This document shows, piece by piece, positions 1 through 36,469 of a DNA stretch of 36,469 nucleotides. A model generated the notes under the pieces. That model was given only the letters and a program-made list of their open reading frames with translations. It did not search any database and was not told the origin of the DNA. The number at the start of each line of letters is the position of its first letter. The stretch's first letter is position 1. Made by a program: the position numbers and the translations under genes. Source of the stretch: a virus; IMG/VR virus record IMGVR_UViG_3300048833_000782, positions 1 to 36,469 of that record; one strand, given 5' to 3'.

Positions 1-1224
1 TTAGATGCCGTAGAGCCGCATCTGCTTCGGCCCGCTCACGAGGGCGTCAACGCGATCGCGACGGCGGCGTTCGGCCGTCGTCGATTGTTCTGGCGATCGC
101 AGGCCCGCGGCCTTCGCCAAGTGATCGTCCGTGGTCTTCGCGTAGCTGCGGCGCAGCTCCTTCGGCGAGCAGTTCATCCAGCGGCAGACGACGTGCTCGG
201 GGAATCCCTCGTCGAGCCAGTCCGTTCCGCAGCTACCGCGCATCGAGTGCCACAGCACGGGCCACGGCACGACGCCCGCGCGAGTGCAGGCGCGCTCGAG
301 GCGATTACGCCACGCCGTCGCCGTGATCTCACGGAACGAGTCGGCGAGGTACGTCTGCCCCTCTCTGGCTCGCTCGATCTCTTCGGCGACGTAGGGCGCC
401 AGCGCCGGCTGGATGGGGACCTCGCGCCAACGCTTGTGCTCGAAGCGTTGGTTCTTCGGGCTGAACACGAGCATGCGACGTTCCTCGAGCTGGACCCATT
501 GCAGCTCCATCGCATTCATCTCGCTCGGCTGCCGAAGGCCGGCGAAGCGACTCATCGCCACGCGGAACCGCAACGCGGGGTCGCAGCGTTCCATGACCTT
601 GAGGACGACATTCACGGCGACGTAGACCTGAGCGTCGCTGTCGGCCGGCGGGCGGCCGAGGCCCGCGAAGGGGTTGTCGTCGATGACCTTGAGCTGCACC
701 GCGCGGCGGAAGATGGCGCTGCAAGTCTGGATCTGTTTGCCAGCCGAGCTCGATGCGAGCGAGCCGCCCTTACGCTTGCCGCCGCTCTTGATCCACGCGG
801 CGTGGTCTTCGGCGTCGGCCGCCGTGACACTGGCGACGCGCGTTGCCCCTTTGATTCGAGCAACCAGGTTGGCCGCTGCGAGGTCGATCTTTTCGATCGT
901 CGCCGGGGCGAGACCGCGATCGATGGCGGCCGTTCGGAAGTTGGCGACGAGCTCGTCGAGCGTGTTGATCCGCACGCCCTCGTAGAGGCCCTTCTCGGCG
1001 AGCTTGTCGCGCCACTTCGTTTCAAGCTTCGCCGCCCAGCGCAGCGTCTTCACCGGCGGCGGCTCATCGAAGCTCTTCGATTCGATGAGCCGCTCGACGT
1101 GGTGAAGGAACGTCTCGGCGTGACCCTTCTGGATCCGGCCGAGGTACAAAGTCTCGCGTGCTCCGCCCGGCTTGTACCACTGGATCGAGTAGCCTTTGCG
1201 GGCGGGTTTAACGAGCGTCGCCAT
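1..1224 (-). CDS. int: Tyrosine-type site-specific integrase
   Basis: A 407-residue tyrosine recombinase that would integrate and excise the phage by strand exchange between attP and attB. An N-terminal arm-type region (about 1-80) precedes a SAM-like core-binding domain (about 85-190) and the catalytic domain (about 195-370). Catalytic residues visible are Arg231 in FAGLRQPSE, His326 and Arg329 in WHSMRG, and Tyr361 in RRSYAKTTDD; a basic patch around 257-266 probably supplies the lysine. The length is normal for the family. It starts at an ATG (complement of 1222-1224), and the stop codon is the first base triplet of the window. The excisionase-like gene ends 3 bp upstream, so the two probably form one transcript. 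The attachment site is likely close by but not identified. Confidence 0.93.
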   Translation of the reverse strand: MATLVKPARKGYSIQWYKPGGARETLYLGRIQKGHAETFLHHVERLIESKSFDEPPPVKTLRWAAKLETKWRDKLAEKGLYEGVRINTLDELVANFRTAAIDRGLAPATIEKIDLAAANLVARIKGATRVASVTAADAEDHAAWIKSGGKRKGGSLASSSAGKQIQTCSAIFRRAVQLKVIDDNPFAGLGRPPADSDAQVYVAVNVVLKVMERCDPALRFRVAMSRFAGLRQPSEMNAMELQWVQLEERRMLVFSPKNQRFEHKRWREVPIQPALAPYVAEEIERAREGQTYLADSFREITATAWRNRLERACTRAGVVPWPVLWHSMRGSCGTDWLDEGFPEHVVCRWMNCSPKELRRSYAKTTDDHLAKAAGLRSPEQSTTAERRRRDRVDALVSGPKQMRLYGI

Positions 1225-1227
1225 CGA

Positions 1228-1593
1228 TCATTCGAGCCGGTTGCGTTTGATGCCTGCCATCCAGCGATCGAGCTGCTTGCGGGTGTACCGCGGAGCTCGG
1301 CCGACCATCCGGCAAGGCAGCTTGAATCCGGCCGTCCCGGCCTGGTTGCTCACTCCCTTCTTTCGCCAACGAGCGATCGTCTGTTTGGAGACGCGGCAGT
1401 GCTCGGCGGCTTCGGCCTCGGTGAGGAGGTCGCTCTCGTCTCTTATCAGCACCGGAGCAACACGGCCGGAAGCCGCTCGCTCGCGCCACTGCTGGACTCG
1501 CATCCTGGCTTCGAACTCCGCGACCTCCGCACACTTGCGGACGTAGGCTTCGAAATCGTCAGGGCCTGGAACACTCTGCTTGGCTGTGGCCAT
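1228..1593 (-). CDS. Excisionase-like helix-turn-helix protein
   Basis: A 121-residue protein whose C-terminal half is a MerR/excisionase-type winged helix: LTEAEAAEHCRVSKQTIARW, then a basic wing and YTRKQLDRWM. Such proteins bind att DNA next to an integrase and direct excision, or act as small repressors. The N-terminal half (1-55) is a helical region of unknown role. I chose the ATG at 1593, preceded by an AAAGGA-like site about 10 nt away, rather than a start 50 codons upstream whose translation looks like noise. It is directly upstream of the integrase on the same strand. Excisionase is inferred from position and fold; a transcription regulator remains possible. Confidence 0.75.
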   Translation of the reverse strand: MATAKQSVPGPDDFEAYVRKCAEVAEFEARMRVQQWRERAASGRVAPVLIRDESDLLTEAEAAEHCRVSKQTIARWRKKGVSNQAGTAGFKLPCRMVGRAPRYTRKQLDRWMAGIKRNRLE

Positions 1594-2129
1594 CGCTGCA
1601 ATCCTTTTTTGCGTTTGACCCACGGCCTCGCTGTGCGCATATTGCGAGCGTGCCGGCCGATGGGTCGGTTGATGGATGCGGGCGGCGTCGAAGTCCTTTG
1701 CCGGGAACAGATCGACGCCGCCTGCGTTTTTTTGCGGCCGCACTCTGCGGCTTGCCAGCTACCGAGGATCTCCGGCGGACCGCGCAGGCGCGACCGCCGC
1801 AGAGAACTCGAAGCCTTTCGCGACGACGCCAGGAGCGGCGTCGCGTTGCCCGAAAAAGACGGGCGCCATAGTCGGGGGTCTGCTTGGCTCCTCCTGGCTG
1901 TGGGCGGCGGGGCGTGTGTCAGACGCCTGGTCGCAGCCCGTCCTAAACGAGGGGGCCTCATGGCCCGGGGATCGGAACGGCGACGATCTTGCGCCTTTGG
2001 AGCGCGATCTGTCAACGCGAGCCCCAAGGATTCCGACCAATTGGGTCGAAACAACTGGTTGAGTTGCGGCGGCCAGCAGCTACCATGCTGTCGTTCCGAT
2101 TCCCACCTCTCCCGATGCGAGGCGAGACC
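1594..2129. other. Non-coding divergent interval between xis-like gene and cargo pair
   Basis: About 536 bases with no credible gene. It separates the leftward integrase unit from the rightward pair starting at 2130, so it should hold divergent promoters, but I could not pick convincing -35/-10 boxes. It contains an 11-bp inverted repeat followed by seven T (1681-1735), a CTCGC/GCGAG stem near 1628-1651, and a hairpin CGACC-AATTG-GGTCG near 2036-2050. A tyrosine integrase attachment site could also lie here. Confidence 0.6.
1681..1735 (+). terminator. 11-bp inverted repeat followed by T-tract (possible terminator)
   Basis: Arms GGCGGCGTCGA (1681-1691) and TCGACGCCGCC (1712-1722) are perfect complements around a 20-nt loop. 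They are followed by TGCG and then seven T. This looks like a rho-independent terminator on the plus strand, although the 4-nt spacer before the T run is longer than ideal and no plus-strand gene lies upstream. It could instead be an operator or recombination site beside the integrase. Confidence 0.45.
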
Positions 2130-2477
2130 ATGTCCGCCGACGGCCGCCGCTGCGCGACGTGTTCGCACTTCATGCCCAACGATGATCCGCAAGCGGATCC
2201 ACCGCTGATGCTTGAAAACGACGGCCAGGGTTGTGGATCGTGCCGCAGGTACCCGCCGCAGCTCGACCCGGTCCACCGCCTGATCGAGTCTATCGACAAC
2301 ACCCGGGCCGACTCGGCAAGCGACGATCCAGGTCAATCGCTCTCCTTCGCGGATCTCGCCGGCGAACTTCTCGGCACCATCCTCGTTCAGCTCGAACGCA
2401 CCGACTCGGCCGCCGCCGCCTGGCCGCGCGTCCACGAGACCGACTGGTGCGGCGAGTACTCCAAACAACAGGGCTAA
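2130..2477 (+). CDS. Small cysteine-rich CxxC protein (CRRYPP...DWCGE type)
   Basis: A 115-residue protein with CATC at residues 8-11, then a CGSCRRYPP segment, and a C-terminal TDWCGEYS. This spacing of two CxxC pairs plus a final WCGE is a pattern I recall from many small phage and bacterial proteins of unknown function; a metal-binding fold is likely. The ATG at 2130 has GAGGCGAG just upstream; another ATG at 2115 is possible. It is on the strand opposite to nearly all other phage genes and ends 3 bp before the next gene, so the two are probably cotranscribed. Together they could be lysogeny-expressed cargo. No function is claimed. Confidence 0.75.
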   Translation: MSADGRRCATCSHFMPNDDPQADPPLMLENDGQGCGSCRRYPPQLDPVHRLIESIDNTRADSASDDPGQSLSFADLAGELLGTILVQLERTDSAAAAWPRVHETDWCGEYSKQQG

Positions 2478-2480
2478 GCG

Positions 2481-3323
2481 TTGGCGATCAAAGTAACCTG
2501 CCAGGGATGCAGCTCGAGCTTCAACGCCCCGGACGGCGCAGCAGGAAAGACCGGCAAGTGCCCGAAGTGCGGCGCGGCGATCTCGATCCCCGGCGCACCG
2601 ATCCAAGCCGCTCGGCCGACGCCTCCACCCACAGCGCCGCGGCCGCCCGTCGCCGCCCCCGCCCCGCCCCCTCCGGTGGTCGCACAGCCCTTTTACGAAG
2701 CACCGCGGCCGACGCCGCAGGTCGCCGCGACGATCGAGCACACCCACAAGACCAAAGGTTCCTTCGGGACCATGTTCAAGGGGACGATGGGCTGCCTCTT
2801 GGCCGTCGGTATCGTCACGATGATCGGTTGCATCGGTGTCGGATTCGTTCTCTTCAGCGGCGCCGCCGTGACGGTCGCTGCGATCGACGAGGGAATGAAG
2901 GAAGTCAACCGGCACACCGACGAGCAGCTCGCGAAGATCAAAGCTTGGGAGGCGATGGTCGCCGACGTGACGGCTAAGGTGACGACCACCGACGGTCGCA
3001 TCGAGCAGAGCGATAATCAGTTCGACACAGCGAAGAACGTCCTCGTCTTCACCGTCGTCAACGGCAGCGACAAACCGATCGCCGATATCAAGTTTCACGC
3101 CCGCATCGCTGAGCCAGGCCGCACGGTCGCGCTCGCCGAGGATGATATCTACCTCGGGATCTCTGGCGGGGTTGAACCGGGTGAATCGAAAGAGGTCCGC
3201 GTTAAGCCAAACCCCTTCGATGGCAACTTGGGAACGGTGGCCGTCCCCGAAGGCGCGGAGCTGACGGTGACACTCACCGAGGTCGAGTGGCCCGGGCGCG
3301 AGGAGCGCCCGTCGATTTACTGA
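2481..3323 (+). CDS. Zinc-ribbon, proline-linker, single-pass membrane protein
   Basis: A 280-residue protein with an N-terminal zinc ribbon (Cys7, Cys10, Cys27, Cys30, of the MJ0042/FHA-associated type), a Pro/Ala-rich linker (about 38-82), one hydrophobic segment (about 104-134) and a C-terminal beta-rich domain (about 165-280) with a strand pattern like FxLYD-type ligand domains. The topology would place the ribbon in the cytoplasm and the beta domain outside. The architecture is familiar from planctomycetes. The start is TTG at 2481, 3 bp after the previous stop; no better ATG exists upstream. Function is unknown. Its strand and position beside the integrase suggest a cargo gene expressed in the lysogen. 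Confidence 0.78.
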   Translation: MAIKVTCQGCSSSFNAPDGAAGKTGKCPKCGAAISIPGAPIQAARPTPPPTAPRPPVAAPAPPPPVVAQPFYEAPRPTPQVAATIEHTHKTKGSFGTMFKGTMGCLLAVGIVTMIGCIGVGFVLFSGAAVTVAAIDEGMKEVNRHTDEQLAKIKAWEAMVADVTAKVTTTDGRIEQSDNQFDTAKNVLVFTVVNGSDKPIADIKFHARIAEPGRTVALAEDDIYLGISGGVEPGESKEVRVKPNPFDGNLGTVAVPEGAELTVTLTEVEWPGREERPSIY

Positions 3324-3650
3324 CGGCATGCTAGCGGTAGCGGTTGAACTTCGATGAGGGTGGCCCCCGCCCTGGCCAATTTCGCTCCATCGAAGCCACG
3401 ATGGCGCGGAGATTCGTCGGCGCCAAGTAGAAACCGAAAGCCTAGTAGGGAAGGCCTAAATCGAACGCCGGCCATTGGGCCCAAACCTCTACGGCCGTAG
3501 AGGTTCCGACCCAGGCCGATCCGATAGCGGCCGCCATGGCGCGGCCCCGGAGCGACCAACGAAGGAAAGGGACCACGCCTTCCTGATTCTTCCGTATGGC
3601 CCTCTCCCGTCGCGATCTCAAGGTAGTACCTATCGAGGCCGGGGCCGCGC
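3324..3650. other. Non-coding interval between converging units
   Basis: This 327-base stretch lies between the ends of the plus-strand pair and the leftward methyltransferase. I see no gene. It holds two abutting palindromes, TTGGGCCCAA (3475-3484) and a 22-bp perfect one (3484-3505). There is no typical terminator with a T-tract on either strand. Confidence 0.6.
3484..3505. repeat. Perfect 22-bp palindrome
   Basis: The arm AACCTCTACGG (3484-3494) is followed without a loop by its exact complement (3495-3505). A second palindrome, TTGGGCCCAA, abuts it on the left and shares base 3484. The symmetry with no loop suggests a dimeric protein binding site or a recombination core rather than a terminator. 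It sits between convergent transcription units. Confidence 0.85.
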
Positions 3651-4475
3651 TCAGCGCCTTTTTTTCGGCCTCGCGGCTGCCGGTTTGGCAGCGACGGCCT
3701 CCAGGCCGCCCGCAGCGGCCCTCTCGACGAGCTGTGCGGCCTTCTCAGCCCATTGCTCGTCGATCTCGACTCCTACGGCCCCCCTGCCCGTCAACGCAGC
3801 AGCGGCCAACGTAGCCCCTCCACCGGCGAAGAGGTCCAGCACCATGCCGCCGGGCCGCACCGGCGCCAGCAGCTCGACCATCATGGCGACGGGTTTCGCG
3901 CATGGGTGGTTCTTGTGGCGGTGGTTGACGTTGCATCTCAGCAAGCCTGGCCACGGGCCCCCGTGCTCGGATCGCGGAACGGCCCCCTGCGTAGCCCAGG
4001 TGACGTACTCGCATTGATGCCGCAGAAAACCCTTGTGGGCCGCCCGCGATCCGAGCCCCTTGTCCCACGGCTCGATGCCGCGCCAGATGAACCCCGCGCT
4101 TTGGATCGCGTCGGTGGTGAGCGGCAACTGCCGCCAGTCAGAGAAGACGAACGCATACGCCGACGGCTTCAAGAGCCGGCGGGCGCGGTCCATCCAGAGC
4201 GAGAGCCAGGCGAGCTGCGATCGCTGGTCGCGGTTGTCGCCGCTGAACGTCGCGCCTTGGAACTTGGCGGCGTCGTTAGTGAGATACTTCTTGGTCGATC
4301 CGTTCTGGCGATCGCCAGCGTGCAGGCCGCCCGATGAGTAGGGCGGATCGGTGACCAAGGCGTCGAACGCCGGCCGCTCCTTTTGAGAGTGCCAGGCGTC
4401 GAGAACTTCGAGCGAGTTGCCTAGATAGAGGGTGACGTTGTGGGCTTGAAAGTACGGCTTCGGTAGACGGGTCAA
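3651..4475 (-). CDS. DNA (adenine- or cytosine-N4) methyltransferase, beta class
   Basis: A 274-residue site-specific DNA methyltransferase of the N6_N4_Mtase family. The catalytic motif IV DPPYSSGG is at 43-50, and the SAM-binding motif DLFAGGGATL at 214-223 comes after it, which is the order of the beta class. The HKNHPCAKP segment (187-195) just before motif I is typical of the family. No restriction partner is visible, so it is probably an orphan phage enzyme that protects phage DNA or alters expression. The start is TTG at 4475, overlapping the upstream stop as TTGA, which suggests translational coupling. It is the last gene of the leftward late region. Base specificity cannot be read from the sequence. 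Confidence 0.9.
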   Translation of the reverse strand: MTRLPKPYFQAHNVTLYLGNSLEVLDAWHSQKERPAFDALVTDPPYSSGGLHAGDRQNGSTKKYLTNDAAKFQGATFSGDNRDQRSQLAWLSLWMDRARRLLKPSAYAFVFSDWRQLPLTTDAIQSAGFIWRGIEPWDKGLGSRAAHKGFLRHQCEYVTWATQGAVPRSEHGGPWPGLLRCNVNHRHKNHPCAKPVAMMVELLAPVRPGGMVLDLFAGGGATLAAAALTGRGAVGVEIDEQWAEKAAQLVERAAAGGLEAVAAKPAAARPKKRR

Positions 4476-4822
4476 CGTTTGCTCTTAGGTGCAGGTTCAA
4501 CGGTGAGGCGCTCCGTCAAACCTGCCGACTCCTCGAGCTCCCGGGCCACGTCGGCGCCGCATCGATCTACAAGCTCATTCTTCCACGAGACCGGCTTCTT
4601 CTTCGCCACGATGGCGATCACCCACGACGCGAAATTGACGACGAGCGACTTCGGCTCGGCGTGTCGGACGTACGCTTCGAGGCGTTCGTCGATCTTCACA
4701 AGAGCGCGGCGGTAGTTGCTCGCTTCCTTTGAAGCGGCGTCCGCCTTCGCGACGAGCTCGGCCCGCTCCTCGAGCAGGGCCTTGGTGGGTTTCTTCGGTG
4801 CGGTCTCAGTGGTGCTCGGCAT
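4472..4822 (-). CDS. Small basic protein of unknown function
   Basis: A 116-residue protein not recognised. It opens with a charged helical stretch (about 15-55, rich in Lys, Glu and Ala, coiled-coil-like), followed by a more hydrophobic patch around VVNFASWVIAIV (60-71) and an acidic-basic C-terminus. The short hydrophobic patch is too weak to call a membrane helix. The ATG is abutted by a copy of the late leader motif (4820-4852), which supports this start. It overlaps the methyltransferase start by 4 bp, so the two are likely translated together. Confidence 0.6.
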   Translation of the reverse strand: MPSTTETAPKKPTKALLEERAELVAKADAASKEASNYRRALVKIDERLEAYVRHAEPKSLVVNFASWVIAIVAKKKPVSWKNELVDRCGADVARELEESAGLTERLTVEPAPKSKR

Positions 4823-4852
4823 GCCCGGAGGGTCGCGGTAGGGCGTAACAAC
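4820..4852 (-). promoter_or_regulatory. Late leader motif, copy ending on ATG of the 4822 gene
   Basis: 33 nt from GTTGT to the ATG, with CGCGACCCTCC in the middle. GCCC and GGGC arms can pair, placing a stem directly against the start codon. No Shine-Dalgarno sequence is present. Confidence 0.65.
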
Positions 4853-4882
4853 CAGCCCTCGCTACACATGCACGCCGGCGAC

Positions 4883-6766
4883 CTAGATAGACCCGCCCAC
4901 GCAAAAACCGTTGACGTGGGCGTCTGCTGGGTCTCCCTCATCAGGCCAATAGATGCCGCGGAGAATCACTTCGGTGTCGCTCGTTCCGTCGGTCGCTTCG
5001 GGCGTCGTCACGCCATCGTAGAACCAGAGCGCTGGCGTTGAGCCGCGGACGTTCTCGGGAGTCTCGGAGTCGTAGAAGCAAGACGCCTGCCATGCCGGCC
5101 ACACAAGGTCGGCCCGGTCGGTCTCCTCACTGTGATCGAAGCCCAAGGCTTCGTAGGCCGCGTTATCGACTTGCGGGCCACGCGCCAGAGCGCGGACACG
5201 GGGAAGCGGCAGAATCACGGTCTCGCCTTCCCATGCAATGTCCTCAGAGAACGGGCCGGCGCCGACAATATCGACTGCAGTAGAGCCCCCTACATAAGTG
5301 ATCGTGCTGCCGATGAATTGATGCCGCACGCTTAAAACATACCCCTCAGGTTCATCGCCTCTCACCACCGCGTAGCTGCTCGTCCCTTGCCACCCGACGT
5401 TGTGCGCGTCAGCAAACACCCGCCAAGGCGTCGTCGCGTTGAACTCGTACTCCGCGGCCTCGGGCAGGTCAGAGATGCCAATGAAGTCGTTGTCATCCAC
5501 CGTGCCCATCGTCGCGATGCGGACGGGCGGCTTCGGAACCGGAAAGCCCGGGACGATTTCGCCGCACGTCCACGAGAGGCCACCGCTGAACGACCCGGTG
5601 CCGGTGCCACGCGTGCGGATGATCGACAGCCAACGCACCTCATGTTCGCTGGGCTCCGGGTCTACTTCCGGCGGCGCCTGCCAGTAGGGCGGGTAGAGGA
5701 ACTGATAGATCGGCTCGCTTTCTTCCTCATCCTCAGGTGAGTAGATCGGCGGGTTCCAGTTGCCGGTGGCGCGGAAGTCGATCAGCTCGAACCACATATC
5801 GTCGAGGCTGAATGCCGGGTTGTCGCCCCCTTCGCCCGCGACGCTCCGCTGGTAGAAGTGGCCCGTGTTCGTCCACACGTCATCGGTATCCAGCTCCATC
5901 GTGCCGAGGTCGATGAAGCCGCATCGCAACCAGCGACGGATCGACTGCGGGGCGCCGCCTCCAAACGTGTTCATCACCTCAAGCTGCGTCGCGCCGCCAA
6001 TCGGGAAGTGAGACGAGTCAAACGCGAAGCACGGCCAGCCGCTCGTATTCGCGCTCTCTTCCGGGTTGTCCCACTCGGTGACGGTCGCCTCCGCGACGCC
6101 CGGCGTCCAATAAGTGACGCGGTGCGTGTCGATGTCCGGCGTGCGGTATTCGACCAGCGCGAAGTGATCGGCGCCGACGCAGACCTTCTTTCCGTCGCCG
6201 ATGCCTCCGCAGAGTTTCCACGGCGCATCCCAATAGACCGGGTCACCGTTCTCATCTTCGAGCAGCCAGCAGTGCGTCAGTTCAAACTTGCGGTTGCTGC
6301 CCGCCTGCTGAGCGCTCTTGCTGTGGTCGTGGACAGCGACACGCGCGAGCGCCGCGCGGGGCTGTGCGCTGCTGCCCGCCGCTCGGTAGTTGAGTTGATA
6401 CCAGACGCAAGAGTCGCCGAAGCTCGCCCAGCTCTTATCGCCGTACTGACTGCCCGAAGCGCCAACGCAGACGAGCGAGTCGCCGCCCGCAGCAAGGGCC
6501 GGGAACTTGACGTAGGCCGCGGCGTTCGCGAAGTCCGGGACTACTTCCGAGCCGAGCGGGTCGGGCAACGCGAACCAGCTCCGTTGCCACTTGGTTGTCG
6601 GGAAGGCCGTGCCGTACCAGCCATCGGCTAGCTCGACAGCAGCGTAGAGGTTGCGCCCGCCGCCGTTCGGGTCGTCATCATCGGTTCCATCGGTGTTGAC
6701 CAGCCGCGCGCCGCAGCTCGCGCCCCAGCCGCTCCAGCATTCGTTGACCGCCCAGCAGTTGCCCAT
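4883..6766 (-). CDS. Large virion-tip protein of unknown function (627 aa)
   Basis: A 627-residue protein rich in Trp, Cys, Asp and Gly with little helix, consistent with a mostly beta-structured surface or adhesin protein. No family was recognised. Repeated short stretches of aromatic and small residues suggest several compact beta domains. It is the last structural gene after tape measure and two tail-tip candidates, so a receptor-binding or tail-tip role is inferred from position only. The ATG at 6766 lies 13 bp after the stop of the upstream gene, with AAGGGA about 10 nt upstream. GC and codon use match its neighbours. Confidence 0.6.
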   Translation of the reverse strand: MGNCWAVNECWSGWGASCGARLVNTDGTDDDDPNGGGRNLYAAVELADGWYGTAFPTTKWQRSWFALPDPLGSEVVPDFANAAAYVKFPALAAGGDSLVCVGASGSQYGDKSWASFGDSCVWYQLNYRAAGSSAQPRAALARVAVHDHSKSAQQAGSNRKFELTHCWLLEDENGDPVYWDAPWKLCGGIGDGKKVCVGADHFALVEYRTPDIDTHRVTYWTPGVAEATVTEWDNPEESANTSGWPCFAFDSSHFPIGGATQLEVMNTFGGGAPQSIRRWLRCGFIDLGTMELDTDDVWTNTGHFYQRSVAGEGGDNPAFSLDDMWFELIDFRATGNWNPPIYSPEDEEESEPIYQFLYPPYWQAPPEVDPEPSEHEVRWLSIIRTRGTGTGSFSGGLSWTCGEIVPGFPVPKPPVRIATMGTVDDNDFIGISDLPEAAEYEFNATTPWRVFADAHNVGWQGTSSYAVVRGDEPEGYVLSVRHQFIGSTITYVGGSTAVDIVGAGPFSEDIAWEGETVILPLPRVRALARGPQVDNAAYEALGFDHSEETDRADLVWPAWQASCFYDSETPENVRGSTPALWFYDGVTTPEATDGTSDTEVILRGIYWPDEGDPADAHVNGFCVGGSI

Positions 6767-6779
6767 CCCGCATTCCCTT

Positions 6780-8021
6780 CTAGGCGTCCAGCGCCGCGTT
6801 CATCTCGGTCGTGTTCTCATGCAAACACCCATAGATGTCGGTGATGACGTAGTCCTCGCCGTACTTGGTCAAGACGCAGCGCCGGTGCCATCGCGTCGGC
6901 GAGCCTTCGCCCGTCTCCTCGCTGTCGATCCGCAGCAGCATGGGCCGGCTCATGCCCGTGTGAACGTCGTCGGTCTCTAGCTCCAGCGAGATCCCGCCGA
7001 CGCCCCAGAAATCGACCTGCACCCAGCAAACGTCGCCGTCCGCGAAGTCGGACGCGGTGCCCGTGCCGTCGCTCCCCGTGTTGAAGGCGAACGTGTCGCC
7101 CTCCTCGGTCGCCGCGCCGCCGACGTTGTCCTGCTGGTCGTGATAGACCGTCGTCGCCGCCTTGGAGACGTAGAGCCGCCCATAGTGCGTCGTGAAGGCG
7201 CCCGGGTCGTTGATCCGGCAATCGATGACGGGGCTGAGGTCGCTCGTGCGGTTGTCGTTGTTCGAAGCGCCGAGGTCGCTGGCGTCCTGCACGTCGGGCG
7301 TGCGGTTATCGATGGGCCGCGGCGCGACGGCCTTGCGTAAGGCGGGGTCGGCCTCGGCGTTCTCGCGCCAGACCGCGTGCGAGCGCGTCGATTGCCACGT
7401 CGTGTCGCCGAAGAACTTCTCGCGGGCGCTGATCGTGTGAACGCCGCGCGACGCCGACGCCAGGTTGAGCGTCGCGGTCCAGGCCCCGGTGGGGCTCACG
7501 GTCGCGGCGACGGCCGTGCCCCCGTCGAGCCACACTTCCACGTCGCTATCGGCGTCGGCGGTCCCCGTGACGGCCCACGCCGCGGCGTCGGGGTCGTAGA
7601 CAATCCCCTTCGACCAGTTGAGCACCAGGCCCGACGGCGCCGCAGCACTCCCAGCGCCGCAGCAGCCCCCATCCGGGTCGAGGTTGTAGGCGGCCGAGTG
7701 GCCTACCTTCGCGTTAATGATGGCGAGGTCGGTCGTGAACTTTGTCCCGTCCCACGTTTCGAGCATCACGCGCGCGACGGTCGGCGTGTAGTCGCCGCCG
7801 CTGACGCCGCCCCCGGTGGATGGGTCGAAGACGCGGCCCAACAGGCCGCCGCCGGCGCCGCCATTCGCTTCGCCGACGGCGATCGCCGGGCCTGGCTGCG
7901 GCTCCTTCACGCCACGGAACTCCTTCGCCATCTGCGAAAGCAGGTTCGTGCGATACGCGCTGAAGATCGGGTGGCGAGCGTCGATCGGCTCGCCTGGTTT
8001 GACGGGTCGGAGCGGATCCAC
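6780..8021 (-). CDS. Tail-tip protein with Ig-like domain
   Basis: A 413-residue protein. Residues about 145-215 look like a bacterial Ig-like fold (VTGTADADSDVEVWLDG, then SPTGAWTATLNL and GVHTISAREK), similar to modules used for adhesion in phage tail tips. The N-terminal 30 residues contain IDARHPIFSAYRTNLL and are not recognised; the C-terminal third has two beta-rich segments and ends near a conserved-looking YGEDYVITDIYG stretch. The start is GTG at 8021, only 2 bp after the previous stop, so coupling is likely. The tail-tip role is inferred from order: tape measure, then this group. Confidence 0.6.
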   Translation of the reverse strand: MDPLRPVKPGEPIDARHPIFSAYRTNLLSQMAKEFRGVKEPQPGPAIAVGEANGGAGGGLLGRVFDPSTGGGVSGGDYTPTVARVMLETWDGTKFTTDLAIINAKVGHSAAYNLDPDGGCCGAGSAAAPSGLVLNWSKGIVYDPDAAAWAVTGTADADSDVEVWLDGGTAVAATVSPTGAWTATLNLASASRGVHTISAREKFFGDTTWQSTRSHAVWRENAEADPALRKAVAPRPIDNRTPDVQDASDLGASNNDNRTSDLSPVIDCRINDPGAFTTHYGRLYVSKAATTVYHDQQDNVGGAATEEGDTFAFNTGSDGTGTASDFADGDVCWVQVDFWGVGGISLELETDDVHTGMSRPMLLRIDSEETGEGSPTRWHRRCVLTKYGEDYVITDIYGCLHENTTEMNAALDA

Positions 8022-8023
8022 GG

Positions 8024-8911
8024 TTACGCCAGGCTCGGGACGATGGAACCGAAGTTAACCTCTTCGTAGAGCGGCGCTACGCACAGAGCGGTCACGTTCC
8101 CGGCGGCGTCGGTCAGCGGGAACATGAACTCCCAGCCACCCTTGGTGACGTCGTCGTAGTCCTCAAATCCTGGAGCCTTCTCGGCCGTGAGCTTCGGCGA
8201 GTACTGGAACTCGATCGACGCGTCCCAAAAACCGTCGTCGGGCCGTTGGTCGGCCGATCCGCCAAGACACAACACCGTGCCCGCCGGCCGGCCGCGGAAT
8301 TCGGTCGAGTTCACCATCCCGCAGATCTCTAGCGCCTTCTCCAGTGAGAAATCGCCGGCCGGGATGACGTGGCTCTCGCTCCAGCTAAGCGAGGGGACCA
8401 TCACCTCGGCGCCGCGGAAGCCCCCTTTGCCGTCGGGTAGGATGCCGCGTGGCGCGTCGGGGATGATGAGGTCGGCCGTCTTGCCATAGACGCGGATATC
8501 GCCGCGGGCGACCTGACGAACGACCGATTGCGTTGCAACGCGGATGGAGGGTCGCGGCTTGGCCCGTTCGTTCGTCCCAGTGGATGGCTCGGAGGGCTCG
8601 TTGGCGGCTGGGGTCGCCCCCGCGCCCGCCTCGTAGTCGACGGCGAACTCGTAGTAGTTCTCGAAGACGTCCTTCTCGATCGTCTTGACGCGCGTCAGTG
8701 GCGCGACGCCGATATAAGCAGGAATGCTGGCGATCAGGGCGTGCTTCGCGAGGAAGCTAGTCCTGGGCGTGAACTCATCGACGATCGCGATGTCCGCGGC
8801 GGTCGCCATCTCGGCGCGGGTGAAGCCGTAGATGCACCACTTCGAACGGTAGGAGAACGAATCGACGGTGTCGTCCTCTTCGACGTTGTCAAGTTCTTGG
8901 ATCGTGCCCAT
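8024..8911 (-). CDS. Probable distal tail / baseplate protein
   Basis: A 295-residue protein directly downstream of the tape measure, where siphoviruses place distal tail proteins. No domain was recognised from sequence. It has an N-terminal globular part (1-95), a Pro/Thr/Glu-rich linker (about 97-118, ANEPSEPSTG) and a C-terminal beta-rich part. I chose the ATG at 8911, which is abutted by the late leader motif; reading could also begin 10 codons earlier at a TTG within that motif. The gene ends 2 bp before the next GTG start. Confidence 0.55.
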   Translation of the reverse strand: MGTIQELDNVEEDDTVDSFSYRSKWCIYGFTRAEMATAADIAIVDEFTPRTSFLAKHALIASIPAYIGVAPLTRVKTIEKDVFENYYEFAVDYEAGAGATPAANEPSEPSTGTNERAKPRPSIRVATQSVVRQVARGDIRVYGKTADLIIPDAPRGILPDGKGGFRGAEVMVPSLSWSESHVIPAGDFSLEKALEICGMVNSTEFRGRPAGTVLCLGGSADQRPDDGFWDASIEFQYSPKLTAEKAPGFEDYDDVTKGGWEFMFPLTDAAGNVTALCVAPLYEEVNFGSIVPSLA

Positions 8912-8942
8912 CCCGGCGAACGTCGCCGGCGAGTGGCACAAC
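8909..8942 (-). promoter_or_regulatory. Late leader motif, copy ending on ATG of the 8911 gene
   Basis: 34 nt from GTTGTG to ATG, beginning one base after the tape-measure stop codon. CCGGCGA-CGT-TCGCCGG forms a 7-bp hairpin that touches the start codon. Confidence 0.75.
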
Positions 8943-8943
8943 C

Positions 8944-10887
8944 TCAGGGCGCCGTCACCAGCGGCCGCATGTCCGCCAACTTCTCGGTAGCAGCGGCGGT
9001 CCGTTCGGAGGCTTCTGCCGTGCGGTCGGCGAGGTCCTCGTTGCCCAGCCGCATAAGTCCGGCGATCGCCGCGACGCTGAACGTGCCGCTGCCGCTATCG
9101 CCGACCGTCTTCGAGGCGAGGTTCCGATCATTCGCACCTTTGGCCCCCTCGGCCGCCTTCTTCGCGGCCGCGTCGGCCCGCTCGGCCGCCTTGGCCGATT
9201 GCTCGCTGGTGAGCGACGCGAGCTTCGCCTGGGCGTCGGCCAGCTTCTTCTCGGCCGCGGCGAGGGCGTTGTCCTGGCCCTTGGCGTTGGCCTCGAACTT
9301 GGCGTCGAGGTCCTCCTTCAGCGCGCGGGCCGTTTCTTCCTGGCGGCGCTTGCTATCGGCCAGCGCCTTCTCGCGGGCGTCGCCGCGGGCGACGATCGCC
9401 TCGTCGCGGTTCTGGGCGACCTTGTCGTTGGCCGCGGCGAGCTCGGCGTTGATGCGGTCGATCTCGGCCGTGGCGTCGCCGCCGAAGAGGCCCTTGATGC
9501 GGGCCCACGTCGTCTCGAAGAAGGCCACCAGGTTGTTCATGCCCATCTCAAGGCCCGCGTAGACGACGCTCCAGAGGTCCTGCACGAAGCCCAGCGAATG
9601 CGACCAGCCGCGCTCGAGGGAACCGGTAAGAAAATTCCACCACTCGGCGCCGGTCGTCACCGCGGCGGCCCAGATGTCCTTGAAGAACCGCACGAAGCCG
9701 GTCCACGTCTCACGCAGGGGCGCCGTGCCCTTCAGCCACAAGAGCTGTAGGCCCGCCCAGAGGATCTCGCCGGCCGCCATCAGGTCGCCGCCCGCGAGCG
9801 CGTTGCGGATCCCGCCGAACGTGTCGCCGGCGATCGTCCCCAGCTCGCCGAAGTAGCCCAGGGCTGAGGCGACCATTTCGCGGCCCGCCTCGGTGAAGCC
9901 GAAGAAGTAGACGGCGGCGCCGGCGATCGCCGCGACCACCAGGCCGATCGGCGAGAGGATCGCCCCGAGCACGCCAACGACGGCCGTGAGGCCCGTCGCC
10001 AAGCCGCCAGCGATGAACGCCAGCGCGTGGAAGCCGACGGCCGCTCCCACGAGCACGCCGCCGACGGTCGTTAGCGCGACGGCGATCGCCGCGATCGTCG
10101 CCACGAGCTCGCGGTTGTCGCGCAGCCACAGCGCGGCTTGGCCGACGAACGTGACGACCCAGTTCATCATTTCGGTGAGCGGTCCGGCGACGGCGGCGCC
10201 GATCTCACGCCACACCGCGCCCATCGTCATGCCGAGCTGCTCGAACGTGTCGTCGAGCGCCGCCGCAGCGGCGGCGTCCTCGTCGCTCATCACCAGGCCA
10301 AGACGCTCGGCCTCGGCCACCATCTCGCGCATGCCCGCGGCGCCGCCGGCGAACATCGGCAGCAGTTGCTGCCCGCTCTTGCCGAACACCTGCATGGCGA
10401 TCGCCGCGCGCTCGGTGGGGTCCTTGATCTGGCCGATCCGGTCGGCGAGGACCTCGAATTGCTTCTCGGGCGCGAGGCCTTGAAGCTGCTCGTAGGTGAC
10501 GCCGAGCTTTTCGAAGAGCTCGATCTTCGCCTTCGCGCCTTCGCTGGCGGCGGCCATCGTCTTGGCCATGCCGATGAAGCCCTTCTCCAGCGTCCCCAAG
10601 TCGGAGCCGGTCATCGTCGCCGCGTAGCCGAGGCCCGAGAGGGCTTCGACGCTGACGCCGGTCCGTTGCTTGATGTCGTCGAGATTGGCGCCGTAGCCGG
10701 CGAACGACTGTGCTGCGCCGCTGAACATGGCCAGCACGCTGCCGCCGGCGGCAGTCGCGATGCCGCCCACCGCGCCGAGCGTGTTGCCGATCCCCTTGAA
10801 GCGGGTCTCTAGCGCGCGGAACGCCTGGTCGGCGCCGTCGATGGCGACCTTGATGTACGCGTCGCCGGCCTTTACGCCCTTGCTCAT
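8944..10887 (-). CDS. Tail tape measure protein
   Basis: A 647-residue tape measure protein that sets tail length and chaperones DNA passage. The N-terminal half matches the TP901-type pattern (LKQRTGVSVEALSGLGYAA-like segment near 75-95, then AIAMQVFGKSGQQLLPMF near 165-185). Hydrophobic segments occur around 260-330, and the C-terminus (about 500-600) is a long Ala/Lys/Glu-rich helical, coiled-coil-like region. By the usual rule of about 0.15 nm per residue, the tail would be near 100 nm. It follows the chaperone pair, as expected. The ATG at 10887 is abutted by a late leader motif. Confidence 0.92.
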   Translation of the reverse strand: MSKGVKAGDAYIKVAIDGADQAFRALETRFKGIGNTLGAVGGIATAAGGSVLAMFSGAAQSFAGYGANLDDIKQRTGVSVEALSGLGYAATMTGSDLGTLEKGFIGMAKTMAAASEGAKAKIELFEKLGVTYEQLQGLAPEKQFEVLADRIGQIKDPTERAAIAMQVFGKSGQQLLPMFAGGAAGMREMVAEAERLGLVMSDEDAAAAAALDDTFEQLGMTMGAVWREIGAAVAGPLTEMMNWVVTFVGQAALWLRDNRELVATIAAIAVALTTVGGVLVGAAVGFHALAFIAGGLATGLTAVVGVLGAILSPIGLVVAAIAGAAVYFFGFTEAGREMVASALGYFGELGTIAGDTFGGIRNALAGGDLMAAGEILWAGLQLLWLKGTAPLRETWTGFVRFFKDIWAAAVTTGAEWWNFLTGSLERGWSHSLGFVQDLWSVVYAGLEMGMNNLVAFFETTWARIKGLFGGDATAEIDRINAELAAANDKVAQNRDEAIVARGDAREKALADSKRRQEETARALKEDLDAKFEANAKGQDNALAAAEKKLADAQAKLASLTSEQSAKAAERADAAAKKAAEGAKGANDRNLASKTVGDSGSGTFSVAAIAGLMRLGNEDLADRTAEASERTAAATEKLADMRPLVTAP

Positions 10888-10917
10888 GCCGCGAGGGTCG
10901 AGGGGCCGCGTGACAAC
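10885..10917 (-). promoter_or_regulatory. Late leader motif, copy ending on ATG of the tape measure gene
   Basis: 33 nt from GTTGT to ATG. Just upstream, GCCGCG-TTGTCA-CGCGGC makes an additional 6-bp hairpin that overlaps the GTTGT part. Confidence 0.7.
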
Positions 10918-10924
10918 GCGGCGA

Positions 10925-10956
10925 GAGGCTAGGGGCTAGGGGCTAGGGGCTAAGGG
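10925..10956. repeat. GGGGCTA tandem repeat with G-quadruplex pattern
   Basis: The plus strand reads GGGG (10932-10935), CTA, GGGG (10939-10942), CTA, GGGG (10946-10949), CTAA, GGG (10954-10956), meeting the simple four-tract G-quadruplex rule. The leftward mRNA carries the C-rich complement, in the leader of the tape measure gene. Related CTAGCCTCT-type repeats occur near 19142-19160 and 26582-26610. Confidence 0.8.
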
Positions 10957-10974
10957 ACGCGCAAGCGGCAACCA

Positions 10975-11313
10975 TCAAATGCTTCCGGGGCGGCAGTAGT
11001 GCGGATCCTTGGGAACGCCGAAGAGGGCGTCCAGGCGACGCTCGGCCGTTGCGCCGTGGATCTGCGGAAGCGGCGGACGCTCGCGCATCGGGTTGAGATC
11101 GATGGCGCTGACCAGGTCGCTTTGCTTCACGCCCATGCGGCAGTTGAGCAGTGTCGCGCAGAGTGCCGCCGTGTGGTCCCACCGCTCGCGGCGAGCGGCG
11201 GTCGCCATCCGATCTAGCCGGCGGAGCGAGTAGGCTTCCGGCGAGGCGCCGATGACAGCGGCGAGCTCGTCGCAGAGGGCCCAGACGTCGATTCGCTTTG
11301 GAGGCCCTTCTCG
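10975..11313 (-). CDS. Tail assembly chaperone, frameshift extension (T part of GT)
   Basis: About 105 residues in the -1 frame relative to the upstream G gene, from RIDVWALCDEL to CRPGSI. It looks like true coding sequence: WALCDELAAVIGASPEAYSL, then WDHTAALCATLLNCRMG, typical in style of T-domains of tail chaperones. There is no ATG, GTG or TTG in this frame between about 11600 and an ATG well inside the domain (near 11210), so independent initiation is unlikely. The T domain of a GT fusion recruits the tape measure and tube protein during tail assembly. It lies just before the tape measure, as in lambda. The exact slip site is not established; the left boundary given (11313) is approximate. 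Confidence 0.7.
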   Translation of the reverse strand, partial: REGPPKRIDVWALCDELAAVIGASPEAYSLRRLDRMATAARRERWDHTAALCATLLNCRMGVKQSDLVSAIDLNPMRERPPLPQIHGATAERRLDALFGVPKDPHYCRPGSI

Positions 11314-11819
11314 ATCGAGAGCGCCGCCTTCGATAGCAGGTCGTCGATGTTGGCTTCGATCTTCGCCTTCATCGGGCCCGACTCGATCGACGTCACCAGC
11401 CGAGCCATCGCCTCGCGCTGCGCCGCGTCCTGGGCCTTCACCACGCCCATCATCCCCTCCTGGAGACTCGGCGGGGAAAAACCCACGATCGCCGCGACCA
11501 TCGCGTCGCCGGCCGCGGCGATCGCCGCTCCGTCCAAGGAGGCTTCGAACGCGTCGCGGTCGATGCGGTGCTGCTCGCAGATCGGCTCCACGAACATCCA
11601 CAGCACGTCGAGGAAGAGGTCGCGGTCGGCGAGCTGGCGGAACGCCTTGCCGTCGCCCGCGTTGAGCAGATCGACGCCGTGGGCCGCCTTGATGCGGCGG
11701 CCGATGGCGACGTTGAGGTCGAGCGTGTAGATCCGATCGTGCTTATCGACGAACTGCTCGGGGGCGAGGGGATCGTCTTCGACGGCCGGTTCTGGCGCTG
11801 TGGCGTAACCTGCGGACAT
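11214..11819 (-). CDS. Tail assembly chaperone G
   Basis: A 201-residue zero-frame product. Residues 1-170 look like a real mainly helical protein with DRIYTLDLNVAIGRRIKAAHGV near 27-48 and ADRDLFLDVLWMF near 64-76, typical of chaperone G-like proteins. The last about 30 residues after LQSES are low-complexity Ser/Pro/Arg and look like read-out past a frameshift point near 11296-11307. Its position between the tail tube and tape measure matches the G gene of lambda-like tails. The start is ATG at 11819 behind a pyrimidine-rich leader without a Shine-Dalgarno site. Confidence 0.75.
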   Translation of the reverse strand: MSAGYATAPEPAVEDDPLAPEQFVDKHDRIYTLDLNVAIGRRIKAAHGVDLLNAGDGKAFRQLADRDLFLDVLWMFVEPICEQHRIDRDAFEASLDGAAIAAAGDAMVAAIVGFSPPSLQEGMMGVVKAQDAAQREAMARLVTSIESGPMKAKIEANIDDLLSKAALSIEKGLQSESTSGPSATSSPLSSAPRRKPTRSAG

Positions 11820-11892
11820 AGCAAGGGCTCAGGGGCAGAGGGGCTGCTTTCGAGAGGGAGCGAGTCGAGTCGCGGCGTATCGACGCGGACAA
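11820..11892 (-). repeat. Duplicated gene-junction spacer, copy A
   Basis: Read on the plus strand, a purine-rich GGGGCT-type stretch is followed by GAGTCG, CGGCGTATCGACGCGG. The same arrangement recurs at 12268-12341. On the leftward mRNA this gives a small hairpin and then a C/U-rich, Shine-Dalgarno-free leader before the ATG. Confidence 0.6.
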
Positions 11893-12267
11893 TCAACCGA
11901 TCTCGTCGATTACGTCGTCGGCCGGCGGATCCACCGTGGCGTTCTCGCCTGGCAGCGGCTTTTCGACGGGCGCGGTCTCGGCGACGACCGGAGCGGGCGC
12001 CGTCGGCTCGACGGCGGGTTTCGACTCGGCGGCCGGCGCGGCGGTGGCCGCCGCGAGCTTCGCCCGTAGCTCCTCGTTCTCGGCAGCGAGGCGTTCGGCC
12101 TCGAGCTGCGCCGCCGACTTGCCGCCCTTGAACAGGTCGCCCCAATCGAGGCCCAGCAGCGTCGCCAGCGAGCCGCCGGTGATGGCGATCTCGCGCGACG
12201 GGCTCGCCGCGTTGGTGAGCAGCGGCATGACAAGCTCGAGGATCTGCTCGCGGGTCTTTTGTGCCAT
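11893..12267 (-). CDS. Small tail protein with coiled coil and acidic tail
   Basis: A 124-residue protein between the tail tube and chaperone G. Residues 1-50 form a compact helical part (MAQKTREQILELVMPLL, then ITGGSLATLLGLDWGDLF), followed by a heptad-like segment SAAQLEAERLAAENEELRA (about 51-69) and a Pro/Ala/Glu-rich tail. No family was recognised. It could be a tail assembly accessory or a tube-decorating protein; position is the only evidence. The ATG at 12267 lies behind a C/U-rich leader. Confidence 0.55.
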   Translation of the reverse strand: MAQKTREQILELVMPLLTNAASPSREIAITGGSLATLLGLDWGDLFKGGKSAAQLEAERLAAENEELRAKLAAATAAPAAESKPAVEPTAPAPVVAETAPVEKPLPGENATVDPPADDVIDEIG

Positions 12268-12341
12268 GATCGGTGGGCAGGGGCTGAGGGGCTGAGAGGC
12301 GGAGGGGAGAGGGGCCGCGAGTCGCGTCGTGTCGACGCGGT
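12268..12341 (-). repeat. Duplicated gene-junction spacer, copy B
   Basis: Matches the spacer at 11820-11892 in layout and sequence: GGGGCTGAGG repeats, then GAGTCG and the hairpin CGCGTCG-TGT-CGACGCG. Both copies separate consecutive tail genes. Confidence 0.6.
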
Positions 12342-12827
12342 TCACGCTCCCGAGGTGGTGCCCTTGGCGGGCGCGTTGGGCGAATCGATCGCGCGGACAA
12401 AACCGAAGGTGAACGCGTAGACGCCGCCTTGCGGGGTGGCGCGGGGCATGGAGGCAACGATCCAGTCGTTGTCGTTGTACTTGTGGCCCGTCTCGGTCAG
12501 CAGGCCGTCGGCGATGCGGAGGCGGACGATCTCGCTGCCGTCGTTGACCTCGGCCGTCGCGGCCTCGTAGAGGCGATCGAACGCCGGGTCGCCGTGGTAG
12601 ACGCCGACGGTGATCGAGAGGGCCGGCTTGCGACGCGTCGAGCGCCGGCCGCCGACGTGGGCGAAGCCGCGGAAATTCATCTCGGCGACGATCAGGCCCG
12701 GGTCGTCGGTGATGTCGCCGGCCGTGACGAGCTGCTGCCAATCGGGCGTGGTCCAGACGCCGCCGCCATCGTGGTCGATGTCGATGAAGGCGAGGTACTC
12801 GTCGCCAAGTTTGGTTTCGCCGGGCAT
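12342..12827 (-). CDS. Major tail tube protein (probable)
   Basis: A 161-residue beta-rich protein with GDEYLAFIDIDHDGGGVWTT at the start and RRKPALSITVGVYHGDPAFDRLYEAA in the middle, the pattern of lambda gpV-like tube proteins (beta sandwich with a helix between strands). It follows the tail terminator and precedes the chaperone genes and tape measure, the standard position for the tube gene. I chose ATG at 12827 over a TTG 19 codons upstream, because that upstream part is encoded by a palindromic repeat element rather than by ordinary coding sequence. Confidence 0.72.
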   Translation of the reverse strand: MPGETKLGDEYLAFIDIDHDGGGVWTTPDWQQLVTAGDITDDPGLIVAEMNFRGFAHVGGRRSTRRKPALSITVGVYHGDPAFDRLYEAATAEVNDGSEIVRLRIADGLLTETGHKYNDNDWIVASMPRATPQGGVYAFTFGFVRAIDSPNAPAKGTTSGA

Positions 12828-12842
12828 GCCGTGTCTCTTGCG

Positions 12843-12956
12843 GACGGTTGCGACCCGTCTCGCGTCGCTACGCTTGGCCGCCAACGCCTGCGGCGTCGGC
12901 CTTGGCCCGCGTAGCGGTCCGGGTCAGCCGCGAGGGTCGCCGCCGCCCGTCACAAC
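12843..12956 (-). repeat. Palindromic junction cassette, copy 1 (partial)
   Basis: Contains a heptaloop hairpin GACGG-TTGCGAC-CCGTC (12843-12859), a GC-rich hairpin with TACGC/GCGTA arms, and a late leader motif (12924-12956) that ends in TGA instead of ATG. The stop codon of the upstream gene lies inside the GTTGTGA of that leader. It fills the junction between the tail completion and tail tube genes. Confidence 0.8.
12924..12956 (-). promoter_or_regulatory. Late leader motif, copy ending in TGA
   Basis: 33 nt from GTTGTGAC to GGCTGA with GGCGACCCTCGC in the middle. The upstream gene uses its TTG-TGA as last codon and stop. It belongs to the cassette at 12843-12956. Confidence 0.7.
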
Positions 12957-13441
12957 GGAATCCGTTCGATGTTCTCCAGGACCTTGGCGTTGGCGTTCTT
13001 TTGGCCGTCGTCGAGCAGCGTGGGCCGCGGCTCGTAATCGGCGACGACGCTCTTGGGGGCGATCAGCTTCTGACGGCCGTCGGGGCGGGTGATCGTTTTG
13101 GCGGGCGTGTCGATTCGGACCTTGCCGCCCTTGAAGAGGGCGCCCGGGATGGTGGCGCCGGCGACCGGCTCGGCGACGGCCGAGGGGAACGTCGTGAAGC
13201 CGGCGAGCATCTCGCCGGCGTCAACGTCCACGTCGAAAGCCGAGTTTTTCTTGAGGGCCTTGGTGTGCGATTTGGGAACCGCGCCCGGGGCGGCCGAGGC
13301 CTTGCCGCTTCGCAGCGGCTGCCGGATGAAGACCTTCAGCGCGTAGCCGCCGGAGCTGAACAGCACCTTCCGCCGCTTCGCGAGCCAGCGCTTCCGCAGC
13401 GGGCCGGTGTCGATGACGAGGCGCGTTTTGAGGTCGATCAC
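12950..13441 (-). CDS. Tail completion / minor tail protein
   Basis: A 163-residue basic protein (VIDLKTRLVIDTGPLRKRW start) in the head-to-tail joining region, between the tail terminator candidate and the tail tube gene. No family was recognised. The start is GTG, overlapping the previous stop as GTGA, which indicates translational coupling. The C-terminus runs into the leader motif, so its final codons TTG-TGA are part of a repeat copy. Confidence 0.55.
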   Translation of the reverse strand: MIDLKTRLVIDTGPLRKRWLAKRRKVLFSSGGYALKVFIRQPLRSGKASAAPGAVPKSHTKALKKNSAFDVDVDAGEMLAGFTTFPSAVAEPVAGATIPGALFKGGKVRIDTPAKTITRPDGRQKLIAPKSVVADYEPRPTLLDDGQKNANAKVLENIERIPL

Positions 13442-13869
13442 AGCACGCCCGCTTGAGCGAAGATGAGCTGATAGAGCGAGGCGAAGCGGCGGTTGTCGGC
13501 GGCGGTCGGATCCCAGAGCGAGTCGCTCGTGACGCCCTGAATGGTGTGGCCAGCGACGCTCGTCGCGATCGCCTCCAGCCGGTCCATGTACCGCTCGGCA
13601 ACCTCCTCCCAAAAGTCGAGCGGCTTGGCGTCGTCGAGCGGGGCGGTGAACAAGACAGCGATCGTCGGCCGCCGCACCACCATGCGGCGGTCGCGGTCGG
13701 TCGTCAGGCCCAGCGGGTAGAACCACACGCGCGGCGTGTCGTCCTCGGCGTTGATCTGCGGCGATCGCCGCGGCGTCTCGATGGTGAGCAGCGATCCGAC
13801 CTGGTCGGCGACGTACTCGGCCGCGATCGAGGCGACGGCGTCGGCGATAGCGCGTCCGCGGCTGGGCAT
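13438..13869 (-). CDS. Tail terminator-like protein (lambda gpU position)
   Basis: A 143-residue protein with RPTIAVLFTAPLDDAKPLDFWEEVAERYMDRLEAI, the alpha/beta arrangement of small minor tail or tail terminator proteins that cap the tube and contact the head. Assignment rests on this pattern and on gene order: head completion protein upstream, tail completion and tube downstream. The ATG at 13869 lies 3 bp after the previous stop; its own stop overlaps the next start by 4 bp. Confidence 0.6.
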   Translation of the reverse strand: MPSRGRAIADAVASIAAEYVADQVGSLLTIETPRRSPQINAEDDTPRVWFYPLGLTTDRDRRMVVRRPTIAVLFTAPLDDAKPLDFWEEVAERYMDRLEAIATSVAGHTIQGVTSDSLWDPTAADNRRFASLYQLIFAQAGVL

Positions 13870-13872
13870 GAT

Positions 13873-14259
13873 CTACCTGCGGGGTTTGGTCTCGACGCTG
13901 TGAAAACGCACGACAACGTTGTGCGTGTCGTGGTCGGCGTACTCGCGCGAGCTGCCGACCTTGGCGACCGCCCAGGTGCGAGCCGGCTCACCGCGCTCAT
14001 TAAGCTCGACGATCTCGTCGTCGGCTGCCGGCATGCGGCCGAGCTTGATCTCAAGGTGCTCGCGCAGCTCGAACCAGTCGCGGGTGCGGCCCGACTGGCT
14101 GGCGTCGATCTCGCCGACTTCCTCGGCCGAGGTCCGGCCAGGCACCAGCGTGAACTCGATCGCCTCGGGCTGGCCCTTGAGGTAGTAGTGGCACTCGACG
14201 CCGCGCGTGCGACGCAGGGCGTCGTGGTGGACCTTCAGGGCGAGTTTGATTGATCGCAT
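13873..14259 (-). CDS. Head-tail joining protein (probable)
   Basis: A 128-residue protein (MRSIKLALKVHHDALRRTRG start) in the position of head completion or connector proteins. The core contains ECHYYLKGQPEAIEFTLV and TRDWFELREHLEIKLGRMP, a beta-rich pattern. I use the ATG at 14259; longer reading upstream passes through structured repeats and looks non-coding. The specific connector family is not identified. Confidence 0.55.
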   Translation of the reverse strand: MRSIKLALKVHHDALRRTRGVECHYYLKGQPEAIEFTLVPGRTSAEEVGEIDASQSGRTRDWFELREHLEIKLGRMPAADDEIVELNERGEPARTWAVAKVGSSREYADHDTHNVVVRFHSVETKPRR

Positions 14260-14330
14260 GAGTAAACAGCGACGGCGACGCGTGGCATGGAGCCATCGCG
14301 TCGCCGTCGGCCAGCCCCTGCTGGATCGTG

Positions 14331-14382
14331 GCGACCCGCGCCGCCTCGCCCGCGTTTCATGCGGGTCTGCGGCGCGGGTCGC
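14331..14382. repeat. 14-bp inverted repeat with nested hairpin
   Basis: GCGACCCGCGCCGC (14331-14344) pairs perfectly with 14369-14382. Nested inside is CCCGC-GTTTCAT-GCGGG (14349-14365), again with a 7-nt loop. This is the strongest single stem in the window. Confidence 0.85.
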
Positions 14383-14475
14383 GCTCTCGGGTTTAGATTC
14401 GTGGCCCCCCACGCCGCGGCCGCAGTTATCGCAGGCCCACGGCGTGAGGGGCGCTCTCGTACAGTTTGTTGTTCC

Positions 14476-14545
14476 GCCCGCCGGGCAAAGCCACGCCACG
14501 GCGTGGTAGCCCAAGCGGGCGTCAGGCAGGCGGGTCGCAACCGCC
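14476..14545 (-). repeat. Palindromic junction cassette, copy 2 (half)
   Basis: Long GC-rich hairpin with GCCCGC/GCGGGC outer arms and CCACGCC/GGCGTGG inner arms (14476-14520), plus heptaloop hairpin GGCGG-GTCGCAA-CCGCC (14529-14545). The heptaloop hairpin ends 2 nt from the capsid stop codon. Confidence 0.85.
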
Positions 14546-14547
14546 TA

Positions 14548-15495
14548 CTAGGTCAATGCCGCCTCGGTATTCAAAACCGCTTCGGTGATCAGGACCGGCA
14601 CGCCGGCGACCTCCTCGACGATCGGTGCGGGGGCGCCGGTCGGGCTGGTGGCCGTGCGGCTCTTGCGGAGCTGCTCTTGCGAGCGGCGGCTCATCACGAA
14701 GGCGTGGGGCGTGCGGCCCTCGGGGAAGCGGCTGAGCAGCTCGTACAGGTGGGCGTCGGTGAGCGTCTTATTGGCGCCGGTGCCGATGTTGCAGACGCGG
14801 CCGATGCTGTAGGCGCTGGCCACCTGCAGGCCGAGCCACGACTGGCCGTCGGTCACGTAGCCCGTGTAGTGCTTGCCGTCGCCGTCGGTGAGGCGCTGCT
14901 TGTTGGTCTCGCCGGGCTGCAGCGGGTTGGCGCTGTCGCCCTTGTAGACGCCGACGATGTCGTCCTCGCCAAGGCAGAGGGCGTAGACGCTCGACATGAT
15001 CGCGCCGTCGCCGGCGACGCCGCCGGCGTTGACGACCATCGTATCGGCCAGCGCGTTGATCGTGCCGGCGTCGCGGAAGCCGGCGAAGCCGCCAGCGGCG
15101 GCGCCAAGCTGACCGTTGATCAGTTGCTTCTCGAAGCCGAACAGCGCGGCCTTCAGGTGCCGCAGCGTCTCCCGCTCGAGGAAGTGCTCGCGGCCGCGGC
15201 GCCAGGCGTCGGCGACGGCGACGTCACAGCTCCACGCCCAGTCAAGGATCGCCAGGTCGCCGGTGACTTCCTGGTCGACGCCGTGGTCGTGCTCGCGACC
15301 GGCGTTCACGGCGCGGAAGCCGATCACCGGGGCCTGGATCTCTTTGGTGAACTTATGCACCGTCCCGTTGGACGATGGCACCATCGAGATCCGCGACACG
15401 AGCGGGGCGCGCTGAAGGACGTCGGAGACTTCGATATCCGCCAGGCCAAAGCCGTCGGCGATGAGGTCGGAGATTTGCAGCAGGTCGTCGGGCAT
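14548..15495 (-). CDS. Major capsid protein (HK97-fold, probable)
   Basis: A 315-residue protein following the protease-scaffold gene, the standard place for the major capsid protein. Features that fit are an N-terminal helical segment, a long alpha segment with RRGREHFLERETLRHLKAALFGFEKQL (about 100-126), an AFVMSRRSQEQLRK helix near 260-275 that resembles the P-domain helix of HK97-type coats, and a C-terminal strand GVPVLITEAVL. The start is ATG at 15495 with no clear Shine-Dalgarno site. Assignment is by pattern and order rather than a recognised close relative. Confidence 0.8.
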   Translation of the reverse strand: MPDDLLQISDLIADGFGLADIEVSDVLQRAPLVSRISMVPSSNGTVHKFTKEIQAPVIGFRAVNAGREHDHGVDQEVTGDLAILDWAWSCDVAVADAWRRGREHFLERETLRHLKAALFGFEKQLINGQLGAAAGGFAGFRDAGTINALADTMVVNAGGVAGDGAIMSSVYALCLGEDDIVGVYKGDSANPLQPGETNKQRLTDGDGKHYTGYVTDGQSWLGLQVASAYSIGRVCNIGTGANKTLTDAHLYELLSRFPEGRTPHAFVMSRRSQEQLRKSRTATSPTGAPAPIVEEVAGVPVLITEAVLNTEAALT

Positions 15496-15562
15496 CGGGA
15501 TCGGCTCGGAGTCAAGGAAATTGGATTGAGCCAGCAGGGGGGATGGCTCTCTCGACTCGCGG

Positions 15563-16105
15563 CTAAGCGCCGACGATCTTCACGAAGCTCTTGCGCGGGG
15601 TGGTCGCGCCGCCGACGCCGCCGGCCGCGGCGAACTTGCCGGTGGCCTCGTCGCCGAGGCCGCCCCCCTCGGCGGCGGCCGCAGCCGCCCCCGAGAGTTG
15701 CTGGCGGAGCTGCTGGTTCTTTTGGGTCAGCACGGCGTGGCTGCGCTGCAGCGCCGCGCTGAACGTGAGGCCCGCGCTGAAGTAGCGAGCGCCGGCGCCG
15801 GGCCCTTCGGCCGGGTCGAACGTCGCCGTGAATTGGCTGAGCTGCTGAATCGCCTCTTGGCGATTGGGGTCGAGGGCGGGGTCCGCGGGCGGGGCCGCGG
15901 GTTGCTCCGCTACGGGCGCCGTGGGCGCGCCCGCTTCGGGCGGGGCGATCGCCGGCGGGGCGGGCTCCTCGATCGGTTCCGCTGCAAGAGCGGGGACCGG
16001 TGCGGGCGCCGGTGCGGGCGTGGCGGCCGGCGCGGGGCTCAGAGCGGCCGGGGCAGGGGTCGTGGCGACGGGGGCGGCCGCGGCCGCGGTGGCTGGTGTG
16101 CTCAT
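15563..16105 (-). CDS. Scaffold protein from internal in-frame start (predicted)
   Basis: Translation from ATG at 16105 (Met211 of the fusion) would give a 180-residue scaffold alone: MSTPATAAAAAP, an Ala/Pro linker and the helical C-terminus. The reason to propose it is that a 33-nt late leader motif ends exactly on this ATG, as at the starts of seven other late genes. Lambda makes Nu3 scaffold in the same way from inside gene C. It is a prediction; the motif could also be simple coding sequence that entered with a repeat. Confidence 0.55.
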   Translation of the reverse strand: MSTPATAAAAAPVATTPAPAALSPAPAATPAPAPAPVPALAAEPIEEPAPPAIAPPEAGAPTAPVAEQPAAPPADPALDPNRQEAIQQLSQFTATFDPAEGPGAGARYFSAGLTFSAALQRSHAVLTQKNQQLRQQLSGAAAAAAEGGGLGDEATGKFAAAGGVGGATTPRKSFVKIVGA

Positions 16106-16735
16106 GCCCGGACGGTCGCCGCCGGGCGTCACAACGGCCGCGTCGGGATTTTCGAGCGAGAGCACGGCGACCCCGCCATCGGCGCTGAACATCGCGCTGG
16201 TCTGCTCGTCGGCGCCGTAGACGCAAACGCCGACGCCGCGGAGCGTCCACTCGCGCGCGATCGCGCACGGGCCCTCGACCGTCTGGCCGTTGACCTGCGC
16301 GAACTGGCCGGTCTGGACCTCCTCGACGAGGATCTCCGCGCCCGTCGTGATCGACGCCTCGTAGGGGACGCCGGCGTCCTTGCGCGTGACGTAGACACGC
16401 GCGGGGTCGTTGGCGCTGCCGTCGAAGACCAGCGTGCCGTCGAGGTAGAGCCCGACGCCCTCGACGACCTGCAACCGATCGAAGTAACCGATCCCGTCGC
16501 CGTGCCGATACTCGATCGGCATGACGGGATTCGCGAGGCGCATCCCTTCGAAGTCGTGATAGACGCGGCCGCCGAAGTAGGCCGGCGAGTAGGCCGGTCC
16601 GACGGTCCGTGCGAAGAGGCGGGCCGGCCGCGTCGCGCCGGCGGTCATCGGGTCGCCCGCCGCGCCTTCGTGCAGCGTGGGGAGTAGCTCCATGCTGACG
16701 GCCGAGAAGCGGGACGGGAGGAGTTTGCGTTCCAT
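15563..16735 (-). CDS. Prohead protease fused to scaffold
   Basis: A 390-residue protein. The N-terminal domain (about 40-185) is a HK97-type (U35/S78) prohead protease: His78 in PIEYRHGDGIGYF and Ser128 in GVPYEASI match the catalytic His and Ser positions of the family. It is followed by an Ala/Pro-rich linker (about 211-295) and a C-terminal helical segment with QRSHAVLTQKNQQLRQQL (about 342-359), typical of scaffolds. This is the layout of a protease-scaffold fusion that shapes and matures the procapsid. I take ATG at 16735; a TTG 19 codons upstream lies in a repeat. An internal leader motif and ATG at 16105 suggest a separate scaffold product. Confidence 0.85.
   Translation of the reverse strand: MERKLLPSRFSAVSMELLPTLHEGAAGDPMTAGATRPARLFARTVGPAYSPAYFGGRVYHDFEGMRLANPVMPIEYRHGDGIGYFDRLQVVEGVGLYLDGTLVFDGSANDPARVYVTRKDAGVPYEASITTGAEILVEEVQTGQFAQVNGQTVEGPCAIAREWTLRGVGVCVYGADEQTSAMFSADGGVAVLSLENPDAAVVTPGGDRPGMSTPATAAAAAPVATTPAPAALSPAPAATPAPAPAPVPALAAEPIEEPAPPAIAPPEAGAPTAPVAEQPAAPPADPALDPNRQEAIQQLSQFTATFDPAEGPGAGARYFSAGLTFSAALQRSHAVLTQKNQQLRQQLSGAAAAAAEGGGLGDEATGKFAAAGGVGGATTPRKSFVKIVGA
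16103..16135 (-). promoter_or_regulatory. Late leader motif inside the protease-scaffold frame
   Basis: 33 nt from GTTGTGAC to ATG, with GCCCGG and CCGGGC arms forming a 6-bp stem around CGGCGACCGT. In the long frame it encodes VVTPGGDRPGM. Confidence 0.75.
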
Positions 16736-16750
16736 GAAGGGTTTCTGGCG

Positions 16751-16932
16751 GGCGGTTGCGACCCGCCTCGCCGTGCCACGCTTGGCCGCCAACGCTTCGC
16801 GTCGGCTTCGGCCCGCGTGGCGGTGCGGATCACCCGCGAACGTCGCTGGCGCCTAGCACAACGCCCGCGGGGCAGGGCCACGCCACCGGCGTGGTAGCCC
16901 GAGCGGGCGCGGGAAGGCGGGTCGCAACCGCC
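16751..16932. repeat. Palindromic junction cassette, copy 3 (complete)
   Basis: Complete cassette bounded by inverted heptaloop hairpins: GGCGG-TTGCGAC-CCGCC (16751-16767) and its mirror GGCGG-GTCGCAA-CCGCC (16916-16932). Between them are a CCACGC/GCGTGG hairpin, a leader motif ending in TGA (16830-16862) and a long GC-rich hairpin (16863-16908). It lies between the divergent protease-scaffold and portal genes. Confidence 0.88.
16830..16862 (-). promoter_or_regulatory. Late leader motif in the centre of cassette copy 3
   Basis: 33 nt from GTTGTGC to TGA with GCGACGTTCGCGGG in the second half. Lies at the centre of the complete cassette and is not followed directly by a gene start. Confidence 0.6.
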
Positions 16933-16939
16933 GACCAGC

Positions 16940-16973
16940 GTTGTCACAAGGCTCGGCGAGCCTCGCCGGCATG
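16940..16973 (+). promoter_or_regulatory. Late leader motif, copy ending on ATG of the portal gene
   Basis: 34 nt from GTTGTCAC to ATG, the only copy on the plus strand. GGCTCG-G-CGAGCC and GGCGAG/CTCGCC are alternative stems against the start codon. Confidence 0.75.
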
Positions 16974-18590
16974 GACGCCCTGCAAACTTTCGTCGCCGAT
17001 ACCTCCGGCCAATTCGAAGCCGCCCCCGTCGCCGCCGGCTACCGCGCCGTCAACGACACCGGCAACCGCCGCCAGATCGTCGTGCGATCGCTCGCCGAGG
17101 ACCGCGTCCTCAAGGACCGCCAGCGGCGTCGCCTCATCGCCAGCGGCCGCGACCTGCAGCGCAATTTTCCGATCGCCGCGTGGGCCGTCCGCAAGCACCT
17201 CGACTACGTGTCGAATTTTCGGTTCCGGGCGACCACCAAGGACGAGGGGTTCAACCGCGAGTACGAGGCGTGGTGCGCTGAAGTCTCGCAGGCCCACAAC
17301 TTCGACCTGGCCAAGCGCCATTCGCGCGAGAGCGCGACGCGGCTGATGGAGGGCCACCGCTTCATCGACGGCGACGCGGGCTGGGCCAAGTTCGCCCTCG
17401 GCCAAGCGAAGGGCCGCTGCGAGCTGATTGAGGGCGATCGCATCTGCAACGAGGGAGCGCCGCTCGAACGTCGCAAGGCGAACGACAAGTCGGAGTGGAT
17501 CAACGGCGTCGAGGTCGATGTCCGCACCGGCGCCGCGCTCTCCTACGCGGTCGCCGACCGCACCGAGAGCGGCCTCAAGCCGGGCCGCGTCCTGTCGGCC
17601 CGCAACGTGATCATGGCGGGCTACTACGACCGCTACGACCAGGTCCGCGGCGTGCCGCCGTGGGCCTCGTCGATCGACACCTTCAAGGACGTGGACGAGG
17701 CCTTCGAGTTCACGCGCCTGAAGGTGAAGATGCACTCGCTCGCGGGGATCAAGTTCAAGCGGACCGCCGAGGGGCCGCTCGCCGAGTACGTCTCCGAGTC
17801 CTACCGCCAGAGCCCAGTCAAGGTCGATCTCGACGCCGATCCCGAGGAGGGCCGCTACGATGTCGACCTCTCCGGTGGCAGCGTCTTCGGCATCGACCTC
17901 GACCGCGGCGACGACGCCGAGTTCATGGAGTCGCAAACGCCGGCGACGCAGACCGTGGAGTTTCTCAAGCTGTGCGTGATGATCGCGCTGCGGTCGTGCG
18001 ACATCCCTTACAGCTTCTTCGACGAGAGCTTCACGAACTTCTACGGCCAGCGGGGCTGCTTCCTCAGCTACCTGCAGGGCGTGCGGATCCGCCAGCAGGG
18101 CCTCATCGAAGCGCTCAACTCTTGGATGCGGTGGCGGGCCGGCCTGGCGGTCGCCGACGGCTCGCTGCAGTTGCCCAGCGGCTGGGAGTACTCGGACCTC
18201 TCGCACTTGTGGCTACCGGTCGGGCAGCCGTGGTGGGACCCGTCGAAGGAGATCACGGCGACGGCCCTCGAAATCTCGCTGGGCCTCAACTCGCCGCAGA
18301 ACGCCTGCCACGAGCTCAACCGCGACTTCGAGCGCAACGTCGAGAGCACGATCGACGCGATCGCCTACGTGAATCGCAAGGCCGCCGAGAAGAACGTGGC
18401 GTTCGCGCTGAGCTTCGACGCGTCTAGCGCCACCAAGGGCGCGATGGCGGCAGACGCAACCGGCCAAGGGGCGACGGGTCAGGAGCCCGCAGAAACCGAA
18501 GTGGATCCGCGGGGTGAGCTGGGCAACGAGCCCGAGGACGCAGGCGACGCCGAGGATGCTTCCGGCGCCGAAGAGCCGATCGAAGAGTGA
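16971..18590 (+). CDS. Portal protein, lambda family
   Basis: A 539-residue phage portal protein that forms the dodecameric DNA gate of the head. It matches the lambda-type portal pattern: RRLIASGRDLQRNFPIAAW followed by VRKHLDYV near 50-80, then a GVPPWASSIDTFKDVDEAFEF segment near 225-245 and a CDIPYSFFDESFTNFY region. Length is normal. Unlike all other virion genes it is on the plus strand. I choose ATG at 16971, abutted by a late leader motif; an in-frame TTG at 16941 would add ten residues encoded by that motif. Its stop (TGA, 18588-18590) abuts the stop of the opposing gene with no gap. Confidence 0.92.
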   Translation: MDALQTFVADTSGQFEAAPVAAGYRAVNDTGNRRQIVVRSLAEDRVLKDRQRRRLIASGRDLQRNFPIAAWAVRKHLDYVSNFRFRATTKDEGFNREYEAWCAEVSQAHNFDLAKRHSRESATRLMEGHRFIDGDAGWAKFALGQAKGRCELIEGDRICNEGAPLERRKANDKSEWINGVEVDVRTGAALSYAVADRTESGLKPGRVLSARNVIMAGYYDRYDQVRGVPPWASSIDTFKDVDEAFEFTRLKVKMHSLAGIKFKRTAEGPLAEYVSESYRQSPVKVDLDADPEEGRYDVDLSGGSVFGIDLDRGDDAEFMESQTPATQTVEFLKLCVMIALRSCDIPYSFFDESFTNFYGQRGCFLSYLQGVRIRQQGLIEALNSWMRWRAGLAVADGSLQLPSGWEYSDLSHLWLPVGQPWWDPSKEITATALEISLGLNSPQNACHELNRDFERNVESTIDAIAYVNRKAAEKNVAFALSFDASSATKGAMAADATGQGATGQEPAETEVDPRGELGNEPEDAGDAEDASGAEEPIEE

Positions 18591-19079
18591 TCAGCGTTTC
18601 GGTGGCGGCGGAGGGAAGGGCCCGCTCGGCCGCGGCGGCCGCACAGGCGCGTCTCCTTTGATACGTTGCCGGTTCAATCGCAGGCGATAAAACACCCACC
18701 ATCGCGACGCCTCTTCGCGGAGGTTCTGCCACCAGCTCGGCGTCACGTCGCGGAGCTGCGCCAGGTGCGGCGCGTAGTTCTCGGGATCCGGGTACAGATC
18801 GACGTACTGAAGTTGACCGAAGCCGTCGTGATAGGGATGCAGGCCGAAGCGATCGGGAACGACCGTCAGTCGTACGGTGACATCCCAAATTTCTTGATCG
18901 TCGGGTAACGGGTCCGCAAGAGAACAGCTCGGCGAGATCGACGCCTCCACGCTCGACCACAAGAGCCGCCCAGGGCCGAAGCGGCCAACCGGCCGTGCGT
19001 TGAGTTTGCCGACGAACCGGCGGCTCATCGCCATCAACTCGGCTCGTGTTACGTGACCCGCGTAGAGGCGTTGCTTCAT
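18591..19079 (-). CDS. Hypothetical protein between portal and connector genes
   Basis: A 162-residue protein, not recognised. It has a basic N-terminus, a beta-rich centre (IWDVTVRLTVVPDRFGLHPY), aromatic residues around SWWQNLREEASRWWVFYRLRL and a proline-rich C-terminus ending PPPPPKR. The location between gpW-like and portal genes suggests a head-associated role, but nothing in the sequence proves it. ATG at 19079 is preceded by a shortened leader motif (GTGATACGTTCGCC then GGCATG). It converges with the portal gene; the stops are back to back. Confidence 0.55.
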   Translation of the reverse strand: MKQRLYAGHVTRAELMAMSRRFVGKLNARPVGRFGPGRLLWSSVEASISPSCSLADPLPDDQEIWDVTVRLTVVPDRFGLHPYHDGFGQLQYVDLYPDPENYAPHLAQLRDVTPSWWQNLREEASRWWVFYRLRLNRQRIKGDAPVRPPRPSGPFPPPPPKR

Positions 19080-19180
19080 GCCGGCGAACGTATCACGCCC
19101 GCGGCGATCGCCGATGCAATCTGGAGCACGGTTGCGCGTCCCCTAGCCTCTAGCCTCCAGCATCTGTCCTCTCGCGGGCG

Positions 19181-19393
19181 TCAGCCGAGCCTCATTCGAT
19201 TGAACATCGGCCGCCGCCGCGGCGTCGCGGTCGCTGCGCGTTGCAGCTCCTCGAGGTAAGCGATCCGCTGACGCAGATCGTCGGCGCTGGCGTGCGTCGT
19301 CGTGGTGCCGTCGGTCGAGATCACGAGCACGCCCGAGGCGAGCTGCTCGCGCAAACCCTGGATCTCGGCGGAGTAGTCAACGGGAGCGGGCAT
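19181..19393 (-). CDS. gpW-like head-tail joining protein
   Basis: A 70-residue protein with the gpW pattern: an N-terminal helix (AEIQGLREQLASG), a beta hairpin (VLVISTDGTTTTHAS), a second helix (ADDLRQRIAYLEELQRA) and a basic C-terminus. gpW-family proteins bind the portal ring and allow tail attachment. The size agrees with lambda gpW. ATG at 19393 is fixed by the late leader motif; longer upstream reading is repeat-derived. It is separated from the terminase unit by a strong terminator-like hairpin and from the portal by one gene. Confidence 0.8.
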   Translation of the reverse strand: MPAPVDYSAEIQGLREQLASGVLVISTDGTTTTHASADDLRQRIAYLEELQRAATATPRRRPMFNRMRLG

Positions 19394-19423
19394 GCCCGGA
19401 CGTTCACCGCCGGCCGGCACAAC
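19391..19423 (-). promoter_or_regulatory. Late leader motif, copy ending on ATG of the gpW-like gene
   Basis: 33 nt from GTTGTGCC to ATG, with CCGG-containing arms around GGCGGTGAACGT. It is directly preceded on the mRNA by the GC-rich hairpin of cassette copy 4. Confidence 0.75.
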
Positions 19424-19493
19424 GCCCGCGGGGCAAAGCCACGCCCCGCCGTGGCAGCCCGAGCGGGCGCCGGCGAGCGGGGTCGCAACCCGC
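19391..19493 (-). repeat. Palindromic junction cassette, copy 4 (half)
   Basis: From the mRNA 5' side: heptaloop hairpin GCGGG-GTCGCAA-CCCGC (19477-19493), long GC-rich hairpin (19424-19468), then the leader motif and ATG (19391-19423). This is the clearest example of the order hairpin, hairpin, leader, gene. Confidence 0.85.
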
Positions 19494-19499
19494 CGCCAG

Positions 19500-19535
19500 A
19501 AAACGACGGGGGCCGCTGGTTTCCCAACGGCCCCC
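19500..19535 (-). terminator. Rho-independent terminator downstream of the 20014 gene
   Basis: On the minus strand a 12-bp stem, GGGGGCCGTTGG with CCAGCGGCCCCC (one U-G pair), closes a GAAA tetraloop (19508-19535) and is followed by GTCGTTTT. It would end transcription of the terminase unit before the gpW-like gene, so the genes to its left need another promoter or read-through. Confidence 0.75.
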
Positions 19536-19582
19536 TCGGTCACGCATCGAAAAAGTGTGCGTTCCGTGTCACGCCGGGAAGT

Positions 19583-20014
19583 CTACTCGACCGCCGGCTT
19601 GTCGCGGTACTCCCACTCGCGGGCGCCCTCGTCGTCGGACGCGACGAGCTGCCGCTCCTGGCGGATGAACTTGCCCGCCTCGCGGTCATAGATCGCCTCG
19701 GTCTCGGCCCAGGGGATGATCACCGTGCCGACCGGGGGATGATCTTCCTTGGCCGGTTTCGGCCGGGTGTCGGCGACAGGGTTGGCTGCTAGCGTCAGGG
19801 CCGCCGGCTTGATGTCCTTGGCGGTCGAATCGACGGTGGGGGCCGCTGGAGGCCCTACGGGGCCCGTAGACGCGTCGGCGGCCGGTTTGGTGTCCTTGGT
19901 CGCCTCGGCGCCCGAGGACGCGTCAGACGGCAATTGTGGGGCTCCGGCGGCCCCGGCGAGGCCGCCGAGGTCGTCGATGCCGGCCGGGTCGGGCGAGTTG
20001 GTCTGCTTGGCCAC
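19583..20014 (-). CDS. Hypothetical protein downstream of the terminase
   Basis: A 143-residue protein with a disordered Ala/Asp/Pro-rich N-terminal half (1-80) and a compact basic C-terminal half containing VIIPWAETEAIYDREAGKFIRQERQLV and ending YRDKPAVE. No family was recognised. A head accessory role is possible from the location between large terminase and gpW-like connector. The start is GTG at 20014, just inside the end of palindromic cassette copy 5; the Shine-Dalgarno site is weak. A terminator-like hairpin follows about 48 bp after the stop. Confidence 0.55.
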   Translation of the reverse strand: MAKQTNSPDPAGIDDLGGLAGAAGAPQLPSDASSGAEATKDTKPAADASTGPVGPPAAPTVDSTAKDIKPAALTLAANPVADTRPKPAKEDHPPVGTVIIPWAETEAIYDREAGKFIRQERQLVASDDEGAREWEYRDKPAVE

Positions 20015-20025
20015 AGTTTCTCACG

Positions 20026-20210
20026 GGCGGTTGCGACCCGCCTCGCGGCGCCACGCTCGGCCGCCAACGCGATCGCGTCGGCTCCGGCCCGCGTGGCGAC
20101 GGGGGGTCACCCGCGAACGTCGCCGGCGGGCGGCACAACGCCCGCGGGGCAAGGCCACGCGCTCAGCGTGGTAGCCCGAGCGGGCGCCGGGCGGCCGGGT
20201 CGCAACCGGC
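20026..20210. repeat. Palindromic junction cassette, copy 5 (complete)
   Basis: Complete cassette: heptaloop hairpins GGCGG-TTGCGAC-CCGCC (20026-20042) and GCCGG-GTCGCAA-CCGGC (20194-20210) at the ends, GCCACGC/GCGTGGC stem (20050-20097), leader motif ending in TGA (20107-20139) and long GC-rich hairpin (20140-20185). It begins 6 nt after the terminase stop codon and reaches to within 12 nt of the next start. Confidence 0.88.
20107..20139 (-). promoter_or_regulatory. Late leader motif in the centre of cassette copy 5
   Basis: 33 nt from GTTGTGCC to TGA, with CCCGC and GCGGG arms around CGGCGACGTTC. Not directly followed by a gene start. Confidence 0.65.
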
Positions 20211-20216
20211 CCCCAG

Positions 20217-22643
20217 CTAACCGAGCTTCCTACTCTTCCGCGGCTTGCGAGCCGTCGGCGCCGCCGCGACCTGCCCCCGCGGCGTCTCGCCCGGCGTCGT
20301 GGCGCCGGCGATCATCGCCACCACGGGCAGGTTGTAGAGCACGTCGAGGAGGTGGTTATCGACGCCCGGCTTATCGGCAAAGGTCCAGACGCTGCGGTCC
20401 TGCATCTCGCTGCGCTGGAGGTCGGCTGAGACCGCCTGGCAGTGGTCGCCGATCATCTGCAGCGCGGCCACGTCGGCCACCTTGGGCATCGCGAACGATC
20501 CCAGCGCGCCGACCGGCAACCGCAGCGAGTCGAACAGCCGCTTGAGGTGGTAGTTGCGATTGACGAGCGCATAGGGCACGCCCGTCTTGTCGCGGCGGTG
20601 GACCCACTCGAGGCCCTTCCGCTCGCCCTTCTCTTTGCCCCACTCGCCGATCGGTTTGTTGCCCGGGCCGATGCCCTTACCGATGAAGCCGACCAGCCGC
20701 GCAAAGTCGGGGCTGTGCAGCATCCAGCGCTTCATGGCCCCGCTGCGGTTGCCGTTGGCGATGTCGATGGCGATCAGGTCGATCGAGCGGAAGCCCGCGC
20801 CATTCGGTAGCGGGTAGCGCTGCGCGAACAGCCGCCGCGTGAGGTCGGTGAGGCCCTGGGCGATCGCCGCGTCGGTGTCGAGCTCCATGCCCGGCCAGTT
20901 GTGCTCGGGCCGCGCCTCGGCGTAGTAGCTCTGCAGCGAGTAGCGGAGATTCGAGAGCGTCCAATAACGCTGCTGCTGGTTGGGCCAACCGCCGAAGTCC
21001 ACGAGGTGGCCGCTCAAGAAATCCCAGAACGCGCCCACGCCCCAGTAGAGGCACGAGTCCTGCTGGTCGATGTACGCGACGAGGTGCGTCGTCGCCGGGT
21101 CGATGATCCCGGGCCCGAGGCCGTGCTGCTTGTTGGCGATCGCCGTCGCCGACGGGATGATGATCTCCGACTCGCGTTGCTTCGGCTCGTTCTGGCATTC
21201 GGTGGCGAACGCCTCCTCGCCCAAGTCGATCAGCAGGTTGTAGGCGTGCTGGATCGCCGAGACCTCGCCGTCCTCGGCCTTGTAGCAATGCTCCCACGCG
21301 ACCTTGCAGCCGGCGTCCATCGCCGTTCGTTTGGCGAGGTAGAACTCGGTGGCCCGGACGTGGGCCTTCGCCTGCGCGTCGGCGTCGTCGGCGCCGAACG
21401 CGCGGCGGATCGTCGCGTAGTCGTCCATCCACAGCGTGTCGTGCGCGTCGGCCCACTGGAGGACCATCGGCACGCGTTGCTTCTGCCAGGCGGCGAAGCG
21501 GCCGTTCTTGGGGTCGGTGATCTGATCGATCAGCGAGCCGCGGGCCGCGTTGGTGCCGTTGATGACGCCGGCCATCGAGTGGTGATGGCCGCCGAGCAGG
21601 AGCCAGTCTTGGTAGATCCAGTCGATATGGTTCTCGACCTGGGCGGCGCTCTTCGCTTGCTTGGTGGTCTCGATGTCGTCGCCGAGGAAGAAGTCGGGGC
21701 GGACCGTGTCGCCGTCGGGCAGCAGGTAGTTCGAGCCGCGGGCCGATCCCTTCGCCACCGCGTCGACGATCACCCAGCCGCCGGCGGTTCGATGCTCGTC
21801 GGGCGCCCCTTTCACTCCCGAGGGGCAGTTGGGGATCACGATCCGGTCGGTCGACCACTCGGCGCCGGTCGATACGCCTTGGTACGTCTGGCTCTTCGCC
21901 CGTTGGTGCTTGCCGCCGAAGGCGCGGATCGCGTGCACCAGCTCGGGGAAGTCCTCGGCGATGCGCTCGTTGCTTTCGAGCGTCGTCTTCACGGCCGACA
22001 ACAGCGAGCGGCTGAACTTGAGCTTGTTGCCGAACAGGACGATGTAGCGGCGATGGCCGTAGACGATCGCCCACACCATGAGGCGGACGCCGAGCGTCGT
22101 CTTCGCGAAGCCGCGGAAGATGGCCTGGGCGAAGAGGCCGCCGTGCAACAGGCAACGCGCGATGAACGCGATCACCAAGAAGTGCAGCGGAGAGAGCGGC
22201 TTGTCGTGCGGGCCGGCGAAGTACTCGCTGATGAAGCCGCAGGCGTCGAGCCGGCAACGCTCGCGCCGCTCCGGGTTTGCGCACTTGGGGATCTCGCCGA
22301 GCTCGGCCGAGGCCGCGTAGTTCTGCCGCGATCGCTCGGCGGCCCGGGCGCGATGCTCGGCCGCCCGCTCCTCGGGCGTGAGGTCGAAGCGTGGCGAGCG
22401 GCGGCGTGGTTTCTGGTCGCCCGTTGCGACCGGGCTTCCCGGCGACCCGCTCGGCGGGCCACTCGCTTCGCTCGCGGCTTTCGCCCGCGGGCGATTTCCT
22501 TTCACGTCCGGGGCGGTTTCATTCACCGGAGGGGCGGATTTTTCACGAGCCGCCGACCGCTTCTTAGCGCGCGCAGCTTCCGCCTTGGTTTGCTTCTCAG
22601 CCTTCCGCTCTCGCCGCTTCTCGTCTGCCCGTCGCTTCGCCAT
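20217..22643 (-). CDS. terL: Terminase large subunit
   Basis: An 808-residue DNA packaging motor and nuclease. The ATPase domain shows an altered Walker A, RGFAKTT (177-183), and a Walker B with DDIE (322-325) in DFFLGDDIETT. The nuclease half has acidic residues in VAYIDQQDS and IDLIAIDIANGN. The N-terminal about 110 residues are highly charged and low in complexity; residues about 50-77 are encoded by a copy of the palindromic repeat, so this part may be dispensable. It is long for the family because of that extension. ATG at 22643 is abutted by a leader motif. No small terminase was recognised nearby. Confidence 0.93.
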   Translation of the reverse strand: MAKRRADEKRRERKAEKQTKAEAARAKKRSAAREKSAPPVNETAPDVKGNRPRAKAASEASGPPSGSPGSPVATGDQKPRRRSPRFDLTPEERAAEHRARAAERSRQNYAASAELGEIPKCANPERRERCRLDACGFISEYFAGPHDKPLSPLHFLVIAFIARCLLHGGLFAQAIFRGFAKTTLGVRLMVWAIVYGHRRYIVLFGNKLKFSRSLLSAVKTTLESNERIAEDFPELVHAIRAFGGKHQRAKSQTYQGVSTGAEWSTDRIVIPNCPSGVKGAPDEHRTAGGWVIVDAVAKGSARGSNYLLPDGDTVRPDFFLGDDIETTKQAKSAAQVENHIDWIYQDWLLLGGHHHSMAGVINGTNAARGSLIDQITDPKNGRFAAWQKQRVPMVLQWADAHDTLWMDDYATIRRAFGADDADAQAKAHVRATEFYLAKRTAMDAGCKVAWEHCYKAEDGEVSAIQHAYNLLIDLGEEAFATECQNEPKQRESEIIIPSATAIANKQHGLGPGIIDPATTHLVAYIDQQDSCLYWGVGAFWDFLSGHLVDFGGWPNQQQRYWTLSNLRYSLQSYYAEARPEHNWPGMELDTDAAIAQGLTDLTRRLFAQRYPLPNGAGFRSIDLIAIDIANGNRSGAMKRWMLHSPDFARLVGFIGKGIGPGNKPIGEWGKEKGERKGLEWVHRRDKTGVPYALVNRNYHLKRLFDSLRLPVGALGSFAMPKVADVAALQMIGDHCQAVSADLQRSEMQDRSVWTFADKPGVDNHLLDVLYNLPVVAMIAGATTPGETPRGQVAAAPTARKPRKSRKLG
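22413..22494. repeat. Palindromic element copy inside the terminase coding sequence
   Basis: Heptaloop hairpin GCCCG-TTGCGAC-CGGGC (22419-22435) plus a second stem CCCGC-TCG-GCGGG and TCGCCCGCGGG at the right end. It aligns over about 80 bp with the intergenic copy at 22674-22754. It is read in frame as terminase residues about 50-77. Confidence 0.8.
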
Positions 22644-22674
22644 GCCGGCGAGCGTCGCCGCCGGCCGTCCTAAC
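22641..22674 (-). promoter_or_regulatory. Late leader motif, copy ending on ATG of the terminase gene
   Basis: 34 nt ending on ATG; the 5' end reads GTTAGGAC rather than GTTGTG. GCCGGCG and CGCCGGC make a 7-bp stem directly against the start codon. Confidence 0.7.
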
Positions 22675-22812
22675 TGGTCGCCGCTTGCGACGCGGCTTCC
22701 CTGCCCCGCTCGGCGTGCCAGTCGCTACGCTCCCGGCCTTCGCCCGCGGGGCAAAGCCACGCGATCAGCGTGGTAGCCCGAGCGGGCGTCAGCGAGCCGC
22801 GTCGCAAGCGGC
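22674..22812. repeat. Palindromic junction cassette, copy 6
   Basis: End hairpins GCCGC-TTGCGAC-GCGGC (22680-22696) and GCCGC-GTCGCAA-GCGGC (22796-22812) are mirror images; between them is the long GC-rich hairpin (22742-22787). The right hairpin ends 2 nt from the stop codon of the fibre gene. Confidence 0.87.
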
Positions 22813-22814
22813 CG

Positions 22815-25160
22815 CTAGGAACTCGCGCCGACGTTGACGTCCACTAGTGCCAGTGCTGGCCCGCCGCCGCCGGCGTAGATCACGTTGATCTGCAGCACGT
22901 AGCGGCCGACGGCCGCCTCCGCCGCGGCGGCGAGCGCGAAGCGGGCCTCCGCGCCGTTGCGCTTGAAGTCGCCGACAACAACAAGATCCTCGTCGCCGGC
23001 GTCGTCGGGCTTGCTGACGACGGTGATCGACACGACCTGGTAGATCGAGCCGCCGCCGGCGAGGTCCTTGGCGAACGACGCGGCGAACAGCGGGCCACTC
23101 TCGCCGGCCGAGATCGGCAGCGGGGTCTCGGAGTAGAGCTTGTCGCCGCGGCGGATGAGCTTGGCCGTGCGCGAGTCAGGGACATGCGCGCCCTCGACGT
23201 CGGTCGGCAGCAGGTACGGAGCGACCGCAGTGGCGAGCGCCTCCACGTCGACCACGTTGGCGAGCGCCTCGCCGAGCTCGGTCTGGCCTTCGCCCAGAGC
23301 GAGCAGCGTGAGGTACTGCGCGGCGACGCCGGCCGTGCCGTCCGTGATCGCCGCGTGCGCCTGCGCGACGCGAGTCTGCAGCGTCTGCTGGGTGGCGTCG
23401 GCGTTCATTTGTTCGACAACCGCCGCCGCGATCCCTTGCGCCGCCGGGTCCGACTCGATCAGCGACTCGGCGATCGTCTGGTAGATGTTGTGCAAGAGCG
23501 CCTGCCCGTCCTCGTCGTCGATCAGCCGCGCCTCGGTGGCGTCAGCCGTTTGCGTCGGCAACGACAGCCGCGTCACCGCTTCCTTGGTGGCGGGGATCGT
23601 GTCAGCCGCCGCGTTCTCCAGCGCCCGATACTGAGCCGCGCCGAACGCCGCGCCGCCGGCCGCGGCCGTGTGCAAATAGGTTGAGCCGGTCTGCTCGAGG
23701 TAAGCCGGCCCCCAATCGGTCACGCTGCCGTAGAGGTCGCGCATCGCCCAGTGCATATCCACGAGTTGCACGCGGTCGGGCTCGCCGAACTCTTCGACGG
23801 CGCGGGCGATCTCGTCGCGCTGGAACTCGGTCGCCGGCGTCCGATCCACGCCCACGCCGATGTAGGGCGTCGGCGTGTAGCAGAGCACGCCGAAGCGCTC
23901 TTTGGTGTGACGCTGGCCGATCGTCACCCAGCGGTCGAGCATCTGCAAGTAGAGCGCCGTCCGCGGCGTGAACTCGACTTCATTGACGCCCAGGTGAATG
24001 CGGAGCGTGTCCATCGGGTAGCCGCTGGCCGCGATCGCCTCGAACCAGGCGTCAATCTGGTCGTCCTTGATGGCGTTGGCGGGGTTCTCGCCGCCCGCCT
24101 CGGTCGCGAAGTCGGCGACGGCCGTCCCGCCGACGCCGATGATCGGGCAATAGACCATCCCCTGCGTCCGGTCCTTCGCGACCCAGCCGTAACCGAGTTG
24201 CAGCCACGCCTTGTCGGTCATCGCGACCTGTAGCTGCGCGACGCAGTCGATCGCCCCGCCCGTGCCGGCCATCGTGGAGACCGTGTAGTGATTCGATGTG
24301 TAGCCAGAGACGCTGGTCGGGTTGAACGCGGCCGAGGCGGCGGCGCCGACGCTCACGTCTCGGCGCGTCGTCTGCCGCATGCTCGTTACGTTGTGAGAGC
24401 CGCCGATGTACGAGAGCCAGGTGTCGATCGCCCCGATGTCGTAGGGGAGGTTGTTCGGGTTGAGGTAGAGGCCCGCGCTGCCGGTGGCGCCGCTGCCGAA
24501 GCCGCCGGGCGTGAACGTCAAAAAGTTGGCGAGGCTGCCGACCCAGCTCGACGCGGCGACGAACGGTAGGCGGTTGACGATCGAGGTCGTCGGGAAGGTG
24601 GCTTCCTTCGCCACGTCAACCCGGATTCCGGTTTGAGCCGCCGCGCCTTTTTGCGAGAACGGGTTCTGGCCGTCCATCAGCACGACCTCGCCGCGCATCC
24701 GCATACGGGGGCCGCTGTAGTCGATGTCCCAATCGGTGACACAACGCCAGGTGGCCGACGACGACGTGATCGAGTCGCCGATGCCGCCGACGTTGGAGCG
24801 GCCGTCGAGCATCCGCTTGGCCGTGTTCCAGTCGCTGCTGACGGTGACGCGCGACAGGCGGAAGGCGGCCACCACGGTTCCGACCAGGCTCACGTCGGTC
24901 GCGCCCGCGGTAATGCGGACGGTGTAGTCGACGCCGGGCACGAACGAGGCGTCGCTGGTGAGGATGCGGACGCGATGAACGCCCGCGCCCCCTTCGTCGA
25001 TAAACAGCGCGACGCCGGCGGTGAGGGCCGTCGTGCTGCCGCCGCGGAAGAGCGACACGGCGAGCGGGCCCGTCGGCGTCGCTGGCAGGCCGGTCGCGCC
25101 GTTGAACGTGTTGATCGGGAGGTCGATCGTCTCGCCGATCGCGTAGGTGGTGCTTTGCAT
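22815..25160 (-). CDS. Tail fibre / baseplate protein with SGNH hydrolase domain
   Basis: A 781-residue protein. Residues 1-105 form a beta sandwich (VDYTVRITAGATDVSLVGTV) like N-terminal attachment domains of tail proteins. An SGNH/GDSL hydrolase follows: GDS at 128-130 in GGIGDSITSS, then IHLGVNEVEF in the place of the GxND block, and YLHTAAAG near the expected Asp/His block. The second half is Ala-rich, helical and ends in a beta domain. It would be a deacetylase or esterase acting on surface polysaccharide during adsorption. ATG at 25160, 2 bp after the preceding stop. The GxND block is GVNE here, which differs from the usual form. Confidence 0.75.
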   Translation of the reverse strand: MQSTTYAIGETIDLPINTFNGATGLPATPTGPLAVSLFRGGSTTALTAGVALFIDEGGAGVHRVRILTSDASFVPGVDYTVRITAGATDVSLVGTVVAAFRLSRVTVSSDWNTAKRMLDGRSNVGGIGDSITSSSATWRCVTDWDIDYSGPRMRMRGEVVLMDGQNPFSQKGAAAQTGIRVDVAKEATFPTTSIVNRLPFVAASSWVGSLANFLTFTPGGFGSGATGSAGLYLNPNNLPYDIGAIDTWLSYIGGSHNVTSMRQTTRRDVSVGAAASAAFNPTSVSGYTSNHYTVSTMAGTGGAIDCVAQLQVAMTDKAWLQLGYGWVAKDRTQGMVYCPIIGVGGTAVADFATEAGGENPANAIKDDQIDAWFEAIAASGYPMDTLRIHLGVNEVEFTPRTALYLQMLDRWVTIGQRHTKERFGVLCYTPTPYIGVGVDRTPATEFQRDEIARAVEEFGEPDRVQLVDMHWAMRDLYGSVTDWGPAYLEQTGSTYLHTAAAGGAAFGAAQYRALENAAADTIPATKEAVTRLSLPTQTADATEARLIDDEDGQALLHNIYQTIAESLIESDPAAQGIAAAVVEQMNADATQQTLQTRVAQAHAAITDGTAGVAAQYLTLLALGEGQTELGEALANVVDVEALATAVAPYLLPTDVEGAHVPDSRTAKLIRRGDKLYSETPLPISAGESGPLFAASFAKDLAGGGSIYQVVSITVVSKPDDAGDEDLVVVGDFKRNGAEARFALAAAAEAAVGRYVLQINVIYAGGGGPALALVDVNVGASS

Positions 25161-25162
25161 CG

Positions 25163-25846
25163 CTAGCCTGCGGTGACGCGTGAAGATTGCAAACGGGAGG
25201 ACGTGAGCCGGCTGCCGCGCGTGATGATCGGCGCCGTGGACATGGCGATAGCGCCCGCCAAACCCTCGTCGGTGATCCCCGCGTAAAGATCGGCGAGCGT
25301 GCCGGCGAAGTGCTTGCTGCTGACGGTGGGGGCGTTATCGACGGCGCCGCCGCCAGGCAGTCGCGAGTCGCTGTAGACGGCGCCGACGCCGCCCGAGTCG
25401 GTGGCGTTGGTCGTGTTGATGGCGACCGCTTGCGTCCCCGCCAAGACGGCGTTGTGGTAGAGCGAGAGGCCCGTCGGGGTGACCTGAACGAACAGGAAGG
25501 CGGGCACGCCTACCTCGGCCGCCCCGCCCGAGCTCACCGTCGCGATCGTCGAGTCGCCGCGATGCAGCGACGCCCAATAAACGCCGTTGATGAGCCACAG
25601 GGTGACGCCGTTGGTCAGCCCGCTGAACTCCCAGACGCAATTCTCGCCGTCGGTCTCGTCGGGAACGGCGCAGACGCTAACCCACGTCAGGTTGCCAAGG
25701 CCAAGCGTGACGCCGCTGGGGGCGATGATGCGGTCCGTCGTGCCGTTGAACCACTGGGCCCCGTTCATCCAAGGGAACGGCAGCGTGCCGCCGGTCAGGC
25801 TCGGCGCATAGACAGCGGCGGCGATGAGGTCTTCACGGAGGCCCAT
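25163..25846 (-). CDS. Lectin-like (LamG/concanavalin fold) tail fibre protein
   Basis: A 227-residue protein with the pattern of a concanavalin-like jelly roll: FNGTTDRIIAPSG, LTWVSVCAV, LFVQVTPTGLSLYHNAVL and HFAGTLADLYAG, the last resembling the G-x-I-D-D-V-x-x-Y end of LamG-type domains. Such domains bind carbohydrate at fibre tips. Two bases separate it from the SGNH protein, so they probably act together in host surface recognition. ATG at 25846 is abutted by a leader motif; a TTG ten codons upstream is less likely. Confidence 0.72.
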   Translation of the reverse strand: MGLREDLIAAAVYAPSLTGGTLPFPWMNGAQWFNGTTDRIIAPSGVTLGLGNLTWVSVCAVPDETDGENCVWEFSGLTNGVTLWLINGVYWASLHRGDSTIATVSSGGAAEVGVPAFLFVQVTPTGLSLYHNAVLAGTQAVAINTTNATDSGGVGAVYSDSRLPGGGAVDNAPTVSSKHFAGTLADLYAGITDEGLAGAIAMSTAPIITRGSRLTSSRLQSSRVTAG

Positions 25847-25877
25847 GCCGGCGAGCGTCGATCGCTCGCGGCACAAC
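25844..25877 (-). promoter_or_regulatory. Late leader motif, copy ending on ATG of the lectin-like gene
   Basis: 34 nt from GTTGTGCC to ATG. GCGAGCG-ATCGA-CGCTCGC is a 7-bp hairpin ending 4 nt before the start codon. Confidence 0.78.
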
Positions 25878-25887
25878 GAGCTGCCGC

Positions 25888-26142
25888 TTACTCAGGCGCG
25901 GGCCCGGCGGGAGCCGTGACGACGGTCGGGGCCTCGGCCTCGGGCGCCGACGGCTGCACGTCGGCGGGGCCGGCGCCGTAGGCGGTGAGGATCGCGCTGA
26001 CGAGCGGCGAGGGGACCTGCTGCCATTGGCCGTCGGCGGCCATCGCCTGATTGGAGACCTCGCCGCCGCGGTCGATCGTGCGGAAGACTGGCTTGCCGTC
26101 GATCGACGTGGTTTTCTGAATGACGGTTTCGACAGTGATCAT
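25888..26142 (-). CDS. Small protein upstream of the fibre genes
   Basis: An 84-residue protein. The first half (MITVETVIQKTTSIDGKPVFRT) is beta-like, then LVSAILTAYGAGPADV and a Pro/Ala/Glu-rich tail. Not recognised. It could be a fibre accessory protein from its position between the lysis-like genes and the fibre genes. ATG at 26142; CGAG-AGCC-CTCG could form a small stem just before it. Confidence 0.55.
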   Translation of the reverse strand: MITVETVIQKTTSIDGKPVFRTIDRGGEVSNQAMAADGQWQQVPSPLVSAILTAYGAGPADVQPSAPEAEAPTVVTAPAGPAPE

Positions 26143-26203
26143 CGCGAGGGCTCTCGTGAGTCGCGGCCCGCCTCATCGGAGACAGGGACCGCGGATGAAT
26201 GGA

Positions 26204-26236
26204 TCAGCCCGCACGGTGGCGGCCGAGTATCACAAC
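26204..26236 (-). promoter_or_regulatory. Late leader motif, copy ending in TGA, after the first membrane gene
   Basis: 33 nt from GTTGTGATAC to GGGCTGA, with CCGCCACCGTGC in place of the usual GGCGAC core. The stop codon of the small membrane gene is the TGA within GTTGTGA. Confidence 0.6.
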
Positions 26237-26436
26237 GACGTGGGCGGCGGCGCCGCGGCGCCGCCGGCGATCTTGAGGATCGCCGCTTCGAGCTCGCGAC
26301 GCTTCGCGCGCTTCGCCTTGAGCCGCTTGAGGATCTCGACGCCGCCGATCATCGCGGGGACGGCCAGCACGGCGCAGAGCATCCACGGCGTCATATCGGG
26401 CTCGCAGGGCGGGTTGATTTGCCAGTTGAACGCCAT
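26230..26436 (-). CDS. Small membrane protein, holin-like
   Basis: A 68-residue protein with one hydrophobic segment (TPWMLCAVLAVPAMIGGVEIL, about 16-36) followed by a strongly basic stretch KRLKAKRAKRRELEAA. Size, single helix and positive C-side fit a small holin or holin-like accessory. It sits 3 bp after a second tiny membrane gene and near the protease-bearing membrane protein. ATG at 26436. Holin function is inferred from topology and position only. The last codon and stop are TTG-TGA inside a leader motif copy. Confidence 0.6.
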   Translation of the reverse strand: MAFNWQINPPCEPDMTPWMLCAVLAVPAMIGGVEILKRLKAKRAKRRELEAAILKIAGGAAAPPPTSL

Positions 26437-26439
26437 CGG

Positions 26440-26577
26440 TTAATCCCGCAGGTAGAGCCACACGACGCGAGCCGCGACGACGATCCCAAAGAACACCGCC
26501 GCCCAAAACAGCAGCGGTCCAAACAGCCCAGCCCAGACCGCGTGCGCGATCCGGTCGAAGATCCAATCGATGATCAC
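26440..26577 (-). CDS. Tiny single-helix membrane protein
   Basis: A 45-residue protein read from a GTG at 26577 (VIIDWIFDRIAHAVW start, LYLRD end). Residues about 17-40 (GLFGPLLFWAAVFFGIVV and on) form one membrane helix. It lies 3 bp upstream of the other small membrane gene, so the pair could be holin and antiholin or a two-part holin. No Shine-Dalgarno site is visible; the leader is a CTAGCCTCT-type repeat. Because it is short, the call rests on the clear hydrophobic profile and tight packing with its neighbour. Confidence 0.55.
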   Translation of the reverse strand: MIIDWIFDRIAHAVWAGLFGPLLFWAAVFFGIVVAARVVWLYLRD

Positions 26578-26581
26578 GGAG

Positions 26582-26610
26582 AGGCTAGAGGTCAGAGGCT
26601 AGAGGCTAGA
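26582..26610. repeat. GAGGCTA-type short tandem repeat
   Basis: GAGGCTAGAGG, a slightly changed unit, and GAGGCTAGAGGCTAGA follow one another. The leftward mRNA carries the pyrimidine-rich complement directly before the GTG of the tiny membrane gene. Confidence 0.65.
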
Positions 26611-26624
26611 ACGCTTGCGCTTCC

Positions 26625-26696
26625 GCCCGCGGGGCAAGGCCACGCGGAGCGTGGTTGCCCGAGCGGGCGTCGGGCGGCCGCCATCGCAAGGCGGCC
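26625..26696 (-). repeat. Palindromic junction cassette, copy 7 (half)
   Basis: Long GC-rich hairpin (26625-26668) and a heptaloop hairpin with a longer stem, GGCCGCC-ATCGCAA-GGCGGCC (26676-26696). The hairpin begins 9 nt after the stop codon of the protease gene. Confidence 0.83.
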
Positions 26697-26705
26697 CCCA
26701 GCAAC

Positions 26706-28832
26706 TCAATCCTGCGAGAGGTACCACATCACGCCGATCACGCCGGCGACGCCGCCGAGCGCGAGCAGCAACGTGGCGGGTGACGTCGGCGCCGATGGCG
26801 CCCCGTAACGCGGCTGCTGCGGGACCTGGCCCCAGCCGGGCTGCTGAGGGGGGCAGCCGTTGGGGCCGCAGTAGTCCTGCCGCTGGCCCCCCTGCTGGCC
26901 CCAGCCTTGCTGCGGCTGCTGAGGCGGTTGGCCCCAGCTCTGCTGCTGTTGCGGGCCGATCTGGTACGGCGATTGGTCGGGGAAGATCGGCTCGTCACGC
27001 TGCTCGTACTGGCGGCCCTGCGACTGCTGCTGCCGCGGTGGCGACGGTTGCGAGTACTGCGGGGCCGAGTCCTGGTACCACTCCGGGCAGCCGCCGGGAG
27101 GGCATTGCGTCGGATCGTTCGGGTCCCACTGCACGAGCTCGAGGGTCGGCGCTTCGCTATCGACCGAGGCCATGCTGCGCCGCGTCCGCTGCCCGCGGCT
27201 CACCACGTCGCACAAGAACTCATGCACGACCGCCGGCGACGGGAAGAGCATCTTCTCGTAGTAGCGGCCGCCGCGCGATTGATAACCCTGGCCCTCGCCG
27301 TTAGTGACGACCGAGCAGACCGCGACGCGGCCGAGCGAGTCGAGCGTAAGAATGCCGCCGCCCGAGTCGCCGTGCATGGCCTGGCCGTCGGTGCGGTCCT
27401 TGCCCCGGTACGCCTGGCCCTCGTACATCATCGCGTAGTTGCGGAGCGTCGTCGCGCCGGAGCCGTAGCCCATCGCTTCGAGGTACTCGCCGGGCTGCGG
27501 GGCGCGGTCGGTCCAGTGCAAGGGCGGCACGTCGCTGCGCGGCGTGCTCATTACCAGGAACGCCAGGTCGGCGCCGGTGCGATCGCTGACGATCGCCGAG
27601 AAGCGTTGCTGCTGGCCGTCGATCCAGCGGCCGCCGACCTGGCTGGCCGAGCGGATCTCGCTAACGACGTGCTTGGCGGTCAGCACGCCGCCCAGGTTGG
27701 GCCCGAGCTGCATGTACACGCCCGAGCCGACGGAGCCGTCGGTGGTTTGCAGGCGCAGCGCGCAGGCGTGCCATGGCGCGGGCGGCGTCCACTTCCACTC
27801 GACGTCTTCGAGACCGAGGTACTGGACCTGCGGCGCCGACGCCATGATCGCGTTGACCGCGGCCGTCGCTTCGACCTTGGCGGTCTGGCTGAACGGCTGC
27901 AGCAGCTTGTAGCTGCCGTCACGGTCTTCGAGCTCGCGGAAGGGATCGCGCTGCACGGGTACCAGCGGCCGCAGGGCCGCCGGCGTCGCCGCGGAACGCC
28001 AGCCGTCGGCCGGCAGGTGGTGATCGGCGGCCGAGCTCGTCGAGGCGAGGCAAGCCACGATGAGAACCGCTACCACCTTCAAGCCGTGCTTCTTCGTTGG
28101 GAGTTGCTGCCCACCGTCTGGATCGTCGTCGTCGTATTCTTCGACGGAGTAGAACCTTCGACGATCGAGCAGCTCCCAGACTTGCAAGGCGATGCTGACA
28201 GCGACGAGCACGCAAAAGGCCACTCGCACGTAATCGCCGGAGTTCCACGAGATGTCCGCAGCTTTGCAGCATTCCAGTTCGACGGGCGAAGCTTCCGTCT
28301 GACCGGTCGCTCTAGTCTGCGGATCGTACTCGGATGCCGGCGGAACGTACGGTTGAATGTAGGGGCACTGCGCCACGGCCGACGAGCTCGTCGCCAGGCC
28401 GATCGCGAGCAGCAGCGCGACGCCGCCGCTGGCGTATTTGCAGACGCGCTCGGTGGGGCGGCCGCTGGTGAGTTTGGAAACGGCGTAGCCGAGCATCGTC
28501 GCGAACACGCCGCCCAGACCGAACACCCAGCCCGGCGCGGCCGCCGGCGGTGGCGTTGGCGACGCCGGCGAGTACTCCTCGGGAGGCGGGCAGCATTGCC
28601 GCTGCGCGTTCTCTAGCCGCGTGAGGCGCGACTCGTGACGCTGGAGCCAGGTCCAGGCCTGCTCGATCGCCGAGCGGCAATCGCAGCCCTCGCAATCGCG
28701 GAGGACCGCGGCGGGCGCGTCGGCCGGCTCCTTCGCCAGTGAAGCAGCCGCCAGCGACTGGACCGGCTCGGCAGGGAGCTCGTCGGGCAGCGAGAGGGGG
28801 AGCGTCAACAACAGAGCGAGCAAGGCCAACAT
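26706..28832 (-). CDS. Multi-pass membrane protein with trypsin-like serine protease domain
   Basis: A 708-residue protein. A signal-like N-terminus (MLALLALLLTLPLSL) is followed by hydrophobic segments at about 101-121, 134-152, 201-220 and 251-269. Then comes a chymotrypsin-fold protease with His388 (LTAKHVV), Asp422 (GADLAFLV) and Ser490 (MHGDSGGG). A Pro/Gln/Gly-rich region (about 570-670) leads to a final membrane helix near 686-703. Segments ending SSAVAQ and SSAAD look like signal cleavage sites, so it may be processed. It lies upstream of two tiny membrane genes, where lysis genes are expected, and no endolysin was found. ATG at 28832 has GGAGG 7 nt upstream. Confidence 0.82.
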   Translation of the reverse strand: MLALLALLLTLPLSLPDELPAEPVQSLAAASLAKEPADAPAAVLRDCEGCDCRSAIEQAWTWLQRHESRLTRLENAQRQCCPPPEEYSPASPTPPPAAAPGWVFGLGGVFATMLGYAVSKLTSGRPTERVCKYASGGVALLLAIGLATSSSAVAQCPYIQPYVPPASEYDPQTRATGQTEASPVELECCKAADISWNSGDYVRVAFCVLVAVSIALQVWELLDRRRFYSVEEYDDDDPDGGQQLPTKKHGLKVVAVLIVACLASTSSAADHHLPADGWRSAATPAALRPLVPVQRDPFRELEDRDGSYKLLQPFSQTAKVEATAAVNAIMASAPQVQYLGLEDVEWKWTPPAPWHACALRLQTTDGSVGSGVYMQLGPNLGGVLTAKHVVSEIRSASQVGGRWIDGQQQRFSAIVSDRTGADLAFLVMSTPRSDVPPLHWTDRAPQPGEYLEAMGYGSGATTLRNYAMMYEGQAYRGKDRTDGQAMHGDSGGGILTLDSLGRVAVCSVVTNGEGQGYQSRGGRYYEKMLFPSPAVVHEFLCDVVSRGQRTRRSMASVDSEAPTLELVQWDPNDPTQCPPGGCPEWYQDSAPQYSQPSPPRQQQSQGRQYEQRDEPIFPDQSPYQIGPQQQQSWGQPPQQPQQGWGQQGGQRQDYCGPNGCPPQQPGWGQVPQQPRYGAPSAPTSPATLLLALGGVAGVIGVMWYLSQD

Positions 28833-28860
28833 CGTCGGGCCTCCGCGGAGTGAGCGTAAC

Positions 28861-28893
28861 AACGCCCGCACGGTGGCGCGCCGGCGTCACAAG
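28861..28893 (-). promoter_or_regulatory. Late leader motif, degenerate copy upstream of the protease gene
   Basis: 33 nt from CTTGTGACGCC to GGGCGTT. The core reads GCCACCGTGC as in the 26204 copy. The gene start is 29 nt further on, with its own GGAGG site. Confidence 0.5.
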
Positions 28894-28903
28894 CGGGAGG
28901 TGA

Positions 28904-29470
28904 TCAACCGGCGACGACGCGGTACCAGCCGGCGGGGATCCCCGCCTCGATCGCAAACGACTTCGCGGCGTCGAACGTGCCGAAGCGCGCCGCCTTCAGC
29001 GCGTTCTCGACCAGCATCGGCCGCATCTTCTTATCGAGAGCCAGGTACCCGTAACGCGGCGTCGCCGGCATTTTGTCAGTGCGGTCGGCGAGCACCACGA
29101 ACGCGGCGCGGATCGACGGCCGCGGCTTCGGTTTCTTCTTCTTGGTCTTGAGCACGGGCTGGGTCTCGGGGATGGGTTGGGAAGCCGCCTCACGGGCCTT
29201 TTCGTGACGGGCGGCGCAGAGGACGCAGGGCATGTCCACCAGGCCGCCGCAGCCGGGGCAGCGGCGGGTCCGGTCCTGCGAGTCGTCGGTGTCGATCGCC
29301 TGGCCGAGCTCGGCGAGCAGCCGCCGCTTCTTCACGGTGTTGAAGACCGTGTTGCGGTGGCAGCGCACCCGCTCCGCGGTCTTCGTGTAGGACATGCCCT
29401 CGTCCACCAGACGCAGCAGCCGCGAGCGGGTAACTTTCGGCAGCGCCTGCCGCCCGTGATGCGACGGCAT
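28904..29470 (-). CDS. HTH and zinc-ribbon DNA-binding regulator
   Basis: A 188-residue protein with an N-terminal Hin/homeodomain-like helix-turn-helix (VTRSRLLRLVDEGMSYTKTA, then RCHRNTVFNTVKK), a zinc ribbon CPGCGG...CVLC (about 71-87), a lysine-rich linker and a C-terminal domain FGTFDAAKSFAIEAGIPAGW. Its N-terminus is clearly related to the next gene upstream (MPSHHGRQ against MPSHNGKR). It is the last early gene before the lysis and late genes, so it is a candidate late-gene activator. ATG at 29470, 3 bp after the upstream stop. Confidence 0.68.
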   Translation of the reverse strand: MPSHHGRQALPKVTRSRLLRLVDEGMSYTKTAERVRCHRNTVFNTVKKRRLLAELGQAIDTDDSQDRTRRCPGCGGLVDMPCVLCAARHEKAREAASQPIPETQPVLKTKKKKPKPRPSIRAAFVVLADRTDKMPATPRYGYLALDKKMRPMLVENALKAARFGTFDAAKSFAIEAGIPAGWYRVVAG

Positions 29471-29473
29471 GTG

Positions 29474-29815
29474 CTAGCCTTTTTTTGAACGGCGGCCTCT
29501 GCGGAGCTTGATGCCGAGCTCCTTGGCGATCCGCTGGACGGTTCCGCGGCCACAACCGATGGCTTCGGCGATTTGCCCCGTTGTGTATTTATCGCGACGC
29601 AACAGGTCGCCGACGGCGGTGCGGCTGACCAAGTTCCACGGCGTCGCCTTCGCTTCACTTGGATATCCCAACTGGTTGGCAATCCGCCACGCGCTATTCC
29701 GGTGAACGCCGAGAGCGCGCGCGATCTGCTCGTAGCTGCAACCCGCCTGGATAAGGTCGCCGACGCGTTTTCGCGTGTCTGCGGGGATCTCCCGTTTCCC
29801 ATTGTGAGACGGCAT
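29474..29815 (-). CDS. Double helix-turn-helix regulator
   Basis: A 113-residue protein made of two helix-turn-helix units: RKRVGDLIQAGCSYEQIARA with LGVHRNSAWRI (about 16-46), and SRTAVGDLLRRDKYTTGQIAEA with IGCGRGTVQRI (about 64-96), ending in a basic tail. It resembles resolvase-type or sigma-like HTH repeats and is paralogous with the gene downstream. It probably binds DNA at direct repeats. ATG at 29815. Confidence 0.68.
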   Translation of the reverse strand: MPSHNGKREIPADTRKRVGDLIQAGCSYEQIARALGVHRNSAWRIANQLGYPSEAKATPWNLVSRTAVGDLLRRDKYTTGQIAEAIGCGRGTVQRIAKELGIKLRRGRRSKKG

Positions 29816-29824
29816 GGCTCCTCC

Positions 29825-30184
29825 TCACTGGAACGCGAAGTCGGCGAAGATCTCGCCGCGGTGGACGAACGGGACCTCGATCGAGCTCTCGTCGCAGTAG
29901 CGGCGGTTGGCCTCGGTGTCCTCCTTCAGGAGGCCGAGCTCCTCGGCGAGGTCGGGATTGACGAGCCTGCCGCCGCCGCCGGCGCGAATCATTCGCGCGC
30001 GCTCGCGGATCTCCTCCGGCGAGGGGTCTTGGGGGAGGCGTCCGTCGACGCCGTCGCACTCGCCCGTGGCGATTCTTGCGACGGTGGCTTTCGAGAGACC
30101 CGTCGCAGCGGCAACAGAGCGTTGCGTCGCGCCAGGTTCCCTGAGTCGGCGACGCACTTCGCTTACCGTGCGAGGCTGTGTCAC
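29825..30184 (-). CDS. Cro/LacI-type HTH protein
   Basis: A 119-residue protein with an N-terminal HTH of the Cro or LacI type (TQRSVAAATGLSKATVARIATG, about 20-41). The C-terminal part has IRERARMIRAGGGGRLVNPD and RRYCDESSIEVPFVHRGEIF. It could be the lysogeny repressor or Cro counterpart, though the position deep in the early unit argues more for an accessory regulator. The start is GTG at 30184; GGCGG-TTTG-CCGCC forms a hairpin about 30 nt upstream. Confidence 0.62.
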   Translation of the reverse strand: MTQPRTVSEVRRRLREPGATQRSVAAATGLSKATVARIATGECDGVDGRLPQDPSPEEIRERARMIRAGGGGRLVNPDLAEELGLLKEDTEANRRYCDESSIEVPFVHRGEIFADFAFQ

Positions 30185-30238
30185 GCCCGCGATTGTGCGC
30201 GATCGGCGGCAAACCGCCGAGCGACCTGGACCAAACCG

Positions 30239-30484
30239 CTAGCTAGCTGCCGCCGGGAAGACGATCTCGACGCCGACGACGACGGGCTCGCGAACGCCGT
30301 CTTCGACGGCGAGCCGTAGCGCCGAGGCCTTCATCCGCTTGTAGCAGAGGGCGCCTTCGATGAGGTACGCGCCGCGGCGCGGGAGCTTGTGCGTGAACAG
30401 CCAGCCGTTGGGATGGAGCATGTCCGGCGTCGCGTCGGCGCGGCTGCCGATGAGGATCTCGACGACGTGGTGCTGCGACTTCAT
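30239..30484 (-). CDS. Small early protein of unknown function
   Basis: An 81-residue protein, MKSQHHVVEILIGSRADATP start, with a beta-rich centre (GWLFTHKLPRRGAYLIEGALCY) and C-terminus PVVVGVEIVFPAAAS. Not recognised. ATG at 30484, 3 bp after the stop of the J-domain-like gene, so part of the same leftward transcript. Confidence 0.6.
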   Translation of the reverse strand: MKSQHHVVEILIGSRADATPDMLHPNGWLFTHKLPRRGAYLIEGALCYKRMKASALRLAVEDGVREPVVVGVEIVFPAAAS

Positions 30485-30487
30485 GCG

Positions 30488-31003
30488 CTAGCCCCCCGCG
30501 GCGGTCGGCTTCCCGGTCTTGTCACAGAGGCCGAGCTCGATGCCTAGCTTTGTGACCTCCTTGAAGAGCTCGGCCGAGCCGCCAGCGTCGGGGTGCGACT
30601 TCCGCTGCGCGGTGCGGAAGATCTCGCCCATCGGCGACTTCGTGTCGGCTGGGCCGTAACCGGCGATCGCCTTCAGCCGCTTCTCTTTAGCGGCGCGATC
30701 GGGAGGAGGCGGCGATGTAGTTTGGGGACCCGGCCGCGGGCCGTCAGACCACGGGCGGTACTTGCGAAAGAACTCCTCGTGGAAGTCTCTCTCGGTGTAG
30801 TTTGCGTAGCCGTATTCGAAGGGGCCCTGATGACGTACGTCGCGATAGACGCGCGACAGCTCGCTCTCAGTCCGATGAAGTTCCCTGATGGCGGCGTAAA
30901 GAGCATGGGGATCGCGCGAGCCCGCGGCCTCGATCAGTTGGCCGGCGATCATCGAAAGCTCGGCGGCCTGGCGATAGATCGCCTGGCGTTGATTGCTATT
31001 CAT
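30488..31003 (-). CDS. J-domain-like protein
   Basis: A 171-residue protein. The C-terminal part carries a J-domain-like signature: FRTAQRKSHPDAGGSAELFKEV with His137-Pro138-Asp139. J domains stimulate Hsp70 (DnaK); in phages this can serve replication or capsid assembly. The N-terminal 60 residues are helical, and a proline-rich linker (about 84-102) separates the two parts. The domain has the HPD loop but the preceding helix is short, so interaction with DnaK is an inference. ATG at 31003; upstream in-frame reading is low-complexity noise. Confidence 0.68.
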   Translation of the reverse strand: MNSNQRQAIYRQAAELSMIAGQLIEAAGSRDPHALYAAIRELHRTESELSRVYRDVRHQGPFEYGYANYTERDFHEEFFRKYRPWSDGPRPGPQTTSPPPPDRAAKEKRLKAIAGYGPADTKSPMGEIFRTAQRKSHPDAGGSAELFKEVTKLGIELGLCDKTGKPTAAGG

Positions 31004-31016
31004 GCGGCTCTCGGTT

Positions 31017-31355
31017 TTAGCGTCGCGGCCGTCGCTGGCCCCTGCTCGGTTTGGCGTCGCTGCGGTGGCGGCGGACGCGGAAGCCGCCGATGTGGGGCGT
31101 CTGCCAGCAGGTGATGACCTGGCCCCCCTTGAGCACGAACAGCCAGTCGCTCGACCGGAAGTAACGCGCCGAGCCGCCGTGGTTCTGGCGGAGACTCTTG
31201 CGCGTGATCTTGTGGGGCTCGATCTCATAGGCGCGACGCAGCAGCTCGGTCATCGCGGCGAGCGGGTCGGCCTGGTCGCCGCCTCGTTCGAGGAATCGTT
31301 CGAGGGCGTGACGCGTCGCGGCGCGGGCCAGCGTTGGCATGTCGGGGCAGCGCAT
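31017..31355 (-). CDS. Small early protein of unknown function
   Basis: A 112-residue protein (MRCPDMPTLARAATRHALER start) with a helical first half and a beta-like second half RYFRSSDWLFVLKGGQVITCW, ending in a basic tail. The second half resembles small toxin-like or YtxH-unrelated beta folds, but I do not recognise it. I choose ATG at 31355 because GGAGG lies 5 nt upstream; another ATG at 31409 would add 18 residues. Confidence 0.58.
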   Translation of the reverse strand: MRCPDMPTLARAATRHALERFLERGGDQADPLAAMTELLRRAYEIEPHKITRKSLRQNHGGSARYFRSSDWLFVLKGGQVITCWQTPHIGGFRVRRHRSDAKPSRGQRRPRR

Positions 31356-31405
31356 CGATCCTCCGTGGTCGAGAGGGAAGTTCGCTGCATCCAACTGGCT
31401 GAGTG

Positions 31406-31585
31406 TCATAATGCGTGCATCCAAGAGCCACGCCGCTCGTAGCGGCAGTATTTGCAAACCCACTTCGCCGGCTCGTACACGGTCGCCTTGCCGGGCGATC
31501 GCATCTTCACCAGCCGTAGATCGACGGTCGGGCCGTCGCCGCGGTCACACCGCTCGCAGCGGCACGGCTTCTCGCGATCGCTCAT
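31406..31585 (-). CDS. Small zinc-finger protein
   Basis: A 59-residue protein with two cysteine pairs, CRCERC near residues 8-13 and CKYC near 46-49, so probably a single zinc ribbon. Not recognised further. ATG at 31585 overlaps the stop of the upstream gene as ATGA, typical of the tight early operon. Confidence 0.6.
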   Translation of the reverse strand: MSDREKPCRCERCDRGDGPTVDLRLVKMRSPGKATVYEPAKWVCKYCRYERRGSWMHAL

Positions 31586-32331
31586 GCGTCGATCATCCAC
31601 CAGCCGGCGCCCGGCGAGAGGAAGCCTTCGTTGTTGTTGAGGACGTAGTTCACCGACTCGACCGGGTGGCCGACGATCTCGGCAATCTGCTTAGCGCGGA
31701 GCTTGCCGTGCTCGGCGAGCGTGTTGACGACTCGATCGAATAGCGTGTCATCGCTAGACGCCTTCGTAGCCGTCGGCTGCTCGATGGTCTCGCCATCCTC
31801 GTCGCAACCATTCGCCGCGTTGACGACTAGCTGCAGGGCTTCGAGCGTTCGCTTTTTCGCCTCGTACTGGCGGCGGGTCTCGGCGAACTCCTCGTCGAGG
31901 GCCTCGATCTGCGTCGCGACATGCAGCGGCGTGAGGTCGTTGATCCCTTCGAGCACGCGGGCGATCTTTGCGTCTTCGCGGGCGTCGTCATCGTGTTCGA
32001 TCGCTGTCCCGTCGTCGTTAGTGACCAGCATCGGCAAAATCTCCTCGGGCTCGGGTGGATAAACCCGCCGCACCAAGGGGAGCGGCGGCGGAAGCGTAGG
32101 CGTCGCGTCGAGCTGCGGGAAAAGCCGTCGCAGCTCGCCCGCCTCGACAGTGATCGTGAGTCGCGGCCGTTGGCGATCCACCGCGCACGTCTGGCAGGGC
32201 CAGAGCGTGCAGAGGTGGCCCTCGTCGCACCGACGCGGCGGGTTGCACGCCGTGAGGCCCGATCCCTTGAGCTCGGCCTGGGTGAGCGGGTGGCCGCGGA
32301 GGACCGACAGGTTTTTGCGCTGCGATTCCAT
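31582..32331 (-). CDS. Winged-helix C-terminal early protein
   Basis: A 249-residue protein. The N-terminus has a cysteine cluster (CNPPRRCDEGHLCTLWPCQTC, about 29-49) that may bind metal. A helical, coiled-coil-like middle (EALDEEFAETRRQYEAKKRT) precedes a C-terminal winged helix (FDRVVNTLAEHGKLRAKQIA, then VGHPVESVNYVLNNN). A role in DNA binding is likely; the specific function is unknown. ATG at 32331; 4-bp overlap with the downstream gene. Confidence 0.62.
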   Translation of the reverse strand: MESQRKNLSVLRGHPLTQAELKGSGLTACNPPRRCDEGHLCTLWPCQTCAVDRQRPRLTITVEAGELRRLFPQLDATPTLPPPLPLVRRVYPPEPEEILPMLVTNDDGTAIEHDDDAREDAKIARVLEGINDLTPLHVATQIEALDEEFAETRRQYEAKKRTLEALQLVVNAANGCDEDGETIEQPTATKASSDDTLFDRVVNTLAEHGKLRAKQIAEIVGHPVESVNYVLNNNEGFLSPGAGWWMIDA

Positions 32332-32361
32332 CGCGTGGGCGGCCCCTCCTGGGCGTCGTCG

Positions 32362-32694
32362 TCAGACCTCGTAGGTCTGCCCATTGGGGACAGTTACGGG
32401 AATCTCCGGCCCATCGCCCTCGGGCGCCGGAACCTCCTCCATCACCGGCGGGGTGAACGTCGGCCGCTCGATGATCGGCAGCTCGCGGATCCGCTCTTGC
32501 AACCGCTCGAAGGCGTCGGCCTTCAGGCGGCTGTCAATGCCGTGGTCGTAAGCTTCAGCAGCCGCCTCGACGCCGGCGGCGAAGCCGGCCTCGAACGATC
32601 GCCGCGCGTTGTTCTCCGCGACGCAGCCCCTCACCGACGACACGCAGAGCATCGCCGAAACCGTCGCCAGCATGGCGATCGTTGTTCGATCCAT
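32362..32694 (-). CDS. Small protein with signal-like N-terminus
   Basis: A 110-residue protein. Residues about 5-22 (IAMLATVSAMLCVSSVRGC) are hydrophobic and end near a cysteine, so it may be exported or a lipoprotein, though the lipobox is poor. The rest is charged and helical with a Pro-rich C-terminus. Not recognised. ATG at 32694 overlaps the upstream stop as TGATG; a GTG one codon earlier is possible. Confidence 0.55.
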   Translation of the reverse strand: MDRTTIAMLATVSAMLCVSSVRGCVAENNARRSFEAGFAAGVEAAAEAYDHGIDSRLKADAFERLQERIRELPIIERPTFTPPVMEEVPAPEGDGPEIPVTVPNGQTYEV

Positions 32695-33023
32695 CACTTC
32701 GGTTCTCCTGTTGGGTAGGTGGTTTGGTCGCTCTCGATCTCGCGTTCGCCGTAGGACTGAATCACCGCCGCCAAGCCGAGCCGGTAGATCGTTAGCATCA
32801 GGTGTTGAGGATGGGCGGGCGCTGATGCGATCTCGCGGGCGAAGTGGCGATGGTCCTTCAAGCCAACGCCGACCAGCCGAGAGACTACGAGCTGGTCGCG
32901 GCGACTGCCGTCGCCGTTGTCGAACGATCGAATCTCATCGACCAGCCACGTCAGCGTCTGGTCGCACTCGGCGGTGATCTGCGCGTTGCCGTCGCGGATC
33001 TCTTTGGCTTCGAAGTCGTTCAT
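32694..33023 (-). CDS. Small early protein of unknown function
   Basis: A 109-residue protein (MNDFEAKEIRDGNAQITAEC start), mostly helical, containing QLVVSRLVGVGLKDHRHFAREIA and HPQHLMLTIYRLGLAAVIQSYGE. Not recognised. Start and stop each overlap a neighbour as TGATG, so translation is coupled on both sides. Confidence 0.6.
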   Translation of the reverse strand: MNDFEAKEIRDGNAQITAECDQTLTWLVDEIRSFDNGDGSRRDQLVVSRLVGVGLKDHRHFAREIASAPAHPQHLMLTIYRLGLAAVIQSYGEREIESDQTTYPTGEPK

Positions 33024-33442
33024 CAATCCACCTCGAACAATAGGTCTACGGTTTCGATCTTTAAGGACAGCGGCCGCACGGCGAAGTCGAAGTAGTACGA
33101 GACGTGGCCTTCGGCCGTGACCACAGCGATTGGGTTCATCTGGTAGAGGCCATCGCCTCGGTAGTTGCACGGACCCGGCTCGTCGCTGAACGCTTCGGCA
33201 CACTCGCCAAGCCAGCGGCCGATGCAGCATTTCCCCCAGTCGTAGGAGGGCATCTTTCGCGAGCGTCGCATCTGGTCGATCGTCTGCTCGTGGCCGCAAG
33301 CGGGGCAGATGAACCGGAAATCCTCCCACCGTTTGAACCGCTCGCGCGCGGCGTCGGCCCACTGCTGACGTGTCAGCCGAACGCGGCCGTTCTTGAATGG
33401 CTGCCACGGCCGCCGCGCGGGTCGCTTCGTTTTGGTCGCCAT
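33023..33442 (-). CDS. VVA0879-family zinc protein
   Basis: A 139-residue protein with RLTRQQWADAARERFKRWED, then CPACGHEQTIDQ, KCCIGRWLGEC and CNYRGDGLYQMNPI. This order matches what I know as the VVA0879 family of phage-associated proteins: a helix, a CPxCGH knuckle, a CIGR motif and a final C-D/N-Y...GL segment. The family's function is not known; metal binding is expected. ATG at 33442; the upstream stop overlaps as TGATG. The basic N-terminus (MATKTKRPARRP) may contact nucleic acid. Confidence 0.75.
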   Translation of the reverse strand: MATKTKRPARRPWQPFKNGRVRLTRQQWADAARERFKRWEDFRFICPACGHEQTIDQMRRSRKMPSYDWGKCCIGRWLGECAEAFSDEPGPCNYRGDGLYQMNPIAVVTAEGHVSYYFDFAVRPLSLKIETVDLLFEVD

Positions 33443-33738
33443 CACTTCGCGGCTCCCTTGGAGGAGCCGTCCTTGCAGGAGCCGTCGGGATTGAGGCCCA
33501 TCGCCGCCAGCCGTCGGTCGCGCAACTCCTGGGCCTTGAGGAGGGCGTTGGGTTGGTAGAAGCAAGGTCCGCCGGTCGTCCCTAATTTCGCCAACAGGTT
33601 GGCCTCTTGGTTGAGTCGCTCGATCGTCTTCTTCTGCTCGGTGCAGTAGTCCTCGTACCAGTCGCGGACTTTGAGGAGGCGACGGACGTAATCCTGCGCG
33701 CCGGTGATCGATCGCGCTGTGTAGGGTTTGCCGCTCAC
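33442..33738 (-). CDS. Small helical early protein
   Basis: A 98-residue protein (VSGKPYTARSITGAQDYVRR start) with long helices YVRRLLKVRDWYEDYCTEQK and ERLNQEANLLAKLG. Not recognised. The start is GTG at 33738 with GGAGG 6 nt upstream, overlapping the upstream stop as GTGA. The C-terminal SCKDGSSKGAAK looks disordered. Confidence 0.6.
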   Translation of the reverse strand: MSGKPYTARSITGAQDYVRRLLKVRDWYEDYCTEQKKTIERLNQEANLLAKLGTTGGPCFYQPNALLKAQELRDRRLAAMGLNPDGSCKDGSSKGAAK

Positions 33739-34073
33739 TTGGACCTCCGTTTCGCTGGTACCAGAACCATCAGCCGCCCGCGTTCGTTGCGTCCGATCGT
33801 CGCCCCGTCGCACCAGGCGTCGACGACGCGTCGCTTCGTATCGCGGCGGTAGTGCCGCCGTTGGCAGACCCAGACGCGTTTCTTCGCCGAGTAGACCGCG
33901 TCGGGAAACTGCTCGTCGTAGGTGTGCTGATTGGCGTGCCGCACGACCGCGATCGCCATCACGCGCGAGTGGTCGCACTTGCCCAGCGCCGACGCGAAGC
34001 ACACGGCGCCCGTCCTCGTGGCGACGAGCTCGCCGCCACAGCCGGGACACGTCGCTCGCATCGTGCCGCGCAT
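33735..34073 (-). CDS. Small zinc-knuckle protein
   Basis: A 112-residue protein with CPGCGG at residues 9-14, Cys25, Cys33 and further Cys/His residues around VWVCQRRHYRRD, so probably one or two zinc sites. The C-terminus is basic (VPAKRRSK). Not recognised; nucleic-acid binding is plausible. ATG at 34073, with a second ATG four codons on. Confidence 0.6.
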   Translation of the reverse strand: MRGTMRATCPGCGGELVATRTGAVCFASALGKCDHSRVMAIAVVRHANQHTYDEQFPDAVYSAKKRVWVCQRRHYRRDTKRRVVDAWCDGATIGRNERGRLMVLVPAKRRSK

Positions 34074-34076
34074 CGG

Positions 34077-34355
34077 TCACGCCTCCAGGAGGTGGCGAGC
34101 CCGTTGCGTCAGCGTCCACCGCTCGAGGCGCACCTCGACGGCTTTGCACCGCGCACACTTGCCACAGCCACGGCCTGCTTCGATGTCATCGACGGTCGCG
34201 CCGCACGGCTTGGGAGCAACCGCGAACTCCTCGAGCACCCTGCCAACAACCGCCGTCGAGACTCGCGTCCTGTTGGCGATCCGGGCGATCGTCTCGCCCT
34301 CGACGTAGAGCTTCATGATCGCCTCCCGCTTGGCGGGATCCTCGTGAGCCTTCAT
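34077..34355 (-). CDS. Small HTH protein with CxxC pair
   Basis: A 92-residue protein with KREAIMKLYVEGETIARIAN followed by RTRVSTAVVGRVLEE (about 9-43), a Hin-type helix-turn-helix, and then CGKCARC (about 64-70). It resembles the other short HTH regulators of this region. ATG at 34355 overlaps the upstream stop as ATGA. Its role is unknown. Confidence 0.62.
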   Translation of the reverse strand: MKAHEDPAKREAIMKLYVEGETIARIANRTRVSTAVVGRVLEEFAVAPKPCGATVDDIEAGRGCGKCARCKAVEVRLERWTLTQRARHLLEA

Positions 34356-35434
34356 CGCAAGCCCTCCACTGGTTGAGCCGCAGACCGGAGGCCAGCGGCC
34401 AGGAAAGAGAGCGACCCCGGTCCGAGCGGGTCGCGTTCGCACAGCTCTCGCAAAAACGGATCGGCGATCGCCGCGATCATCGAGCCGAGCTCGTCGGGCG
34501 GCAGCGCCTCGGCGAGGCGACGCAGCTCGGCAATCTCGGCCTGGGTCGACTGGCGTGTGGCAGCGCGAGCATCCCGCTCGCGCTGCCGGTCCAGTAGCAG
34601 CTCCGCGTCCCTGCGGCGCCGAGTTTCCAACTCGGCGATCCTGACTGCGTCCAAGTGGCGTTCATCGGGGTCGGGCCACTCGGACGTTGGGGCCTGCCCT
34701 GGCCGCCAGCGTTCGATCCTTCGAGCGAGCGCCCCCGGGCCCCAGGCCGGCGGCGAAGGCCGTTGGCGGGCCTGCCAGACGCTGACGACGGCCGTCACGT
34801 CCGCAGGGCTCGCCCCGACTGATCGAGCGGCAGCGACGGCCCTGGGGCCGACGGCGACGCCGATCGCTTCGAGAGTTTCCAAAACCTCCTCCCATCCGAC
34901 GGCGACTGGCGTGGTGTACCCGGTCAGCGCAGCCCCGCTGCGACGCGCAGGGATGGGAGGAGGGAGGTGGTTAGGTGGTAAAGGTGGTAAGGGGGTTTCC
35001 TTAATGTGCGCCCACCTGAATCCACCTGAATCCACCTGAATCCTGCTGAATCCACTCGCACGCGACGCATCGACGAAGGCGTCGATCGCGTCGTGCTGCA
35101 GCCACACCTGGTCGGGCGGCCGCACCTGGCCGCGACGAACGCGGGGGCGTTCCGATCGCAGCAGGCCGAGCTTCTTGCCGAGGGTCTTCGCGCGACTTAG
35201 GGGAGCCGCGGTTAGGTCGGCGTTTTTGCGCAGCGCCTCAGGCGAGGGCTGTGCGTAGCGTTCGCGGTCGGCGCCCGCGAAGTAGAACAGCGACTCGAGC
35301 AGTCGGGCGACGTTGCCCCACTGGGCGGCACTCACGCCAACGACACCGGGGTCGATGGCAGCGAGCTTGGCCTTGAAGACACACTGCCGCTCGCGGCGTG
35401 GGCCTTCGAAGTCGAGCTTGATCTGGTCGCTCAT
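34352..35434 (-). CDS. Candidate replication initiator with internal iterons
   Basis: A 360-residue protein. The N-terminal part (about 20-125) contains LRKNADLTAAPLSRAKTLGKKLGLL and a basic stretch, consistent with a winged-helix DNA-binding domain. A linker (about 127-165) is encoded by four 10-bp repeats followed by a Pro-rich run (PPLPPNHLPPP). The C-terminal half is helical and Arg/Glu/Ala-rich. The architecture (binding domain, then linker over DNA repeats) is like lambda O, where the origin lies inside the gene. No family was recognised, so the initiator call is inference. ATG at 35434 overlaps the CsrA stop as ATGA. Confidence 0.5.
   Translation of the reverse strand: MSDQIKLDFEGPRRERQCVFKAKLAAIDPGVVGVSAAQWGNVARLLESLFYFAGADRERYAQPSPEALRKNADLTAAPLSRAKTLGKKLGLLRSERPRVRRGQVRPPDQVWLQHDAIDAFVDASRASGFSRIQVDSGGFRWAHIKETPLPPLPPNHLPPPIPARRSGAALTGYTTPVAVGWEEVLETLEAIGVAVGPRAVAAARSVGASPADVTAVVSVWQARQRPSPPAWGPGALARRIERWRPGQAPTSEWPDPDERHLDAVRIAELETRRRRDAELLLDRQRERDARAATRQSTQAEIAELRRLAEALPPDELGSMIAAIADPFLRELCERDPLGPGSLSFLAAGLRSAAQPVEGLR
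35011..35055. repeat. 10-bp iterons inside the 360-residue gene (possible origin)
   Basis: Plus-strand direct repeats without gaps: CCCACCTGAA (35011), TCCACCTGAA (35021), TCCACCTGAA (35031), TCCTGCTGAA (35041), then a broken unit TCCAC. Just to the left is a GGTGGTWA-type repeat (about 34967-34991) and a TTTCCTTAATG stretch. The 10-bp period, about one helix turn, suits repeated protein binding on one face. Confidence 0.7.
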
Positions 35435-35631
35435 CTCGCGTCAGCCTCCTGAACATCGACGCGTTCCTGGACCTCGTTGCGGTGGACGGTGACATGCGGC
35501 GGCGCCTCGACGCCGATCTTCGAGCGGCTCTTGCTGAGGCGCTTCAGCAGCACCTCGACACGGGTGGGGTTGAGTGAGGCCGGGATCGTCAGCACGACGC
35601 GCCCGCCCTCCTTGCGGTCTAGTACCAGCAC
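35431..35631 (-). CDS. csrA: CsrA-family translational regulator
   Basis: A 66-residue CsrA homologue: MLVLDRKEGGRVVLTI at the N-terminus and KIGVEAPPHVTVHRNEV near the C-terminus, matching the two conserved ends of CsrA (MLxLxR and IGVxAPxxVxVHRxEV). His50-Arg51 correspond to the RNA-binding His-Arg. The beta1-beta2 region has about seven extra residues compared with E. coli CsrA. CsrA dimers bind GGA motifs in mRNA leaders and block or alter translation. Its place as first gene of the early unit suggests control of host or phage mRNAs early in infection. GTG start at 35631 with AAGGAAGG upstream. Confidence 0.9.
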   Translation of the reverse strand: MLVLDRKEGGRVVLTIPASLNPTRVEVLLKRLSKSRSKIGVEAPPHVTVHRNEVQERVDVQEADAR

Positions 35632-35763
35632 GGCAGCCCTTCCTTTGGCTAGGTGGAAAAAGGGTGCCCGGTTGCTCTGAACCGGAGCCGAAAGTCACAC
35701 GAAGCGACGAGACGCATTGGCAAGATCGTGTATTCGCCGGGTTACACCCGCGCCCCTTAAGTG

Positions 35764-35791
35764 GCGGACCTATCGACGGAATTCAGTCCGC
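35764..35791. repeat. GCGGAC/GTCCGC inverted repeat
   Basis: Six-base arms (35764-35769 and 35786-35791) around a 16-nt loop in the early control region. Could be an operator or a weak attenuator; no T-tract follows. Confidence 0.45.
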
Positions 35792-35830
35792 AGAGCCCCG
35801 CGCCTCATGAAGCGGCCGTCGGCTCTAACT

Positions 35831-35989
35831 CGCCTCTAAATCAAACGGTCGGATCCACACCCTGGTCGCCTAACTGCGTCGCTCGAAAGTCAGCCGCTGG
35901 AGACCACGTCGCAGGGTTCGCCGAGGTGGGAGGGACCCAGCCCCGGGGGAGGTGCTTTTTGCATGCCTGCCCGACCGGACGCCTCTAAA
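35831..35989. promoter_or_regulatory. CGCCTCTAAA direct repeats upstream of the early genes
   Basis: Two exact 10-bp copies at 35831-35840 and 35980-35989, 149 bp apart, in the interval upstream of csrA. In the leftward direction they read TTTAGAGGCG. Possible binding sites for one of the early HTH regulators. Confidence 0.4.
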
Positions 35990-35998
35990 CGCATCGAG

Positions 35999-36469
35999 CT
36001 ACGAGAGCTCGTAGTGGTCAACTGGAAGCTTCACCGCCTGGAGGATCTGCCGCTCGTCGGCCTTGTTGCCGATCAGCTTGCGTGCCTCGGCGAGCGCCTC
36101 GCGGACGTTGTCGGCGCGGACGAACGTGAAGACGCACTCGCCCTTCTCGCCGCCGGCGGTGATCAGGTACGTCTTCACGCCGCCCGTGCATCCCTTGCAG
36201 TCGCACGCCTCGACGGTCGCGCCGCCGAGCAGCTTCGCCATCAGGATCGCCTTGATGGCGTCGGGCAGGCCGCCGGGATGCGGCCCCTCGGCCTTGGCAG
36301 GGTCGGCGTCCTTCGCCGGCTCGCCCGCGGCCTTCTCGGGACCTGGCTCCGGCGTCACGCTCTCGGGCTTCGAGCCGTTGGCCGCGTGGACCTCTTCGGG
36401 TTTGGCGGTCGCGCCGCCGTTGATCGGATCCGCTTCGCGCGTCGCCGCGCCATCGTTGCCAGTCGCCAT
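35999..36469 (-). CDS. Acidic, partly disordered protein at the window edge
   Basis: A 156-residue protein. Residues 1-70 are Pro/Glu/Ala/Lys-rich and probably disordered. The C-terminal part (about 71-156) contains AIKAILMAKLLGGATVEACD, CKGCTGG with a CxxC, then KTYLITAGGEKGECVFTFVRA and a final helix. Not recognised. The ATG is the last codon of the window, so a longer form beyond the edge cannot be excluded. It is separated from csrA by the control region but on the same strand. Confidence 0.58.
   Translation of the reverse strand: MATGNDGAATREADPINGGATAKPEEVHAANGSKPESVTPEPGPEKAAGEPAKDADPAKAEGPHPGGLPDAIKAILMAKLLGGATVEACDCKGCTGGVKTYLITAGGEKGECVFTFVRADNVREALAEARKLIGNKADERQILQAVKLPVDHYELS

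Follow-up and report, generated by a model that had tools for sequence, protein, structure and literature searches.

A planctomycete phage carries palindromic cassettes built from a small, probably mobile unit resembling REPs and REPINs

REP sequences and REPINs are chromosomal repeats that are mostly inherited vertically and are rarely seen to move. Rickettsia palindromic elements (RPE) are palindromic units that can reside within a protein-coding gene, in a tolerant region, and leave the gene unbroken. REPINs consist of inverted REP pairs (PMC3116915). Repeats of the REPMb type combine a tetranucleotide, 2 nt, a 5-bp perfect stem and loop positions intolerant of mutation (PMC8266576), and REPs inserted inside tnpA genes have been described (PMC6006769). 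Here, we characterize a repeat unit in a 36,469-nt stretch of planctomycete phage DNA (IMG/VR record IMGVR_UViG_3300048833_000782), referred to as the window. The repeats resemble REPINs and BIMEs in being short extragenic palindromes, often arranged as inverted doublets (PMC3116915), with the outer end marked by a conserved tetranucleotide and the structure kept by compensatory changes. Inverted pairs are present, and unrelated phages have a dimer in common; by analogy with REPINs, such a pair would be the entity that moves. Unlike REPINs and BIMEs, the unit displays a CTNG tag rather than GTAG, contains a second long hairpin, is dense in phages and sparse in the chromosomes examined, and has no linked RAYT. 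The REPMb layout is shared with the REP of the Marinomonas Mb REPtron (TnpA-REP group 3), which, however, has a GTAG tag, a 4-nt TTTA loop and no second long hairpin, as opposed to CTNG and the 7-nt loop TTGCGAC of our unit (PMC8266576). Class 3 TnpA-Y1 repeats of Planctomycetes and Acidobacteria are likewise atypical structured repeats with a foot tetranucleotide starting with C, but their published foot, CnGA, sets them apart by description from the CTNG unit (PMC6006769). Within-gene insertion, a feature of RPE and of REPs inside tnpA (PMC6006769), involves only 1/11 window copies.

Architecture and fold of the unit

The basic element is an ~80-nt unit, occurring singly or as an inverted dimer, and not a 185-bp cassette as originally predicted. 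In order, it comprises TTTCTGG, 2 nt, a 5-bp hairpin with loop TTGCGAC, ~10 nt and a long imperfect hairpin. Across 19 copies, conservation drops to background upstream of the TTT, indicating a sharp unit end. A CT..G tag sits 2 nt ahead of the stem in 17/19 copies, and the foot reads CTGG, CTAG, CTTG or CTCA in 19/19. The loop is TTGCGAC in 17/19 copies and differs by one base in the remaining 2/19. Loop and tag are constant whereas stems vary by compensatory double substitutions. Over 14 pairs, 97.4% of cells are paired, 9 pairs show double-sided (compensatory) change, and one-sided changes number only one; 0/500 shuffles reach the observed value for paired cells or covariation score. The fold is under constraint. 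Most copies fold better than their shuffled counterparts, two window copies weakly so, and one copy (L237:3589-3670, from a second phage) folds no better than shuffles (z -0.94). The CCACGC and GCCCGC hairpins, previously regarded as separate parts, represent homologous variants of a single unit, inverted relative to each other.

Copies in the window phage

With a covariance model built from the window copies themselves (R1), exactly 11 units score 62.7-87 bits in the window, and nothing else there scores above 14.6, which leaves a gap of 48 bits below the weakest unit. Ten of the 11 units are extragenic, in the 10% of DNA that is non-coding, and 1/11 is located in the N-terminal tail of the terminase, giving a density of ~0.3 per kb. 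Rfam returned no match to the window at gathering threshold. Perfect hairpins of at least 5 bp with a 7-nt loop number 110 in the window, and 10 of these have loop TTGCGAC/GTCGCAA; apart from this sequence, none of the 100 distinct 7-nt loops occurs more than twice.

The two full cassettes that drew attention to this region (16751-16932 and 20026-20210) are present with all five predicted parts, and each is an inverted unit pair with a copy of a gene-start leader motif in between. In cassette 1, the left unit (L type, 16745..16821, + strand; foot CTGG, 16745-16748) contains the heptaloop hairpin 16751-16767 and the long hairpin CCACGC...GCGTGG. The right unit (R type, 16861..16938, - strand; foot CTGG, CCAG on the + strand, 16935-16938) contains a heptaloop hairpin and the long hairpin GCCCGC...GCGGGC, and the leader copy occupies 16826..16860 (- strand). 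An inverted portal gene has its breakpoint at cassette 1. Cassette 2 comprises a left unit (L type, 20020..20097, + strand; foot CTCA), a leader copy (20103..20137, - strand) and a right unit (R type, 20138..20216, - strand; foot CTGG) directly 3' of the terminase stop codon. Direct identity between the cassettes is 86%. The predicted mirror-image ends are also evident: when reverse-complemented, cassette 2 can be aligned both with its own forward sequence and with cassette 1, at 71% identity over ~187 bp. The leader had been viewed as the central cassette part, an assignment we rejected, since the motif stands by itself at ~9 gene starts of the window phage and is absent from the unit-bearing junctions of the two other phages described below. 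Rather than forming the element core, it is an independent gene-start motif that became enclosed by two units in both big cassettes.

Partial copies predicted at 12843, 14476, 19391, 22674 and 26625 all proved real, although 22674-22818 is a full inverted pair whose long hairpins overlap, rather than a partial copy. A single L-type unit (12837..12915, + strand; foot CTTG) is followed by a leader motif at 12924-12957. Single R-type units occupy 14474..14551 (- strand), where the foot CTAG (14548-14551) holds the major head protein stop codon, and 26623..26702 (- strand; loop TTGCGAT), a few nt 3' of the stop of gene 26706-28832. Another (19422..19499, - strand) immediately follows a hairpin resembling an intrinsic terminator (19535-19508) and precedes the leader of a head-tail adaptor (gpW-like) gene. 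The overlapping inverted dimer ahead of the terminase gene joins a left unit (22674..22755, + strand; foot CTGG) to a right unit (22740..22818, - strand) with a foot, CTAG 22815-22818, that holds the stop codon of gene 22815-25160. The original list missed one unit (22413..22494, + strand), which lies antisense within the terminase large subunit ORF at residues ~50-78 of the N-terminal tail.

Copies in other phages and in planctomycete chromosomes

Patterns based on tag plus loop retrieved the same unit from two other IMG/VR phages, L237 and phage B (L261+L266). Exact R-type core patterns had no match in viral or genome collections because the stems vary, and a third tag/loop pattern yielded no further units. 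The TerL, portal, protease and head families of L237 differ from those of the window. L237 contains one inverted pair, adding to three in the window, and its dimer is 79% identical to window dimer 22674-22822 over 152 bp. The closest copy to the TerL-internal unit comes from L237 (84%); the best among the other window copies reaches 79%. Phage B, with a TerL 32% identical to that of the window, has four units (~0.2 per kb), mostly at junctions other than those occupied in the window. The gene X-to-terminase junction is occupied in both phages, a shared position that could reflect inheritance. A homologous tail gene (window 12342-12827, L261 3288-3743) has the unit on its upstream side in one of these phages and on its downstream side in the other. 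The IMG sample numbers of the three other virus contigs are close together. No unit was found in 37 phage contigs with related portals, a search of viral_contigs by terminase gave no close relative of the window phage, and annotated phages and plasmids had no DNA match. Uniform occupancy of junctions by identical cassettes, a pattern expected to weaken the case for mobility, was not seen among the distant relatives compared.

Two Lacipirellulaceae chromosomes (G013 and G014) each carry one full unit adjoining ordinary chromosomal genes. In 400 kb sampled across the G013 chromosome there was no unit, and 400 kb sampled from G014 held one unit locus. With the best 12 candidates per genome scored, matches occurred in 2/397 Pirellulales and 2/398 Planctomycetia genomes, and, in contrast to classical REPs, no planctomycete genome scanned had a high unit copy number. 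Short BLAST-like matches in other planctomycete genomes (L115, L118-L122 and L095-L104) lack the hairpins and were dismissed as chance. Distant homologs of the window terminase occur in Lacipirellulaceae, and the L237 portal has no match there. Collectively, the predicted modular element spreading through gene junctions is supported by copies in unrelated L237, at mostly other junctions of phage B, within a gene and on two chromosomes.

Origin and spread of the unit

We propose, with a probability of about 70%, that the building block of the cassettes is a small, non-autonomous mobile element of the REP/REPIN kind, moved in trans by a Y1-type transposase. Mobility is supported by sharp ends, a conserved fold, sharing between unrelated phages, junctions that differ in occupancy and a copy within a gene. 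Processing of the unit probably takes place on folded single-stranded DNA, through a putative Y1-type transposase. REPs of the TnpA-REP-associated GTAG superfamily are defined by a GTAG (or GTGG) foot, a short palindrome at fixed distance from this tetranucleotide, a RAYT/TnpA-REP gene flanked by the same repeat and many copies in the extragenic space of a genome. The unit has the palindrome at fixed distance and a different foot. The suggested search for a REP-associated transposase revealed no such gene or Y1 domain in the window, and none of 28 Lacipirellulaceae Y1 loci, whose host may differ from that of the phage, is flanked by the unit; the Y1 genes examined there adjoin different, classical short REPs. 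With a CTNG rather than GTAG tag and no examined RAYT gene flanked, the unit is not a proven REP.

The strongest competing explanation, plausible but below even odds, is that the units are ordinary chromosomal REPs of an unsampled planctomycete host that landed in its prophages, with nothing phage-specific about them. The units beside ordinary genes in two Lacipirellulaceae chromosomes and the distant terminase homologs in this family are consistent with such a reservoir, as are the neighboring sample numbers of the three other virus contigs, which may share a host population. Against it stand densities of ~0.3/kb in the window and ~0.2/kb in phage B versus 400-kb samples with no unit in G013 and a single locus in G014, together with the rarity of matches among the Pirellulales and Planctomycetia genomes, for each of which the best 12 candidates were scored. 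This account differs from the mobile-element reading in reservoir only, and both can hold.

We think it unlikely that the units are vertically inherited functional structures insulating late genes, such as mRNA 3'-end stabilizers, terminators or processing signals. Most R-type copies in the three phages, and the G013 copy, do lie 0-8 nt 3' of a stop codon, toward which the heptaloop end points, and the gene X-terminase junction is occupied in two phages. However, L units lie between leader and start codon, some units are in 5' leaders, one copy is within a gene, units are missing from the 37 phages whose head genes are related, and the unit switches sides at the homologous tail gene. An intrinsic terminator is a GC hairpin followed by a T-tract, which nearly all units lack, and a terminator scan listed the TerL-internal copy as its only unit and no junction unit. 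The gene insulator suggested earlier thus has little direct support. Fixed recombination or packaging sites, serving module exchange or genome maturation, would fit the position of cassette 1 at the portal breakpoint but are very improbable given copy number and position that differ among phages, freely varying stems, and the occurrence of copies in chromosomes as well as in a phage whose terminase belongs to an unrelated family. Hairpins are common in DNA of 68% GC; nevertheless, chance palindromes are excluded on present data by a loop count of 10 versus at most two for any other 7-nt loop, the 48-bit gap, covariation and independent copies elsewhere.

Under the mobile-element reading, an HUH (Y1, TnpA-REP/IS200-like) transposase, supplied in trans by the host or another element, would recognize the folded single strand via loop and CTNG tag and move single or dimeric units into T-rich sites, with insertions surviving mainly at gene junctions. 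An R and an L unit may have come to flank a leader motif, and subsequent duplication of this composite would have generated cassettes 1 and 2. More tentatively, and with less than even odds, the unit may represent a REPIN-like family adapted to phages, with a CTNG/TTGCGAC code, a preference for late-gene junctions, spread between unrelated phages and adaptation of tag to stop codon, driven by a candidate transposase. If true, gain and loss of a dense family common to unrelated phages could be tracked on phage timescales, and a phage-borne family would provide a route for horizontal spread of REP-like repeats. Use of the tag as a stop codon offers a testable example of how gene ends accommodate a mobile element: a CTGG to CTAG change would supply the stop of the gene upstream. 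The tag CTAG coincides with the stop codon of the upstream gene in 5/5 cases.

Architecture and fold of the repeat unit

The two composite palindromic cassettes of the original prediction lie exactly where it placed them (16751-16932 and 20026-20210). Each is built from two inverted copies of a ~80-nt unit flanking one copy of a separate gene-start motif, the leader motif. The reverse complement of the second cassette aligns with both cassettes at 71%. Alignment of all copies resolved a single family, in which TTTCTGG and two free bases lead into a 5-bp stem capped by the 7-nt loop TTGCGAC; roughly ten bases further on comes a long imperfect hairpin. The outer stem of the long hairpin is CCACGC/GCGTGG in L-type units and GCCCGC/GCGGGC in R-type units, and other paired variants occur. 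A covariance model trained on the unit copies themselves detected exactly 11 units in the window (87 down to 62.7 bits), the next match scoring 14.6. Among all window hairpins with a stem of at least 5 bp and a 7-nt loop, TTGCGAC occurs 10 times and every other loop at most twice. Ten units are wholly non-coding, a category comprising ~10% of the window by our own gene calls, and one lies within the terminase gene.

The fold was assessed in 19 copies, taken from the window, two further phages and two chromosomes; standard pairs occupy 97.4% of cells, and both sides change in nine of the 14 pairs. The covariation score, also calculated in a 12-copy version, was higher than in any of 500 shuffles or any slid version of the alignment, the slid controls somewhat favouring the unit alignment because pairs were picked by eye from copies aligned with MAFFT without structure. 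Nearly all stem changes are double, with one-sided changes in 1 of 265 cells; in this small sample, the pattern would be consistent with selection acting on a DNA hairpin, for which G-T is a poor intermediate. On the 5' side of the loop, only the stem, the CTNG tag and the T's before the tag are conserved. Conservation falls to background further upstream, thus giving the element a sharp left end, and on the right side copies diverge past the outer stem.

Distribution among phages and planctomycete chromosomes

The window, a 36,469-bp virus record from IMG/VR, has genes for terminase, portal, major head protein and tape measure and encodes an integrase domain. Its terminase has remote homologs (~30-35%) in Lacipirellulaceae genomes, so a planctomycete is the likely host. 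The portal gene (16971-18590, plus strand), whose 5' end adjoins the first cassette, is opposite in orientation to the genes for terminase, head protein and tape measure. Wherever both can be seen in related virus contigs, portal shares the strand of terminase and head protein, apart from L223, in which terminase is on the opposite strand.

Searching IMG/VR with the tag plus loop retrieved two further phages, termed B and C; as both were found through the unit itself, their unit density is biased upward, a bias from which the window density is free. None of 37 portal-related virus contigs carries a unit. Phage B comprises two contigs (L261 and L266) sharing a 2,096-bp overlap of 100% identity, with units at L261:1614 (the same unit as L266:413-483), 3746 and 9159 and at L266:7788-7861. 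Its terminase and tape measure are 32% and 36% identical to those of the window over aligned parts, and its portal belongs to the same PHROG. Phage C (L237) contains one overlapping inverted dimer. Its head-module families (terminase phrog_9, portal phrog_12, a ClpP-like protease and head protein phrog_10) differ from the phrog_38, phrog_21 and phrog_212 of the window. Nevertheless, its dimer matches the window dimer (22674-22818) at 79% across 152 bp, and the terminase-internal window unit is 84% identical to a phage C copy, closer than to any window copy. These likenesses in a phage of other gene families are the strongest evidence that the unit may move independently of phage descent.

Unit occupancy differs between the window phage and phage B. 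Both carry a unit between terminase and its upstream gene, as a dimer in the window; the phage B copy best matches window unit 19422 (74%), with 70% identity to the window unit at the same junction. The terminase-portal junction has two unit positions in the window and none in phage B, and the portal-protease junction holds the first cassette in the window and no unit in phage B. The unit lies upstream of tail gene 12342-12827 in the window and downstream of its homolog in phage B (L261:3288-3743, 30%), and phage B has a further unit after a head decoration gene. These differences would represent turnover over long times rather than a caught insertion, because the phages available for comparison are only ~30% identical.

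Two Lacipirellulaceae genomes, G013 and G014, each contain one full unit beside ordinary genes. In G014 a truncated copy immediately precedes the full one, and this is the single unit locus in 400 kb surrounding the match. In G013, another heptaloop hairpin bearing a CTGG tag lies 3 kb away, and a 400-kb sample spread across the genome had no units. The contrast in density between phage and chromosome is based on these two chromosomes, and in whole-genome model searches the best 12-150 candidates were scored per genome, such that sparse or diverged copies may escape. A Lacipirellulaceae chromosomal locus (L116/L230, G014:C1 ~737000) displays truncated units in a tandem array, along with another palindrome repeat, GGGAGGGCGAGGCTCCTGCCGAGCC.

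Putative insertion sites and relation to REPs

Five units have a CTAG tag, at 14548-14551 and 22815-22818 in the window, L261:3740-3743 and L266:7864-7867 in phage B, and L237:3589-3592 in phage C. Comparison with ORF coordinates revealed that all five upstream genes use this TAG as their stop codon. In the simplest reading, a unit would insert close to a gene 3' end, and a later CTGG to CTAG change would restore the stop. Unit 19422 is preceded by a hairpin resembling an intrinsic terminator whose T-tract runs into the tag, and the G014 copy, as judged directly from its sequence, by a GC hairpin with T's, which suggests T-rich insertion targets. The opposite strand of unit 22413-22494 encodes approximately residues 50-78 of the terminase N-terminal tail. 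This tail is probably tolerant of insertion, since no relative aligns with the first ~106 residues and the phage B terminase reaches its first aligned residue 23 residues sooner, about one unit length.

TnpA-REP enzymes cut known REPs as folded single strands, reading a tetranucleotide and hairpin (PMC8266576). The phage unit has the same layout as the Mb-type REP, in which a tetranucleotide, 2-nt gap and 5-bp stem accompany mutation-intolerant loop positions (PMC8266576), and as REPINs, which are inverted doublets (PMC3116915), but its code is different. The unit would work like a REP/REPIN, yet we keep it outside the GTAG REP superfamily because neither its tag nor RAYT flanks place it there in the genomes examined. 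Earlier work has described GTAG repeats in planctomycetes (PMC3733652) and class 3 Y1 repeats whose foot is CnGA (PMC6006769). No PF01797 (Y1) protein is encoded in the window; such proteins were found in 10 of 11 other genomes tested. Lacipirellulaceae Y1 transposase genes (L163-L192) have short (G)TAG-footed hairpins on their flanks, for example CCCAGGGC-aac-GCCCTGGG and CCAGGGGC/GCCCCTGG, and apparently constitute classical RAYT-REP pairs. A Y1 enzyme is a candidate for acting on the unit; the Y1 genes examined carry these other hairpins, and none has the phage unit in its flanks.

Other repeats at gene junctions

The leader motif, GTTGTNMC...GGCGACGNTCGCCGGC-ATG, immediately precedes ~9 start codons on both strands (4822, 8911, 10887, 16105, 16971, 19393, 25846 and others), with a small hairpin ahead of the ATG. 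It was not found at gene starts of phages B and C and may serve as a promoter or translation signal specific to this phage. Within the protease ORF, the start at 16105 is possibly an internal one that yields a scaffold protein. Short tandem heptamer arrays (CTAGCCT/TAGCCCC) also occur in junctions upstream of start codons, at 26594-26609, 10924-10953 and 12279-12295 in the window and at L261:1722, 5546 and 9233 in phage B.
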